In this document: one piece after another, positions 1-64,000 of the stretch
How the letters are laid out: each line of letters begins with the position of its first letter
Position numbering within the stretch: position 1 is the first letter of the stretch
Assembly: GCF_000422865.1 (NCBI RefSeq)
Contig: NZ_AUGW01000011.1
Span: 1-64,000 of the forward strand
Reading direction: 5' to 3'
Length of the DNA stretch: 64,000 nucleotides
Origin: Oceanospirillum maris DSM 6286
Lineage (GTDB): Bacteria; Pseudomonadota; Gammaproteobacteria; Pseudomonadales; Halomonadaceae
Position numbers and translations under genes: made by a program
The notes under the pieces: generated by a model
Database searches by the model: none
Told to the model about the DNA's origin: nothing
What the model saw: only the letters and a program-made list of their open reading frames with translations

Positions 1-103
1 GCGTGTAGGAACCACCTGACTCCTTTCCGAACTCAGAAGTGAAACTGCTCAGCGCCGATGGTAGTGTGGGGTCTCCCCATGTGAGAGTAGGACATTATCA
101 AGC
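1..103 (+). rRNA. rrf: 5S ribosomal RNA, 3' part (5' end outside window)
   Basis: The first ~100 bases match the 3' four-fifths of a gammaproteobacterial 5S rRNA, including the conserved CCGAACTCAGAAGTGAAAC segment and the GTGAGAGTAGG segment near the 3' end. The gene starts before the window, so the window opens at the end of an rRNA operon. The exact 3' end is estimated by comparison with E. coli 5S and could be off by a few bases. Confidence 0.95.
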
Positions 104-111
104 ACTTATTT

Positions 112-146
112 AAAAAAGCCCGTCTCGACAGAGACGGGCTTTTTTC
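112..146. terminator. Rho-independent terminator of the rRNA operon
   Basis: Perfect stem AGCCCGTCTC / GAGACGGGCT with a short loop, an A-run before it and a T-run after it. It ends the rRNA transcript. Because both flanks are suitable, it may also stop the convergent TSUP gene that ends at 196. Confidence 0.93.
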
Positions 147-195
147 GTTTCAGCTATATTTGATTTGTATGGGTTATATAGATGCTAGTTGTTTC

Positions 196-981
196 TTATA
201 GGGCTAGCCAGTGCTGCCATGCAAGCCGTAAGCTGATTAATATAACCAATAGTACGAAAATACGCCTAACCCAGAGGTTTCCCATGCGAATGGCAGAGTG
301 TGATCCGCACCAGGCTCCTAGCATAAGGGTTGATCCCATGGCGATGCCTAGACCCCAGGCAACATGACCAAGCCATGCAAATGTGACTAGGGACGTGAAG
401 TTGCTGATAAAATTCATCGTTCGAGCAAGGCCCAGTGTTTTAAGCATCTCCATCCTGTAGAAATGGAGAGCACTGGCTGTCCAAAAAGCCCCTGTTCCTG
501 GGCCTGCCACGCCATCGTATCCACCTAAAATAAAGCCGTGAACACTCTGAAATAAAGTTCCTTTCTTCTCTGTGGGCATGCTTGATGATGAAGGGCTAGC
601 AAACAGAGTATATATTGCAGTACAGATAATAATTAAAGGTAAAGCTTTGGCGATAAAGTCAGCATTTAAAATACTCGCTAGTAAGGTTCCCGATGCTGCA
701 CCAATGAGCGTCCCAAAGGCCGCTGCTTTCCATAGCGAAGGGCTAAAAAAACCTTTACGGAAAAAAGTAATTGTCGCTGTTAATGAACCAAAGCTAGAGG
801 ATAGCTTGTTAGTGCCAAGACTTAAGTGAGGAGGAATACCGGCAGTGAGTAGAGCTGGTATTGTAATCAACCCGCCACCTCCTGCAATAGCATCGATAAA
901 CCCCGCAAAAAAAGCCACTAACATCAGAAAGAGTAAGTGGCCAAGTGTTAGGTTTTCCACCCAAGGCAAGATAATATCCAT
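196..981 (-). CDS. TSUP-family (TauE/SafE, YfcA-like) membrane transporter
   Basis: A 261-residue polytopic inner-membrane protein of the TSUP (DUF81) family, whose members export sulfite, sulfoacetate and related sulfur or organic anions. The family signature is visible as two related halves. The first has AGFIDAIAGGGGLITIPALL near residue 25 followed by the LGTNKLSSSFGS motif. The second has GGYDGVAGPGTGAFW near residue 153. About eight hydrophobic segments are present and the length is normal for the family. The start ATG has only a weak ribosome site. It stands alone between the rRNA terminator and the divergently spaced chemoreceptor gene. The substrate cannot be told from sequence; tusA nearby also concerns sulfur but is a separate unit. 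Confidence 0.85.
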   Translation of the reverse strand: MDIILPWVENLTLGHLLFLMLVAFFAGFIDAIAGGGGLITIPALLTAGIPPHLSLGTNKLSSSFGSLTATITFFRKGFFSPSLWKAAAFGTLIGAASGTLLASILNADFIAKALPLIIICTAIYTLFASPSSSSMPTEKKGTLFQSVHGFILGGYDGVAGPGTGAFWTASALHFYRMEMLKTLGLARTMNFISNFTSLVTFAWLGHVAWGLGIAMGSTLMLGAWCGSHSAIRMGNLWVRRIFVLLVILISLRLAWQHWLAL

Positions 982-1048
982 CGTGCTCGCACTGTTATTG
1001 TTGATAGAAGGTTGTCGTTGATCATTCGTTTATGGCCTAAATGGTACG

Positions 1049-2152
1049 TTATTGATGACGCTGCCTATCCTCATCTGCTATTGCGTTGAGCACATCGACC
1101 ACAAGGCTACTTTGTTCCTCCATAACAGCTAGATGTTTCAGTGCTGTCATACAATCGCCTGACTTTGCAGCAGCAACAGCGGCCTGCCCTTCGCTATGCA
1201 CAGCTTCGTGGGGAGCTTCTAAATGATTAAAGCTACGTAACGATGAGAAACGCTCTTGGCCGTCACCTTGGTAGTACCACTTGCCTAGGCGGCATTGCGT
1301 ATGATCCGTGAAGTCAGCAGCAGCTTTATTATTTAAGCCTAAGTAGGCCTGATAAATCTCATTTTTATAGACAATATGATCCAGTTTAACTGTTTCGATA
1401 AAGCCTAATGTGGTTGAGCTATCAATCGTTTTCTTCATGCTGCGGGATAGCTTGATTACGGAATGAATCAGTGTTTCAGCTTCTCCAACGGCATTATTAA
1501 TATCACTAGATTCTTCGTCCATCGCTTTAGCACTGACAGATGTTTTATCCGTTTGCTCCTCGATGACAGAAACTAGATTGGTGATTTCAGCCGTTGCGTT
1601 GCTTGTTCTTTGGGCTAGATTGCGGACTTCATCGGCAACAACAGCAAAGCCACGGCCATGCTCGCCTGCACGGGCGGCTTCAATGGCTGCATTTAGTGCG
1701 AGAAGATTTGTTTGTTCTGAAATAGTATGAATAATATTAACAAATTCAGATATTCTGCCCGAAGCTTCGTTAAGTACAGCAACCTCTTTATGAGTGGAGC
1801 TGGACTGTTGATTGATTTCTTGGGATTGTTTATTGATTTTGCTCAGAAGGCTAAGACAAAGGTCAAACAACTCATTTGAATCTTTCAGGGATAAACTTTG
1901 CTGCATCAGGGTTTCTGCTGAGTAGGCTACTTTTTCTCTTACTTCGCTGATTGATTGATGGCCTGCACCCCAAAGCGTATGAAATTTCTTATTTAAAATC
2001 GCCTGATCGCTGCTTTGCTTTGAGCTTTGATCATGCTGATCCAGCTGTGTTTGTAGCATTTGGTTTTCAGCTATTAATGCTTGATTTTGTTGCTCAACTT
2101 GGCTTAGTCGTTTTTCTAATTCAACGACTTTTTGTTTATTGCGGTTCCACAT
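1049..2152 (-). CDS. Soluble methyl-accepting chemotaxis protein with C-terminal CZB zinc-binding domain
   Basis: A 367-residue cytoplasmic chemoreceptor. There is no membrane segment and no HAMP domain. The N-terminal ~45 residues form a predicted coiled coil, and the receptor signalling hairpin that contacts CheA/CheW is centred near residues 140-190 ([20 protein letters not shown] and the following [18 protein letters not shown]). The C-terminal ~100 residues form a CZB domain. It has an early His ([11 protein letters not shown]), a Cys in the [10 protein letters not shown] motif and a late pair of histidines, the usual 3His/1Cys zinc ligands. Family knowledge links CZB domains to sensing zinc or hypochlorous acid through the zinc-bound Cys. 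Together with cheV nearby this indicates an active chemotaxis network. The actual stimulus is inferred, not shown. Confidence 0.9.
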
Positions 2153-2422
2153 GACATGCTCCGAGCCGTTGTTCTGTTTTGGTATTCATTAAATCCCCCC
2201 TCAAGCTTGTTATAGTGTAACCAAATAATCATATTAACTTAATAAGAAGTTCTCAATTTGTCTTAATATGACCTTTGCCAGAGAAGCTGGGAGGAACGGG
2301 TTAAAAGTACAGCGAATTGGTCAAGGTTATAATGGAAAAAATAATCGTGACGTTTACTGAGCGTTTAATCCCTCAAATGTCTCTGGTAAACTTTATCCCT
2401 TTCATTTTGAAAGGAATAAATC

Positions 2423-2665
2423 ATGACGGGCATCACCTACACGCACGAATTAGATACCTCCGGCTTAATGTGTCCTGAGCCGGTTATGATGCTTCATGGT
2501 AAGGTTAAAGAGATGGCTGTCGGTGATATATTGAAGGTGACGGCTACAGATCCATCCACGACCCGAGATATTCCTAAGTTTTGTCAATTTTTGGGCTTTC
2601 CCCTGCTGAGCCAAAACGAAGAAGATGATGTTTACTTTTACTATATAGAAAAATCAGCCAGTTAA
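2423..2665 (+). CDS. tusA: Sulfur carrier protein TusA
   Basis: An 80-residue SirA/TusA-fold protein that accepts persulfide sulfur from IscS and relays it for tRNA 2-thiouridine formation and other sulfur transfer. The diagnostic active-site motif CPEPVMMLHGKV occurs near residue 17, with the invariant Cys-Pro. It is followed by VGDILKVTATDPSTTRDIPKF, matching the family's second conserved block. Length is normal. The start is supported by AAGGAA eight bases upstream. It is a single-gene unit, ended by a perfect 11-bp hairpin before the convergent MATE gene. Confidence 0.95.
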   Translation: MTGITYTHELDTSGLMCPEPVMMLHGKVKEMAVGDILKVTATDPSTTRDIPKFCQFLGFPLLSQNEEDDVYFYYIEKSAS

Positions 2666-2724
2666 ATTAGACGTTTTAATCTGAAATTGGCTTATCCTTA
2701 CCTAGAGTTGGATTATGAACGGTT

Positions 2725-2755
2725 CACTCATACGGGTCGTTAGTCCGTATGAGTG
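2725..2755. terminator. Strong hairpin between tusA and the MATE gene
   Basis: A perfect 11-bp inverted repeat (CACTCATACGG / CCGTATGAGTG) with a 9-base loop lies between the convergent ends of tusA and the MATE gene. It has no good T-run on either strand, so it may be a Rho-protected 3' end or a weak terminator. Confidence 0.5.
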
Positions 2756-2775
2756 TCTTATACATAGCGGCCTAT

Positions 2776-4164
2776 TTAAACATTCTGATAGATCAGGCCT
2801 CTTTTATTCGTGATATGAAAGCGCCAACCAAGCAGTATGGCCGCAGAACTTAGGCCTGCTATTAGCCCATACCAAAAACCGGCCACTCCCATAGCGGGCA
2901 CAATCCAGTCGGTTAACGACAGTACGTAACCTAAGCCCATACCGATTCCCCAGTAAGAAAATAGAGTAATCGGCATAATAATTTGAGTGTCTTTATAGCC
3001 CCGTAGTGCACCGCTTAAGGCAACTTGAAGCGCATCCGATAGCTGGAAGATGGCCGCTAAATGTAACAAGGTTATGGCTAAGGCAATCACCTCGGCTTGA
3101 TCGGTATAAAATTTTGCGATGATTCCCGGCAAGAAATACATAATACTGGCTGTAAAAATAGACGCGATCAGAGTCCAGAAAATCCCGACATGACTAACGC
3201 GCTTACCATACTGAATACCACCTGCCCCGATACCATTTCCCACTCGTACGGTTAAGGCCATTGCTAAACTTAGGGGAACCATAAAGGTGACCGATGTAAC
3301 GTTTAGCGCGATTTGATGAGCCGCAATTTGCGTTGATCCTAGACGGGCAATAAAAAGAGCGATGGTGGTAAATAGACCCACTTCAAAGAAAATAGAAACA
3401 CCAATAGGTATGCCGACTTTAGACATCTCTTTTATAGCACTCCAATTGGGTTTGGCGGGGTGTTGTAATAAATTAGTGTCCTTGTAACGGCGGTTATGGC
3501 GAATAATCAGCCCAAGCATAAAAACGCCTGACCACATGGCTATAGCCGTGGCAAAACCACAGCCTAATACGCCCATAGAGGGAATTGGCCCCATGCCATA
3601 GATTAAAATCCAGTTGGAAACCAAATTGATTAACAGTGTACTGACGCTGATAATAAGTACTGGCCGAGTAAAGCCGAGCCCTTCGGTGTAGCTTCTAAGG
3701 GTTTGGTATAAGCCTAAAGCAGGGAAACCAAACATGATGCCCAGTAAGTAATCGCTCACTAAAGGTACTAGATGCTCTGGGACATACATCATATCCAGTA
3801 TCATGGGGTGGAGTAGTATCACAGCAATACTGAGCATACTGACTGTTAAGCCAAGCCAAAAACCTTGAAAAGCAAAGGGGCCAACTTTTTCAGGAGTGTC
3901 TTCTCCTAGCCACTGGGCAATAAAGGGCGTTAAACCTAATAGCGTACCGCTTAAGAAAAGGAATAACGGCATCCAGATACTAGCACCAAGCGCTACTGCG
4001 GCAAGATGATCTGCCCCTAAGCGCCCCACCATTAATGTATCAATAACCCCCATACCCGACTGTGCAAGCTGCGCGCCCATTATTGGTAGTGCTATTGCGA
4101 GTAGGTACTTTGTCTCTGTTGCAACAGGAGGGGCGAGAAAAGGTTTTTTTTCTGAGGTTTGCAT
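2776..4164 (-). CDS. MATE-family multidrug/Na+ antiporter (NorM-like)
   Basis: A 462-residue inner-membrane protein with about twelve hydrophobic helices, typical of MATE exporters that expel cationic drugs in exchange for Na+ or H+. The first helix carries the family block LAIALPIMGAQLAQSGMGVI, followed by the DTLMVGRLGADHLAAVALG segment. The second half repeats the pattern (VGIPIGVSIFFEVGLFTTIA and ARLGSTQIAAHQIALN). Length is normal for NorM. It stands alone. Specificity cannot be deduced. Confidence 0.92.
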   Translation of the reverse strand: MQTSEKKPFLAPPVATETKYLLAIALPIMGAQLAQSGMGVIDTLMVGRLGADHLAAVALGASIWMPLFLFLSGTLLGLTPFIAQWLGEDTPEKVGPFAFQGFWLGLTVSMLSIAVILLHPMILDMMYVPEHLVPLVSDYLLGIMFGFPALGLYQTLRSYTEGLGFTRPVLIISVSTLLINLVSNWILIYGMGPIPSMGVLGCGFATAIAMWSGVFMLGLIIRHNRRYKDTNLLQHPAKPNWSAIKEMSKVGIPIGVSIFFEVGLFTTIALFIARLGSTQIAAHQIALNVTSVTFMVPLSLAMALTVRVGNGIGAGGIQYGKRVSHVGIFWTLIASIFTASIMYFLPGIIAKFYTDQAEVIALAITLLHLAAIFQLSDALQVALSGALRGYKDTQIIMPITLFSYWGIGMGLGYVLSLTDWIVPAMGVAGFWYGLIAGLSSAAILLGWRFHITNKRGLIYQNV

Positions 4165-4435
4165 AACTTACTTGAAAATCCTTGGCTATTCCCTTTGTCT
4201 GTCGAGGGATTGATGGTGTTAAACCGCAATTATCAATGTTAAACGACTGTTATCCGTGATAAATGGAGATCGTTGGGCGGATTGTACTCAGTCAAAGCGC
4301 TTTTGTCTGTTGGCTTTGTTGATCATTAATCATTGTTATTGATCAATGAAATAGGTCTATTTTTTCGACAGGTTATGGTTAGAGGTATAATGCTCTGTTT
4401 TATTTAGCACGACCTATTTAGAAACAGGTAGCACG

Positions 4436-4987
4436 ATGATCAAACGTTTAAGGGAAGAGGTTCGCTTGGATAGTCCACACCGATATGAAGACCTGATTCA
4501 GATTTTTAATACATTATTCCAAACAGATGAAAATACCATTTTAGTTAAAGGCGATGATGAGCCTATCTATTTACCGGCAGCAATGACTGGCTCGGAGAAT
4601 CAGGTGGTGTTTGCCCATGGATACTATGCCAGTGCAATGCATGAAATTGCCCACTGGTGTGTGGCTGGAAAACAGCGTCGACAGCTTGAAGACTATGGTT
4701 ATTGGTATGAACCGGATGGTCGCACAGAGGCTCAGCAGCGCCTTTTTGAGCAGGTTGAAGTTATTCCTCAAGCGATGGAGAAATGTTTTTGTTTTGCCGC
4801 AGGCTTTCGCTTTCGTGTCAGCGCGGATAATTTAAACGGTTCTCCTGGCGATAGCCAGGATTTTGAGCGTCATGTCGATGAGCAGTTTCAGGTTTATCTG
4901 AGTAAAGGGCTGCCTGATCGTGCACAACGCTTTTTTGATGCACTTGCCCGTTTCTATCGCACAGAAAGTGAGGGTATTGTTGCCTGA
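4436..4987 (+). CDS. epmC: Elongation factor P hydroxylase EpmC
   Basis: A 183-residue protein of the YfcM/EpmC family, which hydroxylates the beta-lysylated lysine of translation factor EF-P. The key signature HEIAHWCVAGKQRR near residue 65 contains the HExxH metal-binding motif. It is followed by the conserved block EDYGYWYEPDGRTEAQQRLFE. The length matches E. coli EpmC (about 182). AGGT lies nine bases before the start ATG. It is a single-gene unit. EpmA and EpmB, which make the substrate, are not in the window and are expected elsewhere. Confidence 0.93.
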   Translation: MIKRLREEVRLDSPHRYEDLIQIFNTLFQTDENTILVKGDDEPIYLPAAMTGSENQVVFAHGYYASAMHEIAHWCVAGKQRRQLEDYGYWYEPDGRTEAQQRLFEQVEVIPQAMEKCFCFAAGFRFRVSADNLNGSPGDSQDFERHVDEQFQVYLSKGLPDRAQRFFDALARFYRTESEGIVA

Positions 4988-5130
4988 ATTTAAGTATTGC
5001 GGTTCAATTTCTCTATCGACGGCACCGCTAAGATTGCTCATTACTGACTATTAAACGTATATATGGAAGCATCACTCGGATTAAATAGAGGTTAAGCCGA
5101 GGTAAAGTAGAGTGCCTTGATCCGGATCAA

Positions 5131-5200
5131 GTAATGAAAACGATTCTTAATAAGCATTGCATTTAAGCGTGTTATTCGGTTAAATACAATTATTCTCATT
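5131..5200 (+). promoter_or_regulatory. Tandem Fur boxes upstream of fbpA
   Basis: Two Fur-like operators precede fbpA. The stretch at 5182-5200 matches 16 of 19 positions of the AT-rich Fur palindrome form AATGAGAATTATTCTCATT. The stretch starting at 5131 (TAATGAAAACGATTC core) matches most of the classical TAATGATAATCATTA core. Their position 70-140 bases before the start codon of an iron-transport gene fits iron repression. Confidence 0.72.
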
Positions 5201-5271
5201 ACTGATTAATACCGGTTTATCATGCTTCTTTTGCCGGTCTGTCATTTTTTCTTGCTAGGAGACGACCTTTA

Positions 5272-6315
5272 ATGGCTCAGCAACTTCTTACTCAGAACAC
5301 ATTTAAAAAAGCGATTGCAGCACTCATTTTAACTGTAGGTGCTGGTAGCGCATTAAGCGTTCAAGCTGCAGATGAAATTAATATCTATTCTGATCGCCAA
5401 GCGTTCTTAATGAAGCCTATTCTTGATGCCTTTACTGAAGACACTGGAATCAAGGTTAATATTGTTTTTGCCAAAAGTGGTTTGATTCAGCGTCTTAAAA
5501 GTGAAGGTTTGAATAGTCCTGCTGATCTTATGCTGACCTCTAACGTGAGTAACTTGACCCGGGCTGTTGAAGCTGGTGTTACTCAGAAAGTTGATGATCC
5601 TGTTATTAACAAAAATGTTCCGGCTAAATACCGTGATGAAAATGGTCAGTGGTTTGGTTTAACCACTCGTGCACGAGTTATTTACACATCAAAAGAGCGT
5701 GTTAAACCGGGTGAGATTAAGACGTATGAAGATATGGCTGATCCTAAGTTTGCAGGTCGTATCTGTACTCGTAAAGGCGATCATACCTATAACGTTGCAT
5801 TAATTGCGTCTATGATCGCTCATCATGGTGAGGCCGATACAAAACAATGGTTGGAAGGGGTGAAAGCGAATCTTGCCCGTAAGCCTCAAGGTAATGATCG
5901 TGCACAGGTAAAAGCGGTTAAAGAAGGTGTGTGTGATATCGCCGTAGGTAATACCTACTATTACGGTAAAATGCTAACCAATGATGAGCAGCGTGCATGG
6001 GCTGAGTCGGTTAATATTGTTTATCCGAACCAAGATGGCCGTGGTTCCCACGTTAATATCAGCGGCATGGTGATGACAAAAAGCTCACCTAACCATGAAT
6101 CTGCACTGAAACTCATGCGTTTTTTGACAGAAGATCACGCACAAAAAATCTACGCAGAACAGAACTTCGAATTCCCTGTTAAGCAAGGCGTTTCAGCAAG
6201 TAAAGTGGTTGACCACTGGGGTGAATTTAAAGCAGATGATATCGCGCTATCCAAGGTTGATCAGTACCGTAAACGAGCCGCTATGATGGTGAATGAAGTT
6301 GGTTACAATGATTAA
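5272..6315 (+). CDS. fbpA: Periplasmic Fe(III)-binding protein of an ABC transporter (FbpA/FutA/HitA)
   Basis: A 347-residue class II substrate-binding protein that captures ferric iron in the periplasm and delivers it to the FbpB permease. A Sec signal peptide spans residues 1 to about 32, with cleavage after VQA. The mature start DEINIYSDRQAFLMKPILDAF and the later VFAKSGLIQRLKSEG are typical of the family. The paired iron-ligand tyrosines appear in GNTYYYGKML near residue 222. AGGAG lies ahead of the ATG. Fur boxes upstream indicate iron repression. A hairpin after the gene precedes fbpB and probably makes the binding protein more abundant than the permease. No ATPase gene follows. Confidence 0.93.
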   Translation: MAQQLLTQNTFKKAIAALILTVGAGSALSVQAADEINIYSDRQAFLMKPILDAFTEDTGIKVNIVFAKSGLIQRLKSEGLNSPADLMLTSNVSNLTRAVEAGVTQKVDDPVINKNVPAKYRDENGQWFGLTTRARVIYTSKERVKPGEIKTYEDMADPKFAGRICTRKGDHTYNVALIASMIAHHGEADTKQWLEGVKANLARKPQGNDRAQVKAVKEGVCDIAVGNTYYYGKMLTNDEQRAWAESVNIVYPNQDGRGSHVNISGMVMTKSSPNHESALKLMRFLTEDHAQKIYAEQNFEFPVKQGVSASKVVDHWGEFKADDIALSKVDQYRKRAAMMVNEVGYND

Positions 6316-6373
6316 TTACAAGTTAAGTAGCACGAGCCGCAATGGTTAGATTTAACCTTGCGATCGTTACGGT

Positions 6374-6435
6374 AACAGCACGGCTTTATCTGCTGTTATA
6401 ATTGCAAAATATGGGGCAGCCACGGCTGCCCTTTT
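6374..6435 (+). terminator. Hairpins between fbpA and fbpB (probable attenuator)
   Basis: Two perfect stem-loops follow fbpA: AACAGCA / TGCTGTT at 6374-6397 and GGGCAGCC / GGCTGCCC at 6414-6431 with a TTTT tail. The second is a plausible partial terminator that would lower permease expression relative to the binding protein. Confidence 0.7.
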
Positions 6436-6482
6436 GTGCGTTCTGAAAAGCGCTTTTTTGGATGTTGAACAGGTGGCGTTAT

Positions 6483-8195
6483 ATGTACTCCCAAGCAGAA
6501 GACAAGCCTAAGCTTGCAAGCGGTTTTGGCCTTCGATCTTTTTTTCAAGGCCGTTCGGATAACCGTTATTGGCAGTTGTCTGTCTGGGTTATTGCTGGGA
6601 TTGTTTTGTTACCTGTGTTTGCGGTTTTGTGGTTGGCATTTTTTCCTGATGAAAATATTTGGCCTCATCTATTATCAACGGTGTTACCAGGTTATATACA
6701 AACAACTTTGGGTTTGATGCTTGGTGTTGGTGTCCTTGCGGCGTGGCTGGGAGTTTCTACGGCATGGGTGACGACCATGTATGAGTTTCCTGGTCGACGG
6801 ATTTTTGAGTGGGCGTTACTACTTCCTTTCGCTGTACCGGCTTATGTTATCGCTTATGTCTATACGGATATGCTGGAGTATTCAGGCTGGTTTCAATCGG
6901 GACTGCGAGACCTATTTGGTTGGACAACGGCGCGGGACTATTATTTTCCTGAGATCCGAAGTCTAGGCGGCGCTGTCTCTATGCTGGCCCTCGTGCTTTA
7001 TCCTTATGTTTTTATGATGGTTAGAGCGACCTTTATCGAACAGTCTGCATCTTTGCGCGATGCGGCTCGCACTCTTGGTTGTGGCCGTAGGGCGGTATTT
7101 TGGCGTGTATCCCTGCCAACGGCTCGGCCAGCTTTAGCCGTAGGTCTCGCGTTGGTATTGATGGAAGCATTAAATGATTTTGGTACTGTCGACTATTTTG
7201 CAGTAAGGACATTAACGGCTGGCATTTATGATGTTTGGCTCAATATGGGCAATATTGGCGGTGCCGCCCAGATCGCTAGCGTTATGATGGTGTTTATTCT
7301 AGTTCTAATCGGCTTGGAACAGCACTCTAGGCGCAAACAAAAGCAATTTTCCCGAGGGGATCGTTTTAAAGCCTTCCGTCGTACTAAGCTGACGGGCCGA
7401 AAAGCAGTCGCTTGCTGGTTGATCTGTTTTATTCCTCTGGCATTTGGCTTTATTATTCCTGTGGGGGCCTTGGCGCGACATGCGGTTGTTTATTTTGATG
7501 TTTCTTGGACACCGGACTTTTTCCAGATGAGCTGGAATAGTTTTATGTTGTCCGCTATAGCCGCCATTTGCACTATTATATTAGGGCTTGTGCTTGCCTA
7601 TGGTAAGCGTCTGGTAAAAACGCCTAGCGTACAAAAAGCGGTGCGCTTATCAGGCTTAGGCTATGCCATGCCTGGTGCTGCTTTAGCTGTGGGGGTGATT
7701 ATTCCCTTAGCGGCATTTGATAATGCTGTTGATCGCTGGTTTGAGAGCTGGTTTGGTATCTCAACAGGGTTGTTGTTAAGTGGTACTGTTTTTGCGCTGA
7801 TTTTTGCTTATGTGGTACGTTTTTTAGCCGTTTCTGCAGGAAGTATCGAATCAAGCCTTGATAAAGTAACACCGAGTATGGATATGGCTGCCCGATCACT
7901 GGGGTACAATACGCTACAGATCTTGTGGAAAGTGCACGTACCTATGATTAAGCCTGGTGTGTTAACGGCGGCGTTGGTGGTCTTTGTCGATTCGATGAAA
8001 GAGCTACCGGCAACCTTGGTACTGCGTCCCTTCAATTTTGATACTTTAGCCACCCACGTTTATCAGTTTGCCTCAGATGAGTTGCTTGAAGAGTCTGCGT
8101 TGGCTGCATTGGTTATTGTATTAGTAGGGGTTGTTCCCGTCGTACTATTGAGTCGGTCGATTATTGCTTCCCGTAATGAAACGACTGAACCATAA
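6483..8195 (+). CDS. fbpB: Ferric iron ABC transporter permease FbpB (fused double-domain)
   Basis: About 570 residues with twelve membrane helices in two homologous BPD-transport halves, as in FbpB/HitB iron permeases. Each half ends in an EAA-type cytoplasmic loop that docks the ATPase: DAARTLGCGRRAVFWRVSLP near residue 205, and MAARSLGYNTLQILWKVHVP in the second half. I place the start at the ATG at 6483, which has AGGTGG six bases ahead; an in-frame ATG at 6462 has no convincing ribosome site. The gene follows fbpA after a hairpin, and a strong terminator follows. No fbpC-type ATPase is adjacent, as in some Pseudomonas hitAB loci, so the ATPase must be encoded elsewhere. Confidence 0.92.
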   Translation: MYSQAEDKPKLASGFGLRSFFQGRSDNRYWQLSVWVIAGIVLLPVFAVLWLAFFPDENIWPHLLSTVLPGYIQTTLGLMLGVGVLAAWLGVSTAWVTTMYEFPGRRIFEWALLLPFAVPAYVIAYVYTDMLEYSGWFQSGLRDLFGWTTARDYYFPEIRSLGGAVSMLALVLYPYVFMMVRATFIEQSASLRDAARTLGCGRRAVFWRVSLPTARPALAVGLALVLMEALNDFGTVDYFAVRTLTAGIYDVWLNMGNIGGAAQIASVMMVFILVLIGLEQHSRRKQKQFSRGDRFKAFRRTKLTGRKAVACWLICFIPLAFGFIIPVGALARHAVVYFDVSWTPDFFQMSWNSFMLSAIAAICTIILGLVLAYGKRLVKTPSVQKAVRLSGLGYAMPGAALAVGVIIPLAAFDNAVDRWFESWFGISTGLLLSGTVFALIFAYVVRFLAVSAGSIESSLDKVTPSMDMAARSLGYNTLQILWKVHVPMIKPGVLTAALVVFVDSMKELPATLVLRPFNFDTLATHVYQFASDELLEESALAALVIVLVGVVPVVLLSRSIIASRNETTEP

Positions 8196-8206
8196 AAGAG
8201 CGTTAT

Positions 8207-8243
8207 AAAAAAAGTGCCAGAGATAAATCTCTGGCATTTTTTT
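8207..8243. terminator. Bidirectional Rho-independent terminator after fbpB
   Basis: Perfect 9-bp stem TGCCAGAGA / TCTCTGGCA with a 4-base loop, flanked by an A7 run and a T7 run. It serves fbpB and probably the convergent gene ending at 8279. Confidence 0.93.
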
Positions 8244-8278
8244 GACGTGTTTTTTGGCGGCACTACTGCGGCTTGCCG

Positions 8279-8773
8279 TTACTCGTTACTTCCATCAGTT
8301 AATACTTGATGAAGATGTAACATGGCTAGCACATTGGCTTCCGATTGATAAGGGTCCATGCCTCGTTCGGCAAGCCACTCATCGCGAATTTGCACCCACT
8401 CATCGTAGCTGACATCATACAAGCTAGGAGCAGGCTCGACGGCGACTTGCGCATTCATTTGGTAGCTGTCGAGCAGCATATCCAGCCAATGCTCATCTTC
8501 ACCACTGCCATCAACATAGACTACGTCGGTGTCGATATCGCCCTGTAGCTCACGAATCACCGCTAAAGGGCTAACGCCGTGAAGCATTAAGTCATTAATA
8601 TCAATGCGAGAATCATCAAACAGATGGCTCTGACTTTCTAACCAAGAGTCTTCTGGTGTAATGAGTGTACTTTTTACCTGCCCATCAGGCGTAGACCAGC
8701 ACACTGCTACTGGGAAGCCATCTTCATCAGGACTACTGCACTCAAAGTCGATAAAAATCGGATACTGGGTCAT
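8279..8773 (-). CDS. Uncharacterised DEDD-nuclease-like protein
   Basis: A 164-residue protein. The start chosen is the ATG at 8773, which has GAGG seven bases upstream; a longer reading to 8848 would run far into the tatD gene. It begins YPIFIDFECSS, which resembles Exo I (DxE) of DEDD 3'-5' exonucleases, followed by a beta-strand pattern and a DVVYVDGSGEDEHWLDMLL block that could hold the second acidic residue. The C-terminal H/D-rich Exo III motif is not clear (PYQSEANVLAMLHL occupies that place), so catalytic activity is doubtful. It overlaps the end of tatD by 32 bases, suggesting translational coupling. The function is unknown; the nuclease fold is an inference. Confidence 0.7.
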   Translation of the reverse strand: MTQYPIFIDFECSSPDEDGFPVAVCWSTPDGQVKSTLITPEDSWLESQSHLFDDSRIDINDLMLHGVSPLAVIRELQGDIDTDVVYVDGSGEDEHWLDMLLDSYQMNAQVAVEPAPSLYDVSYDEWVQIRDEWLAERGMDPYQSEANVLAMLHLHQVLTDGSNE

Positions 8774-9626
8774 GGATAACCTCATTAGGACTACAGGTTT
8801 CAGGTAAACGGAAAAAACGACGGGCATTGTCACTGGTTTTATGGGCAAGATCCAGTTCTGTTAGCCCTGTATGCTGAGCCATCTTCTGTAATACCCAGGG
8901 TAGATAGGCCGGTCGATTGCTGCGGTCTTTGGGTTTTGGGGACATATTGCGTGGAAGTAGGTACGGTGCATCGGTTTCGATCATAAGTCGATCATGGGGA
9001 ATATTGTGTATCAGAGCTTGTAGTTCTGTGCCCCGACGTTCATCGCATACCCAACCTGTAATGCCAATATAAAGATCTAAATCAAGATAGCCAAAGAGTG
9101 ATTTTTGATTACCGGTAAAGCAGTGGATTACAGCATCGGCTAGCTCATCTCGGTAGCTTTTTAAGATCTGATGCTGACGATCAAAGGCATCTCGTTCATG
9201 TAGGAATAACGGTTTTTGGTGTGTTATAGCCAATTCTAGTTGTGTTTCAAAGGCTTTTACTTGCTCTTCAGGTGTTGAAAAGTTTCGGTTAAAATCTAAG
9301 CCTGTTTCACCCACGGCCACACAAGCGGGTTGTTGAATAAGGTCGCTTAGATGTATCGGCGACTGGGCTGTTAGCTCGGATGCATCATGGGGATGTATGC
9401 CCGCAGTGCAGCGGAGCTGTTCAGGAAACTGTTGGCATAACGCTAAGGCTGCTTCTGAGCTTTCCAATGATGTCCCTGTAATGATAAGCGTCGTGACATT
9501 GGCCGCTAAAGCTTGATCAATAACCTCAGAATGCTTGCCATTAAAACGCTCACTGGCTAGATTGACACCAATATCAATTAATGGTGATGGTGACTTTAAT
9601 AAAGCAGTTTGTGATGTAACGCTCAT
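8742..9626 (-). CDS. tatD: TatD-family metal-dependent hydrolase/deoxyribonuclease
   Basis: A 294-residue TIM-barrel metallohydrolase of the TatD family, associated with 3'-5' DNA/RNA exonuclease activity and DNA repair or turnover. Metal ligands and family motifs are visible: LIDIGVNL near residue 16 (normally DxHxH in the broader superfamily, here DIGVNL as in TatD itself), CTAGIHPHDA with the paired histidines, VAVGETGLDFNRNF with the bridging Glu, FLHERDA, IHCFTG, and IETDAPYLLPR near residue 216 with the final Asp. Length is normal or slightly long. It is followed by a small overlapping DEDD-like gene, which suggests a shared nucleic-acid role. It is divergent from cheV. Confidence 0.9.
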   Translation of the reverse strand: MSVTSQTALLKSPSPLIDIGVNLASERFNGKHSEVIDQALAANVTTLIITGTSLESSEAALALCQQFPEQLRCTAGIHPHDASELTAQSPIHLSDLIQQPACVAVGETGLDFNRNFSTPEEQVKAFETQLELAITHQKPLFLHERDAFDRQHQILKSYRDELADAVIHCFTGNQKSLFGYLDLDLYIGITGWVCDERRGTELQALIHNIPHDRLMIETDAPYLLPRNMSPKPKDRSNRPAYLPWVLQKMAQHTGLTELDLAHKTSDNARRFFRLPETCSPNEVIHDPVSDFYRL

Positions 9627-9734
9627 TTGATCTTGAATCCTGATAGAAATAACCTAAAAATTTAACTACTATTAACCCCCAAAGAAAGCGGCATTGATCG
9701 CCTTTCATTAGATACCACAAAATTGGAGCATCCC

Positions 9735-10688
9735 ATGGCAGGGGTATTAGCAAGCGTAGATTCCCGTACACAGTTGGTTGGTGAAAACCGATTAGAGCTT
9801 TTGATGTTTCGTTTACTTACGGGGCAACTATTTGCCATAAACGTATTTAAAATTCAGGAAGTTATGCGTTTGCCTGCGCTGTCTAATCTGCCGCACCACC
9901 ACCCTTATGTGGTTGGTGTTACGCATCTGCGTGGACAAACCGTTACGGTCATCAATTTAAGTCAAGCAATCGGTATGCCTGCTTTGCAGCCGACAGAAGA
10001 CAGTAGTTTGATTGTAACTGAGTATAATAATTCAGTGCAGGCATTTTTGGTGGGCGGTGTTGACCGCATTATCAATATGAACTGGGATGAGATCATGCCG
10101 CCGCCTCGTACAACAGGGCGTTCGCATTATTTAACCGCTATTACACGAGTTGAAGAACAGATTGTTGAAATCATTGATGTTGAGAAAGTACTGGCTGAAA
10201 TTTCACCGTACCTCATTAGTTTAGATACAGAAAATCTAGACGATCAGCTTCGGATGGCTGCAAGTAAGATGGAAATCTTGGTCGTGGATGATTCTGCGAC
10301 CGCTCGATCTCAAGTGAAAGATACATTAGCGCACTTGGGTATTACGATCCATGAAGCCCGGGATGGCCGTGAAGGACTTGATAAATTACGGGCGATGGCG
10401 GATGCCGGTGATGATGTGCCTAGTAAGCTGCTGATGCTAATTACGGACGCAGAAATGCCCGAAATGGATGGCTATCGTTTAACTCGAGAGATTCGTGAAG
10501 ATCCTCGACTTAAAAGTTTGTTTATCACGCTGCATACCTCGTTAAGCGGAAGTTTTAACAAAGCTATGGTCCAGAAAGTCGGTTGTGATGATTTCTTGTC
10601 TAAATTCCAGCCAAAGCAATTATTTGACCTCGTTGTTAGACGTATTGCGGAAGTTGAAGGACTGGATGCGCCGAGTCCATCTGAGTAA
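9735..10688 (+). CDS. cheV: Chemotaxis adaptor CheV (CheW-REC fusion)
   Basis: About 317 residues. The N-terminal CheW-like domain (to ~residue 160; MRLPALSNLPHHHPYVVGVT and HLRGQTVTVINL are typical) couples receptors to CheA. The C-terminal receiver domain has the acidic pocket ILVVDDSATARSQ, the phosphoacceptor Asp in ITDAEMPEMDGYRL and a Lys in the DDFLSKF segment. I choose the ATG at 9735 because GGAG lies six bases upstream; the TTG at 9723 overlaps that site. The gene is monocistronic with its own terminator. It likely serves receptors such as the soluble CZB receptor at 1049. Confidence 0.94.
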   Translation: MAGVLASVDSRTQLVGENRLELLMFRLLTGQLFAINVFKIQEVMRLPALSNLPHHHPYVVGVTHLRGQTVTVINLSQAIGMPALQPTEDSSLIVTEYNNSVQAFLVGGVDRIINMNWDEIMPPPRTTGRSHYLTAITRVEEQIVEIIDVEKVLAEISPYLISLDTENLDDQLRMAASKMEILVVDDSATARSQVKDTLAHLGITIHEARDGREGLDKLRAMADAGDDVPSKLLMLITDAEMPEMDGYRLTREIREDPRLKSLFITLHTSLSGSFNKAMVQKVGCDDFLSKFQPKQLFDLVVRRIAEVEGLDAPSPSE

Positions 10689-10696
10689 CATTAATA

Positions 10697-10740
10697 CGAA
10701 AAAGGCCTGAATTTTTTATGAAAAATACAGGCCTTTTTCG
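10697..10740 (+). terminator. Rho-independent terminator of cheV
   Basis: Stem GAAAAAGGCCTG / CAGGCCTTTTTC with an A/T-rich loop and T-run, directly after the cheV stop. Confidence 0.88.
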
Positions 10741-10813
10741 TGAGCTGCTTTTTTAGTGCCCTATTTTGTTTAGTGGCCTATTTGTTTAGTCGTCCATCAT
10801 TAGCCCGTCTGAG

Positions 10814-11314
10814 TTAGTCCGTCTGAATAGGTACTTTGTTCTCTAATATAGGCTGAGCCATCAGTTGGCTAAAGCGTTCGCGGATATCATTAATACGACG
10901 TTTATTAGTGCCAAAATCAGAGTAGCCAAATCTAGATGCAGAACGTACGGCTATTACCCCTGGTACTTGAAAGTAAAATTCAACATCGTCGATAAACCCT
11001 AGCATTGGTGTTTTAAAATCTGCCCGTAGATAGTACGCATGCTCTCGGGTGACGATAATGGCATCTGAACGGTTTTCAAGTAGCGCTTCCATCTGGTCAT
11101 AGGCTAGGGTTTGATCCGCCGTATAAAGAATCGGAGAAACCTTTTGTGATTCAGGTGTGTCTGGGTGGGACGCAATACAGTTCGGCTTGTCTGGGCAAGG
11201 CTGTAAGCGATTGTTTTCGACGCCAAGCTTAGGAATATCGTGCATACAGCCTGTTAAAAAGGCGATAATAGTTCCTAACATAACCGTTTGTCTCAATAAG
11301 CGAAAATGTGTCAT
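10814..11314 (-). CDS. DUF1499-family lipoprotein
   Basis: A 166-residue predicted lipoprotein. The start is placed at the ATG at 11314, six bases after AGGAAG; an ATG 21 bases further upstream lacks such a site. A hydrophobic signal ends in the lipobox FLTGC at about residue 23. The mature part shows the DUF1499 pattern: the Cys-Pro-rich CPDKPNCIASHP near residue 40, followed by YLRADFKTPMLGFIDDVEFYF and the final SASRFGYSDFGTNKRRINDIR. The biochemical role of DUF1499 is not established; members are usually envelope proteins. It is a single gene divergent from uup. Confidence 0.85.
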   Translation of the reverse strand: MTHFRLLRQTVMLGTIIAFLTGCMHDIPKLGVENNRLQPCPDKPNCIASHPDTPESQKVSPILYTADQTLAYDQMEALLENRSDAIIVTREHAYYLRADFKTPMLGFIDDVEFYFQVPGVIAVRSASRFGYSDFGTNKRRINDIRERFSQLMAQPILENKVPIQTD

Positions 11315-11431
11315 TCGGGCTTCCTGTGTGGTCATCCTGATACAACTGTGTAAAGTAGCAAGTTTTAGGTATAGACCTCAACAGCGGATCCATTTTTTTC
11401 TGAATAAATCGACATTATTTACAGGCATTTC

Positions 11432-13369
11432 ATGGCGTTAGTTAGACTAGAAAAAATCAGTATCGCATTTGGACATCATGCGTTGCTAGATGAAGCCTCC
11501 CTTGTTATTAGTAAAGGTGAGCGCATTTGCGTTGTAGGCCGTAATGGGGCTGGTAAATCAACGATGTTAAAGCTTGTGTCTGGAGAAATATCTCAAGACT
11601 CTGGATCGCTTTGGAGCCAGCCGGGGTTGAAAATCGGACAGTTAGCACAGGATCTTCCTGTTGCTGGTGAAGACACCGTATTTGATATTATCGCGGATGG
11701 TATTCCAGGTGTTGGCAAGCTTATTCGGGATTATCACCACCTTGTGATGTCGATTGAAACAGATGCCGACCTGAAAAAGTTAGAGCGTCTTCAAGATGAA
11801 CTGGAAAGTAAAGATGGCTGGGCATTAACGCAACGGGTTGAGTCAATTATCTCCCGACTAAACCTACCGGCAGAGACGCCGATGAAATCGCTTTCAGGTG
11901 GTTGGCGACGCCGAGTGGCTTTGGCAAGAGCTTTGGTTTCAGAGCCTGATCTTCTCTTGCTCGATGAGCCGACCAACCATTTGGATATTGACACTATCGC
12001 ATGGCTTGAGCAGCAGGTTAATGATTTTCGGGGTGCGGTGCTCTTTATCACCCACGACCGGGCATTCCTACAAAAGCTTGCAACACGTATTGTCGAGTTA
12101 GACCGTGGGCAGCTAACCATTTGGGAAGGTAACTACCCCAGTTTTCTTGAACACAAAGAGCATATGCTAGAAGTTGAAGATCGGCAAAATGCTGAGTTCG
12201 ACAAAAAACTAGCCCAAGAAGAGACGTGGATTCGTCAGGGTATTAAAGCGCGACGTACCCGTAACGAAGGTCGAGTTCGGGCTTTACAGGATCTGCGTAA
12301 AGAGCGGTCTCAGCGCCGAGAGCGTCAAGGTACTGCTAATATTAGTCTTGATAAGGCTTCCTCCTCGGGTAAGTTGGTTGCTGAGCTGGAAAATGTCAGC
12401 TATAGCTGGGGTAATAAACCGATTATCAAAAACCTGACGGCGCGAGTTATGCGCGGCGACCGCATTGGTCTTTTAGGTCGAAATGGTGCAGGTAAAAGTA
12501 CTCTTCTGAAGCTGCTTTTGGGTCAGTTGGAGCCTCAAAGCGGTGAGTTAAAAATGGGCTCTAAGCTTGAGGTCGCGTACTTTGATCAGCTTCGTGCTCA
12601 ATTGGAGCCAGAGCGCACCGTGATGGATAATGTGGCTGAAGGGCAAACCAGTATCACTATTGGTGGTCGCGACAAGCATATTATGAGCTACCTACAGGAT
12701 TTCCTGTTTAGCCCAGAGCGTGCTCGTACCCCTGTAAAAGCCCTGTCTGGTGGGGAATGCAATCGATTGTTGTTAGCAAAACTGTTCACCAAGCCTGCCA
12801 ATATGCTGGTAATGGATGAGCCAACCAACGATCTCGATGTAGAAACCCTAGAACTGTTAGAAGAGTTGCTACTGAACTTTGACGGCACCGTACTTCTGGT
12901 CAGCCATGATCGTGCCTTTATGGATAACGTGGTGACAAGCGTATTTGCCTTCGAAGGTGAAGGTGTTGTTAAAGAGTATGTGGGTGGCTATAGCGACTGG
13001 GTTCGCCAAGGGGGTAAATTCCCACCAGAAGCTGCCGGTGGTGATGGCAATGATACGGCAACGCTTCAGGCCGATATATCGCCAACGACCCCTGAAGACT
13101 CCCCTTCGCCGGTAGATAAAACAGCAGCGACCAAAGGCAAAAAACTAAGCTATAAGATTCAGCGTGAGCTAGATCAGCTACCCGTTAAAATTGAAACTTT
13201 GGAGCAGGCTCTTGAAGAGCTGCACACCATAACTGGTGATGGTGCTTTTTATCAGGGTGATCCTGATACCGTCGCAAAAACATTGGCGAAGCTACAGGAA
13301 ACCGAAACGGAGTTAGAAGCCGTTATGGAGCGCTGGGTTGAGCTTGAAGCGATGAGAGAAGAAGATTAA
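11432..13369 (+). CDS. uup: ABC-F family ATPase Uup
   Basis: A 645-residue soluble ABC-F protein with two nucleotide-binding domains and no membrane part. Walker A motifs are GRNGAGKST near residues 37 and 352. ABC signatures are LSGGWRRRVALARAL and LSGGECNRLLLAKLF. Both Walker B regions read LLDEPTNHLDI and VMDEPTNDLDV. The linker between the domains is charged and helical. After residue ~565 a coiled-coil C-terminal domain follows, the part of Uup that binds DNA in E. coli. Family roles are in ribosome function and suppression of transposon precise excision. A strong terminator follows. Confidence 0.94.
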   Translation: MALVRLEKISIAFGHHALLDEASLVISKGERICVVGRNGAGKSTMLKLVSGEISQDSGSLWSQPGLKIGQLAQDLPVAGEDTVFDIIADGIPGVGKLIRDYHHLVMSIETDADLKKLERLQDELESKDGWALTQRVESIISRLNLPAETPMKSLSGGWRRRVALARALVSEPDLLLLDEPTNHLDIDTIAWLEQQVNDFRGAVLFITHDRAFLQKLATRIVELDRGQLTIWEGNYPSFLEHKEHMLEVEDRQNAEFDKKLAQEETWIRQGIKARRTRNEGRVRALQDLRKERSQRRERQGTANISLDKASSSGKLVAELENVSYSWGNKPIIKNLTARVMRGDRIGLLGRNGAGKSTLLKLLLGQLEPQSGELKMGSKLEVAYFDQLRAQLEPERTVMDNVAEGQTSITIGGRDKHIMSYLQDFLFSPERARTPVKALSGGECNRLLLAKLFTKPANMLVMDEPTNDLDVETLELLEELLLNFDGTVLLVSHDRAFMDNVVTSVFAFEGEGVVKEYVGGYSDWVRQGGKFPPEAAGGDGNDTATLQADISPTTPEDSPSPVDKTAATKGKKLSYKIQRELDQLPVKIETLEQALEELHTITGDGAFYQGDPDTVAKTLAKLQETETELEAVMERWVELEAMREED

Positions 13370-13428
13370 TACCTCTTCCATTTTTTTTGCTTAGATGCGA
13401 GTCTCTGTTTGGACTTGAGTCCTTCCCA

Positions 13429-13502
13429 TAAAAAAAGCCCGTAACCATCTCTTATTCTCGTAGCAGCGGTTAGCTAGAATAAGAGAAGTTACGGGCTTTT
13501 TA
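13429..13502. terminator. Long bidirectional terminator between uup and uspA
   Basis: An extended hairpin of two stems: AAAAAAGCCCGTAAC pairs with GTTACGGGCTTTTT, and inside it CTCTTATTCT pairs with AGAATAAGAG. A-run and T-run flanks make it usable for both convergent genes. Confidence 0.93.
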
Positions 13503-13534
13503 GTGAATGCCTCGCAGATCTATCCTACTAGGCA

Positions 13535-13975
13535 TTAATCTTCTTTCTGGATACGAACAGCAAGCACGTCACATTTAGCGCCATGCAATACACCCGTCGA
13601 TGTCGAGCCTAGCAATAACGATAAGCCGTGGCGACCATGACTACCAACAACAATAAGATCAACGCCTTGATCTTTAGCTAGGCGATGAATTTCACTGTCT
13701 GGCATACCAACCAACAGGTGTTGTTGATCGACAGGAATATTCATTGGCGCTGCCAGTTCAGCAATTTTATCTTTGGCATGTTGCTCCAGCTGATCTTGAA
13801 TGCTGGTAAGATCCATGGGAATGTCACCACCATAAGCAAAACCAAGTGGTTCTAGAGCATGTATCAAGCTTATTTTTGCACCATTACGATCAGCAATCGC
13901 TTTGCCCTTCTCAATAACCTGTCCAGATTCATCTGTTAGGTCAATGGCGATAAGTACGTGTTTATATTGGCTCAT
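13535..13975 (-). CDS. Universal stress protein, UspA family
   Basis: A 146-residue Usp-fold protein. The start HVLIAIDLTDES holds the conserved Asp of the nucleotide pocket. The C-terminal block VGSHGRHGLSLLLGSTSTGV fits the ATP-binding pattern G-x2-G-x9-G-S/T of the UspFG-type subgroup. Length is normal for a single-domain Usp. AGGGGG precedes the ATG. Such proteins are cytoplasmic and induced by starvation or respiratory stress; the specific role here is unknown. Confidence 0.92.
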   Translation of the reverse strand: MSQYKHVLIAIDLTDESGQVIEKGKAIADRNGAKISLIHALEPLGFAYGGDIPMDLTSIQDQLEQHAKDKIAELAAPMNIPVDQQHLLVGMPDSEIHRLAKDQGVDLIVVGSHGRHGLSLLLGSTSTGVLHGAKCDVLAVRIQKED

Positions 13976-14202
13976 TTTTATACCCCCTTGCTAAAAAATC
14001 CTTATCCAGTTGTACTTTATCCCTTGTCTATCGATTAGTATAGGCCTTAGATCAATCAAAAAATGAATATTAATGAGTGGTTATATATTTAGAGAAATTG
14101 TTTGTTTTTCGAGCCTCTTTCATGAGCTTTTCAACGGTTCCGTCGTTTTTCTTTTGTCGCTTTTTAGTCCCCCCTTTTTTTAATCCCTTTTAGAGGTAAT
14201 AC

Positions 14203-14697
14203 ATGAGTACTTGGATTATTGTTGTTTTAATCTTTGCGGCGATTTTAAGCCCTATTGCTTGGATTGTGCCTTCTCGGCGACAGCGCTATCAAATGCACCT
14301 TAGAAAACTAGCGATGCATGCAGGCATTAAAGTGCGCTTAGAAACCTTTGAGTTATTGGGCTGTAAAGTGTCGGCCATTGCCTATCGTTGGATGAGAGAT
14401 GCGGAAGACAAAAAATCGGCCCATCGTTTTTGTTTAGCCCATAAACCGCGCCTAGAAAAAGAGCAGATAGAGGTGCGTGGTGATGAATTTATTGAGGATT
14501 GGTGGTGGGCGGAGCCTGCGCGTCCTGCACTGTCAGAGCAACAAATGGATAAGCTGAAGATACTATTGGCAGAGTTACCAAAAGATACATTGATGCTAGA
14601 GTCTGGTACTGCTGCACTCACGCTTTGGTGGCGTGAAAATGGTACTCCAGAACAAGTGGAGGCCTTAGCGAAACAGCTTTCTGGACTAGAGGTTTAA
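14203..14697 (+). CDS. Uncharacterised membrane-anchored protein
   Basis: A 164-residue protein with one N-terminal membrane helix (IIVVLIFAAILSPIAWIV, about residues 4-22) followed by a basic stretch PSRRQRYQMHLRK, so the C-terminal part is predicted cytoplasmic. That part is rich in Trp and charged residues (DEFIEDWWWAEPARP near residue 93). I do not recognise a named domain. AGAGGT precedes the start. It lies ~110 bases ahead of the Zur-controlled DUF1826 gene, but the intervening promoter and operator make them separate units. It is probably a conserved hypothetical protein of marine gammaproteobacteria. Confidence 0.8.
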   Translation: MSTWIIVVLIFAAILSPIAWIVPSRRQRYQMHLRKLAMHAGIKVRLETFELLGCKVSAIAYRWMRDAEDKKSAHRFCLAHKPRLEKEQIEVRGDEFIEDWWWAEPARPALSEQQMDKLKILLAELPKDTLMLESGTAALTLWWRENGTPEQVEALAKQLSGLEV

Positions 14698-14738
14698 GGG
14701 ATTAACAAAGGTTTGGCTCTTCAGCCGGGTTGAGTCTT

Positions 14739-14783
14739 TTGCTTATTTATCGCTTTCACTATATAATGTTATAACATAACATT
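14739..14783 (+). promoter_or_regulatory. Promoter with overlapping Zur box ahead of the DUF1826 gene
   Basis: A -35 (TTGCTT, 14739-14744), a 17-base spacer and a perfect -10 (TATAAT, 14762-14767) form a good sigma-70 promoter. The -10 overlaps a perfect inverted repeat AATGTTAT-AAC-ATAACATT (14765-14783). This closely follows the gammaproteobacterial Zur consensus with its TGTTATANNATAACA-type core, and binding would occlude the promoter. Confidence 0.85.
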
Positions 14784-14810
14784 TGATAGTAATAGTAATA
14801 GGACAAACGT

Positions 14811-15470
14811 ATGCTGGCTGAATCAGCGGAGGCTAAACAGGGTGCTCCGATTGTAGTGCAGTCTGAGGAGTGCTTAGATTTTGCGACCATCTATGACAAT
14901 AATGTCGGAGTGGTCGTTTGGCATAGACCGGAGCAGCCTTCGCTTACAGCGTCCGCTAAAGCCCTTATTAATACGCCAGGATTCCCACCCCTAACAGGGC
15001 TGTATCAACCTGATAAAGCAGTTGATGCGCTTTCTCTAGCATTGCCTAGCTTCGCTGGAAAAGATGCTTTGGTGGCAGATCTTGCGCTACAAATTGATAT
15101 TTTTTGTACACTATTTGAACTCGATCAGACAGCACTTCGGCTGACCAAGTTGTCTCAAGCGATGTGTCCCCGTTTTCATGTTGATAGAGTTCCTTGCCGA
15201 TTGGTTGCAACCTATGTGGGGCAAGGCTCTGAATGGCTCGCCCATGACAGGGTTGATCGTTCTAAGTTAGGCCACGGATGTGGTGGTTTGGATGATGAGA
15301 ATTCTGGGCTGTACGATACACAGAACCCTGTTTCTCAGGCAGAGACACAGGACGTGGTTTTGCTCAAAGGGGAGCATTGGCAGAATAATATCGGTCGAGG
15401 AGCGGTACATCGGTCACCAGCTTTAGAGGTTGGCGAGTATCGCTTGTTATTAACTCTAGATTTCGCTTGA
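14811..15470 (+). CDS. DUF1826 protein, predicted zinc-regulated
   Basis: A 219-residue protein matching DUF1826. The C-terminal half has conserved His/Cys-rich blocks: MCPRFHVDRVPCRLVATYVG near residue 125, then the GSEWLAHDRVDR stretch, LLKGEHW, and a terminal AVHRSPALEVGEYRLLLTLDF. The multiple Cys/His residues could bind metal, which is inference. DUF1826 genes are repeatedly found in predicted Zur regulons, often near COG0523 GTPases, and here a Zur box overlaps the promoter. AGGAC precedes the ATG. It is a single-gene unit with a strong terminator. The molecular function is not known. Confidence 0.88.
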   Translation: MLAESAEAKQGAPIVVQSEECLDFATIYDNNVGVVVWHRPEQPSLTASAKALINTPGFPPLTGLYQPDKAVDALSLALPSFAGKDALVADLALQIDIFCTLFELDQTALRLTKLSQAMCPRFHVDRVPCRLVATYVGQGSEWLAHDRVDRSKLGHGCGGLDDENSGLYDTQNPVSQAETQDVVLLKGEHWQNNIGRGAVHRSPALEVGEYRLLLTLDFA

Positions 15471-15494
15471 GCACCTAAATTCCGCTTGCGCAAG

Positions 15495-15522
15495 GGGAGG
15501 CTTATATTAAGCCTCCCTTTTT
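15495..15522 (+). terminator. Rho-independent terminator of the DUF1826 gene
   Basis: Perfect 10-bp stem GGGAGGCTTA / TAAGCCTCCC with a 3-base loop and T5 tail. Confidence 0.93.
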
Positions 15523-15581
15523 CTTTGTTAGGGTTTTCTCTTTAAGGCGAGCATATCATCGTATTTGCGGTATCATTGTGC

Positions 15582-16547
15582 TTATGATGTATAGATCGTT
15601 GTTTGATTTCTGCCATTTCGTTTAGAGCTAAACAGGGCCTGATCTGAATTCTCAAGCCATTGAGTATACTCTTCCATCTCCGGTGTAATTTCACAAATAC
15701 CTAAGCTGACCGTAAAGCTGATTTGCTTACCTTCGTAAGTAACCGGTGATTGCTCAATTGAGCCTCTCAAACGCTCAGCCATAACCATCGCTTGATCTGC
15801 ATTGGTTTCAGGTAAAATAATACCGAACTCTTCACCGCCATAACGTCCAGAAATATCGGTTTCACGCTGTAGCTGAATGAGTGTGGCAGCAACGACTCGA
15901 ATAACTTCATCGCCGGCTTGGTGGCCATAGGTATCATTAACCTGCTTAAAATGATCGATATCAAGCATAACAAGAGATGATGGGGTTTTACTTCGCTTAA
16001 CGCGACGGAATTCTTGCTCAAGACGTTCTTCCCAGTGCCCTCGGTTGTTTAGCCCTGTTAGTCGATCTGTACGGCTTAGTCTGGCCAGTTCTTCGTTGGC
16101 TTTCTCCAACTCAATTTTACTGGTGGCGATATCCGTTACGTCATAGATTAAAAGGCAGGCATGGGACACACTTTTATCGGTGCCTGTTAGCGGGATAATG
16201 GTAACATTCTGATACATCTGTTCTGATTTGCCCGTTAATGGGCGGTAGCTTTTAAATTTGAACAAATGGGGGCGCTGTTCCCATGTAGAATAGGCACGAC
16301 TGTCTAAGGTAAAAACCGACTCTAGTTTTCGGGTGAGCCATTGCTCTGGTAGGTCAGGGAATAGATTGAAAATATTACTGCTGCGAGCTTGAGAGGTTCG
16401 TATGCCGCTATGGTTCTCCATAAAGCCATTCCATAGCTGAATCTCAAACTGGCGATCAACCACGACTAAGCCTGCGTCAACGGTTTGTAATACTTGCATC
16501 AACCAGTGCAGGCGCGATAGCTCTATATCGTTATTGCCATTCATCAT
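15582..16547 (-). CDS. PAS-GGDEF diguanylate cyclase
   Basis: A 321-residue cytoplasmic protein that makes c-di-GMP. Residues ~14-145 form a PAS domain (LQTVDAGLVVVDRQFEIQLWN; ends with IYDVTDI). The GGDEF domain runs from ~160 with the catalytic motif GGEEF at 237-241. An inhibitory I-site RETD stands five residues upstream at 228-231, so both synthesis and product inhibition should be intact. Its ATG overlaps the stop of the upstream REC-CheC gene by four bases, so the two are translationally coupled and probably act as one signalling unit. Confidence 0.93.
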   Translation of the reverse strand: MMNGNNDIELSRLHWLMQVLQTVDAGLVVVDRQFEIQLWNGFMENHSGIRTSQARSSNIFNLFPDLPEQWLTRKLESVFTLDSRAYSTWEQRPHLFKFKSYRPLTGKSEQMYQNVTIIPLTGTDKSVSHACLLIYDVTDIATSKIELEKANEELARLSRTDRLTGLNNRGHWEERLEQEFRRVKRSKTPSSLVMLDIDHFKQVNDTYGHQAGDEVIRVVAATLIQLQRETDISGRYGGEEFGIILPETNADQAMVMAERLRGSIEQSPVTYEGKQISFTVSLGICEITPEMEEYTQWLENSDQALFSSKRNGRNQTTIYTS

Positions 16548-17536
16548 CTTAAGTATCCTGCACGCTCGGTTAAGGCTGGTAATGAATCTTCTGTTAGAAT
16601 TAGAATAAGATCACATTCAACTTGATGGTCTGGGATGCCGTAATCGATCTCAATAGCCAGAATGGTTTGGTCTTTATCAGGGGTCCCCATCAGTTGAGGC
16701 AATGTTTTTTTACGGCCTAAAATAGCGGGGTGGCTGTAACTGAACTCTAAATCAAGCTGCTCGGCGATACCCTTCAGGCATGCTCCAATCAAAATGCCGG
16801 AGAGATCCATTAAAACTTCTAAGTCATTATTGCCAGAGGTCTTCGGGTCGTAGTGCATTAAACGCGCCATATGAGGAAAGCTTTCATCACCGACTAATAA
16901 AACAGCTTCTCCAGCGATCCCTGCACCACTAAAGCCTTGGGATACACCGGTTAATGATGGTGAATCTTTGGATGCTAATATTTGATTCAACGCGCTGTAA
17001 CGTTTTAGATGTACTTTAGGGACAGGAAGGTGAATAAAGGTATTCAGCAGACCTGCTAATAGGCTGCCTGCTTGCCCCATGGAGACATTAACAACTTCCT
17101 GGATAAGATCTGTTAGGCCGACTTCTTCATCAAACCGAGCTAATTCACTTTCAGTCTGTGGTTTGGAGCTGCTGATGATGCCATAAGATGTTAATATTTC
17201 TGTTATTTTTTCAGTGGTTACTGGTTTCTTGACGAAATCAATGGCACCTAGTTCCAGTACTCGCTTGTGCGCTGAGGCCTGAATATCACCAGAAACAACC
17301 AAGGTCATGGTTGGAAGATCATTTTTCCTGATAGCCTCAAGTACGGCATAACCATCCATAACGGGCATATTTAGATCAAGAAAAAGAATATCGGCTTTGC
17401 CCGCTTTGATCGCTTCAATCGCTTCTTCGCCATTATTAGCGAAGCTGATCTCTACATCCCAGCCACCAGGCAGGGAACGAGCCATCTGTTTTCGGGCAAA
17501 GCTCGAATCATCACATATGACGATGGGGGTAGTCAT
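16544..17536 (-). CDS. Response regulator with REC and CheC/CheX-like phosphatase domain
   Basis: A 330-residue protein. The N-terminal receiver domain (1-~120) has the acidic pair D9/D10, phosphoacceptor D54 in LFLDLNMPVMDG and K103 in FVKKPV. After a linker, residues ~135-325 resemble a CheC/CheX/FliY phosphatase. The first helix keeps the ExxN pattern (QEVVNVSMGQAG). The second has EVLMDLSG, where the Asn is replaced by Asp, so it may have one active site like CheX or only partial activity. It may dephosphorylate itself or CheY. The adjoining diguanylate cyclase overlaps by four bases, suggesting phosphorelay input to c-di-GMP. The cognate kinase is not in the window. Confidence 0.88.
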   Translation of the reverse strand: MTTPIVICDDSSFARKQMARSLPGGWDVEISFANNGEEAIEAIKAGKADILFLDLNMPVMDGYAVLEAIRKNDLPTMTLVVSGDIQASAHKRVLELGAIDFVKKPVTTEKITEILTSYGIISSSKPQTESELARFDEEVGLTDLIQEVVNVSMGQAGSLLAGLLNTFIHLPVPKVHLKRYSALNQILASKDSPSLTGVSQGFSGAGIAGEAVLLVGDESFPHMARLMHYDPKTSGNNDLEVLMDLSGILIGACLKGIAEQLDLEFSYSHPAILGRKKTLPQLMGTPDKDQTILAIEIDYGIPDHQVECDLILILTEDSLPALTERAGYLR

Positions 17537-17870
17537 TAGCGGTATAGATCCTTTTGGCTTTTGCGGCTTTTGTATTAAATCAACAGGCCCGACAAACCCT
17601 CAGGCCTATAAACTGACCCATGGATTAACAGGGCGACTGTTATTGTTATTTATTACAACAAAATGATACAATCTTTTGCATTCAACAATAGATCTTAACA
17701 GAAAAAAAGTTTTAAACAGAAAGCTGTGTCACATAATGCCTATTTACCTCACTTTTTTTGAAGATTTATGATAATCATCAAAATTTAGAGAGGGATTTAA
17801 GGGATGATAGTCGGTTTGCTGAGGCTAGCGACAATTTATCAGAAAATATTAATAATAAGAGAAAAATATT
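17537..17870. other. Intergenic region between REC-CheC gene and membrane GGDEF gene
   Basis: A 334-base AT-rich divergent region that must hold promoters for both flanking genes. The only specific signal I see is the Fur-like palindrome at 17764-17782, annotated separately. Confidence 0.6.
17764..17782 (+). promoter_or_regulatory. Fur-like box upstream of membrane diguanylate cyclase
   Basis: The core ATGATAATCAT matches all 11 central positions of the Fur consensus, and 13 of 19 over the full length. It lies ~90 bases before the GGDEF gene start. Confidence 0.45.
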
Positions 17871-19037
17871 TTGGGCAATCACAATATTTTGACGAACTTA
17901 GAAAAAATTAAGCTACTTTTTGAACAGATCCGTGGTTATGAATTAATTGGGAGCCGCCAGCATCCTGCAGATTTTAATCTCGTTCGCGCTGAGTATATTA
18001 ATACTCGTGTACGGTTTTTGGCGTTGCTTTTTTCTGTGTTGACACCGTTATGGATTCCTGTTGATTTCTTTATCTTACAAGAAGAAGACTTTGTGCCGGT
18101 AATGGTCGCAAGGCTGCTATTTTCTCTCTCATTGCTAGCGCTTTGGGTTAAGGCAACGTATGTTTTTTCCATTAGCCATGCTCGCTTTAGGCTGTTGGTT
18201 TTAATGGTTATGCCTGCGTTATTTCACCTGTCTACTCAGTTTATTCTTGGTGATCATTTGAACGATGAGCATCTGGCGTCTTATACCTTTTTACCTTTTT
18301 TGATTATCGCTATTCACTGCGTTTTCCCACTGACGCTAAAAGAAGGGTGTTTATTGGCCTTTTTTACCATTTTCACGCTATCGCTGGATGAGTTGGTTCA
18401 GCACCAGATGTTTACATTGGAGTCGTTGAATAATTTATGGTTGTTATTAGTGATTATGGGAATTGCTATTTGGGCACAGCTCTCGCAACTGCATATGCAA
18501 TTAAAGCTGTTTGAGCAGGCTACAACTGACGCTTTAACGGGCCTTTTGACTCGTCGCTCTTTTATGTCATTAGCCGAATCAGAACTCAACCGTGCTGAAC
18601 GCTATAATCGACCTTTAACCATGGCTCTTTTGGATCTTGATCACTTTAAAAATGTAAATGACACCTATGGCCATCAAGCTGGTGATCGTGTGCTGATTAC
18701 TTTTTCAGGATTATTAAAAGATGTGCTGCGGACAACGGATTTGATCGGTCGATTTGGCGGTGAGGAGTTTATTATTATCCTGCCTGAAACGACCGTCGAG
18801 GAAGCTGAAAAAGTTATTCAGCGAGTGCTTGATAGTTGTCATCAGCATTCGGTTGTTTATGAAAATAAAGAAATCTCATTTACGGTGAGTGCAGGGCTTG
18901 GTGAGGTGTTGGTTGATGTACAAACATCTATCCGGTATGTCGATGAATCCCTCTACAGAGCTAAAAAAGAAGGACGGGATAGAATCACAATCGCTCAAGG
19001 AGGGCAAATCTTGAGCGATAAATCCGCTGTAGGTTAG
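17871..19037 (+). CDS. Membrane-bound diguanylate cyclase (MASE-like sensor, GGDEF)
   Basis: A 388-residue protein. Residues ~45-205 contain about six membrane helices in a MASE-type integral sensor arrangement, with short periplasmic loops (e.g. QFILGDHLNDEHLASY). The GGDEF domain begins at DALTGLLTRRSFM near residue 220. It has the LDLDHFKNVNDTYGHQAGD block, an I-site RTTD and the catalytic motif GGEEF, so an active, feedback-controlled cyclase is expected. The reading starts at a TTG with TAAGAG nearby; no ATG is available in the right place, so the exact start is uncertain. A Fur-like box lies upstream. Its stop overlaps the stop of the convergent GGDEF gene. Confidence 0.88.
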   Translation: MGNHNILTNLEKIKLLFEQIRGYELIGSRQHPADFNLVRAEYINTRVRFLALLFSVLTPLWIPVDFFILQEEDFVPVMVARLLFSLSLLALWVKATYVFSISHARFRLLVLMVMPALFHLSTQFILGDHLNDEHLASYTFLPFLIIAIHCVFPLTLKEGCLLAFFTIFTLSLDELVQHQMFTLESLNNLWLLLVIMGIAIWAQLSQLHMQLKLFEQATTDALTGLLTRRSFMSLAESELNRAERYNRPLTMALLDLDHFKNVNDTYGHQAGDRVLITFSGLLKDVLRTTDLIGRFGGEEFIIILPETTVEEAEKVIQRVLDSCHQHSVVYENKEISFTVSAGLGEVLVDVQTSIRYVDESLYRAKKEGRDRITIAQGGQILSDKSAVG

Positions 19038-20362
19038 GCCGTCTCAGTTGTGTGCCGCTCTCGGCGGGCTCGTTTCTCGTGATACATCGCTTCATCAGCC
19101 TTTTGCAAAAGGCCGTCGGTTGTACTGGCATCATTAGGGTAAGTAGCGTAGCCGACACTGGCTTCAAGATGCAGCTTTACAACCCCTAAATTGGCTCGAT
19201 TTTCATTAAGAGCCTCAGCCAGCCGACGTTTAATCGCTTGGGCACCACCAACGGTTGTTTGAGCTAGTACCACAACGAATTCATCGCCACCTAAACGGAT
19301 AACTAAGTCGCCTTGTTTAACATGTTTGTTTAGTATCTCGGAGAAAAATATCAGCGCTAAATCTCCCGCCTCATGGCCGTAAGTATCGTTGATAGCTTTA
19401 AACCGATCGAGGTCAATCAGCATTAATGTCAGTGGCTGTTCCGTTGAATGACTTTTCTTCAAGAAGTTAGGCATTTTTTCACTAAAATAACGCCGATTAC
19501 ACAGACCTGTAAGCGCATCTATATAGGAATTTTCCTTTAACTGATGATGGTAATCATCCAGTTCTTGGGCTAATTGATTAAAGCTTTGAGCCAGTAAAAA
19601 CGGCTCCTGCAGACGGTACTGATTAACATTAATACGATTAACACTTAAATCATCCTGTATGGCTTCCCTGATCTGGAGTGAGAGTTGGCGAAGCGGTTGA
19701 ACAATTTGTAAGCGAATAAGAAAAAAAAGTGCCGTGCAAAATATTAGAATCACTAATAGGGTCACGGTTATATAGCTATTGAAGGTTTGGCTCAGAGATG
19801 CATCTAATAAACTATCATTAAAGCGAATATCAATAACCCCGTGGATCGCTCCTGCATGAGAGTTAATATGACAGGCTAAGCAGGCTTCGGTGGCAACAAT
19901 GGGATAAAGGTAGCGTAGTTGTCCTTTTTCCTGTTCGGTTATGGTTTGACCCGATGCCATCGCGCGGGCAAGAACAGGGTCACTTGCTAAGCGTTGGCTG
20001 CTGGCATCAGAAACGCCAAATTGATCTTCGATTATTTTACTGCGCACAAGCAGCACGTTCTGAGTATTATCCTGGCTTCCTAACTCTAAGGAATGAATAA
20101 ACTGATCCATATCGGGCTTAGACCAACCCTGCATCATCCCCTGCCATAATGCTTTGAAAATAATGTCGGCCTGTTGCTCAGCCTGGGTTGTTGCTAGCTC
20201 CTGAATGGTCTGTTTTTTAAGATAGCTGGATAATAAAAAAGAACACAACAAGCCCACTAAGGTAAAACATAGAAATGTGTAGAGCAGCGTTTTGTAGGTC
20301 GATATTTTACGGATGGTATTGTGATGAGTCGTCAACGGTTTAGTGAGTGTAGAGTTTGACAT
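19034..20362 (-). CDS. Diguanylate cyclase with periplasmic c-type haem-binding sensor domain
   Basis: A 442-residue membrane protein. Membrane helices lie at ~25-47 and ~197-218 and enclose a ~150-residue periplasmic domain ending with CLACH at residues 161-165. This is a c-type haem attachment motif in a context like the Tll0287/DUF3365 haem-sensor fold (YLYPIVATEACLACH; DIRFNDSLLD). A HAMP-like linker follows (LQIVQPLRQLSLQI), then a GGDEF domain with intact GGDEF near residue 369. The I-site position reads KQGD, so classic product inhibition is probably absent. Likely input is redox state or a small gas. The stop codons of this and the convergent cyclase overlap, with no terminator between. 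Confidence 0.9.
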   Translation of the reverse strand: MSNSTLTKPLTTHHNTIRKISTYKTLLYTFLCFTLVGLLCSFLLSSYLKKQTIQELATTQAEQQADIIFKALWQGMMQGWSKPDMDQFIHSLELGSQDNTQNVLLVRSKIIEDQFGVSDASSQRLASDPVLARAMASGQTITEQEKGQLRYLYPIVATEACLACHINSHAGAIHGVIDIRFNDSLLDASLSQTFNSYITVTLLVILIFCTALFFLIRLQIVQPLRQLSLQIREAIQDDLSVNRINVNQYRLQEPFLLAQSFNQLAQELDDYHHQLKENSYIDALTGLCNRRYFSEKMPNFLKKSHSTEQPLTLMLIDLDRFKAINDTYGHEAGDLALIFFSEILNKHVKQGDLVIRLGGDEFVVVLAQTTVGGAQAIKRRLAEALNENRANLGVVKLHLEASVGYATYPNDASTTDGLLQKADEAMYHEKRARRERHTTETA

Positions 20363-20753
20363 GGGCTAAAAGTGTCCGTTGATTTAATGAGAGGACGAAT
20401 TATATGGGTAAAATAACAATCAATAAACAGAGTATGTCTCAATATTTCATATAAAAGTAATGTATTGGAAGGAATGTTGAGACATTGGCTGTATTCCGTG
20501 ATTGATCGTATTTAATGATTTGCCGTATTTAGCGATTGAAGCACATCGCTTTTAAAGAGAGCACTGGCTATTAGCTATTAATAGCTTGGCTCTAATGGAG
20601 CGACTCTAAATAGGTTGATGTTTTCTATAGAATGCCTTGAAAATAAGAAAACTATAGCTCTATCAGAAAAGTAGGGTATCTGACTTTAATCGATAATTTA
20701 ATATGTCACGCTGAAACTTGATTAACACGGTTTCGTTAAGGAGCTTTACCGAT
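20363..20753. other. Divergent intergenic region with direct repeat and palindrome
   Basis: A 391-base region. It holds two tandem copies of CGTATTTA-R-Y-GATT (20507-20520 and 20524-20537, 17-base spacing) and a perfect 14-base palindrome AGCTATTAATAGCT at 20573-20586. Either could be a regulator site; no known consensus is recognised. AAGGAG at 20738 is the ribosome site of the next gene. Confidence 0.5.
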
Positions 20754-22826
20754 ATGCCCCATCGTAAGGATGATCCGTTATCGCCGTCTGCTTCCCCAGA
20801 GTTCATTCAATCTCAAGAAAATGCGATATTGCCTCTGGTATTAGCTGGCCCCATACTTCGGCGCTGCAGCCCCAAAAGACTTACTTTTTGGTTGGCAACT
20901 TCGCAGCCTGTTGCCGGGCGTTTAGTGCTCTTGCCGGATATAGCGCTGTTATCAAAAGTTGCACCGTTATCAAAAGCCCAATCCACAGCAGAGCAGACAA
21001 TCTCAGCAGTGCAATGGCAAGAGGCTTGTCGGCAAATTAAAGTGGCAGATAATCTTTGGCTGCAATTGGTTGATCTGCCGTTAGAACAAGCCTTGCCCCA
21101 AGATTGCTGGGTTGGCTATGATCTCAGTTTAGCGCCTATTTCCACCTTGTTACCAACAGATGAGCTTAGGGATTTGCCACAGGATGCATTTGTCAGTTGG
21201 CGCGAATGGGCACCGGATCTGGCGTATCCTAATCGAGAAACCCCTGGTTTTATCTTAAAAAGCCGGCTGAATCGGTTACTGCATGGCTCTTGCCGAAAGC
21301 CTCACCATGCCAGTGATGATGGCTTGTGGCGAGCCGATGAGGAACTAGCCAATAATCACCCTGAGGACTGGCCCGCCGTGCTGATTATGAGCGGTGATCA
21401 GATCTATGCCGATGATGTTGCTGCTCCCTTTTTAGCCGCAATTCATCAGTTGAATCAGCAGTTGGGCTTTTCTGATGAAAGCTTACCAAGCTCTGAAGTG
21501 GCCAGTTCCCATCAACTGCATCAGGCTCAGCCTTATTATTACCAGCGTGAGCAGTTATTACCAAAAACCGAAAGCGGTCAAAAAGTAAGCGATATGGTCT
21601 TTGGTGGCGCTCGCAAGCCTGTATTCACCTCCGATAATGCCCATAACCACTTAATTAGCTTGGGTGAAGTGCTTGCCATGTATCTTCTGGTTTGGTCGCC
21701 AGCAGGTTGGCAAGGCATTGATCTGCCTAAATCCGCAGAGTTGCCTAACGCTTTAACGCTGGATCAGACAGAAACCTATCAGCAAGAACGGCAAGAAATA
21801 GAGCACTTTGTTAGTGGTTTAGCTAAAGTTCGTCGCTTAATGGCGCATCTTCCAGTGGCTATGATTTTTGATGATCATGATATTACTGATGATTGGAACC
21901 TAACAGCGGCTTGGGAGCAAACAGCCTATGGGCATGATCTTTCCCGTCGAATTATCGGTAACACGTTAGTGGGTTATCTATTGTGTCAGGGTTGGGGGAA
22001 TGCGCCAGAGCAGATTCCCAGTCAGCTATTAACACTGGCAGAGCAGGCAATGACAAACTTGGGGGGGAGTGAGCATCAGAGGCTGATTGACGAGCTGTTA
22101 CGCTTCCCCCATTGGCACTATCAATGGGATACTCAGCCGGTTTTAATCGTACTGGATACCCGAACCCATCGCTGGCGCTCAGAGGTCTCATTGGATAAAC
22201 CTTCTGGCTTGATGGACTGGGAAGCACTGACGGATCTGCAGCAAAGCCTGATTGGACACGATGCGGTTATTATGGTGTCTCCAGCGCCCGTTTTTGGCGT
22301 CAAGCTGATTGAGGCGATTCAACGGTTGTTTACATGGTTTGGTAAGCCTTTAATGGTGGATGCTGAAAACTGGATGGCCCATCAAGGCTCAGCTTATGCC
22401 TTGATGAATTTGTTTCGGCACCCGAAAACCCCCAAGAACTTTGTGATTCTTTCTGGCGATGTGCATTACTCCTTTGTTTACGATATTGAGCTACGAGGCC
22501 ATGAACGGGGGCCTGACCTTTGGCAGATCACCAGCAGTGGCTTTAAAAATGAGTTTCCTCAGCGATTACTCACGGTATTTGATCGCCTTAACCGTTGGCT
22601 TTATTCGCCACGATCTCCGTTAAACTGGTTTACTAAGCGGCGAAAAATGCGTGTTATTCCACGGAAACCAAAAACAGCCGATCCTGGCGAGCGCCTGGCT
22701 AATGGCGCTGGTATCGGCTTGGTTGAATTGGATGAGAAAGGCGCTCCCACTAAAGTAGTTCAACTTTGCGCCGATGGTCGTGATATTCGCTTTAAACTAC
22801 AGGAAGATGAAGCCCGCTGGGAGTAG
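20754..22826 (+). CDS. PhoD-like metallophosphatase
   Basis: A 690-residue protein of the PhoD alkaline-phosphatase superfamily. The start is placed at the ATG at 20754, ten bases after AAGGAG; an in-frame TTG at 20718 has no such site. Metal-site motifs of the calcineurin-like fold are visible: IMSGDQIYADDV near residue 213, MIFDDHDITDDWN near residue 370 and LSGDVHYSF near residue 563. There is no signal peptide or Tat motif, unlike secreted PhoD, so it is probably cytoplasmic and may act on internal phosphoesters. It is monocistronic with a terminator after it. The substrate is unknown. Confidence 0.87.
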   Translation: MPHRKDDPLSPSASPEFIQSQENAILPLVLAGPILRRCSPKRLTFWLATSQPVAGRLVLLPDIALLSKVAPLSKAQSTAEQTISAVQWQEACRQIKVADNLWLQLVDLPLEQALPQDCWVGYDLSLAPISTLLPTDELRDLPQDAFVSWREWAPDLAYPNRETPGFILKSRLNRLLHGSCRKPHHASDDGLWRADEELANNHPEDWPAVLIMSGDQIYADDVAAPFLAAIHQLNQQLGFSDESLPSSEVASSHQLHQAQPYYYQREQLLPKTESGQKVSDMVFGGARKPVFTSDNAHNHLISLGEVLAMYLLVWSPAGWQGIDLPKSAELPNALTLDQTETYQQERQEIEHFVSGLAKVRRLMAHLPVAMIFDDHDITDDWNLTAAWEQTAYGHDLSRRIIGNTLVGYLLCQGWGNAPEQIPSQLLTLAEQAMTNLGGSEHQRLIDELLRFPHWHYQWDTQPVLIVLDTRTHRWRSEVSLDKPSGLMDWEALTDLQQSLIGHDAVIMVSPAPVFGVKLIEAIQRLFTWFGKPLMVDAENWMAHQGSAYALMNLFRHPKTPKNFVILSGDVHYSFVYDIELRGHERGPDLWQITSSGFKNEFPQRLLTVFDRLNRWLYSPRSPLNWFTKRRKMRVIPRKPKTADPGERLANGAGIGLVELDEKGAPTKVVQLCADGRDIRFKLQEDEARWE

Positions 22827-22894
22827 CGGCTGTACCTCTTATGGTGGTAATCTGACGGGGTGCTGATGCTATCAGTAAGAACTTATTATCTAGG

Positions 22895-22927
22895 CCGACA
22901 CTTATTCTAAATAGTGTCGGTTTTTTT
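22895..22927 (+). terminator. Rho-independent terminator of the PhoD-like gene
   Basis: Perfect stem CCGACACT / AGTGTCGG, 10-base loop, T7 tail, located just before the EamA gene. Confidence 0.9.
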
Positions 22928-22945
22928 ATTGTCAGGAACATTGTT

Positions 22946-23848
22946 ATGCCATCAAATACATCTTCATCAGGTTTTTTTTTAGTTGCCGCTGCGATGTCTG
23001 CTTTTTTTATGGGGACGATTGGCACCATCTCTTTCTATGCTGGCGTCAGTGCTGAAGCTGTCACCTTTTATCGACTATTTTTTGGCGCTATGTTGATGGG
23101 GGGCTATCTGCTTTTGACCGGGCAGCGTGAGAAGATAATGACTTGGCCGGGGTTCAAGGTATTAATTACAGGCGCTTTTTTATCGGGTTTCGTGGTCTTT
23201 TATATTCTGGCTATGAGCTACACTAGCATGGCAAACGCCATTATGTTGATCTACTTAGCTCCCGTGACAGCCTCCATTGTGGCGCATTTCCTTATGGGAG
23301 AGCGCCTTTCTACTGCCAGTGTTGGTCTGATCTTACTGGCCCTTTTGGGCTTTGCAATGATGATGGAGTTTCAACTGACTTTTGGCAATAATGAAGATGA
23401 AGCGTTAGGGATACTTTACGGCTTTTGTTCCATGCTCTGTTATGCCGCCTTTATGCTGACGAACCGCCTAATTGAAGAGCGAGTACATGTATTAACACGA
23501 AGTGGCTACCAGATGTTTGCGGGAGCCTTATGTATATTGCCGATGATGCTTCAGCAGGCCGATAGTATCTCAGGCCAACAGTGGGGTTGGTTAGCCGTGG
23601 CGGGTCTCATTCCGGGTTTTTTTGCGATTGTTTTAGCGGTCGTTGCGCTACGGGCCTTACCTGCCGCAACATTCGGCACTTTAGCTTATCTGGAGCCTAT
23701 TACCGTTGTTGCACTGGGTTGGGTCTTGTTTGATCAAACCTTGAACGGCCTGCAGCTGTCGGGTTGTGCTTTAATTGTACTGTCGGGTATTGCTCAAGCT
23801 GTATTGATACAAAGTAAATCAGAGCCTGCTGCTGTGATCGCTGATTAA
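22946..23848 (+). CDS. EamA-family (DMT superfamily) metabolite exporter
   Basis: A 300-residue inner-membrane protein with ten hydrophobic helices in two EamA repeats, the standard layout of drug/metabolite transporters. Typical segments are FYRLFFGAMLMGGYLL in repeat one and ALPAATFGTLAYLEPITVVALGW in repeat two, the latter being the usual late EamA signature. Length is normal. AGGAAC precedes the ATG. It is a single gene between two terminators. The substrate cannot be predicted. Confidence 0.9.
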   Translation: MPSNTSSSGFFLVAAAMSAFFMGTIGTISFYAGVSAEAVTFYRLFFGAMLMGGYLLLTGQREKIMTWPGFKVLITGAFLSGFVVFYILAMSYTSMANAIMLIYLAPVTASIVAHFLMGERLSTASVGLILLALLGFAMMMEFQLTFGNNEDEALGILYGFCSMLCYAAFMLTNRLIEERVHVLTRSGYQMFAGALCILPMMLQQADSISGQQWGWLAVAGLIPGFFAIVLAVVALRALPAATFGTLAYLEPITVVALGWVLFDQTLNGLQLSGCALIVLSGIAQAVLIQSKSEPAAVIAD

Positions 23849-23928
23849 TAATGACTGTTTATCTTCTAGTCGATGTTTTAACTCATTTTCTCTGTTTTCG
23901 ATATGCCTCTATTATTGTCTTTGATATA

Positions 23929-23964
23929 AAAACCTCCAGTATTTATAACAATACCTGGAGGTTT
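23929..23964. terminator. Hairpin between EamA gene and tsdA
   Basis: Stem AACCTCCAG / CTGGAGGTT with a loop of about 15 bases between the convergent genes. The flanking A/T runs are short on both sides, so it may work weakly in both directions. Confidence 0.65.
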
Positions 23965-24016
23965 CAAGGTTGAGTTATTTTTTCAAATGCTCTTGTAATA
24001 TATTACTTTATAGCAC

Positions 24017-24931
24017 TTAGTAACGCGCATCTTTTGGTTTTTTGCCACTTGGCCAATCATGCACTTTGCCAAGAAAATCAGGTCGTGGTTTATGTGCAAA
24101 GAACTCCGCAACATCAACGGCATCTTGATCACTGAGCACATTGCCGTGTCCCCATAACCCCTTCGTCTGAATACCCATTGGCATATTGTATTTAATAAAG
24201 GCTGCTGCTTTATAAGTACGCGCCATACCTGCTCCGATATTGAATGATTTATCTCCCCAAAGCGGAGGGAAAACAATATCACCTCGGCTGTCTTTTAGGC
24301 CTTCACCGTTATCGCCATGACAGGCGGCGCATTGGGCGTAATAGATTTTTTCACCTCGTGCGGTATCGGCCACCAGGGATGTATCAACTTTGCCTGCGTT
24401 ATTAATAGCTACTTTTTGGGTCTTCGGCGTATTTTGTCCCAGCCATTTCATATAGGCGATCATAGCCAGCATCTCCGGTGACTCACGATCTAGTGGTGTG
24501 CCATTCATCGACCGTTGGAAGCAGCCATTAATACGGGCTTCTAAATCCACTTCAGTGCCTGAGCGGGGCATCACGCGAGGATAGGTATTATAGCTATTAA
24601 TGTAGGGGTCACCGAGAGGGACTTTACCTTGACTAATATGGCAGCTATTGCAGTTCATTTCGGCACCGACATGGTCTGGTAATAAGCGCTTGGTTTCATT
24701 CAGCAACCGCTTACCGTAAAAGATTTGCTCCGCATTCGGTTCTTTCAGAATCGACGTATCTTGGGGAAGCTTATAATGGCCAATATCAGCATTAGCGTCT
24801 TCAGTGAGTATAAGGTCGTATTGTGCGGGATTATGTTCAACCGGATCAGGGTCAGAGCAGCCACTTGTGCCTAGCGTTATTAATGTTAAGGCGAGGGCAG
24901 CAGTCGCGTGTTTAATGAAAGACTTATTCAT
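24017..24931 (-). CDS. tsdA: Thiosulfate dehydrogenase-like diheme cytochrome c lipoprotein (TsdA)
   Basis: About 304 residues, start at the ATG at 24931 with AAGGAG upstream. A lipoprotein signal ends at Cys25 (LGTSGC). Haem sites are CNSCH (94-98) and CAACH (201-205). Cys137 in ARINGCFQRSMNG matches the unusual axial Cys ligand of TsdA. The segments FPPLWGDKSFNIGAGM and the final PRPDFLGKVHDWP also fit this family, which oxidises thiosulfate to tetrathionate (or runs in reverse) in the periplasm. Its start overlaps the triheme cytochrome stop by eight bases, so the two are co-translated. A lipid anchor instead of a soluble enzyme is a variation. Confidence 0.88.
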   Translation of the reverse strand: MNKSFIKHATAALALTLITLGTSGCSDPDPVEHNPAQYDLILTEDANADIGHYKLPQDTSILKEPNAEQIFYGKRLLNETKRLLPDHVGAEMNCNSCHISQGKVPLGDPYINSYNTYPRVMPRSGTEVDLEARINGCFQRSMNGTPLDRESPEMLAMIAYMKWLGQNTPKTQKVAINNAGKVDTSLVADTARGEKIYYAQCAACHGDNGEGLKDSRGDIVFPPLWGDKSFNIGAGMARTYKAAAFIKYNMPMGIQTKGLWGHGNVLSDQDAVDVAEFFAHKPRPDFLGKVHDWPSGKKPKDARY

Positions 24932-26312
24932 GGCTTGCTCCTTTTGATGCCGCATTAATACTCAAGTTGGGCGCTATATCGGTACCTGTTTTTGGTTTTT
25001 TTCTGAGAAAATGCCGCATTCTTACCACATCATTAACATCAATTTTTGAGGCTTGGTTGGTCCAGCTATTGCGAATGTAGTTCACAACCTCGGCTATATC
25101 CGCATCACTAAGATGGCTAAACTCTGGCATCGTGAAAGCCATGCGATCATGGGGGGTTTTAGGCATACGTCCGCCGCTTAGCGTGATTTGTAAAACTGAG
25201 TCCGCTTCTTTTGAGAAAACAGCACTATTGCCTGCCAGTGCAGGAAATATACGTGGAACTCCTTGGCCATCGGCACGGTGACAGATTTGGCAATATTCAG
25301 CATACAAAATAGCCCCTCGTGAATCGTAGACGCCATCTAATAATTTCTGAGTGGTTGTGTCCGTTTTTTTAGGTGTGTAAACAGGCTTTCCATCCGTTGG
25401 GCTGAGTGCTTTTAAATACACCGACATGGCATAAAGGTCTTCTTCTGTCATGTATTGTGTACTGTGTTCAACGACTTCTGCCATTGCGCCGAAGGCTGAT
25501 GTGGTATCGGTTCGACCTGTTTTAAAAAAGTCGATGAGTTCTTCGGTACTCCATGTGCTTAATCCTTCGTATTCACCACGTAGGCTTTTGGCACGCCATC
25601 CATCAATAACCGCACCACCTAGAAAAGCATTAGACTCCGCATTTGATAGGGCTAATTCCTGAAAACCAATACCGCGTTCGGTATGACAAGAACCACAGTG
25701 ACCGGGGCCTTCAACTAAATATTGGCCGCGAGTTAAAGCCACTGTGCTTGCCTCAGCTATAAATTCACGTTTTGGTGCAAAAATGGCTTGCCAGTATGCC
25801 AAAGGCCAGCGCCAGTTAAAGATAGGCGGTAGCTCACTGTCTTTGTTTGGCTGATAAACAGCTTTAACCTCGGTCATAAAGTAGGCATACATCGCGGCGA
25901 CATCTTTATCCGGCATGATCTGGTACGAGGGGTAGGGCATGGCAGGGTACAGGGCGTTATTATCCTTACGCACGCCATGTTTGATGGCATTATTAAAGTC
26001 ATCGAAGGTGTAATCGCCAATCCCTGTTCTTTTGTCTGGCGTAATATTTGTAGAATAGATCGCGCCTAGAGGCGTTAGCATGGGTAAGCCCCCAGCGTAA
26101 GCTTCACCGTTTAGGGTGGTATGACAAGCCACACAATCTGCCGTTCGAGCAATATATTTTCCCCGATTAATTAATTTCGGATCATTAATATCAACCACTA
26201 TGCCACTTTCCGTTGTGCGTAGCGTGGGTAGTAACTGGCCTAAAGCAAAGGCTAATACCAAGCCTGCAACTCCGGCGATAATGATCGTTGGTAACCACTT
26301 TTTAATTCTCAT
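24924..26312 (-). CDS. Membrane-anchored triheme cytochrome c, likely electron partner of TsdA
   Basis: About 462 residues. The start chosen is the ATG at 26312, after AGGT; an in-frame ATG slightly upstream is less well placed. An N-terminal hydrophobic helix (PTIIIAGVAGLVLAFALGQL) is a signal or anchor. Three c-type haem motifs follow: CVACH (60-64), CGSCH (206-210) and CQICH (341-345). This is the architecture of cytochrome subunits of periplasmic alcohol, gluconate or aldehyde dehydrogenases. No such dehydrogenase is present. Instead the next gene is tsdA, overlapping by eight bases, so it probably passes electrons from TsdA to the respiratory chain in the role of TsdB, which is normally diheme. 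This pairing is inferred from context. Confidence 0.88.
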   Translation of the reverse strand: MRIKKWLPTIIIAGVAGLVLAFALGQLLPTLRTTESGIVVDINDPKLINRGKYIARTADCVACHTTLNGEAYAGGLPMLTPLGAIYSTNITPDKRTGIGDYTFDDFNNAIKHGVRKDNNALYPAMPYPSYQIMPDKDVAAMYAYFMTEVKAVYQPNKDSELPPIFNWRWPLAYWQAIFAPKREFIAEASTVALTRGQYLVEGPGHCGSCHTERGIGFQELALSNAESNAFLGGAVIDGWRAKSLRGEYEGLSTWSTEELIDFFKTGRTDTTSAFGAMAEVVEHSTQYMTEEDLYAMSVYLKALSPTDGKPVYTPKKTDTTTQKLLDGVYDSRGAILYAEYCQICHRADGQGVPRIFPALAGNSAVFSKEADSVLQITLSGGRMPKTPHDRMAFTMPEFSHLSDADIAEVVNYIRNSWTNQASKIDVNDVVRMRHFLRKKPKTGTDIAPNLSINAASKGASHE

Positions 26313-26330
26313 AAATACCTGCTCCATCAA

Positions 26331-26701
26331 GCAATCCGTTTGCGATCCTATCTGTGTGGTTTCGCACCTTGTATCTTAAGTTGCTCGGCATATATATCAA
26401 GCAAATCTAATTAATGTAAAAATATTACGCCTTTCTCTTTGGTTTATCAGATAGGCATTTGTAAGATTTATGAGAAGTAAGCAGGCTACTTTTTTTGAAA
26501 ATCGGGTTTCTGTTTTAGAAAACAGCTGGACTCTTGACCCGTAGCATTGCTTTAAAAGCTATGAACACAGAGGATGTACAGCCTGAAAAACAAGCAGTCT
26601 TAGCAAGGCAACTCTCCCTATAAAAAAGAAACGACAGAATAAAATGGGCAGAGGCTAAGCATGATGCGTGATGTTCTTTTTGTATATGAGGTATAACTAG
26701 T
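26331..26701. other. Intergenic region between cytochrome and hemerythrin genes
   Basis: A 371-base divergent region presumably holding promoters for both genes. I see AT-rich sequence but no recognisable operator, repeat or small gene. Confidence 0.5.
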
Positions 26702-27163
26702 ATGATGAAATCTTTAAAAGCTTCTGAGAAGACCACATTGAGAAAGCTTGGTACCTCAGAGATTGCACCAAACATGGGGCTAAAGTATTTTGAACATGCA
26801 GCGATGGATCGTGCTCATCATAAGTTTACGGCCCTGTTAGGTGCTTTGCCTCTGTTGAAAAAAGAGGCCTTTGGTCATGTTCTAGAGCAAATTTTCCAAG
26901 AAGCTAAAGAACATTTTGCGCAAGAAGAACGTTTTATGCAGACCACCGCGTTTGATCAATATGCGGCCCATAAAGTAGAACATGACACCCTGCTTGCTGA
27001 GCTGGAGTCCTGTAAAGCAAATATCGCCGCTGGCGAGTCGATTAGTGCGGTCGATCTGCAATTAAAAATGTGTGCATGGCAAGATAGCCATCAGCAAAAG
27101 TGGGATTATCCCTTAGCGGACTTCTTACGATGCCGAGCCAGTTGGCATGAGGCTTCTGCCTAA
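26702..27163 (+). CDS. Bacteriohemerythrin-like protein
   Basis: A 153-residue single-domain hemerythrin, a non-haem di-iron protein that binds O2 or reacts with NO. The iron-ligand pattern is present: His in DRAHHKF near residue 39, HFAQEERFM (HxxxE) near 80, HKVEHDTLL (HxxxH) near 98 and SHQQKWDYPLAD (H-x4-D) near 130. GAGGT precedes the ATG. It is convergent with a LysR gene without an obvious terminator. It may buffer oxygen or NO for the neighbouring cytochromes, which is inference. Confidence 0.88.
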   Translation: MMKSLKASEKTTLRKLGTSEIAPNMGLKYFEHAAMDRAHHKFTALLGALPLLKKEAFGHVLEQIFQEAKEHFAQEERFMQTTAFDQYAAHKVEHDTLLAELESCKANIAAGESISAVDLQLKMCAWQDSHQQKWDYPLADFLRCRASWHEASA

Positions 27164-27179
27164 TCTTTAGCTGGTCTTT

Positions 27180-28133
27180 TTATACAGGGCTAATATTCTC
27201 TTTGCCGCTGGTTGCTAACAGTTGATCACCGAAATGCTGTACCTGTTGTTGTAACCAAATTCGGCCGGGTTCTTTCGCAAATAATGGGTGATAAATCTGC
27301 GTCATCTGCACACTGGGCAGCCCTTCTGGGGGCTGTACTAAGCGTACCGGTAGCATCTCACTGAACAGTAACCCCATCTGATAGGGTAGAGTCATAATTG
27401 CCTGGCTTTGGGCAACGATCTTGGCTGCAGCCATATAATTCACGGTGCGAGCGATGGCGCGACGGCTAAGTTTTCTTTCAGCCAACCAATGATCAATCGC
27501 GTTGGCATTACTCCCTGCTAGATCAGAAAACACGATATGGGGTCGCTGAATATAGTCCTCTAAACTCAACTGTTTTAGGTGGGTCTCATTGTCCTTAGCT
27601 AATAGGCAAATTTGTTGTTCTGTTATCCAGCTTTGAGCTTCAAGATGGCTCGGTATGGATTCGCAAATATCCATTCCCACCACTAGGTCAACGGCTCCTG
27701 TTTCCAAATCAGACAGAAAGGCATCATCAATAATCATGCGGGCTTCTATCGTGATATTGGGGGCTATAACCTGAAAATAACTCATCATCTGTGGAAAAAC
27801 GGCCGCCTCAAAGTAGTCTGTACAAGCGATCACAAAGTCCCGTTGGCTGTTCTCTGGTGCAAAGGCATTTGGTGGCGCTAGGCTGCGCTCTATTTGGCGC
27901 AGGGCGTTGCGCACTTCTGGTAACATTTCAAGGGCGCGAGGGGTGGGTTGTAATCCATTTTCGGTGCGAATCAGAAGGGGGTCATCCAGCTGCTCTCTCA
28001 ATCTATTTAGAGCATGGCTCATGGCGGACTGGCTGAGAAAAACTTTTTCAGCAGCACGACTGACGTGGCGTTCGGTGATGAGCGCTTCAAATAAAACCAG
28101 TAAATTGAGATCAAATTGACGTAACGAATTCAT
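27180..28133 (-). CDS. LysR-family transcriptional regulator, divergent from speB
   Basis: A 317-residue LysR regulator. The N-terminal winged helix-turn-helix begins RQFDLNLLVLFEALITERHV and contains AAEKVFLSQSAMSHALNRLRE, the recognition region. The remaining ~220 residues form the effector-binding domain. It is divergent from the agmatinase gene, and the intergenic region carries a T-N11-A type palindrome, so it most likely controls speB in response to agmatine or a related compound. Confidence 0.92.
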   Translation of the reverse strand: MNSLRQFDLNLLVLFEALITERHVSRAAEKVFLSQSAMSHALNRLREQLDDPLLIRTENGLQPTPRALEMLPEVRNALRQIERSLAPPNAFAPENSQRDFVIACTDYFEAAVFPQMMSYFQVIAPNITIEARMIIDDAFLSDLETGAVDLVVGMDICESIPSHLEAQSWITEQQICLLAKDNETHLKQLSLEDYIQRPHIVFSDLAGSNANAIDHWLAERKLSRRAIARTVNYMAAAKIVAQSQAIMTLPYQMGLLFSEMLPVRLVQPPEGLPSVQMTQIYHPLFAKEPGRIWLQQQVQHFGDQLLATSGKENISPV

Positions 28134-28171
28134 CGTATACCCTGGTCATAGCTTATTGGTATTAATTTTAT

Positions 28172-28194
28172 GCATAGGTCTATTATAACTATGC
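28172..28194 (+). promoter_or_regulatory. Candidate LysR operator between regulator and speB
   Basis: The inverted repeat GCATAG-N11-CTATGC has the symmetry and spacing expected for a LysR-type site and lies in the divergent promoter region ~90-110 bases before the speB start. Confidence 0.6.
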
Positions 28195-28284
28195 GTTTCA
28201 CTAATTATTTTTGCAAGCCTAAGCTAGCGTTAAGTGTAATGAACGCAATAAAGCGATCAGAATTTAAGTTTAGGAGTACAGGTT

Positions 28285-29241
28285 ATGACGACCACCGCCG
28301 CCGCTCTTCATGCAGGCCATGTTGCGAATGCCGATCTTCCTCTTTACGGCGAACTGGGCATGACCTTTATGCAGTTTCCTTTGGAGCGAGATATTCCCGC
28401 ATCAACGGCTGATGTTGTGGTCAGTGGTGTTCCCTTTGATATGGCAACATCAGGACGCTCAGGTTCTCGTTTAGGGCCTCAGGCGATACGTCAAACATCT
28501 GCGAACCTAATTTGGGAAGGGGCACGGTGGCCTTGGACTTTCGCTTTAGATGATCATCTTGCCGTGACTGATAGCGGCAATGTGCGCTTTAAGCATGGCG
28601 AACCACAAACCATGGTTGATGCTTTAGAGGTTCATATTGGTAACATTTTAGCGTCTGGAAAAAGCGCCCTTACTTTTGGTGGCGATCACTTTATTTCGCT
28701 GCCGATATTGCGCGCTTATGCGAAAAAATACGGCCCTGTTGCCTTGATTCATGTAGATGCCCATACGGATACCTACTCAGGTGGTAGTCAGTATGACCAC
28801 GGCACGATTTTCCATCGTGCGGTAGAAGAAGGGTTAATTGATACCGAGCACTCGATTCAGATCGGTATCCGTACCGCTTATACCTATGAGGGCCATCCGT
28901 TTGAAGTGTTAGATGCCGCTTGGGTTGGTGATCATGGCCCTCATGCCGTATTGGAAAAAATACGTCAGCGTGTGGGGGATAAGCCAGTTTATTTAAGCTT
29001 TGATATTGACGGTATAGACCCTGCTTTTGCGCCGGGTACAGGGACACCTGTCGCCGCGGGTATCAGTATTGATTGCGCCCTAAAAATGGTACGAGGGCTA
29101 CAGGGGCTTGATCTTATTGGTATGGATTTGGTTGAAGTGGCACCCGTGTATGATCATGCGGAAATCACTGCACTGGCAGCGGCCACCTTGTCGCTAGAGT
29201 ACCTCTATGTACTGGCGGCCAATAAGCAAGCGGCTAAGTGA
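28285..29241 (+). CDS. speB: Agmatinase (ureohydrolase family)
   Basis: A 318-residue ureohydrolase closely resembling E. coli SpeB over its full length. It hydrolyses agmatine to putrescine and urea with a binuclear manganese centre. The metal-ligand motifs are GGDHF near residue 132, HVDAHTDTY near 155 and SFDIDGIDPAFAPGTGTP near 235. VPFDMATSGRSGSRLGP is typical of agmatinases. AGGAG precedes the ATG. The divergent LysR gene suggests inducible use. A related guanidino-acid substrate is possible, since ureohydrolases are easily misassigned. The PuuC-type aldehyde dehydrogenase nearby fits polyamine catabolism. Confidence 0.9.
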   Translation: MTTTAAALHAGHVANADLPLYGELGMTFMQFPLERDIPASTADVVVSGVPFDMATSGRSGSRLGPQAIRQTSANLIWEGARWPWTFALDDHLAVTDSGNVRFKHGEPQTMVDALEVHIGNILASGKSALTFGGDHFISLPILRAYAKKYGPVALIHVDAHTDTYSGGSQYDHGTIFHRAVEEGLIDTEHSIQIGIRTAYTYEGHPFEVLDAAWVGDHGPHAVLEKIRQRVGDKPVYLSFDIDGIDPAFAPGTGTPVAAGISIDCALKMVRGLQGLDLIGMDLVEVAPVYDHAEITALAAATLSLEYLYVLAANKQAAK

Positions 29242-29289
29242 TAGCCGCCTGCGGGTAAAATAGAAAGCCAGTATTCACTCTAGCGACGC

Positions 29290-30642
29290 TTAACGCATCT
29301 CAAATAGCTCTTGATGAATTTGATGGTTTGATAGGCCGAAGTGCCGGAAATCTTTTCTCAGACTTTTACCAAAAGCCTTGGGGCCGCAAAACCAAATACT
29401 GGATTGACTCCAGCCAACAATTTGGTCTCGTACTCGGTCTGCACTTAAGCGGCCATCAAGAGAGCTTATGGTGAGGTATAGGTTGACTCCGGCTGTTTTC
29501 GCCAGTAAATCAACCTTCCGAATAAGGTCGGGGTTTGGTTTCTCAAGGCAAAAGAAGAGGTCGATACGGCGACCATTTTGAATGTGTTTCTGCTTGTTTC
29601 TCTGTATAAGGAACTCTAACCGAGCGATAAAGGGCGTAATGCCAATACCTGCAGCGACCCAGATCTGTTGGTTGCTCTTATCATCAAAATCAAAGCAGCC
29701 GTAGGGGCCTTCTATTGTTACCTCGGTGCCAATTTTTAGTCGAGTTTTAAGCTGCTGCGTCCAGTCGCCTAACTCTTTGATCATAAAGGTCAACTGTGAC
29801 TCTTTAGGGTTCCATGCGGAGGCAATGGTGTAAGGGTGCGGGCCTTCTTTAGCATTTGAGGTAACAAAGGCAAACTGTCCAGCTTTATGTCCTTGCCACT
29901 GTTTGGATGGATCAAGTTTGATCTGACCTTCAAGGGTGTTTTGATAATGCTTAATATGAGCGATTTTACCTTTGACGATCCGCTTGGAGCCTACTTCTCC
30001 TGTTAACAGCCATATCCCAGAGATGCTTCCGCTGACTAAAAGTAGCATAGAAACCCAGCCAATCGGTTGTGACCAGTAATCGTAATTCATCAAAACAACG
30101 CTATGGAAAACCAGGAATAAATAGGCAATAGCAATCCAAATATGAGTTTTACGAAACAGGCGATATGGAAAACGCTTCACTAGAGCCAGCACAATAAATA
30201 GCACGATGGCATAAAATGCCCACTCCCCTATATCTTCCGCCAGACCACGTTGGCTATTTAGCCAGTCCTGTAGAGGAGGTAACACCTGTTCGCTACGGGG
30301 GTTGCGCTCTGGTTTTGTCAGCCAGCCCCAGCCCACCATCCATTTTGTACCTTTAGCCATCCACCAGTGCAGTGACCCCATCACCAGTGCCGTAATGCCT
30401 AGCCATTTGTGCAGACGGTAAGCTTTATCTAAGCCGCCTAGAAAAGGTTCCAGCCAAGTAGGGCGAGTTGCTAAAATCATCGCCAAGCTCATTACCCCAA
30501 TAGCCATTACCCCAGAGTATTGCGTAAAAACATGTCGGAATGAGAAATAAGTTAAAGGCTCGGGCAGGAAGGTATCTGCCATTAGCCAGCTAACTGTTAA
30601 TACCGCCAATAGGCTCCAAAATGCTGTTTTATATCGATCCAT
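29290..30642 (-). CDS. Ferric reductase-like transmembrane flavoprotein
   Basis: A 450-residue membrane oxidoreductase. Six N-terminal helices form a ferric-reductase-like domain, with haem-ligand-type histidines in LHKWLGITALVMGSLHWW and RKTHIWIAIAYLFLVFHS. The cytoplasmic C-terminal half is a ferredoxin-NADP reductase module. It has an FAD motif (GPHPYTIAS), an isoalloxazine contact (GPYGCFDF), an NAD(P) site (WVAAGIGITPFIARLEF) and a terminal CGP motif. It probably moves electrons from NAD(P)H across the membrane, to Fe(III) or another acceptor. The physiological acceptor is unknown. It is convergent with speB. Confidence 0.88.
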   Translation of the reverse strand: MDRYKTAFWSLLAVLTVSWLMADTFLPEPLTYFSFRHVFTQYSGVMAIGVMSLAMILATRPTWLEPFLGGLDKAYRLHKWLGITALVMGSLHWWMAKGTKWMVGWGWLTKPERNPRSEQVLPPLQDWLNSQRGLAEDIGEWAFYAIVLFIVLALVKRFPYRLFRKTHIWIAIAYLFLVFHSVVLMNYDYWSQPIGWVSMLLLVSGSISGIWLLTGEVGSKRIVKGKIAHIKHYQNTLEGQIKLDPSKQWQGHKAGQFAFVTSNAKEGPHPYTIASAWNPKESQLTFMIKELGDWTQQLKTRLKIGTEVTIEGPYGCFDFDDKSNQQIWVAAGIGITPFIARLEFLIQRNKQKHIQNGRRIDLFFCLEKPNPDLIRKVDLLAKTAGVNLYLTISSLDGRLSADRVRDQIVGWSQSSIWFCGPKAFGKSLRKDFRHFGLSNHQIHQELFEMR

Positions 30643-30943
30643 AATGACAAAACCTGTGAAATGACTGAAATAGAAGGGCTTGAGACTCTGTTATTGCTTA
30701 ATTCTGGCTAGATTAAATATTCTCGATTTTTAAGATTAAAATACCCTTAAAAAAGAAAATTGTCAGTCACATTTAACAGAGTGATTAATTAGAGATTATT
30801 TTAGAAGTAAGGTTTGATGCAGTAGGCTTTTTCCTCTATCCCTTGAGGGGTATAGCTCTTGCCATCACCCCTTTCTAAACTGGCTAATATCAAAGAAAAG
30901 ATCTTATGATCTGAACTGAACCAAATTTAAGCTGAGGTAGACA
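30643..30943. other. Intergenic region before aldehyde dehydrogenase gene
   Basis: A 301-base divergent region. An imperfect palindrome CTATCCC...GGGGTATAG lies near 30836-30855, but no known site is recognised. Confidence 0.4.
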
Positions 30944-32449
30944 ATGACAGTTAAAGCACCTGCGACCCATAACGAGTGGTTTGAACTCAGTAAAATGCTA
31001 ACCCTGCATGGTCAGGCGTATATCAATGGACAGTTTTGTGATGCTGAAAGTGGCGAGACGTTTACCAGCATTAATCCGGCGACAGAGGCACATCTGGTTG
31101 ATGTAGCCAGTTGCGATAAGGCTGATATTGATAAGGCAGTTGCTTCTGCGCTAACGGCCTATCGCAGCGGAGAGTGGGCTGAAGCCTCTCCCAAACATCG
31201 TAAAAATGTATTGTTAAAACTGGCGGCTTTAGTTGAGCAACACCAGCACGAGTTTGCTCTGCTGGATACCTTGGATATGGGGAAATCGATCTCTGAGATG
31301 ATGGCCATTGATGTGCCGGACACGATCGATTGCATCCGCTGGACAGCAGAGTGCATCGACAAGGTGTATGGTGAGATTGCACCAACGGCGCCGGGCTCTC
31401 TGGCACTGATTAGCCGTGAGCCTGTAGGTGTTGTGGCGGCTATTACGCCGTGGAACTATCCGTTGATGATGGTCAGCTGGAAGATCGCTCCAGCCTTGGC
31501 TGCGGGTAATAGCGTTGTCTTGAAACCCTCTGAGAAAACGAGCCTAAGTGCCCTGCGCTTAGCTCAGTTGGCTACCGAGGCGGGTATTCCTGATGGCGTA
31601 TTTAACGTCGTCACTGGTTACGGCCACACCGCTGGTAAAGCTTTAGCCTTGCACCATGATGTACACGTATTGGCCTTTACCGGCTCTACCCGCGTGGCGG
31701 GTATGTTAATGGAGTACGCCGGTCAATCGAACATGAAACGGGTTTGGCTAGAAGCCGGTGGTAAATCACCTAACTTGATCTTTGAGGATTGCGACAATAT
31801 TAAAAAAGCTGCTGCTGGTGCCGCTGCCGCGATCTTCTCTAATCAAGGTGAAGTGTGTATTGCCTGTTCCCGTATCTATGTACAGAAAAGCATCAAAGAA
31901 GAGTTTATCGCAGCCTTGGTTAAAGCGGCATCAGGCTATCAGCCCGGTGATCCCCTCGACCCGAATACCAACATGGGGCCGTTGGTTGACAAAATGCAAT
32001 TGGATACCGTAAGCCGCTATATTCGCTCGGCAATAGAGGAAGGCGGTGATGTGATTCTGGGTGGTGAGCCTGAGTATCAAGACGGAAAAGGTTTCTTTGT
32101 TAAGCCAACGATTGTGACCGAAGCCCACAACGGTATGACCTTCGTGAAAGAAGAGATTTTTGGCCCAGTGCTTGCGGTGTGTGATTTTGAGACCGAAGCG
32201 GAAGCGATCGAGTTAGCTAATGACTCTCAATACGGTTTAGGTGCGGCTATTTGGACATCAAACCTATCTCGAGCTCACCGAGTAAGTCGTAAAATTCATA
32301 GCGGTATGGTCTGGGTAAATACATGGGGTGAAGGTGATACCACGGTTCCATTTGGTGGCGTAAAAGCATCTGGTAACGGACGAGATAAATCCCTGCACGC
32401 CTTGGATAAATACTCTGAGATTAAAAATGTCTGGATCAATATCGACTAA
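30944..32449 (+). CDS. puuC: PuuC-type NAD(P)-dependent aldehyde dehydrogenase
   Basis: A 501-residue aldehyde dehydrogenase most like gamma-glutamyl-gamma-aminobutyraldehyde dehydrogenase PuuC/KauB of polyamine catabolism. The general-base Glu is in WLEAGGKSPNLIF near residue 270 and the catalytic Cys in FSNQGEVCIACSR near residue 304. The cofactor and oxyanion block PWNYPLMMVSWKIAPALAAGN is typical. Length is normal. AGGT precedes the ATG. Two hairpins follow it. With speB close by, a putrescine-breakdown role fits, but no gamma-glutamylputrescine synthetase or oxidase is adjacent. Confidence 0.85.
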   Translation: MTVKAPATHNEWFELSKMLTLHGQAYINGQFCDAESGETFTSINPATEAHLVDVASCDKADIDKAVASALTAYRSGEWAEASPKHRKNVLLKLAALVEQHQHEFALLDTLDMGKSISEMMAIDVPDTIDCIRWTAECIDKVYGEIAPTAPGSLALISREPVGVVAAITPWNYPLMMVSWKIAPALAAGNSVVLKPSEKTSLSALRLAQLATEAGIPDGVFNVVTGYGHTAGKALALHHDVHVLAFTGSTRVAGMLMEYAGQSNMKRVWLEAGGKSPNLIFEDCDNIKKAAAGAAAAIFSNQGEVCIACSRIYVQKSIKEEFIAALVKAASGYQPGDPLDPNTNMGPLVDKMQLDTVSRYIRSAIEEGGDVILGGEPEYQDGKGFFVKPTIVTEAHNGMTFVKEEIFGPVLAVCDFETEAEAIELANDSQYGLGAAIWTSNLSRAHRVSRKIHSGMVWVNTWGEGDTTVPFGGVKASGNGRDKSLHALDKYSEIKNVWINID

Positions 32450-32513
32450 ATCACCGGTTAATCGAGTAACCCTCGTACCATAAATTAACCTGAGTGTTCT
32501 GTTCATGCTCATA

Positions 32514-32583
32514 CCAAGAAACCTCACTCCCGTGGGATCTTCTTGGCCTTAGCACCCTCTAGCATCTTTTGGGTGCTTTTTTA
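32514..32583 (+). terminator. Double hairpin and terminator after puuC
   Basis: A first stem CCAAGAA / TTCTTGG (32514-32546) encloses a small TCCC-GT-GGGA stem. It is followed by AGCACCC / GGGTGCT (32551-32577) with a T6 tail, a good Rho-independent terminator. The first stem is unusual for a simple 3' end. Confidence 0.8.
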
Positions 32584-32963
32584 TCTCAATCAGGTTAAGT
32601 TGCAAGGTACCTTCCAGCTTAATATTCGCCTATCTCTATTTTTCCTTCTGGTTTGGCTTTCTCCTTATTTTTTACTACCTAACTCTTTTAACCTATTGAT
32701 AATAAAGAGAATATATCTATTAAAAGGTGCATGATCTGCTCTGCTGTTTTTTTTGGTGTATTTAACCTAAAAAACATAAAACTAATAGTTGTTTTTGCTT
32801 TTTATGTGGCTTAAATGAGTGTCATTTTTTGAATGAACTGTAATAGTCTATAGCCATTCGCTGGCATATAGCTGGCGCTATAGAAAAATCATCTGCTTGG
32901 CTTCCGCTGAGTATAGAAAACAACCTGTGTTTTAAACCTAAATGCGATGGGGTGGGTACGTCT
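32583..32963. other. Intergenic region upstream of dadA
   Basis: A 381-base AT-rich region. The only clear element is an inverted repeat CTATAGC / GCTATAG at 32848-32883, ~80-115 bases before dadA. It may be a regulator site; Lrp controls dad genes in enterics, but no Lrp consensus can be claimed. Confidence 0.45.
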
Positions 32964-34217
32964 ATGAATATTCTGATTTTGGGCAGCGGTGTTGTGGGTG
33001 TAACCACGGCCTACTACTTGGCAAAACAGGGCCATGAGGTAACCGTTGTTGATCGTCAGTCTTCCCCTGCGATGGAAACCAGCCACGCTAACGCAGGGCA
33101 GGTTTCTTTTGGTTATTCTACGCCGTGGGCGGCACCGGGCATTCCTTATAAAGCGATGAAATGGCTAACTCAAACCCATGCGCCGCTAAAAATGTCAGCA
33201 ACCTTAGAGCCATTTCAATATGCGTGGATGACTCAGATGTTAGCTAACTGCACAGAAAGTCGTTATGCGGTGAATAAGTCTCGCATGGTTCGTGTTTCTG
33301 AATATTCACGGTTAGCCATTGATGCATTACGTGAAGAAACCGGCATTCGTTATGAAGATCGCCAGCAAGGCCTTACTCAGCTATTCCGTACAGAGAAGCA
33401 GGTAGAAGCGGTTCAGCAGGATATTAAAGTGCTGCGTGAATTTGGTGTTGATTTCCAAGAGCTTGATATGGCTGGTGCGATTCAATATGAGCCTGCATTA
33501 GATCGCGTAAAAGAAAAATTTGTCGGTGCTTTACGGATGGTTGGCGACCAAACCGGTGATTGTTTTGCTTTTACTAATAAGCTAACCGATCTCTGCAAAG
33601 AGATGGGGGTTAAATTTATATTTGATACCGATATTCATGGCTTAGAAGATAATGCAGGTCAAATTACAGGGGTTAAAACATCGATAGGCCTACTGAAAGC
33701 CGATCACTATGTTGTGGCGATGGGGAGCTTCTCTAGGCACCTAATGAAACACGTAGGGATTGATCTACCGGTGTATCCGGTTAAAGGCTATTCACTAACG
33801 TTGCCGATCACGAATTATGATGCCGCCCCCGTTTCGACCATTATGGATGAAACCTATAAAGTTGCCATTACACGCTTTGATGACCGCATTCGTGTCGCCG
33901 GAACAGCAGAGTTATCAGGCTATAATCTTGATCTGCCTGAGAAGCGTCGCGCTACTATTGCTATGGTTGTTTCTGATGTTTTCCCTGACGGCGGTGATGT
34001 AGAAAAAGCGGAATTCTGGACAGGACTGCGACCTATGACGCCTGATGGTACGCCGATTATTGGTAAGACCAAGTTTTCTAATCTGTCGTTAAATACCGGT
34101 CACGGTACTTTGGGTTGGACCATGTCCTGTGGCTCTTCTCGTTTACTGGCGGACTTGATTTCAGGGAATACACCTGAGATAGACCCAACAGATCTAGATG
34201 TGGCTCGTTACCGCTAA
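32964..34217 (+). CDS. dadA: D-amino acid dehydrogenase, small subunit DadA
   Basis: A 417-residue flavoprotein that oxidises D-alanine and other D-amino acids to keto acids, feeding electrons to the quinone pool. The start is placed at the ATG at 32964, giving the canonical N-terminus [20 protein letters not shown]; an in-frame GTG at 32952 is less likely. The Rossmann FAD motif GSGVVG and the VTVVDRQ acidic end are intact. The C-terminal [14 protein letters not shown] and [13 protein letters not shown] blocks are typical of DadA. It is followed by alanine racemase, the usual catabolic dad pair. Confidence 0.93.
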
Positions 34218-34336
34218 AATAACGAATATAATTCACCGATAGTCGCTTTGCGTGTAAAGGAAGAGGCTATCGGCTGATAAATCAAGCATTGTTAATGACT
34301 TAAATCTTATTCCTGAACACATACGGAGACCTGCTC

Positions 34337-35416
34337 ATGGCTCGGGCTGCTCAAGCGGTTATTGATCTGGCTGCATTAAAACATAATTATCTATTGGCTA
34401 AAGAGCTGGCCTCAGGCCGTAAAGCAGTTGCCATTATTAAGGCGAACGCTTACGGGCATGGTGCTATTGAAGCCGCACATTATTTATCTGATGTTGCCGA
34501 TGCGTTTGGTGTTGCTTGTATTGAGGAAGCCCTGCAACTGGCTGAGTCCGGTATTGAGCCGCCGATTGTTTTGCTGGAAGGTTTTTTTACAGCGGATGAA
34601 TTAGAGCCGATCAACCGCTATCGAATGATGACGGCTGTACACAGTGAATGGCAGTTGGATGCATTAGAACAGTATGCTTTTTCGCAGCCGTTGCCGGTGT
34701 TGATTAAGTTTGATTCTGGTATGCACCGCTTAGGCTTTGATGCCGAGGGTTTTGCTAAGGCTGTTGCCCGCTTGCAGAAACTGGATCATATCTCTGACGT
34801 GATCGCGATGACACACTTTGCCTGTGCCGATGAGCTGGAATCCGATTACACTCAGCAGCAGATTAAGAACTTTCATCATGCCTGTGATCGTTTTGACATC
34901 GCCCATTGTATGGCGAACTCCGCAGGAACATTGCATTGGCCTGAAACCCATGGTGATTGGGTTCGTCCTGGTATTATGCTTTATGGCGCATCTCCTTTAG
35001 ATCAAGACACGGCTAATGCCGCACGTTTAGAGACAGTGATGACACTAAGCTCTGAACTTATAGCGATTCGGGAATTACCAAAAGGTGAGTCCGTCGGTTA
35101 TGGTCGCCGTTTTATTACCGAAAATCCTACGCGGGTTGGTGTTGTCGCCATGGGATATGCGGATGGTTATCCGCGCCATGCGGTTGATGGAACCCCCGTC
35201 GCGGTAAATGGCAAGATGACGCGTATTATCGGTAAGGTTTCTATGGATATGATGACCGTTGATCTCTCTGATCAGCCTGATGCAAAAGTGGGTGATCCTG
35301 TTGAGCTATGGGGGAATCAAGTGGACGTTAATCAAGTTGCAGCGTGTGCTGATACCATCTCGTATACCCTGTTTACTGGTATTACAACGCGAGTGCCTCG
35401 GGTTTATAAAAAATAG
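34337..35416 (+). CDS. dadX: Catabolic alanine racemase DadX
   Basis: A 359-residue PLP-dependent racemase that interconverts L- and D-alanine. The PLP lysine lies in AIIKANAYGHGAIEA near residue 35. The conserved GYADGYPR block near residue 255 carries the second catalytic tyrosine environment, and SMDMMTVDLSD follows. CGGAGA precedes the ATG. Located 119 bases after dadA, it is assigned as the catabolic isozyme. It converts L-alanine for DadA. A strong terminator follows. Confidence 0.93.
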   Translation: MARAAQAVIDLAALKHNYLLAKELASGRKAVAIIKANAYGHGAIEAAHYLSDVADAFGVACIEEALQLAESGIEPPIVLLEGFFTADELEPINRYRMMTAVHSEWQLDALEQYAFSQPLPVLIKFDSGMHRLGFDAEGFAKAVARLQKLDHISDVIAMTHFACADELESDYTQQQIKNFHHACDRFDIAHCMANSAGTLHWPETHGDWVRPGIMLYGASPLDQDTANAARLETVMTLSSELIAIRELPKGESVGYGRRFITENPTRVGVVAMGYADGYPRHAVDGTPVAVNGKMTRIIGKVSMDMMTVDLSDQPDAKVGDPVELWGNQVDVNQVAACADTISYTLFTGITTRVPRVYKK

Positions 35417-35527
35417 TTTATTGAATAGCTTAATCGCTGTTTAACAGTGGGCTATCGTACACGATCCTACCTACTATACATGGCCCTACTAACTACTAGG
35501 GTTCTGCTGAACGACTGAACAAGCAAA

Positions 35528-35562
35528 GCCGCTGTCTCTTAAACCGAGGCAGCGGCATTTTT
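35528..35562 (+). terminator. Rho-independent terminator of dadAX
   Basis: Stem GCCGCTGTCTC / GAGGCAGCGGC (one mismatch) followed by ATTTTTA. Convergent with the ligase gene. Confidence 0.88.
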
Positions 35563-35599
35563 ATATGTTGATGGTGTTCTATTGAATCCGGCGAGATGG

Positions 35600-36523
35600 C
35601 TAATCAGGTCGTATACGCATAAAGCGAGCAAACCGTGGTAAGCCTGTTGCTGTTGATCCATTAAAACGATAAGTGATGGTGCTGCCAATGGGTGGCGGTG
35701 ATTGCCGTTCTTCCCGGCTGAATCCTGAGCCAATCTTCATCTCTCGACCGTTCGCTAACCGCACCCGTAATGCTCCCATCATATTTTGATATTGCCCTTT
35801 GCCTTGGGTATAGCCTAAAACCACGGCTTCAGCATCCTCGTAGAGTTTAACTTTCAAGAGGTCATCAGAGCGTCCCACTTGATGTAGTGCGCTGCCTCGG
35901 TGGAGCATCAAACCTTCTGCTCCAGCATCGGTTAGTTGTTGAAGATAGATGTTAAGCGCCTGTCGGCTGGGGAGCTTTTTCTGTTCAACCGGTTGCAGCC
36001 AAGGGCGTCCGATCTGTTCGCACAGATGCTGAATATCTGCATAACGCTGATCAAAAGGCGTGAGTTGTTCCGGTAGATCAAAGATACGGTATTGTACTTT
36101 GCTCCATTCTTGCTCATCAGGGTTTTGTTGGCGTACTAAGCCTGATAGTTCTGCAAAGCGCCTGCGGCCTAACCATAACTCCCCATCAAGGGCGACTTTG
36201 GGTAGGGCGGCCAGAAAAGATGTTGGTGCATGAATAATATGCCCGCGCCGCGTTTTTAGCTGCTGACCATCCCAGAAGGCTCGGACGCCATCAAGTTTCT
36301 CGCTAACCCAGTAATCGCTAATGTTATCCTGTTGCTGATAATGCTTAGCTAACATCAATGGCAAGACTTCTGCGACACCATGATGACTTGCCGCTGCAAA
36401 ATTAGGCAGCAATAAGCTGCTGACACCTAGGCTAAGCCATAACGGGTTTAACACTCGGGTTATATTGATGGGTAGCGCCGCTCTTAAGTATAAGCACTGC
36501 TGGCCTATTGACGGTTTTGCCAT
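35600..36523 (-). CDS. ligE: Periplasmic ATP-dependent DNA ligase (LigE type)
   Basis: A 307-residue minimal ATP-dependent ligase. The start is placed at the ATG at 36523, eight bases after AAGGAGG. An N-terminal hydrophobic segment ending near the SLLLPNFAAASHH stretch is a Sec signal, so the enzyme acts in the periplasm. The nucleotidyltransferase motif I, EKLDGVRAFWD near residue 72, holds the adenylated lysine. LDGELWLG, EGLMLHRG and LLKVKLYED follow as motifs III, IV and V. A compact OB fold ends the protein. Family members of this length in Haemophilus and Neisseria are exported and are thought to act on DNA taken up from outside. No competence genes are adjacent. Confidence 0.88.
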   Translation of the reverse strand: MAKPSIGQQCLYLRAALPINITRVLNPLWLSLGVSSLLLPNFAAASHHGVAEVLPLMLAKHYQQQDNISDYWVSEKLDGVRAFWDGQQLKTRRGHIIHAPTSFLAALPKVALDGELWLGRRRFAELSGLVRQQNPDEQEWSKVQYRIFDLPEQLTPFDQRYADIQHLCEQIGRPWLQPVEQKKLPSRQALNIYLQQLTDAGAEGLMLHRGSALHQVGRSDDLLKVKLYEDAEAVVLGYTQGKGQYQNMMGALRVRLANGREMKIGSGFSREERQSPPPIGSTITYRFNGSTATGLPRFARFMRIRPD

Positions 36524-36701
36524 GATCACATCCTCCTTGAGTGATTATTGAATGTTTATTCCCTTTCAAGCTAGATCCTATAACGTAAACCTGCAAGGGT
36601 GTGCTGCCATTTTTTTGATAATGATCTATTTAATATGGCAGCGACGGAAGGCTTGACGGGGTGGGCAGGGCGATATGTGAAAAAGACAACAGTTCAAAAA
36701 A

Positions 36702-36977
36702 TTACGACAGAAATTGGACAAGACCGTAACCCATCAGAGCCCAAGCTATCATCGGATTAAATAGCAGTCGCCAAAGGTTGCCTTTTGGTTCAAAGCCGAC
36801 ACCATGAATAAAGCCTGCACTAACGGCCCACATAAAAAGAGTGAATAGACCATGATCCACTTCGTGAATCGATTCCGCAATAAGCTTAGGGTAGGCTGTT
36901 AGCACTACGCTAATAATAATAGCGCTGATAAGAGAAAGCCCTTGGCTCCAATATGACCTGGGATAGGGGATTAACAT
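36702..36977 (-). CDS. ybgE: Cyd operon membrane protein YbgE
   Basis: A 91-residue protein with about three membrane helices. The stretch FTLFMWAVSAGFIHGVGFEP and the following KGNLWRLLFNP match the conserved core of YbgE, found in cytochrome bd operons. It lies last in the cyd operon after a hairpin that may reduce its expression. AGGT precedes the start. Its biochemical role is unclear; it is not needed for the oxidase structure itself. Confidence 0.88.
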   Translation of the reverse strand: MLIPYPRSYWSQGLSLISAIIISVVLTAYPKLIAESIHEVDHGLFTLFMWAVSAGFIHGVGFEPKGNLWRLLFNPMIAWALMGYGLVQFLS

Positions 36978-37020
36978 CTAAGTTACCTACTGGCTCAATT
37001 TTAGCGATGTAATGGTTCAA

Positions 37021-37088
37021 TTTAAGAAAGCCCCTGACCGACGACCCTTTTTGCAGGTCTGCGTTATTACGCATTGATCAGAGGCTTC
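37021..37088 (-). terminator. Hairpin (attenuator) between cydX and ybgE
   Basis: On the minus strand GCCTCTGA pairs with TCAGGGGC around a large loop that contains a nested TGCGT-AATA-ACGCA hairpin, followed by TTTCTT. This would terminate part of the cyd transcripts before ybgE. Confidence 0.6.
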
Positions 37089-37107
37089 TTTGATATCAGT
37101 GTAAGGC

Positions 37108-37227
37108 TTAGCCCTGTGGCTGGTCGTTATCCAAATCGAAATCGGGATCAGATTCTAGCCACATCGCATTGATAATGCCGAATGAAATAGCCAGAAGCAC
37201 ACCCAGAATCCAAGCAAAATACCACAT
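37108..37227 (-). CDS. cydX: Cytochrome bd small subunit CydX
   Basis: A 39-residue single-helix protein, start at the ATG at 37227 preceded by AAGGAG. The N-terminus MWYFAWILGVLLAISFGI is almost identical to E. coli CydX (MWYFAWILGTLL), followed by the acidic tail typical of the family. CydX stabilises the haem centres of the bd oxidase. It follows cydB by about 100 bases. A longer in-frame reading upstream exists but overlaps the end of cydB and is not supported. Confidence 0.93.
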   Translation of the reverse strand: MWYFAWILGVLLAISFGIINAMWLESDPDFDLDNDQPQG

Positions 37228-37327
37228 AATCAATCTCCTTTTTAGCAGGTTAACCATCAACTCATTACCTATAGATAAGGCGCTATACTCTTGATGGGAA
37301 ACCTGCTCGGATAAATAAAGCTTTAAA

Positions 37328-38467
37328 TTAATAAGAAAGCGGGTTGCCTTCAATCTGCTTGCTCGTCACACGGCCCCACATCACTCGATATGTCCAAAGG
37401 GTATAAAGCAAAATGATGGGTACAAAAATCATTGCGGCGATAAACATAACGTTCAAGGTTAAGTGGCTAGACGCTGCATCCCAAAGAGTTAAGCTACTAT
37501 TCGGGCTTGTCATTGATGGTAATACAAACGGGAATAATGAGAATGCTGCTGTGCTGATGATTGCCGTCATCGTTAGGCTGTTACAGGCAAATGCCAAACC
37601 AGAGCGGCGAGCTTTTACCAGTAATAGCGTGAGCAAACCCATAACAAATCCCGCCACAGGAGCGGCTATCATCCAGCTATAGGTGGCGTAGTTTGAAAGC
37701 CAAGCCCCATCCACAATACTCACCTGCTTGCTTAAAGGATTCGGCATCGCATCTTTCGCCGGCATCATATCGATATGTAAGCCTGGCATACCTTGCAGCA
37801 GCATAAGACCCGCACCAGCAAAGGCAGCAAGCATGATGATAAGTGCAATGATACCTGCTCGACCTGCGCGATCAGCAATTGGTTGGTCGGCGCGCATCTG
37901 TAGCCAAATAGCCCCATGAGCTGTAAGCATAGATAAACTTACCACACCACAAAGCAAAGCAAAGGGGTGGAATAGGCCAAAGAAACTACCGGTATAATTA
38001 GGGCGTAAAAAATCATCCAGATAAAAGTCGACGCCCAATAAAAGATTACCAAAAGCCACGCCAAAAACTAACGCAGGTACGGAGCCACTAATAAATAAAC
38101 CCCAGTCCCAAGTGCTTCTCCAGCGTGGATCTGCAATTTTACTGCGGTAGTCAAAGCCTACTGGTCGAAAGAAAAGAGCAAACAACACCAGCATCATCGC
38201 AAAGTAAAAACTGGAAAATGCCACCGCATAAACTGCAGGCCATGCCGCAAAGAGCGCGCCGCCAGCGGTAATAAACCAAACCTGATTACCATCCCAGTGG
38301 GGGCCAACGGTATTAATGATAATACGGCGTTCTGTATCTGTTTTACCCAGAAAAGGCAGTAATACGCAGGCACCCATATCAAAGCCATCGGTGATCATAA
38401 AGCCGACGAGTAATACGCCAACCAATATCCACCAGACTAGCTTGAGCGTTTCATAATCCATAATCAT
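37328..38467 (-). CDS. cydB: Cytochrome bd ubiquinol oxidase subunit II (CydB)
   Basis: A 379-residue inner-membrane subunit with eight or nine helices. The start block [21 protein letters not shown] and the following [11 protein letters not shown] are highly conserved in CydB, as is [11 protein letters not shown] near residue 54. Length equals that of E. coli CydB. AGGAGGT precedes the ATG. The start overlaps the cydA stop by four bases (ATGA), ensuring equimolar synthesis. It is part of the terminal quinol oxidase with high oxygen affinity. Confidence 0.96.
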
Positions 38468-40062
38468 ACCGCACCTCCTTCAGATGGAACCTGATGAGAC
38501 TTGTTATCAGTGCTTTTCTCTTCAAAATGATATCGACCTGTATGCAGCGCACTGGGGCCAAGGCGTGCAAACTTAAACATCAAGTACATCTCAATCACGA
38601 GCAGCAGTGTATAGAAAGAAACCAGAGCACCAATGCTGATATAGAGATTGCTGGCCTCAAGGGTTGAGGTACTTAGGTGCGTTGGTAAAATTTCACCAAT
38701 CGACCAAGGTTGACGGCCATATTCTGCGACAACCCAACCGGTTTCAGCGGCAATCCAAGGTAAGGGTAGCGCCCAAACAATGGCTTTTAAGAAACGCGGC
38801 TTGCTTTCCAGTTTACGGGTGGCGTTAAAGTAGAAGGCCAGCGCGAAGATTAGCAGCATGGTAAAGCCACTGGCGACCATAATACGGAAGCTCCAGAAAA
38901 GCGGCGTAACGTTAGGAATCGTATCCTGGGCTGCCAATTTTATCTGTTCTTCGGTAGCATCAATCACATTCTCGGTATAGCGTTTTAGCAGGAGGCCATA
39001 ACCTAGGTCTTTTTTGACCGCTTCGAAGGCGGCGATCGTTACCTCATCGGTTTGGCCGGCACGCAGTTTTGTCAGTAGATCATAGGCGATCATACCGTTA
39101 CGAATGCGGATCTCGTGTGCGATAATAAGATCTTTAATGCCGGTCACTTGGCCATCTAGAGAGCGGGTCGCAATCAAACCTAGGGCATAAGGAATTTTAA
39201 CGGCATAATCAGTGGTCATGGTTTCCTGATTAGGAATGCCAAATAGAGTAAATGACGCTGGAGCAGGGTGTGTATCCCACTCGGCTTCTACGGCGGCTAG
39301 CTTGGTTCTTTGAACATCACCTAGCTCATAACCGGACTCATCGCCGAGTACAATGACCGATAGAATAGAAGCCAAGCCAAAGGCAGATGCGATGGCGAAT
39401 GAGCGGCGAGCAAACGGTAGATCACGCTTTTTCAGCAGATAATAGGCACTGATGCTCAGTACAAACATAGAGCCTGTGACATAACCGGCTGCAACTGTGT
39501 GTACAAATTTCACTTGAGCAACGGGGTTAAATACCAGATCGGCGAAGCTGGTCATCTCCATGCGCATAGTTTCGTAGCTAAATTCTGCACCGACTGGATT
39601 TTGCATCCAACCATTGGCGATTAAAATCCAAAGGGCCGATAGATTCGAACCTAAGGCCATTAGGAATGTCACCATTAGATGGCGGCGAGGGGATAATCGA
39701 TCCCAGCCAAAGAAGAATAGGCCGATAAAGGTGGATTCTAAAAAGAAAGCCATTAAACCTTCAATGGCCAATGGCGCACCAAAGACATCACCCACATAAT
39801 GCGAGTAATAAGCCCAGTTAGTGCCGAACTGGAACTCCATTGTTAGGCCCGTGGTTACCCCTAAGGCAAAGTTAATCCCGAAGAGTTTGCCCCAAAACTG
39901 GGTCATGTCTTTGTAGACCTGCTTACGGGTCATCACATAGACAGATTCCATAATGACCAGTAAAAAGGCTAAGCCTAAGGTCAGGGGGACAAAGATAAAG
40001 TGATACAGCGCGGTTATCGCGAACTGTAACCGGGACAGATCAACAACTTCTTCTGTAATCAT
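38464..40062 (-). CDS. cydA: Cytochrome bd ubiquinol oxidase subunit I (CydA)
   Basis: A 532-residue integral subunit holding haems b558, b595 and d. The haem ligand His21 lies in [21 protein letters not shown] second ligand His lies in [17 protein letters not shown]. The diagnostic GRQPW motif is in [18 protein letters not shown] near residue 448. The region between helices VI and VII is long, indicating the L-type quinol loop found in E. coli. The start overlaps the cydP stop by four bases. It reduces O2 to water at low oxygen and resists NO, H2S and cyanide. Confidence 0.97.
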
Positions 40063-40340
40063 GGTGTTTCCCGTGGTGAAGTAATGTCAACGTCTGACGT
40101 AGTCGCCATAGATGGATTGGAAGATGCCGGAGCAGATTGAGAGACAGCGTCACGTTGGTTAACAGTGGCCGTCTCTGAAGGCTGCGGAAGCATTCGGGTA
40201 TTAAGCAGGCGAGCGCCAACATCGCTGTCATTAATGACAGTGGCGGAAGGAACAATAAAGTTGATAATGCCATAGAGCAATATCAGCTTTACCAGAAGTA
40301 TGAGACTGAGTTCTCGTACTAATTTATGTTTTGCAAACAT
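40059..40340 (-). CDS. cydP: CydP-like small membrane protein, first gene of the cyd operon
   Basis: A 93-residue protein with start at the ATG at 40340. The N-terminal part [24 protein letters not shown] is a single membrane helix with the LVRE-x4-LLxKLxLL pattern of CydP, a small subunit or assembly protein seen with bd oxidases in other gammaproteobacteria. The last ~50 residues are Ser/Thr/Pro-rich and probably disordered. Its stop overlaps the cydA ATG. A -24/-12 promoter lies ~140 bases upstream, making cydP the first gene of cydP-A-B-X-ybgE. Confidence 0.8.
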
Positions 40341-40493
40341 TGAGTTTTCCCACACAGTTGTGCAAAAACACCGTGTTTGTGAAAACAGCGTATTCCGTTG
40401 CATAGCATTCTGATCCTGCAGTGATTGATGGCGACAGCAAGCATCGCCTTCCCAGAACTAACAATCAAAAGTGATACCTTTGACTAGCTTTGT

Positions 40494-40509
40494 AGCAAGG
40501 TTTATGCCT
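40494..40509 (-). promoter_or_regulatory. Sigma-54 (-24/-12) promoter of the cyd operon
   Basis: On the minus strand AGGCATAAACCTTGCT matches the sigma-54 pattern TGGCACG-N4-TTGCW, with the essential GG and GC exactly ten bases apart and a complete TTGCT. The predicted start of transcription is near 40483, giving a leader of about 140 bases before cydP. A sigma-54 activator gene is directly divergent. Confidence 0.75.
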
Positions 40510-40563
40510 GTTTCTCTTTTTTTGTATCTTATTGATTTTTATAGGTTTTTTTAAGAGATCGAG

Positions 40564-40627
40564 ACAACTGTTTATTTTTGTTTTTTGTCAGTTGTGACAA
40601 TACTGTCTTAGTTGTGCCATAACTGAC
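40564..40627. promoter_or_regulatory. Candidate enhancer sites for the divergent sigma-54 activator
   Basis: Repeated related elements: CAACTG (40565-40570), the near-palindrome GTCAGTTGTGAC (40587-40598, GTCA-N4-TGAC), TAGTTGTGCC (40610-40619) and AACTGAC (40621-40627). The outer GTCAGTT and AACTGAC form a perfect inverted repeat. They lie about 55-120 bases upstream of the -24 element of the cyd promoter, the expected place for an enhancer-binding protein. Confidence 0.6.
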
Positions 40628-40729
40628 GGCAGTAACGGGGCTCTGATTGAATCATTAATCGCTTGGCTTGGTATTGCATTGCCGAGTTGAATTCTTTCAT
40701 TAAATTTAAGGACTTTTTAGGAACTCTTA

Positions 40730-42103
40730 ATGACAGATCCAAATCGTTTACCGACAGAGCTGGTTTCGATGTTGCAAAGCTACCCCGATCCCGCTGTTTT
40801 ATTATCGGCAGATTATCGAATTCTTTCAGCAAATGCAGCATACCGCCAGACCTATGGTGATGTCAGCGTGGCAAAACGTCACTGTTATGAAGTGTCCCAT
40901 CATTACGACAGGCCCTGTGATCAAATGGGAGAATCCTGTCCGATGCGACAGTGTATGCAAAGCAATAAGGCGCAAAGGGTGTTTCATCTTCACCATACGC
41001 CGCAGGGTGAAGAGCATGTTGATGTTGAACTACACCCTGTAGAGGCCGCTGACGGTGAGACCCGTTATTATCTTGAGGTTATGCGCTATAGCAAATTGGC
41101 CAGCCCTAGGGCCGGAGGACAAGGATTGATCGGGCGTTCCGTTGCATTTATGGCATCGCTGGCGCTAATTGAGCGGGCCGCACCTAGTGAAACCACCGTT
41201 TTACTGTTAGGGGAATCCGGCACGGGTAAGGAACTTATGGCGCAGGCGGTACATCAGGGAAGTCCGCGCAACCAAGGGGCATTTGTACCGGTTGAGTGCT
41301 CTGGTTTAACGGAAACGCTATTTGAAAGTGAGTTGTTTGGTCATGAAAAAGGCGCGTTCACTGGTGCCCATAGTCGCAAAACAGGTTTAGTAGAAGCTGC
41401 TAGTGGTGGAACACTCTTTCTGGATGAAGTTGGTGATATTCCATTATCACTACAGGTTAAGTTATTGCGTTTATTAGAAACCGGCACTTATCGTCGTGTG
41501 GGAGGTATTGAGCCGTTAAAGGCCAACTTCCGTTTAGTGTGCGCAACGCATCGTAATCTTGAGCAGCAAGTGGAGAAGGGGGCGTTCCGCATGGATCTTT
41601 ATTATCGGATTAATGCTTTCCCTGTGGTTTTACCATCATTGCGTGAGCGGATGGTGGATATTCCGCTTTTGGTTGAAAGTCTGTTACCTCAGTTTGCCAA
41701 GGGGCGAGATATTCAGGTTACGCCGGATGCGATGACATTGCTTGAGCGTTACTCTTTTCCTGGCAATATTCGAGAACTGCGTAATATTTTAGAGCGTGCT
41801 TGCTTATTGGTTGATGATCACTGGATTGAAGAGAAGCATCTACCCGATACTTGCCAAAATACAGGCCATGTAAGTGCTGGCGCTGCTATTGATGGCGGAA
41901 TTAGCCTTGATCGAGGAGAAGATAAAAACCGCTTTGAGCAGGCTTTTTATGAGAACCGTATTCTGCCTATTGATGAATTAGAGTCCGCCTATCTGGAGTG
42001 GGCTTTGCATCAATTAAAAGGTGACAAAGCCATGTTAGCGAGGCTGTTACAGGTTAGTGAACGCACGTTATACCGTAAGCTCAAACAGGCCAAAGCCTAT
42101 TAA
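40730..42103 (+). CDS. Sigma-54 dependent activator with four-cysteine PAS domain, likely regulator of cydPABX
   Basis: A 457-residue enhancer-binding protein. Residues ~10-120 form a PAS domain with four cysteines, C52-x10-C63-x6-C70-x4-C75, plus histidines between them. This suggests an iron-sulfur, haem or thiol sensor. The AAA+ domain has Walker A GESGTGKE (161-168), the sigma-54 contact loop GAFTGA (208-213) and [12 protein letters not shown] as Walker B. A Fis-type helix-turn-helix ends the protein ([20 protein letters not shown]). AGGA precedes the ATG. It is divergent from the cyd operon, which has a -24/-12 promoter, so oxygen or redox control of the bd oxidase is the likely job. The ligand is not known. 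Confidence 0.9.
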
Positions 42104-42195
42104 GCTTTTCCCAGCAAACGCATTCCCATAACACCGATCAGTGCTAAGGAGATAACGACTAACACTATTTTCTGCATAAAAGGATTGTTACCCAA
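42100..42195 (-). CDS. Putative 31-residue single-helix membrane protein
   Basis: A short open reading frame starting at TTG 42195, eight bases after AGGAG, with an internal ATG at 42177 giving 25 residues. The product begins MGNNPFMQKIVLVVISLALI and continues [11 protein letters not shown]: one hydrophobic helix flanked by basic residues, like many real small membrane proteins. It is convergent with the cyd activator and overlaps its stop codon. The good ribosome site supports it; without comparative data it remains tentative. Location next to a bd-oxidase locus raises the possibility of a respiratory accessory role, which is speculation. Confidence 0.5.
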   Translation of the reverse strand: MGNNPFMQKIVLVVISLALIGVMGMRLLGKA

Positions 42196-42547
42196 AATAG
42201 TAGCTCCTAAAAAATATTGATATAGAGGGGTATCACCGCTGTCTGCTTATTTTAAAAAATAAGCGGTCATGATTCCCATCATTTATTGAATTTGCAGCTT
42301 ATCCGAACATTGAGGATGGGTAAACCGCACATTAAGCCTGACAACGTGCGTTTAGTTTTCGCCAAAATGCTAGATATTTTTCCTACTCATAACCGCAAGC
42401 GCGTTACCGATGAGCACTAAACAGTTCGTGCTTTATGAATAATTATTGCTTGGGCGCATTTTCAGTCGAGCTGCTAAAATACGCGCCTCTGCATCTGTTT
42501 TCCTTAGGGCGCAAAGCCCGTTGTGTTTTCTTATTTATAGGTTTTCT
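42196..42547. other. Intergenic region upstream of small ORF and Bcr gene
   Basis: A 352-base region. It contains an AT-rich perfect hairpin GCTTATTT-TAAA-AAATAAGC at 42245-42264 and CGCAC / GTGCG arms near 42330-42350. No known operator is recognised. An in-frame TTG extension of the Bcr gene to 42446 is judged spurious. Confidence 0.45.
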
Positions 42548-43780
42548 ATGACCCCTCATTCTTCTGGTGAAGCTTCTGCTTCTGACTTTAAGCCTTCGTT
42601 TGCTGAGTTTATTGCATTATTAGCATTGCTCATGTCGATGGTTGCCCTTGCGATTGATGCCGTACTGCCTGCGATGAGTGCGATCGGGGATGATTTTGCC
42701 GTTAAAGATGTGAAAGATTTACAGTGGATTGTGGTGGCACTTTTCGGTGGTCTAGCATTTGGTCAGATCGCCTACGGCCCAATATCAGATGCGGTAGGGC
42801 GCAAACCTTCAATTTATCTTGGCTTACTGATTTTCTTGGTCGGTTCGTTAGTTTCTGCTTTTTCATCCAGTTACGAAATGATGCTTGTGGGGCGGTTTAT
42901 CCAAGGTATTGGGGTCTCTGGGCCTAAGGTTGTGGCTGTTGCTTTGGTTCGCGACCGATATAAAGGACGGGAGATGGCTCGGGTGATGTCTTTTGTGATG
43001 GCGGTTTTTATTATTATGCCAGCCCTTGCTCCGAGCATTGGTGCAGCAGTGTTATTTATTGCCGATTGGCGTGGTATTTATGAATTCTTTATTGTACTAA
43101 CGCTAATCACCTTAGCTTGGTTTGCTCTTCGTCAGCCAGAAACCTTACCTGCGGATCGACGTATAGCAATGTCTGTTGCTACTATTTGGCATAACACTAA
43201 GGAGGTCCTCTCGCACAAAGTCACCTTATCTTATATTTTTGGTGCAGGGCTGATTTTTGGGGCGTTTGTGTCTTATCTTTCCACTGCGCAACTGTTGTTT
43301 AAAGAGATTTTTCAAGTAGACGCGGCCTTTCCTATCTACTTTGCTGTTTTGGCTCTGTCGGTTGGTTTAGCTTCTTTTATGAATGGACGTTTAGTTATTC
43401 GGTACGGTATGACGCTGATTGCTAATCGTGCGCTGATGATGATGTTTTCCTGTGCGGTGATATTTCTAGCGATTTTGAGTGTTATGGATGGCGTTGTACC
43501 CTTATGGCTCTTTATGATTTTTGGTGCGCTTGTTTTTAGTTGTATTGGTTTATTATTTGGCAATATGAATGCGTTAGCGATGGAGCCCATGGGACATATT
43601 GCAGGGGTTGCATCATCGGTGATTGGCTCTGCGACAACCTTTATTTCAATGTTAATGGGGATGCTTTTTGGGCAAACCTATAATGGCACTTTATATCCAT
43701 TGTTTACTGCGTTTGCGATATTTTCTTTAAGCGCATGGCTTGTTACCCGCAAGGTGCGGGCAGAGACGAGTAGTGATTGA
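42548..43780 (+). CDS. Bcr/CflA-family multidrug efflux MFS transporter
   Basis: A 410-residue major-facilitator protein with twelve helices. The first helix ends in AIDAVLPAMSAIGDDF, matching the Bcr signature. The MFS loop motif reads YGPISDAVGRKPSIYLGL, and motif C-like RFIQGIGVSGPKVVAVALVRDRY follows. The ATG at 42548 is the natural start for the family; a TTG 102 bases upstream is not supported. The gene stands alone. Substrates of relatives include bicyclomycin, chloramphenicol and sulfonamides; the substrate here is unknown. Confidence 0.9.
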   Translation: MTPHSSGEASASDFKPSFAEFIALLALLMSMVALAIDAVLPAMSAIGDDFAVKDVKDLQWIVVALFGGLAFGQIAYGPISDAVGRKPSIYLGLLIFLVGSLVSAFSSSYEMMLVGRFIQGIGVSGPKVVAVALVRDRYKGREMARVMSFVMAVFIIMPALAPSIGAAVLFIADWRGIYEFFIVLTLITLAWFALRQPETLPADRRIAMSVATIWHNTKEVLSHKVTLSYIFGAGLIFGAFVSYLSTAQLLFKEIFQVDAAFPIYFAVLALSVGLASFMNGRLVIRYGMTLIANRALMMMFSCAVIFLAILSVMDGVVPLWLFMIFGALVFSCIGLLFGNMNALAMEPMGHIAGVASSVIGSATTFISMLMGMLFGQTYNGTLYPLFTAFAIFSLSAWLVTRKVRAETSSD

Positions 43781-43807
43781 TTGACCGTAAGTGACATAGA
43801 TTCAAGT

Positions 43808-43831
43808 CCCCTTCTTTTGAATAAGAAGGGG
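43808..43831. repeat. Stem-loop between Bcr gene and small basic protein gene
   Basis: Perfect 9-bp stem CCCCTTCTT / AAGAAGGGG with a 6-base loop, followed by a G-run. Without a T-run it is not a classical terminator, though it separates two convergent genes. Confidence 0.55.
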
Positions 43832-43854
43832 GGGGTACGAGGGGCTGCGTTTGC

Positions 43855-44106
43855 CTATTTTTTCTTTTTCAGGCTTTTTAGCATTTTAATACCTTTCTTT
43901 CGCTGATTGTAAGCAAGGGCGATCTCTTGCTTAATCTGACGACTTTCTTCAAAGTCATTGCATTCGGTATATTCGTGCTTAAGCTTTTTCTCATGCTTAC
44001 GCAGTTTTCTAATAATTTTTTTTATCTGAATTTTCTTATCTTTGCGGGCTTCTTCTTCTGACTGAAGCATGACCTCAGCTTTGCGGATAAGCTTTTTTAT
44101 ATTCAT
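43855..44106 (-). CDS. Small lysine-rich coiled-coil protein coupled to Na/Pi symporter
   Basis: An 83-residue, strongly basic helical protein (about one third Lys/Arg, with KKIQIKKIIRKLRKHEKKLK near residue 24 and a terminal KSLKKKK). No membrane segment or known domain is seen. Its ATG follows the stop of the Na/Pi symporter gene directly (TAAATG), so it is translated from the same message. The predicted coiled coil and charge suggest binding to RNA, acidic lipid or the PhoU-like tail of the symporter. These are guesses; the protein is unrecognised. Confidence 0.72.
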   Translation of the reverse strand: MNIKKLIRKAEVMLQSEEEARKDKKIQIKKIIRKLRKHEKKLKHEYTECNDFEESRQIKQEIALAYNQRKKGIKMLKSLKKKK

Positions 44107-45945
44107 TTAAGCATCGCTCCTGTTCCTTTGGGCATTTTTTTGTTGCTCGCGCATCATTTCGCTAAGTTCTTCGTCATCCAATGACAGGCTTTGTTCAATG
44201 TTTTTTACCGTTAAATCACTGTGCGAGAATAGAGTCCCGCCCATCATGACGAGCTTGCGAGTGACATCAGAGGCATAACCGCTGTCGTTCATCAAGGATA
44301 CGGACATAGGGCCATTAATAAGCTTCTGGCGTATTAGGCTACTTAGGCTTTGGTTCAGGTTCTGGTCATACTCTTCCATATCTAATCGAAGGCGATCAAG
44401 AGATAAGATGATAGTGGAGTCATTCCCCTTTTTGTTTCTAACCTTGTGTAGCTCTCTTAGCACCGACGCTAGGCGCATTCTGATGGTGTTATATTCATGC
44501 TGAATATAAGGGTTCTCGGCTAAAAAATAGCGGGATAAGTTTTTCTGTAGATGCTTGGTATCTTTGATGGCCTCTACAATATCTCGCCCTGCGGCTCTTA
44601 GGCGGAAAAGCTCTTCAACTTGGCTGGATGACATCGCGCCTTGATAATCGCTACTGAAATCGACAATGGCCGCATATAGCGATTTCACCGAATCTTGATA
44701 CTGCTGATCAATGTTGGTGGGGATCACGTTACGAGAGTTAAATATGACCTCTTCTAATGGCTGGCTGCCATGAATATCATCAAGCTTTAAGCTTAAGCCA
44801 CCTGCAATAATACCTACGGCGTTGTCGTAGAGGTGTAATGTTTCTTGGCGCACTGCCGCAAGTGTTGTTTCAGGTAAGCCTGTTGCCGCTTGATTTAGAT
44901 AGCGAGGCATTGATGTTTCAGATGCTTTATCATCACGAATAACGCGTTGTAAGAAGCGCACCATTGCAGGTATCACCGGCAACATTAAGGCAACACCAAT
45001 ACTATTAAAGATGGTATGAAAGACAGCCAGTTTTAGTGTGTAGTTATCATTGGCAATGCCGATCATCGCACTTACGCTATCAACCGCTGCTGTTAGCTGA
45101 TAGATAAATAGAATGGCTACGAAGCCTGTTGTCGCATTAAAGATCAAGTGAGCAATCGCTAGCCTTCTACCTTCAAAATTGGCGCTTAAAGAGCCAATGA
45201 TCGCGGTAATAGTGGTGCCAACGTTGGCACCAATGGCGAGTGCCAAGGCATTTTCATACGTGATCTGTTGCGCCGACAAAGCGGTGATGATCAGGACTAA
45301 GGTGGCATGACTTGATTGCATAACGACCGTTGCAAATAGGCCTATCAGTGTAAAAAGAAATACCCCAGCATAACCTTCAACGGCGTAGGCTGTTAGATCA
45401 ATAGTATCCTTAAAGGCCTCAAAGCCCTCTTTCATATAATGAATACCAAGGAAAAGAAAACCTAAACCTGCCAGCACATAACCAATGCCTTTTAGTTCTT
45501 TGCTTTTTTGGAAGATCAGTAGAATACCAAAGACCAGCATTGGCATGGCATAAGCGGAGATTTTGACTTTTAGCCCAAGGCCTGCAACGAGCCACGCGCC
45601 TGTGGTTGTTCCTAGGTTGGCACCAAAAATAATACCAACACCTGCAGTTAACGAGATTAAGCCCGCAGAAAGAAAAGAGATGGTGATAACCGATACCAAG
45701 GAACTGGATTGCATCAAAGTTGTGGAAACAACGCCAAAGCTAAGGCTTTTCCAGAGTTTGTTTGTGGTTCTTTTTAGTAGTTTTTCGAGTAAGCCGCCAG
45801 TAAAGGCTTTAAAGCCCTCTTCAAGAGCGAGCATACCGAACAGAAAGATGGCTACGCCAGCGGTGATGACTTTAAAGTCAGGGCTCAGCCAAAAGCCGTA
45901 ACCCAGTACGGCTAAAATGGTAGGGAGAATAATTTTTCGCATCAT
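44107..45945 (-). CDS. Na+/phosphate cotransporter family protein with PhoU-like C-terminus
   Basis: A 612-residue membrane protein of the Na/Pi symporter (SLC34/YjbB-like) family. Two inverted repeats each carry the QSS motif and a GAN-GTT block: MQSSSLVSVIT and GANLGTTTGAWLV in the first, MQSSHATLVLI and GANVGTTITAIIG in the second. The last ~230 residues are helical and resemble PhoU, as in bacterial members. Two Met codons at the start are possible; AAGGAT precedes the first. The small basic protein gene follows directly. Phosphate import or export is likely; direction cannot be judged. Confidence 0.9.
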   Translation of the reverse strand: MMRKIILPTILAVLGYGFWLSPDFKVITAGVAIFLFGMLALEEGFKAFTGGLLEKLLKRTTNKLWKSLSFGVVSTTLMQSSSLVSVITISFLSAGLISLTAGVGIIFGANLGTTTGAWLVAGLGLKVKISAYAMPMLVFGILLIFQKSKELKGIGYVLAGLGFLFLGIHYMKEGFEAFKDTIDLTAYAVEGYAGVFLFTLIGLFATVVMQSSHATLVLIITALSAQQITYENALALAIGANVGTTITAIIGSLSANFEGRRLAIAHLIFNATTGFVAILFIYQLTAAVDSVSAMIGIANDNYTLKLAVFHTIFNSIGVALMLPVIPAMVRFLQRVIRDDKASETSMPRYLNQAATGLPETTLAAVRQETLHLYDNAVGIIAGGLSLKLDDIHGSQPLEEVIFNSRNVIPTNIDQQYQDSVKSLYAAIVDFSSDYQGAMSSSQVEELFRLRAAGRDIVEAIKDTKHLQKNLSRYFLAENPYIQHEYNTIRMRLASVLRELHKVRNKKGNDSTIILSLDRLRLDMEEYDQNLNQSLSSLIRQKLINGPMSVSLMNDSGYASDVTRKLVMMGGTLFSHSDLTVKNIEQSLSLDDEELSEMMREQQKNAQRNRSDA

Positions 45946-46548
45946 AAATGGGGCTATCCTTGCGGGCTTGGGCCCATACCCAGAGGTATTAACATGTTGA
46001 TTTATAGGTGGTGTTTGGCATAACCATAGCAGATAAAGGGCTATGTAACAGTATTGGCTAGAGGGTAAAGGTAGGTTTACGTTATCAAAGTCATTTTTTT
46101 GTCACATATCACAGGCAAAAGGAAGATAAGCTTTACATAAAATATCTGGTAGGTTGATTTGTGGGGTGATATTTATAAGAGCCTTGGCTCTAATGTGACA
46201 GGCAGTGTCATTAGTTGCAGCCTATAAATGGGTACTGGGGCAAAAGGAAGCATTTTTCTTAAAATATGCGACTTTGTTCAAAAATAAAAAATATTTTTTG
46301 AACAAAGACATTGATTGGAATTTGATTCTTTATGTATCTAAATGTTGCTAGAATGTTTCATTCTAATACATAAGTCTACCTAGGTACGCCGATAATCGGT
46401 TGGTTTGGTACTGTGATTGCTGTAACGAGTGACTTTTGATGTTTTATCAGGCTTGGCTTTAAATAGGTAACGGTTGATCGTAATAGCTAAAGAGGATGGG
46501 GCTTGATGGAAACAGTGATGACAGATGATTACGGAAGGAATTTGCACA
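45946..46548. other. Large divergent intergenic region with inverted repeats
   Basis: About 600 bases without a convincing gene. It holds a perfect palindrome TGACA-GGCAG-TGTCA (46196-46210), a long AT-rich inverted repeat at 46272-46307 and TGTCACATATCACA near 46100. It must contain promoters for the Na/Pi symporter and the GGDEF-EAL gene. No Pho box is convincing. Confidence 0.5.
46272..46307. repeat. Perfect 13-bp AT-rich inverted repeat
   Basis: Arms CTTTGTTCAAAAA and TTTTTGAACAAAG separated by ten A/T bases. No T-run follows, so it looks like an operator or a cruciform-forming element rather than a terminator. Confidence 0.7.
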
Positions 46549-48768
46549 ATGAGATTAAGTGCTATGCATAAAAGTACTCTAGATGCTGATCTGTGTGCTC
46601 GTAGTGGTGCTGACCAAGTGCCGATTACGACGGCAGAGCAAGAGCAAGTCCTTCAGTTCCAGCAGTCTGTTTTTAATGATGTCGTCACTAATAAATCCTG
46701 TCAGTCTATTTTAGATAATCTGTGTCTTTTAGCTGAACAGTTACTACCAAACTCCGTTGCTACTTTAATGGTGTATGATTCTGCAGAGAATGCCTTGAGC
46801 CTTTTAGCGGCACCGAGTGTTCCTCAAGAGCAACATCAAGCATTGTCGGGTTTGGTGGTTGGGCCTCGTGGTGGCTCCTGTGGTAATGCGATTTTTCGTA
46901 ATGAACCTATTTTTGTCCGTGATACATTGTCTGATGAACGTTGGGCGGATCTGCGTCATTTAGCCGAAAGCTTTAATCTGCGGGCGTGTTGGTCTATGCC
47001 GATACGTAATCCTGAGCAGCAAGCGGTAGGCAGTTTTGCGCTTTCTTCTTTTGAAAATAGAATGCCATCGAGCTTTCATTGCCGAGTTTTGCAGATTGGT
47101 GCTGATATGGCCGGTTTGGTTTTAGCGCGTCAGCAGCAAGAAGAAGCGATATCGGAACAGCGCAAGCGCCTTGAATTGCTAGGAAAGGCGATTGAAAGCG
47201 CATCGGAAGGGGTTGTTATTACTGATGCCGACAATAACATTATAGAGGTCAATCCCTTTTTTGAGCAGGTTACAGGTTACACCCATGAAGAGGTAATGGG
47301 TCGCAATCCGAGCTTTCTTTCTTCAGGATCTCACTCTAAAGACTTTTACCAAAGTATGTGGCAAGAGTTACTGGAGCAAGGGCGCTGGTCTGGTGAGGTG
47401 ATTAACCAATGCAAAGATGGGCGGCAATGGTCTCAATGGCTTAGCTTGAGTGTGCTGCGTGATGATCGGGGCGTTATTCAAAATTATGTGGGTGTGTTTG
47501 CGGACTTAACCGAGATTAAAAGCGAGCGAGACCGTCACGTTGAAGCCCTGAAAACAGATTCGTTAACAGGCTTGCCAAATAAAAATCAACTGCAAGAAGC
47601 ACTGGATGTTTGTGGTTGTGATAGCGCCCTGTTAGTGCTAAATGTTAATAATTTTAGCCTGATTAATTCAGCCTATGGTTTAGATTTTGCCGACTGTTTA
47701 CTGGCCGCGATTACGGATCGTTTGAAGATTGTTTTAGAAGGTGCATGCATTTATCGTTTAAATGCCGATGAGTTTGCGGTGCATTATGATGAAGAGGTGT
47801 CTTTGCAGGCGGTCTTCAATAAAGTACGTGAAAATTTTTTCTTAAACCAACTTCAAGTAGATAATCTTAGCTTTAACATCAGTTTTTCTTATGGTGGTGC
47901 AGTAGGTGCTGACGATCTTATTCGTAAAGCATTACTGGCTTTAAAGAAAGCAAAGGAGGGTGGTCGAGGTCGTTTTTATCAGTATGCTGATCAACGGGAT
48001 GAGCTTGAGCAGCATCAGCGTCTTGAATATATGCAGTGGAACGCACTGCTACACAGAGCGTTAAATGAAGATTGCTTGGTGCCTTATTTTCAAGGCATTC
48101 GAGATAATGATAGTGGCGATATTAATTATTATGAATGCCTGATTCGTATGCAAATTGATGGCAAAGTCTATGGCCCCTATCAATTTCTTCAGCCGGCTAA
48201 ACTATCTGGTTTGTTGCCGGTAATTACCCGTACGGTGATTGAAAAAAGCTGTCAGGTAATGGCGCATAATCAGTGTGATTTTTCTATCAATATTACAGAA
48301 GATGATTTAAGCCATCATTATTTAGAAGAGTATCTTGTACAGCGATGTGAAACATACGGTATCCCGCCTCGTCGAATAACATTAGAGATTCTTGAAGGTG
48401 TTAGTGCTGCAGGTAAGAAAAACCATGTGAAGCAGCTAGCTTCTCTTAAGGCACAAGGCTTTCGGTTAGCAATTGACGATTTTGGTACTGAGTATTCCAA
48501 TTTCGAGCGAATTTTAGAGCTTGATGTGGATATGATAAAAATTGATGCGAAATACATTAAGTCGATTGATACTGATAGCACGAGTTATGAAATTACTCGG
48601 GCGATTGTATTTTTTGCACAAAATGCGGGCATTCCTGTGGTGGCTGAATTTGTACACTCGGAGTCGGTGCAACGAGTCGTTGAATCTCTTGGGATTCGTT
48701 TTTCTCAAGGTTATCTATTTAGTGAGCCTGCACCTCAGGTTATTGCCTACGTTAAAGCGGAAGATTAA
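46549..48768 (+). CDS. GAF-PAS-GGDEF-EAL signalling protein (degenerate GGDEF, likely phosphodiesterase)
   Basis: A 739-residue cytoplasmic protein. The start is placed at the ATG at 46549, eight bases after AAGGAA. A GAF domain (~40-195), a PAS domain (~215-335), a GGDEF domain and an EAL domain follow in order. The GGDEF site reads NADEF near residue 405 and so should not make c-di-GMP, though it may still bind GTP. The EAL domain keeps the metal and catalytic residues: ECL near 529 (Ala changed to Cys), NITEDDL, EILEG, DDFG near 642, KIDAKYIK, AEFVHSE and FSQGYLF. It is probably a c-di-GMP phosphodiesterase tuned by GAF and PAS inputs. Confidence 0.9.
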   Translation: MRLSAMHKSTLDADLCARSGADQVPITTAEQEQVLQFQQSVFNDVVTNKSCQSILDNLCLLAEQLLPNSVATLMVYDSAENALSLLAAPSVPQEQHQALSGLVVGPRGGSCGNAIFRNEPIFVRDTLSDERWADLRHLAESFNLRACWSMPIRNPEQQAVGSFALSSFENRMPSSFHCRVLQIGADMAGLVLARQQQEEAISEQRKRLELLGKAIESASEGVVITDADNNIIEVNPFFEQVTGYTHEEVMGRNPSFLSSGSHSKDFYQSMWQELLEQGRWSGEVINQCKDGRQWSQWLSLSVLRDDRGVIQNYVGVFADLTEIKSERDRHVEALKTDSLTGLPNKNQLQEALDVCGCDSALLVLNVNNFSLINSAYGLDFADCLLAAITDRLKIVLEGACIYRLNADEFAVHYDEEVSLQAVFNKVRENFFLNQLQVDNLSFNISFSYGGAVGADDLIRKALLALKKAKEGGRGRFYQYADQRDELEQHQRLEYMQWNALLHRALNEDCLVPYFQGIRDNDSGDINYYECLIRMQIDGKVYGPYQFLQPAKLSGLLPVITRTVIEKSCQVMAHNQCDFSINITEDDLSHHYLEEYLVQRCETYGIPPRRITLEILEGVSAAGKKNHVKQLASLKAQGFRLAIDDFGTEYSNFERILELDVDMIKIDAKYIKSIDTDSTSYEITRAIVFFAQNAGIPVVAEFVHSESVQRVVESLGIRFSQGYLFSEPAPQVIAYVKAED

Positions 48769-48831
48769 GAAAAAGACGGTTTCACTTCTTTCCTCTTTCT
48801 GCTATTCGTTTTCTTATTGCTGGTTTTCCTG

Positions 48832-49530
48832 TTACTGCTCTGCTGAGGCTTTGAGCTGCAAGGTGCGATCGGCAATTAGCTCGGCATCTTCATCTTGATG
48901 AGTGACTAAGATGAGTGTCTTGTTATTTTTTCTTGCGACATCTGCGGTCCAGCGTGCGGCTTTTCGACGAGTATCTTGATCCAGTTCAGCAAATGGCTCA
49001 TCCAATAGAATCAACGGTTCTGGGCGCAGTAAGGTGCGAATTAAACCAATACGCTGGCGCTGTCCGCCAGATAGCTCGGTTGGTTGCTTGCTCAGTTGGT
49101 CTGCAATATCTAATGCCTCTGCCGCTTGTTGAATTAAGCGGATATCGGGTTGGCTCTGGAATCCCAAGCGTAGGTTGGCTAATACGCTTAAATGCTCGAA
49201 TAGGTTATGTTCTTGAAATAGCATACTGATAGGGCGCTTATGAGCGGGTAATGCCAGAAGATCCTGACCTTGCCAAAAAGCTTGACCGCTCTTAGCTGTT
49301 TCAAAGCCTGCCAAGGTATGCAGTAGCGTACTTTTCCCCACACCACTTTTCCCCTGAATCGCCAAACACTCATACGGGGCTAAAGCTAAATCATAGTGCA
49401 GCGGGTATCCATCAAGGACAACCTTTAGCTGATCAACGATAAGCCCTTGGGATAGAGTATGAACTGTCGTCTTGTGACTGATGGTGCCGGAGGGCGCGAT
49501 GATGCTGGCGGGCTTTATTGTGTCAGCCAT
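48832..49530 (-). CDS. thiQ: Thiamine ABC transporter ATP-binding protein ThiQ
   Basis: A 232-residue ATPase. The start is placed at the ATG at 49530 (GGAAAT upstream), overlapping the thiP stop by eight bases; a TTG further upstream would extend deep into thiP. Walker A is GKSGVGKST, the signature LSGGQRQRIGLIRTLL and Walker B LILLDEPFAELD. Its place as the last gene of thiBPQ defines it as the ThiQ of thiamine and thiamine pyrophosphate uptake, not as the missing FbpC. Confidence 0.92.
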   Translation of the reverse strand: MADTIKPASIIAPSGTISHKTTVHTLSQGLIVDQLKVVLDGYPLHYDLALAPYECLAIQGKSGVGKSTLLHTLAGFETAKSGQAFWQGQDLLALPAHKRPISMLFQEHNLFEHLSVLANLRLGFQSQPDIRLIQQAAEALDIADQLSKQPTELSGGQRQRIGLIRTLLRPEPLILLDEPFAELDQDTRRKAARWTADVARKNNKTLILVTHQDEDAELIADRTLQLKASAEQ

Positions 49531-51202
49531 GAGTGGATTTCCGTTTGTTTTTTGCTGAGGTATTGCGCTCAAAAAGATAAACCAATAGAGCGCAAAGACT
49601 AAGAAGTATTAAAGATGCAACGGCGGCCTCTGCCATGCGATAGCTACCGGCATACCCATAAATAAGCCAAGGTAGTGTGGTGTAGTGGCTATCGCCAAAA
49701 ATGGAAAATACCGCAACATCGCCTAACGCCAATAAAAGCGCCAACGCAAAGCTACCTAGGGTTATTGGGCGAACAAAGGGCCATATCACCTGTATTTTTT
49801 GGGTGAAATTAAGATGGAGGTTTTCACTTAAACGGCTATATTGCTGATCAAATTGCAGCAGCCTAGGCTTTAACTGGGCGATAATAAAAGGCAATAACAA
49901 TACGCTGTTAATCAGTATAAGCCATACCATGCCCCAGCGGTCTAGGTCGATTCTAGGCAGTAATAAAATGTATAGCCCCGCTGATAACACCATTGCAGGG
50001 GCAACCAAAGAATGGGTTGCCAGCCATTGATAAATAATACGCCGATTTTCTTGTCGTTTAAGGCTGGCTTGGCGTATAGGGATCAGTAATAGCCACGCTA
50101 ATGTCATTGCGATTAGGGCAGCGATCAGTCCTAGGGCTAATGAATAACCCGCAGCGCTGATGAGACTGTTAATATTGAGCTTTGCTATTGACGCATCGAA
50201 TACAGCAGGTAATAGCGCAAGAATGGGTAGCAGCAATATCACCCATGCCAAGCCGTACAAGGTTTGATGAATCCATTCGCTGAGGGTTGATAACCGTGGC
50301 TGTAAACGCTGACTGGCGGTGTCGGCGCTAAGCCAGTTGAGCTTGCCCATTCGAGCAATTAAAGCAAAAATTAAACCCGCTAACGTAAACTGAAGCCACG
50401 CTAAAGTGAGTGCTTCGCTAAGATTAAAATCGTATTTTAACGCTTGATAAATAGCGACCTCTAACGTGGTTGACCCCGGCCCGCCTCCCAGTGCAAGGAC
50501 GACTGAAAAACTATTAAAACAGAGTACAAAAATAAAGCCTAAGAGCATTAATAGGCTGGGCTTTAGCGCAGGCCACTCAACGTGAGTGAATTGCTGCCAG
50601 CGGCTTAATCCTAGTTGTTGGGCCAGTCGCCAGCTAGAATCGGGGATATGGCTCATCTGTTGGCTTAATACGCGAACCGCTAAGGGCGTATTGAGATAAA
50701 TATGGGCAATAAGAATGCCATTTAGACCGTATAGGTTCCAATCGTCAGGTAATAACGGCGTGATAACCCCTGAGCGTCCCAGTAGTGTGACCAATCCGGT
50801 GATCAGTACTAGGGTGGGCATAACAAAGCTTAATAAACAAAGGCTTAAGAATGCCGGTTTAGACGCCTGTAGCTGAGGAATAAAGTGCAATGCCCGTGCG
50901 ATGGGTAGTGCTAGAGCAACGGAGAACAGGGCGCTTAATATCGATTGTTCTAAGGAGAAGCCTAAAATTTGCAGTATATAAGGGTCGACCAGTAACTCAG
51001 GCTGAAGCCGTGCTTGGTCGAAACCGATTAAGCCATAGAAGGCCAAACCTGTCATCAGCAAAATTAGCCCGTAAGCCGCGCCAACGGCTAGGGGCAAGCA
51101 TCGGGACAGACATCGACTGAGCAGCGAGCTTGACGGCTGTTTTTGCGACAGGCCAAGTTTCTGCGACAGGTTAAGAGAAGGGTTGTTAGCGATTTTGCGC
51201 AT
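49523..51202 (-). CDS. thiP: Thiamine ABC transporter permease ThiP
   Basis: A 559-residue permease with two fused BPD-transport domains and about twelve helices. Both EAA loops are visible: SWRLAQQLGLSRWQQFTHVEWPAL in half one, and QYSRLSENLHLNFTQKIQVIWPFV, more divergent, in half two. ALGGGPGSTTLEVAIYQAL near residue 235 is a typical ThiP stretch. It follows thiB by two bases and overlaps thiQ, so the operon is thiB-thiP-thiQ. Confidence 0.92.
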   Translation of the reverse strand: MRKIANNPSLNLSQKLGLSQKQPSSSLLSRCLSRCLPLAVGAAYGLILLMTGLAFYGLIGFDQARLQPELLVDPYILQILGFSLEQSILSALFSVALALPIARALHFIPQLQASKPAFLSLCLLSFVMPTLVLITGLVTLLGRSGVITPLLPDDWNLYGLNGILIAHIYLNTPLAVRVLSQQMSHIPDSSWRLAQQLGLSRWQQFTHVEWPALKPSLLMLLGFIFVLCFNSFSVVLALGGGPGSTTLEVAIYQALKYDFNLSEALTLAWLQFTLAGLIFALIARMGKLNWLSADTASQRLQPRLSTLSEWIHQTLYGLAWVILLLPILALLPAVFDASIAKLNINSLISAAGYSLALGLIAALIAMTLAWLLLIPIRQASLKRQENRRIIYQWLATHSLVAPAMVLSAGLYILLLPRIDLDRWGMVWLILINSVLLLPFIIAQLKPRLLQFDQQYSRLSENLHLNFTQKIQVIWPFVRPITLGSFALALLLALGDVAVFSIFGDSHYTTLPWLIYGYAGSYRMAEAAVASLILLSLCALLVYLFERNTSAKNKRKSTHG

Positions 51203-51204
51203 TG

Positions 51205-52221
51205 TTATCGGCTAGCCGCTTGACGCCATTCCCGCAGCCATGCACTGCGTTTCTCCGCCAGCACTTCTGGGGAGAAGCCGATGGTTTTAGGTTCGATCAA
51301 CTGGTCAAAGGCTGCAGGCAGCTCTGCGTTGTCGATAACAGGCAGCATCCAGTTCGTCACGGGGATAATACTTTGTGCTTCTGGCGAGATCAAAAAAGCT
51401 AGAAATTGATTCGCCAACTCTTTTTTATCGCTGTAACGGCTAATTGCCGCAACTTCCACTTGGGCCACATGGCCTTCGTCAAAGAGTGCCGCTTTGTAGT
51501 GTGTTTTTTCTTCAGCAATCACATGGTAAGCCGGTGAGGTGGTATAGCTGAGAACGTAATCACTGCCACCTTCTAAAAACATGCTGTAGGCTTCCCACCA
51601 ACCTTTTGTGACGGTCACGGTATGGCTGGCTAATGTTTGCCACTGTGATGCTGCCTGGTCACCGTAAACAGCTTTCATCCAAGTCATTAAGCCCTGGCCT
51701 GGGGTGCTGGTGCGAGGGTCTTGATAAATAACCTGTGCGTCAGAATGAATCAGTTGGGCAAGAGAGGTCGCCGGTTTTTTGATTTTATTGCTATCGTAGA
51801 TAAAAGCAAAATAGCCATAATCAAAGGGCACAAAGGTATCGTCTTGCCAGTTCAGGCTTGGGGATAAATGACCAACATCAATACTATGGGGCTGTACTAA
51901 TGCTTGCTGACGAGCGGTTTCGATAAGAGCGTTATCTAGGCCGAGTAATACATCCGCTTTGGTTTTTTTACCTTCAATACGGGCACGGTTTAAAATACTG
52001 ACACCATCCTCTACAGCGATAAAGTTCAGGCTGCAGTCGCATTGGGCTTCAAAAATGTTTTTCAGTTGCGGCCCTGGCCCCCACTCAGAAACAAACGAGT
52101 CGTAGGTATAAATATTGAGTTCGGATTTGGCTGCCTGTACCTGTAAGCTGGCAAATAGCAGCCCTATTGCGATAAATACTTTTCTGCAGGTAAGATTTTT
52201 GCGAGTAAGGTCAGTCTTCAT
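51205..52221 (-). CDS. thiB: Thiamine-binding periplasmic protein ThiB
   Basis: A 338-residue binding protein. The start is placed at the ATG at 52221, giving a Sec signal peptide (KVFIAIGLLFASLQVQA) and a mature start near KSELNIYTYDSFVSEWG, which is the ThiB hallmark. FEAQCDCSLNFIAVEDGVSILNR and ADVLLGLDNALIETA are also conserved in ThiB. It delivers thiamine, TMP and TPP to ThiPQ. The upstream region is shared with the divergent thiamine-kinase-like gene and carries inverted repeats, but no recognisable TPP riboswitch. Confidence 0.93.
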   Translation of the reverse strand: MKTDLTRKNLTCRKVFIAIGLLFASLQVQAAKSELNIYTYDSFVSEWGPGPQLKNIFEAQCDCSLNFIAVEDGVSILNRARIEGKKTKADVLLGLDNALIETARQQALVQPHSIDVGHLSPSLNWQDDTFVPFDYGYFAFIYDSNKIKKPATSLAQLIHSDAQVIYQDPRTSTPGQGLMTWMKAVYGDQAASQWQTLASHTVTVTKGWWEAYSMFLEGGSDYVLSYTTSPAYHVIAEEKTHYKAALFDEGHVAQVEVAAISRYSDKKELANQFLAFLISPEAQSIIPVTNWMLPVIDNAELPAAFDQLIEPKTIGFSPEVLAEKRSAWLREWRQAASR

Positions 52222-52322
52222 ATACAGTTCTATCCCTGTTGAGAGGTGGATTACGGGAAGCATTATTTTTAATATGTTACATATTGAAAGAAACAGAAGT
52301 GAATTATCCGTTTAATTTTTAG

Positions 52323-52445
52323 TGTGGCGCGTTACACTGCGCCACAGGATGCAATACGCTGTTTGCTAATGTATTTGTGCTGCAGTTAATGCGTTGTAAA
52401 GATGTCGTAAAAAAAAGTGAACACTTCGTAAAACGCGCAGTGTAA
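52323..52445. promoter_or_regulatory. Inverted repeats in the thiB-thiK divergent region
   Basis: A perfect 8-bp stem TGTGGCGC / GCGCCACA (52323-52346) encloses GTTACACT. The segment TTACACTGCGC (52332-52342) recurs inverted as GCGCAGTGTAA at 52435-52445, and two TCGTAAAA repeats lie between. The conserved TPP-riboswitch strings CTGAGA and CCTGATCTG are absent from both strands. The repeats could be sites for a protein regulator. Confidence 0.6.
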
Positions 52446-52484
52446 AAATGAGATGAATCATATCGGAAACTGACCGGACTCGCT

Positions 52485-53267
52485 ATGCACGAAGCAATTT
52501 TTGAACAGGTAAACCGGCAGTTGAATGTCTATGTTCATTGGATGCCGGTGAGCCGTGCAGGAACCAGTAACAGGCTTTATCAGGGCAGTAGCCATGATCA
52601 AGTTCTGATTCTTCGCATTAATGCCCGTAATGGGCTTGCGTTTGGCGTTTCTCGGCAACGAGAGGCGGAGGTATTAGAGCGTATTCAAGGACAGCCTTGG
52701 GGGTTGCAGGTGCTATGCAATCGTCCTGATTTAGGCTGGTGCCTTATGGCTCATCACGGACTAAGCCTTGGTGTCGACGCTATTACGGATAATATTCGAT
52801 ACCAGTTATTAACGGCAGTAAAAAACCTGCAAGAAATACCCTTGCCTGCGGATACCGCACAAAGAAAACGAGCTAGCCTAGATTATCCCGAGTTATTTGA
52901 GCACTACCAACGTTGTTTGAATAAAGAATCAGACCCGCTGCATTGGCTTAATCTTTTGAATCGATTGGTGCAGCTATTTGTTTCTTTGCCTAACGTTCCT
53001 CGCTGTTATACCCATCATGATCTTCATCCCGGTAACTGCTGTTGGCGAAATGATCAGCTGGTTCTTATTGATTGGGAATACGCGGGTATTGGTAATCCAT
53101 GGTTTGATGCCGCCACACTATACCGCCATTGTAGTATTTCCGCTAAAGAGCTAAGAGCGTTACCTGCCTTTCGTCATTTGACGGCACCTATGTTTGAACT
53201 AGGACTGCAGCAAGCCCAAGAAGCAGCCCGTTTACTAGAGACGCTTTGGCATAAAGCCCGCCATTGA
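52485..53267 (+). CDS. Thiamine kinase-like phosphotransferase (ThiK/APH fold)
   Basis: A 260-residue aminoglycoside-phosphotransferase/choline-kinase fold protein. The catalytic loop reads YTHHDLHPGNCCWRNDQLVL near residue 177, followed by IDWEYAGIGNPWFDAATLYR, where the Asp of the DFG-equivalent binds metal. The N-terminal lobe has the SRAGTSNRLYQG nucleotide loop. Divergent from thiBPQ, it is best read as a thiamine salvage kinase making thiamine monophosphate after import. A terminator stem overlaps its last codons. Choline or another small substrate cannot be excluded. Confidence 0.82.
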   Translation: MHEAIFEQVNRQLNVYVHWMPVSRAGTSNRLYQGSSHDQVLILRINARNGLAFGVSRQREAEVLERIQGQPWGLQVLCNRPDLGWCLMAHHGLSLGVDAITDNIRYQLLTAVKNLQEIPLPADTAQRKRASLDYPELFEHYQRCLNKESDPLHWLNLLNRLVQLFVSLPNVPRCYTHHDLHPGNCCWRNDQLVLIDWEYAGIGNPWFDAATLYRHCSISAKELRALPAFRHLTAPMFELGLQQAQEAARLLETLWHKARH

Positions 53268-53280
53268 TCACGGGCTTTTA
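53253..53280 (+). terminator. Terminator overlapping the end of the thiK-like gene
   Basis: Perfect stem AAAGCCCG / CGGGCTTT with a 10-base loop that contains the stop codon, followed by a short T-run. Confidence 0.8.
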
Positions 53281-53370
53281 TCTATCGGCAGTAGGCTTTT
53301 TGGCATTAGGGGCGACAAGTGGATATTTCAGTGGAAATGTCGGCAGTGTAGCCAAAAGGCAATCTATTTG

Positions 53371-53379
53371 TGCTATAAT
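53371..53379 (+). promoter_or_regulatory. Extended -10 promoter ahead of BCCT gene
   Basis: TGCTATAAT is a perfect extended -10 element. No good -35 is seen, as is usual for this promoter class. Predicted start is near 53386, downstream of the thiK terminator. Confidence 0.6.
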
Positions 53380-53385
53380 GTTTAG

Positions 53386-53483
53386 GTATGTAAGTAAATA
53401 AACCGCTTCTATTGTAAGGCTTTTCTTCTATCTTAATGACTTTGACCGCGCCATAAATCGCTTTTATATAGGCGATTTTTTTT
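53386..53483 (+). ncRNA. Candidate ~100-nt small RNA or terminated leader upstream of BCCT gene
   Basis: Between an extended -10 promoter and the BCCT gene lies a ~100-base stretch that ends in an intrinsic terminator: AAATCGC / GCGATTT (53455-53478) with a T8 run to 53483. The flanking CGCCATAAA and TTTATGGCG can also pair, so the stem can extend. No protein is encoded. It may be a free-standing small RNA or a leader controlling the transporter by termination. No known riboswitch class is recognised. Confidence 0.5.
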
Positions 53484-53561
53484 ATGGCGAACAGAGCCTT
53501 TAAGTAGCCGTCATAGCGAACGATGGAATGATAGATTTAAATAAATAGGGCAAATATTTTT

Positions 53562-55193
53562 ATGAGTGACAACAAGGACATTATGTCCCCTGACGGCGAA
53601 GTGAATCCGATTAATACGGATTACCAAGTCGGTCAAGACAACGTCGCGTTGCAAATTGGGCCTTTTGGCCTCGATATCCATAACCGAGTCTTTATGATTT
53701 CTGGGTTGGCGATCGTTGCGTTCGTACTGCTAACCCTCATTTTTCAAGATCAAGTGGCTCCTATTTTTGGCGCGATGCGTTCTTGGTTAACAACAAACTT
53801 AGACTGGTTTTTCCTAAGTGCAGGAAACATATTTGTTTTAGTGTGCTTGTTTTTGGTTGTATCTCCTTTGGGTAAGGTAAGAATTGGTGGTACAGAAGCG
53901 ACACCGGATTATACCTATGCCGGTTGGTTCTCAATGTTGTTTGCCGCTGGAATGGGCATTGGCTTAATGTTTTATGGCGTATCTGAGCCGCTGTCACATT
54001 TTGGGTCTTCCTTTGCCGGAACCAGTATGGAAAACGGTGTCCGTACCGACTGGGCACCTTTAGGGGCGGCTGCAGGTGATGCGGCTGCGGCGGCTAAACT
54101 TGGTATGGCCGCTACTATCTACCACTGGGCTTTGCACCCGTGGGCTATTTATGCGGTTCTTGCTTTAAGCTTGGCTATTTTCTCGTTCAATAAAGGCCTA
54201 CCGCTGACCATGCGTTCTGTTTTTTACCCGCTTTTAGGTGAGCGAGTATGGGGCTGGCCTGGGCACCTTATTGATATTCTTGCCGTATTTGCCACGCTGT
54301 TTGGTTTGGCAACATCCCTAGGTTTAGGGGCATCTCAAGCCGGAGCTGGCTTAAACTATCTGTTTGGCATCCCTATGGGCACCACCACTCAGATTCTGCT
54401 GGTTATCGGTATTACCGCCTTGGCGTTAATTTCTGTTCTAGCCGGTCTTGATGCGGGTGTGAAGCGCCTTTCTGAGATCAATATGGTCTTAGCTGGCTTG
54501 CTGCTGTTGTTTGTGGTGATCGTTGGCCCAACCCTGGCTATTTTTACCGGATTCTTCACTAACTTGTGGAGTTATGTGCAAAATTTACCGGCTCTGGCGA
54601 ACCCTGTAGGGCGTGAAGATGTGAACTTTACCTCTGGCTGGACTGCGTTCTATTGGGCATGGTGGATCTCATGGTCACCTTTTGTCGGTATGTTTATCGC
54701 TCGGGTTTCCCGTGGCCGTACTGTGCGTGAGTTTATGGTATCCGTACTATTAATTCCTTCTATGGCTTGCGTGCTATGGATGACGGCCTTTGGTGAGACC
54801 GCGATTAACCAATTGGTTAATGAGGGTTATAACGCCGTGGCTGATGCGGCATTACCGCTACAGTTATTTAGCATGCTTGATGCGCTACCGATGTCTGAGA
54901 TCACGTCACTGATTGCCATTGTGCTTGTGATTGTGTTCTTTGTGACCTCTTCGGATTCCGGCTCACTTGTGATTGATGCTATTGCCGCAGGTGGTAAAAT
55001 TGATTCACCTAAGCCTCAGCGTGTTTTCTGGTGTACTTTTGAAGGTTTGGTCGCCATTGCTTTAATCTTAGGCGGCGGCTTAACAGCCTTGCAGGCGATG
55101 GCTGTATCGACCGGCTTCCCGTTCACCATTCTGTTATTGGTAGCTTGTATCTCTTTGATTAAGGGATTGTCGTCTGAGCCAAAAAGTGTCTAA
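53562..55193 (+). CDS. BCCT-family transporter (betaine/choline/carnitine or DMSP)
   Basis: A 543-residue membrane protein with twelve helices. Family signatures are GMGIGLMFYGVSEPL near residue 128 and the aromatic segment WAWWISWSPFVGMFIARVSR near residue 366, which forms the quaternary-amine binding box, followed by GRTVREF. A hydrophilic ~50-residue N-terminus precedes the first helix, and the C-terminal tail is short, which suggests no large osmosensing extension like that of BetP. In marine bacteria such transporters bring in compatible solutes or DMSP. The gene is preceded by a possible terminated leader and followed by a terminator. Confidence 0.92.
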   Translation: MSDNKDIMSPDGEVNPINTDYQVGQDNVALQIGPFGLDIHNRVFMISGLAIVAFVLLTLIFQDQVAPIFGAMRSWLTTNLDWFFLSAGNIFVLVCLFLVVSPLGKVRIGGTEATPDYTYAGWFSMLFAAGMGIGLMFYGVSEPLSHFGSSFAGTSMENGVRTDWAPLGAAAGDAAAAAKLGMAATIYHWALHPWAIYAVLALSLAIFSFNKGLPLTMRSVFYPLLGERVWGWPGHLIDILAVFATLFGLATSLGLGASQAGAGLNYLFGIPMGTTTQILLVIGITALALISVLAGLDAGVKRLSEINMVLAGLLLLFVVIVGPTLAIFTGFFTNLWSYVQNLPALANPVGREDVNFTSGWTAFYWAWWISWSPFVGMFIARVSRGRTVREFMVSVLLIPSMACVLWMTAFGETAINQLVNEGYNAVADAALPLQLFSMLDALPMSEITSLIAIVLVIVFFVTSSDSGSLVIDAIAAGGKIDSPKPQRVFWCTFEGLVAIALILGGGLTALQAMAVSTGFPFTILLLVACISLIKGLSSEPKSV

Positions 55194-55237
55194 ACTTTTG
55201 TGCTAGATTAGATCAAGAAGTACGAAGTACCAAAAGA

Positions 55238-55273
55238 AAAGGGTAGGAATGCTTTGCATTCACTACCCTTTTT
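55238..55273 (+). terminator. Rho-independent terminator of the BCCT gene
   Basis: Stem AAAGGGTAG / CTACCCTTT with an inner ATGC / GCAT stem and a T5 tail. Confidence 0.9.
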
Positions 55274-55382
55274 GCTATTTGGCAGACAGACTGAGTTACT
55301 ATGAGCCTAGTTTATCTTTGTAGTTCTGGTTTATCTTTGTAACTTTGATTAATCGCTTTGGGGCGGTGGGGAGACTCTTGCA

Positions 55383-57317
55383 ATGGAAGTTGAACAGGTT
55401 GAAATTTTCGAATATCTGCGCCGCTTTGTGCCGTTCAAGAGCTTGCCAGAAGATGTGCTTTCGGCATTAAGTCGACAAGTTGAGATCGCCTATTTTAAAG
55501 CGGGTTCTCAAATTCTAGAGGTCGGTGATACGGTCACCGATATTTACTTTGTGCGCAGTGGCGCTGTAGAGATTTACCGTAGAAATGGCGAGCTTTACAA
55601 CCGCATGAGTGAAGGTGGGCTATTTGCTTACCAAAGCTTGCTGATAAAGCAAAAAGTTCGTTTTCCTGTTAAAGCGATTGAAGATACTTTGATCTATTTT
55701 CTGCCGGAATCTGTTTTTCGGGAACTGTTTGATCAACACGAAGAGTTTGCGGATTTCTTTGAAGTTGGAGATCAAACCCGACTTCGACAGGCGGTTTCAC
55801 GGCGGGAAGATACCAACGAGCTTTTAACCTCAAAAATAAGCACCCTAATTACCCGTGAACCGGTCGTTATGCCTAATACCGCCAGTGTTCAGGAAGCAGC
55901 CCAACGAATGACAGAAGAGGGTGTTTCATCGCTACTGATTATTCAGGTAGAAGCGAATGATCCTGCGGCGGATGAGTCTACTTTTATCGGGCCAAAAGCT
56001 TCTGTGTCCGGTGCGGATGGTAGCGAGCATACTGTTTGCGGCATTATTACCGATCGAGACTTGCGCACCCGTGTTGTTTCCCAAGGCTTACCTTTTGATA
56101 CACAGGTTCTTGAGATTATGTCTCAAGGCTTGGTGATGATTAACAGTGATGAGTATGTGTTTGAAGCCATGCTCACCATGTTACGTACGAATGTGCACCA
56201 CCTGCCTATCTTAAAAAAAGGTCGCCCGATTGGTGTCGTTGCTCTTTCTGACCTAGTGCGCTATGAATCCCGTAATAGCTTATTTGTCGTCAGCAGTATT
56301 TTCCGCCAGCAGACCGTTGAGGAACTTGCGGCCCTGCAGACCGATGTGCAATCAAGTTTTGTGCGTATGGTCAACGAAGATGCTAATTCTCATATGATCG
56401 GCTCTGCTATGGCGGTTATTGGACGAAGCTTTAAACAGCGATTGTTAGAGCTAGCCGAAGAGACGTTTGGCCCACCGCCTATCCCCTATTGCTTTTTAGC
56501 CCTAGGTTCGATGGCGCGGGATGAACAGCTGATTGTTACGGATCAAGATAACGCTATGATTCTTGATGACAGTTTCGATCCTGAATTGCACGATGGCTAT
56601 TTTAAACAATTAGCGCAGTTTGTTTGTGATGGCCTCGCCGCCTGCGGTTACAGTTACTGTACCGGTGATGTGATGGCAACCAATCAACAGTGGCGGCAGC
56701 CCAAAAAGGTTTGGGAGCAATACTTTACTGACTGGATTGATAGCCCAACAGCAGAATCCCTTTTGAACAGTAATATCTTTTTTGATCTTGACGGTGTTTG
56801 GGGTCATACCGAATGGGCTGATCAGCTACAGGGGTTGATTAGTCGCCGTGCTCGTCGCAGTCAGCGCTTTTTAGCGTGTATGGCTCGCAATGCCCTTAAC
56901 CGAACGCCGCCTTTAGGCTTTTTTAAGACCTTTGTCATGGAGCAAGATGGCCAACACAAAAAATCCATTAACTTAAAACGGCGTGGGACAGCACCTTTAG
57001 CAGACTTGATCCGTGTTCATGCTTTGGCGGTGGGGTCACGGGCAACAAACTCCTTTGACCGGTTAAATGATGTGATTGATGCGGGGATTTTACCCCCTGA
57101 TCGCGGGCCTGACCTTCGGGATGCGATGGAATTTATTTCCACGGTTCGGATTCGCCATCAAGCATTGGATATAGAAGCCGAGCAAGAGCCGGATAACAAT
57201 ATTGAGCCGGAGAATATGTCTCATTTTGAACGCCGCAATTTGAAGGAAGCTTTTCAGATTTTAAGTGATGCCCAGAAGTTTCTGAAATTCCGTTACCAAC
57301 CGAATCGGGCGAACTGA
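55383..57317 (+). CDS. cNMP-binding / CBS / DUF294 nucleotidyltransferase-like protein
   Basis: A 644-residue cytoplasmic protein. Domains in order: a cyclic-nucleotide-binding fold (~10-130), a pair of CBS domains (~150-295), the DUF294 nucleotidyltransferase-like domain (~335-470) and DUF294_C (~490-635). The transferase motif reads FLALGSMARDEQLIVTDQDN near residue 370, with the GS and DxD needed for metal and nucleotide. GGGGAG precedes the ATG. A DnaQ-like exonuclease gene follows 72 bases later. This pair is common near solute/sodium symporters in Proteobacteria, and the BCCT gene may take that place here. The physiological substrate is unknown. Confidence 0.9.
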   Translation: MEVEQVEIFEYLRRFVPFKSLPEDVLSALSRQVEIAYFKAGSQILEVGDTVTDIYFVRSGAVEIYRRNGELYNRMSEGGLFAYQSLLIKQKVRFPVKAIEDTLIYFLPESVFRELFDQHEEFADFFEVGDQTRLRQAVSRREDTNELLTSKISTLITREPVVMPNTASVQEAAQRMTEEGVSSLLIIQVEANDPAADESTFIGPKASVSGADGSEHTVCGIITDRDLRTRVVSQGLPFDTQVLEIMSQGLVMINSDEYVFEAMLTMLRTNVHHLPILKKGRPIGVVALSDLVRYESRNSLFVVSSIFRQQTVEELAALQTDVQSSFVRMVNEDANSHMIGSAMAVIGRSFKQRLLELAEETFGPPPIPYCFLALGSMARDEQLIVTDQDNAMILDDSFDPELHDGYFKQLAQFVCDGLAACGYSYCTGDVMATNQQWRQPKKVWEQYFTDWIDSPTAESLLNSNIFFDLDGVWGHTEWADQLQGLISRRARRSQRFLACMARNALNRTPPLGFFKTFVMEQDGQHKKSINLKRRGTAPLADLIRVHALAVGSRATNSFDRLNDVIDAGILPPDRGPDLRDAMEFISTVRIRHQALDIEAEQEPDNNIEPENMSHFERRNLKEAFQILSDAQKFLKFRYQPNRAN

Positions 57318-57389
57318 TTACGCCGGATTACTGAGTTAAAGAACAGAGTTAAGAAGCAAGGTTTTAAAAACAAAGGGTTAAAAACGATA

Positions 57390-58124
57390 ATGCTTCACCT
57401 GATTCCTGATAAGAAAAAGCCTGAACCTACGGCTCTGGCTTGGCCGGATCTGTATCTTAAATTAGCCGAGCAAGCGCAGCATCCGCTACTTAAGACATTT
57501 TACCAAGCAGGCTGTGTGGCGCCTGATACCCCCTTAAATCAGGTACCTTTTGTGGCGATGGATTTTGAAACCACCGGCCTTAATCCGCAAAAAAACGGTA
57601 TCGTCAGTATTGGGCTTGTGCCGTTTACACTAGAGCGTATTCGCTGTCGTTTGTCGCAGCATTGGGTGTTAGACCCTGGTAAGCCGCTTAATGCGGAATC
57701 TGTTGTGATTCACGGAATCACGCATTCTGATATTGATGAGGCCCCAGATCTAGAGAAAATACTGCCTAAATTGCTGGAGGCTTTAGCTGGGCGGGTTGTG
57801 GTGGTTCATCATCGAGGTATCGAGCAGCCTTTTTTGAGTGCTGCTCTTAAGGCCAGAATTGGTGAAGGTGTTATGTTCCCCGTCGTTGACACTTTAGAGC
57901 TTGAGGCGCGGCTTCATCGAGGCCGTGCGGTCGGTTGGTGGCAACGTTTATTGGGCAAAAAGCCCGTTTCAATTCGCTTAGCGGATAGCCGAACACGCTA
58001 TAACCTGCCTTATTATGCGCCTCATCATGCCTTAACCGATGCACTGGCTTCTGCGGAATTGTTACAGGCACAAATTGCGGACCGATTTGAACCTCAGGCC
58101 CAGATTAAGACTATTTGGCATTAA
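57390..58124 (+). CDS. DnaQ-like 3'-5' exonuclease
   Basis: A 244-residue DEDDh exonuclease. Exo I is VAMDFETTGLNPQKNG near residue 53, Exo II lies around HGITHSDIDEAPDLEKILP near 107, and Exo III is HHALTDALASAELLQAQ near residue 211. All acidic residues and the final His are present, so activity is likely. The insertion AVGWWQRLLGKKPVSIRL near residue 172 is a feature of this stand-alone subgroup. It is linked to the upstream DUF294 protein gene in a probable two-gene operon. The ribosome site is weak. It is not the epsilon subunit of DNA polymerase III, judging from context and length. Confidence 0.88.
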   Translation: MLHLIPDKKKPEPTALAWPDLYLKLAEQAQHPLLKTFYQAGCVAPDTPLNQVPFVAMDFETTGLNPQKNGIVSIGLVPFTLERIRCRLSQHWVLDPGKPLNAESVVIHGITHSDIDEAPDLEKILPKLLEALAGRVVVVHHRGIEQPFLSAALKARIGEGVMFPVVDTLELEARLHRGRAVGWWQRLLGKKPVSIRLADSRTRYNLPYYAPHHALTDALASAELLQAQIADRFEPQAQIKTIWH

Positions 58125-58251
58125 GCTCGGCGCTAAATATTACTAGGGTGAAACTAACGCCCCCCAAAATGGGGTATCTCTTCACAGGTGCCTTAGCCGT
58201 ATGATTTTAGCCTGACGAATCGAATGTGATGATTGAAGAGGCATAACCGGC

Positions 58252-59409
58252 ATGCGTAATTTGAAATCCTGTATCAATATTGATGATCTTGCTCGTTTGG
58301 CTGCGAAAAAAGTTCCGGCCCCCGTTTATGATTATGTTGAAGGTGGCGCTGATGATGAGGTCACATTGATTCGTAATAGCCAGGGGTTTCAGAGCTATCA
58401 GATTGTACCTAAGGCGCTGCAGGATGTGAGTACAATTCAGACCCGTACCCGTATTTTGGGCTGTCAGACGGCGCTCCCCTTTTATATCTCCGCGACAGGG
58501 TTCTCCGGCATGATGTGCCCTAAAGATGCGGAGCTAGCGGGTGCCCGTGCGGCGAGTCGTTTTGGCATCCCCTATACCGCATCAACCTTTTCTAATCGCT
58601 CGCTAGAGCAAATTTCAAACTGTGCGGCCAGCGATAAATTCTTTCAGGTGTATGTTTTAGATGACGAAAATCTAGCTTTGGATCTAAACCTGCGAGCTAA
58701 GCAGGCAGGTTATAAAGCGATGGTACTCACCATTGATACGATTGTGGGGGGGAACCGAGAGCGTGATGCTCGCAGCGGATTAACCATCCCGCCAAGCCTT
58801 ACACTTAAGTCCACCCTGCAATATATGCTGCGGCCTAAATGGCTTATGCAGTATTTGCTGAGTGATGGTGCCAGTATGGGAAACTTCCCGCACTTGCCCA
58901 AGGTCTCTTTAGGGGACTCTCAAGCCTTTGTCGAAGCGATGAGCAAGCTGTTTAAAAAAGATCTGACATGGAACGATGCCCGCCGGATGATCAATGAATG
59001 GCAGGGGCCGTTTGCGATCAAGGGCATTATGTCCGCATCGGATGCGCTCAAGGCAAAAGAAGCTGGAGCCAGTGCCGTTATTCTTTCTAACCACGGTGGT
59101 CGTCAATTAGATGGTACGCCGGCACCGATTGAGTTAGTTGAAGAGGTTCGTGCTGCCGTAGGGCCGGAGATGGAGATTATTGTTGATGGGGGGATTCGTC
59201 GTGGCACGGATGTTTTTAAAGCGTTAGCTTTAGGAGCCAATGCCTGCAGCTTGGGGCGTGCTTATGTTCGCGGCTTATCTGCTGGGGGTGAAGCGGGGGT
59301 TATTCATGCTTTGAATCTACTTAAAACGGAGTTTGAGCGCTGTATGATTTTAGCAGGCTGCTCTTCTGTCGATCAAATCGGCCCTGAGCATATTCGAAAA
59401 GTGTGCTAG
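58252..59409 (+). CDS. FMN-dependent alpha-hydroxyacid (L-lactate-type) dehydrogenase
   Basis: A 385-residue TIM-barrel flavoenzyme of the L-lactate dehydrogenase/glycolate oxidase family. The N-terminus INIDDLARLAAKKVPAPVYDY and VEGGADDEVTL are typical. The active-site block AVILSNHGGRQLDGTPAPIE near residue 280 contains the catalytic His and substrate-binding Arg. EIIVDGGIRRGTDVFKALALG binds the FMN phosphate. GAGG precedes the ATG. It is most like LldD, feeding electrons from L-lactate into quinones, but glycolate, mandelate or other 2-hydroxyacids cannot be excluded, and no lactate permease is adjacent. Confidence 0.88.
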   Translation: MRNLKSCINIDDLARLAAKKVPAPVYDYVEGGADDEVTLIRNSQGFQSYQIVPKALQDVSTIQTRTRILGCQTALPFYISATGFSGMMCPKDAELAGARAASRFGIPYTASTFSNRSLEQISNCAASDKFFQVYVLDDENLALDLNLRAKQAGYKAMVLTIDTIVGGNRERDARSGLTIPPSLTLKSTLQYMLRPKWLMQYLLSDGASMGNFPHLPKVSLGDSQAFVEAMSKLFKKDLTWNDARRMINEWQGPFAIKGIMSASDALKAKEAGASAVILSNHGGRQLDGTPAPIELVEEVRAAVGPEMEIIVDGGIRRGTDVFKALALGANACSLGRAYVRGLSAGGEAGVIHALNLLKTEFERCMILAGCSSVDQIGPEHIRKVC

Positions 59410-59594
59410 TCCTATAGCCTCTATATTTTTAGAGTCTATATTTTGTAACTATTTAATATTATTGGTTATTTTTATTTTTTTTGAGGTGTTTCTTGATTTG
59501 ATCGCTAGACGTTGCCGCGTAAGTTCGGTAACTTTACAGCGCTATCTTTTGGGTCATATTAAGAGTATTTTGAACAAGAGACAGGCAATGACGC

Positions 59595-61901
59595 TTGAAT
59601 TTCCCCAATATTCTCCTTTATGGACTGATTATGGCGCTGTTACGCAAAAATATTTGGATGCTCTTTATTCTCCTATTTGCGGGCAGCTTGCTTTTCTTTG
59701 TCACGCTTTCTTATCTTCGCTGGCAGGCGGTCAATGAAGAGCACCGCACCAAGCAGGAAAATCTTATTCGCTTGGTTAGCCATGCCAGCCATTCTCTGTT
59801 TACAAATCAGGAAATTATTCTCGATATACTTGGCACAGAATTAACCAAAGATCCTGATTTTCCTCTTGAGGTGAAAAAGCAGCCTTTGCTTGATCATCTA
59901 CTGACGTTAAATCCTGCCATTGTCGGCTTTGGCCTCGCTCGGCCTGACGGCAAGTTAACCTTTATTAGTTCTAATTTGGATCTTGGTTCACTACCTAATT
60001 TGCTCCAGCAGCCAGAAAGCCGAGAGTCATTTCTATTAGCGCTTAAGTCAAGCCGTATGGTTTTAGGTCGCACTTATTATATGGAAGCTGCAGGTGAATG
60101 GCTGATTCCGATCAGAAAGGCTATTCGAGATAAGCAAGGGCATACCCTTGGTGTTATGACCGCAGGTTTAAGAATTAATGGTGCGTCACGTTTATTTAAT
60201 TCTGCGCTTCATATGGGTGAATTTAATCGTGTCACTTTAATTCGCGGTCAAGATGCTTACCCACAGTTGCACTCTTCAGAAGCTGCGGATATGCAGCTCG
60301 ACTACGAGAAAGCGGTTGGGCAAGGGGTTTTAAAGCGCGCATTTTATAGTATGGAACTGGAAACGGGCCAGTCGATCGAGCAAATTAAAGCTCAAGAAAT
60401 TATTGCTCCTTTTAGGGTGCGGCTAGCCGATTGGACTAGTGTTGGTGTTGCTCGATTTGATCGTAAATATAATCTTTGGGTCGTTTCTGAGATTAAACTC
60501 AAAAAAATCATTAATGAATTTTTTGATGCCTTCGGTATCTATTTTCTGGTCTTTGTTCTTGGCCAAATTATTATTTATAAACTGTTCAAATGGATTGCAA
60601 CGGCAGAACACCTACGGCGTGAAGGCCTTATCTTTCAAGCCTGTCATGATGCCGTAACGCTGTTGCCCAATCGCACCTATTTATCAATGAATAAAGATAA
60701 ATGGCTTAATAGTGGTGATGGGGAGCCTTTTAGTGTGCTCTTTGTCGATATGGATCATTTTAAAAGTGTGAATGACAGTTTTGGTCATGAATTTGGCGAT
60801 GAAGTACTCCGTGAGTTGGCCAAGCGTTTACAGGCATCAGCTCCGGAAAATGCCACCATTATTCGTCAAGGCGGCGATGAGTTTTTGATTCTCTCCCATG
60901 AGACTAACGATCGCTGCGTTTTGTTATTGGCTCGAAATATTATTGATCGCCTGTCTAAACCCTATCAAATTGAAGGTATAAATTTCACTCTAGGGGCTAG
61001 CATCGGCATTGCTAAATACCCATTGCATGGCGCAGACTTGGACAGCTTACTACGGGCTTCTGATATCGCCATGTACGAAGCCAAAAAACATAAAAACAGT
61101 GCACGAATCTTTGCCGATGAGATGCAAACCGATTACCTGAAAAAGCTGGTGGTTGAACAAGAGCTGCGTAAGGGCCTTGATAACGACGAACTCTTTATGA
61201 TGTATCAACCCCAGATTAACCATCAGGGCCATCTCTATGGTGTTGAGGCTTTGATTCGCTGGCAAAATGAAGAGCTGGGGTTTGTTCCGCCAGATAAGTT
61301 TATCTCTATCGCAGAAGCCTCCGGTCTTATGCCTCGCCTTGGTGAGTTTATTTTGCGTCGATCGTTAAACGAGATGAAGCAGGTGCAGGAGGATATGGGA
61401 CTGGAATTTCATGTTTCGGTTAATATCTCGGTACGCCAGTTTATGCAGGCCAATTTTATGGCACTTTTGCTTGATGCCGTGGATGAATCAGGCTTGAGTC
61501 GTGTATTTATCTCTCTGGAGATTACTGAAAGTCTATTTATTGAAGACTTAGATTATATTCTGCCACTGCTTAATCAAATCCATGATTTAGGCATCCAGAT
61601 TTCGATGGACGACTTTGGTACGGGGTACTCGTCGCTGAGTATGCTAAGAGCCTTGCCCGTGGATGAGCTGAAAATTGATAAGAGCTTTGTTGATAATATC
61701 TTAAACGATGACGCGGCCCGTAAGATGATTCAGAACATTATTGCCATCGGCAAAAACTATGAAATGGCTATTCTGGCTGAAGGCGTTGAAACACAGGCGC
61801 AAGCTGATCTTTTGACGCAATTTGGTTGCGATCGTTTCCAAGGCTACCTCTATTCTCGACCATTGACGGTTGAAAACTTAAGAGCATATTTAAAGATCTA
61901 A
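59595..61901 (+). CDS. Membrane GGDEF-EAL protein with periplasmic Cache-like sensor
   Basis: Up to 768 residues, read from TTG 59595; the ATG at 59631 (756 residues) is an equally possible start, as neither has a strong ribosome site. One membrane helix (~22-43) and a second (~310-332) enclose a ~265-residue periplasmic domain that looks like a Cache-type sensor. The GGDEF domain has an intact RQGGDEF motif near residue 426 but no RxxD I-site. The EAL domain has EALIRW near 551, DDFGTGYSSL, KIDKSFV and AEGVET, so both catalytic centres look active. It stands alone downstream of the hydroxyacid dehydrogenase gene. Confidence 0.9.
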   Translation: MNFPNILLYGLIMALLRKNIWMLFILLFAGSLLFFVTLSYLRWQAVNEEHRTKQENLIRLVSHASHSLFTNQEIILDILGTELTKDPDFPLEVKKQPLLDHLLTLNPAIVGFGLARPDGKLTFISSNLDLGSLPNLLQQPESRESFLLALKSSRMVLGRTYYMEAAGEWLIPIRKAIRDKQGHTLGVMTAGLRINGASRLFNSALHMGEFNRVTLIRGQDAYPQLHSSEAADMQLDYEKAVGQGVLKRAFYSMELETGQSIEQIKAQEIIAPFRVRLADWTSVGVARFDRKYNLWVVSEIKLKKIINEFFDAFGIYFLVFVLGQIIIYKLFKWIATAEHLRREGLIFQACHDAVTLLPNRTYLSMNKDKWLNSGDGEPFSVLFVDMDHFKSVNDSFGHEFGDEVLRELAKRLQASAPENATIIRQGGDEFLILSHETNDRCVLLLARNIIDRLSKPYQIEGINFTLGASIGIAKYPLHGADLDSLLRASDIAMYEAKKHKNSARIFADEMQTDYLKKLVVEQELRKGLDNDELFMMYQPQINHQGHLYGVEALIRWQNEELGFVPPDKFISIAEASGLMPRLGEFILRRSLNEMKQVQEDMGLEFHVSVNISVRQFMQANFMALLLDAVDESGLSRVFISLEITESLFIEDLDYILPLLNQIHDLGIQISMDDFGTGYSSLSMLRALPVDELKIDKSFVDNILNDDAARKMIQNIIAIGKNYEMAILAEGVETQAQADLLTQFGCDRFQGYLYSRPLTVENLRAYLKI

Positions 61902-61929
61902 AGAAATCACGTAAAAAGTGCCTAGGTGA

Positions 61930-62757
61930 TTAACGTGAACGGTTGCCAAGCAAGCCTGTTTCATAGGCAATGGCGATAGCTTGCGGTTTATTTTCCGCCT
62001 GAAGCTTCCTTAATAACGCCTTTAAATAAGTACGAACAGTCTCCGGCCTTAGGGCCAGAATAGCCGCAGTTTCCACTGCTGATTTCCCCTGTGCCGCCCA
62101 AAATAAACACTCCTGCTCTCGCTTAGAAAGTAATGCGGAAGGAGGGGCGCTCAATTGCCTAAGTGCTTTAAATTCTGGCCGTAAACAGATCTGAGCGAAG
62201 CGATGTACGCAGTACAGTAAATTTGCTTGGGTTTGGTCCGAAAAGGGAGGCGGTTTCGGGTTGTTTCTATGGGACAAGCAAGATAGCGCCATATACTCTC
62301 GACCGGGAAAATGTACCGGCGTGACCCAGAGTTCCTGAAAACCCTCTTCATGTAAGGCATTTAACCAACGCTGATCCGCTAGGGTTAAATTGGTGCTCCA
62401 TTTACTGGGCTGGTCAAGCTCAAAACGCTGAGGTAACGTCTGTTGCAGCGCCTGCTTCCATGTCGGTGATAGCTCGTGGCTTAAGGGGTTCTTGTCGCTA
62501 TTTTTTGAACGCTCTCGCCAGCGTTTAAGCCAGTGCATATTGTACTCACCCGCATTTAATAACGGGTGAACCGGCCCTGGTGTACGGTTAGGCAATTCAC
62601 CAACAGGGGCGTAGATTAAGCTGGCGCTATCAAAGCCGATGCCCTTAATCAGTTCTTCAAGTGCTTGTTGAATCGCGGGAAGGCTCGTCAATGTTGACCA
62701 GTCTGGTTGCTGAATGTAATAAAGCTCTTCAAGATTCGGTGTAACGTCCGATGTCAT
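61930..62757 (-). CDS. LuxR-family regulator with autoinducer-binding-like domain (LuxR solo)
   Basis: A 275-residue regulator. The last ~65 residues form a LuxR helix-turn-helix (LSKREQECLFWAAQGKSAVE and AILALRPETVRTYLKALLRK). The N-terminal ~190 residues fit the LuxR autoinducer-binding fold. A WLKRWRERSKNSDKNPL stretch followed by SPTWKQ corresponds to the region that holds the ligand-contacting Trp, Tyr, Asp and a later Trp in LuxR proteins. No LuxI synthase is seen in the window. It starts one base after the LysR stop, so both are on one transcript. The ligand could be a foreign or plant-type signal. Confidence 0.83.
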   Translation of the reverse strand: MTSDVTPNLEELYYIQQPDWSTLTSLPAIQQALEELIKGIGFDSASLIYAPVGELPNRTPGPVHPLLNAGEYNMHWLKRWRERSKNSDKNPLSHELSPTWKQALQQTLPQRFELDQPSKWSTNLTLADQRWLNALHEEGFQELWVTPVHFPGREYMALSCLSHRNNPKPPPFSDQTQANLLYCVHRFAQICLRPEFKALRQLSAPPSALLSKREQECLFWAAQGKSAVETAAILALRPETVRTYLKALLRKLQAENKPQAIAIAYETGLLGNRSR

Positions 62758-62758
62758 C

Positions 62759-63709
62759 TTACACCCCCAGTCCTTTTTCCTGCATACAGTTGCGTATCAC
62801 CGTACGAAGCCAGTGAATACCGGGATCATCATTTTTACGGGCCTCCCATATTTGGCAAACATGCAACGGCTCAAAATCAATAGGGGCTTGATAGGTTCTT
62901 AACGTAGAGCTTGGACAGATAAGATCCGCCGCATATTGGTTGATCACCGTGATCATATTCGTACCGGCAAGGATAAAAGGCAGCGTTGCAATATAAGGGG
63001 TTTTTACCACCACTTTACGGGTTAAACCAAGGGTGGCTAGCTTCTTGTTAACCAAAATTGGTTCATCCTCACGATGAGATAGTGCCACGTGGGGTGGTGA
63101 CAAAAACTCAGCCTTAGAGAGCGCAGGCTTATCGCCATAGACGCTTTCATCACCAACGCAAACCAGCTTGTCTTCGTAAAGGCGCTCAAAACAACTGCCC
63201 TGCGGTAGATATTCAAACTGAGTAATAGCAAGATCCAGCTCCTGTTCTTGTAATAGCCGGTAAGCCATCTCAGGATTGGATATTTTGGCATACAGAATAT
63301 TGAAACTGATCCCAGGTGCCTGCTCTTTAACCGCGTTAACAAGGTAAGGCGCTAGTTCGTTGATCATAAAATCCATAACGCCGATACGAAACTCTCTTAC
63401 CTCTTTTTCAGGGTGAAAACTATGGCTGCTAGCGATAGCCTCATCTAATTGAAGTAGGCCAGTTTCAATACGCAGATAGAGACGGCTTGCCAGCGGGCTA
63501 GGCTGCATACCTTCCGATGTTTTGATAAATAATTCATCATCGAATTGCCCTCTAAGTTTCTTAAGAGCATGGCTCATAGCTGGTTGGCTTAAGCTAATAC
63601 GAGCGGCGGCTCGGGTTAAATGACGCTCTTGGTAAAGGGCATGAAAGGCGACCAATAGGTTTAGGTTTACACGGCTTAAACGCTGACTAAGATTCTGAGT
63701 ATCTGACAT
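62759..63709 (-). CDS. LysR-family transcriptional regulator coupled to the LuxR gene
   Basis: A 316-residue LysR regulator. The DNA-binding domain runs NLNLLVAFHALYQERHLTRA, with AARISLSQPAMSHALKKLRG as recognition helix. The effector domain has the NodD/LeuO-like start of REFRIGVMDFMINELAPYLV. Its stop is separated by one base from the ATG of the LuxR gene. No target operon is visible on the other side within the window; the ~290 bases upstream hold its promoter. The effector is unknown. Confidence 0.9.
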   Translation of the reverse strand: MSDTQNLSQRLSRVNLNLLVAFHALYQERHLTRAAARISLSQPAMSHALKKLRGQFDDELFIKTSEGMQPSPLASRLYLRIETGLLQLDEAIASSHSFHPEKEVREFRIGVMDFMINELAPYLVNAVKEQAPGISFNILYAKISNPEMAYRLLQEQELDLAITQFEYLPQGSCFERLYEDKLVCVGDESVYGDKPALSKAEFLSPPHVALSHREDEPILVNKKLATLGLTRKVVVKTPYIATLPFILAGTNMITVINQYAADLICPSSTLRTYQAPIDFEPLHVCQIWEARKNDDPGIHWLRTVIRNCMQEKGLGV

Positions 63710-64000
63710 AGAGAGTGATGATCAACCTGTGTTTATGAGCGGTGTTGCCATGGATAGAAGTAATAGCCTGTGCAGCCATAATGGCACTGAATAAACTAAA
63801 TCAATAGTGCATCGATTTAGCGAATAATCATTTAAGTTGCCATAGCATACTGCCGCGACTCAATGTCCTTTTTGCCCTTTTAGAATGCGTCAAACAAAGC
63901 ATTGTAGTGATTTTTGATTAAAAAAAGCGCATCTAATTTATAAAATATCTATATTTTCGCTAATTGTCACTGATGTGTCATTACTTTTTTGAATGGATAG
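63710..64000. other. Sequence upstream of the LysR gene to the window end
   Basis: A 291-base AT-rich stretch with no gene, repeat or terminator that I can support. It probably contains the LysR promoter and that of a gene beyond the window. Confidence 0.5.

Follow-up and report, generated by a model that had tools for sequence, protein, structure and literature searches.

Background

FisR is described as a sigma-54 activator that senses reactive sulfur via three cysteines (PMC9774590). The FisR of Cupriavidus pinatubonensis JMP134 is likewise presented as a reactive-sulfur sigma-54 activator with three conserved cysteines, and it acts at sulfide oxidation genes, whereas the neighboring target at the locus described here is cytochrome bd. 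Sulfide has been reported to induce cytochrome bd in several bacteria. In A. baumannii, sulfide raises cydAB, which is sulfide-refractory, and a divergent sigma-54 activator, FisR A1S_1707, also takes part in the sulfide response; however, its demonstrated target is pdo1-sqr-tauE-hsd, and the available text of that study assigns no regulator to cydAB (PMC7315123). For E. coli, the authors of a 2022 study considered the mechanism of sulfide-dependent cyd induction to have been previously unknown and proposed YgaV, which is likewise sulfide-responsive and affects cydAB transcripts, but is a repressor of the SqrR/BigR type rather than an activator of the sigma-54 type (PMC9774250). FisR and sulfide-induced cytochrome bd are thus each known separately, and no account of FisR-type control of cyd was seen among the literature matches listed, as far as their available text extends.

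Here we describe a locus of Oceanospirillum maris DSM 6286, located in a 64,000-nucleotide stretch of DNA that was analysed as a whole (the window), at which a gene for a FisR-family sigma-54 activator is divergent from the cytochrome bd operon cydP-A-B-X-ybgE. From comparison with homologous loci, we propose with a probability of about 0.78 that this activator senses sulfane sulfur and switches on the operon via sigma-54.

Results

The activator gene (40730..42103, plus strand) encodes a protein of 457 amino acids with domain matches to PAS_4 (1.4e-12), Sigma54_activat (3e-65), the AAA lid and the Fis-type HTH_8. The PAS domain spans about residues 1-120, GESGTGKE and GAFTGA are both intact, and the AlphaFold model has a mean pLDDT of 81. 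The original prediction, made from this DNA alone, of a divergent enhancer-binding protein with a PAS domain and an intact GAFTGA was therefore correct. RpoN is present in the same genome. On the minus strand, the operon begins with a cydP-like gene whose ORF opens at 40403; an inner start giving 40059..40340 is likely, with the family match beginning at residue 28, and the whole ORF (40059-40403) scores 26.9 bits against NCBIfam CydP, below the cut-off of 29.6. Domain matches identify cydA (cytochrome bd subunit I; 38464..40062), cydB (subunit II; 37328..38467) and ybgE (36702..36977), and the ORF holding cydX (37108..37353) has its match from residue 43 onwards.

A -24/-12 element with exact GG-N10-GC spacing, CAGGCATAAACCTTGCT (40494..40510, minus strand), points towards cydP, as had been predicted. 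Its score of 18.8 of 22.3, calculated with our own approximate weights, was reached in 10 of 1000 shuffles that preserved the dinucleotides of the region, and judged alone the element is moderate evidence. The case is strong because the element is kept in relatives: conservation in close relatives had been set beforehand as a check, and counterparts are found in Oceanospirillum relatives. Farther upstream, the anticipated GTCA-N4-TGAC repeats are real and take the form of two palindromes matching TGYCA-N4-TGRCA. The proximal copy is TGTCA-CAAC-TGACA (10 of 10; 40586..40599, minus strand) and the distal copy is CGTCA-GTTA-TGGCA (9 of 10; 40615..40628, minus strand), and their midpoints are 82 and 111 bases away from the promoter; the CAGTTG repeats that had also been noted are present and overlap both. 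A putative IHF-like site, AATCAATAAGATA (8 of 9; 40525..40537, minus strand), lies between the palindromes and the promoter. The exact palindrome TGTCA-N4-TGACA is not rare by itself, occurring at 32 places in the genome versus 15 for the reversed pattern.

Across the family, the -24/-12 promoters point towards the divergent gene and the palindrome spacer is fixed at four bases. Among 79 loci, namely the family matches after removal of copies, a promoter score of at least 19 was found towards the divergent gene in 54 and towards fisR in 2 (shuffle mean 2.0). Palindromes were counted in 71 loci, the 8 of 79 with promoter scores below 17.5 being left out. Exact TGYCA-N4-TGRCA occurred at 49 sites in 44 of these loci, versus a shuffle mean of 0.09 and at most 3 sites at any other spacer from 0 to 12; when one mismatch was allowed there were 100 sites in 59 loci, whereas shuffles averaged 1.63 and no other spacer gave more than 16. 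The palindrome was first noticed in loci that were later counted, which is offset in part by the spacer control and by the best 29 new loci returned, to which unchanged motif definitions were applied. There, promoter scores of at least 18.5 were found in 20 of 29 (2 on the opposite strand), leaving 9 without a promoter, and the palindrome was found in 19 and absent from 10, with 35 sites at spacer 4 and at most 5 at any other. Both signals are thus seen again in most new loci, in most of which tblastn matched neither cyd nor a dioxygenase or SQR gene.

The genes paired with the activator were surveyed in 293 genomes of a single bacterial order, which yielded 56 matches; 55 loci were used, with one at a contig end (G118) left out. 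The divergent gene encodes a bd-type oxidase in 32 loci (cydA in 15, a cioA-type gene in 16, and a peroxiredoxin followed by cioA in 1), a sulfide-detoxification function in 18 (a persulfide-dioxygenase-type gene in 17, and TauE with a weak dioxygenase match in 1) and something else in 5. The cydA and cioA labels were assigned by identity to the CydA of the window, cioA-type genes being at 29-43%. Changes among the cydA, cioA and pdo labels number at least 6 on a quick tree with long branches. One operon (L026) unites both functions, with cioAB followed by an SQR-like gene. A reading of two loci as a dioxygenase gene followed by cydA was dropped for L189 and weakened for L196. In the pdo class, all 15 loci used carry a palindrome site, 2 of the 17 having been left out for low promoter scores. 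The C. metallidurans homologue (50% identity) is divergent from dioxygenase-type and SQR-like genes and has one palindrome site (9 in 10); its promoter scores 18.0 and that of P. xiamenensis 17.3, and both are missing the exact -12 GC.

A control covered the 450 bases before cydA, which undercounts Oceanospirillum because cydP intervenes there. Both signals were present in 10 of the 15 upstream regions where fisR adjoins cyd, and in 3 of the 23 where it does not. Two of these three exceptions come from genomes with fisR elsewhere on the contig, and the third has a fisR remnant. As a check for distant targets, 12 further cyd/cio upstreams were searched in 8 genomes, and none had promoter and palindrome together; fisR adjoins a dioxygenase gene in 6 of these genomes and other genes in 1, and the last (G288) has no family match. 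One genome (G295) has retained cyd and lost a working fisR, and another (G297) has fisR along with cydP- and cydX-like pieces and no cydAB there; the fisR-cyd pairing is therefore dispensable.

Four cysteines, C52, C63, C70 and C75, had been noted in the PAS domain, and all four are present. The segment from C52 to C70 (40883..40939, plus strand), with C63 between, forms a helical part of the PAS model, and the C75 codon follows at 40952-40954. C52, C63 and C70 are each found in 81 of 81 aligned family rows and in 29 of 29 new loci. C75 is inconstant: all 5 Oceanospirillum rows have it, so four-cysteine conservation holds among the nearest relatives, but farther out it fails, C75 being found in 31 of 81 rows overall and missing from 17 of 30 cydA-linked rows. 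It is present in 27 of 47 rows beside oxidases versus 1 of 18 beside dioxygenases, which leaves room for an altered sensor in oxidase lineages. Judging from the homologues, the constant cysteines are likely the same three as those of FisR, which in Cupriavidus are reportedly C53, C64 and C71.

Discussion

We place the activator in the FisR family because it has three constant cysteines and because genes of the persulfide-dioxygenase and SQR-like types lie divergent from some of its homologues. It has the regulatory N-terminal domain, the AAA+ domain with GAFTGA and the Fis-type HTH of a FisR, three conserved cysteines in the regulatory domain, a divergent target with a -24/-12 promoter, and a palindrome in common with dioxygenase-linked homologues. 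Adjacent pdo/sqr sulfide-oxidation genes are absent, the adjoining operon being cyd. The dioxygenase gene of the same genome, examined as a possible second FisR target, lies elsewhere and has no -24/-12 site. The protein is therefore FisR-type by sequence and not by known regulon. This comparison gives good support to the view that the divergent activator controls the cyd operon via sigma-54, and this part of the original prediction stands. Its suggestion of a sensor for redox state, oxygen, NO or an Fe-S cofactor fares less well, with only three cysteines constant.

We infer the signal, DNA binding, direction of effect and transcription from sequence. Sulfide entering the cell would be converted to persulfide or polysulfide (sulfane sulfur), which C52, C63 and C70 of the PAS domain would sense, modifying the activator. 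The modified protein would work from both palindromes, and DNA bending, probably with the help of IHF, would bring it to RpoN-RNA polymerase at the -24/-12 element, where ATP hydrolysis by the activator would open the promoter of cydP-A-B-X-ybgE. Cytochrome bd would then be produced and, being uninhibited by sulfide, would allow respiration to continue. Sulfane sulfur is the likely input, in preference to oxygen, NO or a four-cysteine Fe-S cluster, because three cysteines are constant and the partners include persulfide-dioxygenase-type and SQR-like genes; a sulfide-resistant oxidase is the likely output. Counting against this model, no match to an SQR of the type searched was found in the genome, and the route from sulfide to sulfane sulfur is putative.

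It is improbable that the PAS domain instead senses oxygen, NO or redox state through a bound cofactor, be it a four-cysteine Fe-S cluster, haem or flavin. The cyd genes of other bacteria respond to oxygen and NO, and Fe-S sensors of the NreB type have a PAS domain with four cysteine ligands. Cysteines within a PAS domain are common to both, but three are constant here. The C75 frequencies in Oceanospirillum and beside oxidases would suit a cofactor, as may the position of the cysteines in a helical segment of a modelled fold whose nearest solved counterparts are flavin PAS/LOV folds, with the FAD PAS of NifL first; this fold search gives no cofactor verdict either way, and a search of PDB sequences with the PAS alignment gave three weak matches (E 0.29-0.36). 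Against it, C75 is absent from 50 of 81 rows and from 24 of 29 new loci (present in 5), on which grounds a constant four-cysteine Fe-S site was set aside, and the same family adjoins sulfide-detoxification genes.

A FisR-family activator that answers to a different thiol stress or poison of respiration, such as cyanide, oxidants or copper shortage, under which bd-type oxidases help, is similarly improbable. Thiol sensors can be promiscuous, and genes of the cyanide-insensitive-oxidase type, as typed from 29-43% identity to CydA, are among the partners; yet the recurrent non-oxidase partners are persulfide-dioxygenase-type and SQR-like genes. Least probable is that sigma-70 drives cyd together with ArcA, FNR or similar, as in E. 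coli, and that the pairing is incidental. The operon in G295 survives the loss of fisR, but the promoters are orientation-specific, and of the 23 cyd upstream regions lacking an adjacent fisR, 20 are without these promoters and the common palindromes. An FNR-type box was set aside, since none was found from 37526 to 41019, including the intergenic region, even when 2 mismatches were allowed, and no sigma-70-like site was found in 40300-40800, which weighs little since only 0.9 would be expected by chance.

Conclusions

If sensing of sulfane sulfur by this activator is true, a FisR-type sigma-54 switch would provide a mechanism for sulfide induction of cytochrome bd in other Proteobacteria, and cyd in such bacteria would be recast as a component of the sulfide response, with sites and residues clearly defined. 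The chances are about even that FisR-type sensors are a widespread sulfide-to-respiration switch in Proteobacteria, in which activator and palindrome would have been repeatedly coupled to CydAB/CioAB, replacing or joining detoxification genes, and cytochrome bd would there be primarily a sulfide-stress oxidase and not a low-oxygen one.

Conserved predicted sigma-54 promoters between fisR and its divergent genes

The activator gene (40730-42103) encodes a PAS domain, a sigma-54 AAA+ domain and a Fis-type helix-turn-helix, as identified by domain search, and lies opposite in strand to a cydP-like ORF, cydA, cydB, cydX and ybgE. Its closest named relatives (O. sanctuarii, 80%; O. linum, 79%) indicate an Oceanospirillum-like bacterium, in whose genome an RpoN gene is present. 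A motif scan placed the predicted -24/-12 element upstream of cydP at 40494-40510, with exact GG-N10-GC spacing, and the upstream repeats of the original prediction were recovered as two palindromes (40586-40599 and 40615-40628). The activator-cydP intergenic region showed no FNR-like site, and a scan of 40300-40800 gave no sigma-70-like site against a chance expectation of 0.9. Taken alone, the -24/-12 site is of moderate strength, its score (calculated with our own approximate weights) being equalled by 10 of 1000 shuffles of its region. The exact palindrome occurs at 32 places in this genome versus 15 for the reversed pattern. The two copies are 29 bases apart; the commonest family layout is two copies 21-23 apart. 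A further exact palindrome, TGTCATTAATGACA, was noted at 40226-40239 within the cydP-like ORF.

Across 79 distinct loci, promoter scores of at least 19 were found towards the divergent gene in 54 and towards fisR in 2 (shuffle mean 2.0). Palindromes were counted in the 71 loci with promoter scores of at least 17.5. Exact TGYCA-N4-TGRCA occurs at 49 sites in 44 of these loci (0.09 on average in shuffles, and never more than 2 across 100 shuffled sets), and other spacers from 0 to 12 give at most three sites each. Allowing one mismatch raises this to 100 sites in 59 loci, compared with a shuffle mean of 1.63 and no more than 16 sites at any other spacer. By partner gene, the loci with a site are cydA 22/28, cioA 16/17, persulfide dioxygenase 15/15 and other 6/11. 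IHF-like sites (8 or 9 of 9 positions) within 80 bases before the promoter were present in 38 of 70 loci versus about 10.6 expected, mostly about 22 or 33 bases ahead of it. The Cupriavidus metallidurans and Pseudoalteromonas xiamenensis loci have a palindrome each, with best promoter scores of 18.0 and 17.3, respectively, and the exact GC missing.

With unchanged motif definitions, the best 29 new loci from a class-wide search were used for validation. Promoter scores of at least 18.5 occurred in 20 of them (opposite strand, 2/29) and the palindrome in 19, with 35 sites at spacer 4 versus at most five at other spacers. Among 38 cydA/cioA upstream regions, promoter and palindrome were both present in 10 of 15 with an adjacent FisR and in 3 of 23 without. 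Two of these three exceptions (genomes G074 and G258) have FisR on the same contig, outside the close divergent layout. The third, Oceanospirillum genome G295 (L130), keeps the cyd genes, the -24/-12 element and both palindromes beside a 24-residue fisR remnant (79% identical); its sequence marks a natural loss of fisR. At L093, in Oceanospirillum genome G297, fisR and its promoter face cydP-like and cydX-like stretches, and no cydAB match was found in the 8 kb fetched there.

Partner genes of the activator

When 293 genomes from the order were searched for close homologues (E <= 1e-90), 56 matches in 55 genomes resulted, and 55 of the 56 loci were examined. The activator-divergent gene was cydA in 15, cioA-type in 16 and persulfide-dioxygenase-type in 17; the others had a peroxiredoxin followed by cioA (one), TauE with a weak dioxygenase match (one) or other genes (five). 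Among named genomes, the activator adjoins cyd genes in Hydrogenophaga taeniospiralis (L015) and in the annotated P. xiamenensis locus (L137). In C. metallidurans (L136) it adjoins a dioxygenase-type gene, which scored 389 bits with the sulfur dioxygenase model against a cut-off of 625 for the longer bifunctional model. An SQR-like gene is also adjacent there (182 bits, cut-off 525).

In passages of the published accounts, FisR is a sigma-54 activator whose three conserved cysteines sense reactive sulfur (PMC9774590), and that of A. baumannii governs pdo1-sqr-tauE (PMC7315123). The C. metallidurans gene layout is that of FisR as published. The activator seems to have changed partner repeatedly while retaining the three cysteines and the palindrome, since a quick tree requires at least six switches between the cydA, cioA and dioxygenase labels.

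Some gene sets are mixed. In L026 cioAB is followed by an SQR-like gene, and in L015 and L030 the gene after cydAB shares 91-97% identity with an octaheme cytochrome belonging to the tetrathionate reductase family (TIGR04315, 589 bits versus a cut-off of 375, measured for L016). The FisR-divergent genes of L177, L189 and L196 resemble reduced MBL-fold proteins in which, by eye, the HxHxDH motif is apparently absent; the L196 gene, a putative member, passed Pfam Lactamase_B (29.7 bits) and the other two failed it. In L189 and L196 the MBL-like gene precedes cydA.

Within the 29 new loci, six have cydA on the divergent side (L176, L189, L190, L194, L196, L201), and three have a clear match of dioxygenase or SQR type there (L199, L200, L202). 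Pyr_redox_2 flavoproteins face the activator in five more (L180, L181, L186, L187, L198), with SQR as their best NCBIfam model at 86-128 bits, far under the cut-off.

Sensor cysteines

The PAS sensor had been proposed to carry four cysteines. Of these, C52, C63 and C70 are each constant in 81 of 81 aligned homologues and all three are present in 29 of 29 new loci; C75 is found in 31 of 81 and 5 of 29. The fourth cysteine holds for Oceanospirillum (5/5 rows), and a constant four-cysteine cluster is rejected for the family because C75 is missing from most homologues and new loci. The three-cysteine pattern fits FisR, and the set is missing from four further AAA+ activators encoded in this genome. 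By row group, C75 occurs in 13/30 cydA-linked, 14/17 cioA-linked, 1/18 dioxygenase-linked and 3/16 other homologues; it is commoner beside oxidase genes (27/47) than beside dioxygenase genes, a difference that may reflect lineage or function. An altered sensor in some oxidase lineages is possible. AlphaFold modelled the PAS domain alone as a PAS fold with the cysteines within a helical segment (pLDDT 87). The nearest solved structures in a fold search were flavin PAS/LOV domains, so the predicted fold is compatible with a cofactor.

Other oxidase and dioxygenase loci

A second bd-type oxidase of this genome (cioA-type, Cyt_bd_oxida_I; contig C9, L175, 2146-8310) is divergent from a response regulator with a sigma-54 domain and a 7TM-type histidine kinase, and a -24/-12-like sequence, TTGGCCTAACGATTGCT, is located some 230 bases upstream of the oxidase gene. 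In other genomes (L134, L164, L170-L172), related sites precede genes of this type, and L205 has a similar kinase-regulator pair. Sigma-54 may control both bd-type oxidases in this organism.

A persulfide-dioxygenase-type gene (58%) lies elsewhere in the genome; it has no sigma-54 site and is therefore probably under other control. No SQR of the type searched was found in this genome. In four Oceanospirillum genomes (L138, L140, L142, L143), an inverted repeat of TGGAATATTG...AATATTCCA type lies upstream of the persulfide-dioxygenase-type gene and may be where an ArsR-type sulfur repressor binds.

Discussion

FisR, sigma-54 control and sulfide-resistant cytochrome bd are already known. No FisR-type activator coupled to cyd/cio promoters appeared among the literature matches listed, which covered few subscription papers. 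According to a 2022 paper, how sulfide induces cytochrome bd in E. coli had stayed unknown; its authors put forward YgaV (PMC9774250). The proposed link between FisR-type activators and cyd/cio promoters has good support in the sequences, which document the sites, the cysteines and the family membership. We infer the signal and the effect of the activator as follows. Sulfide entering the cell would be converted to persulfide or polysulfide, which would modify C52, C63 and C70, and the palindrome-bound activator would then stimulate transcription by RpoN polymerase from the cydP promoter. Respiration would be sustained by cytochrome bd, which one paper describes as refractory to sulfide (PMC7315123).
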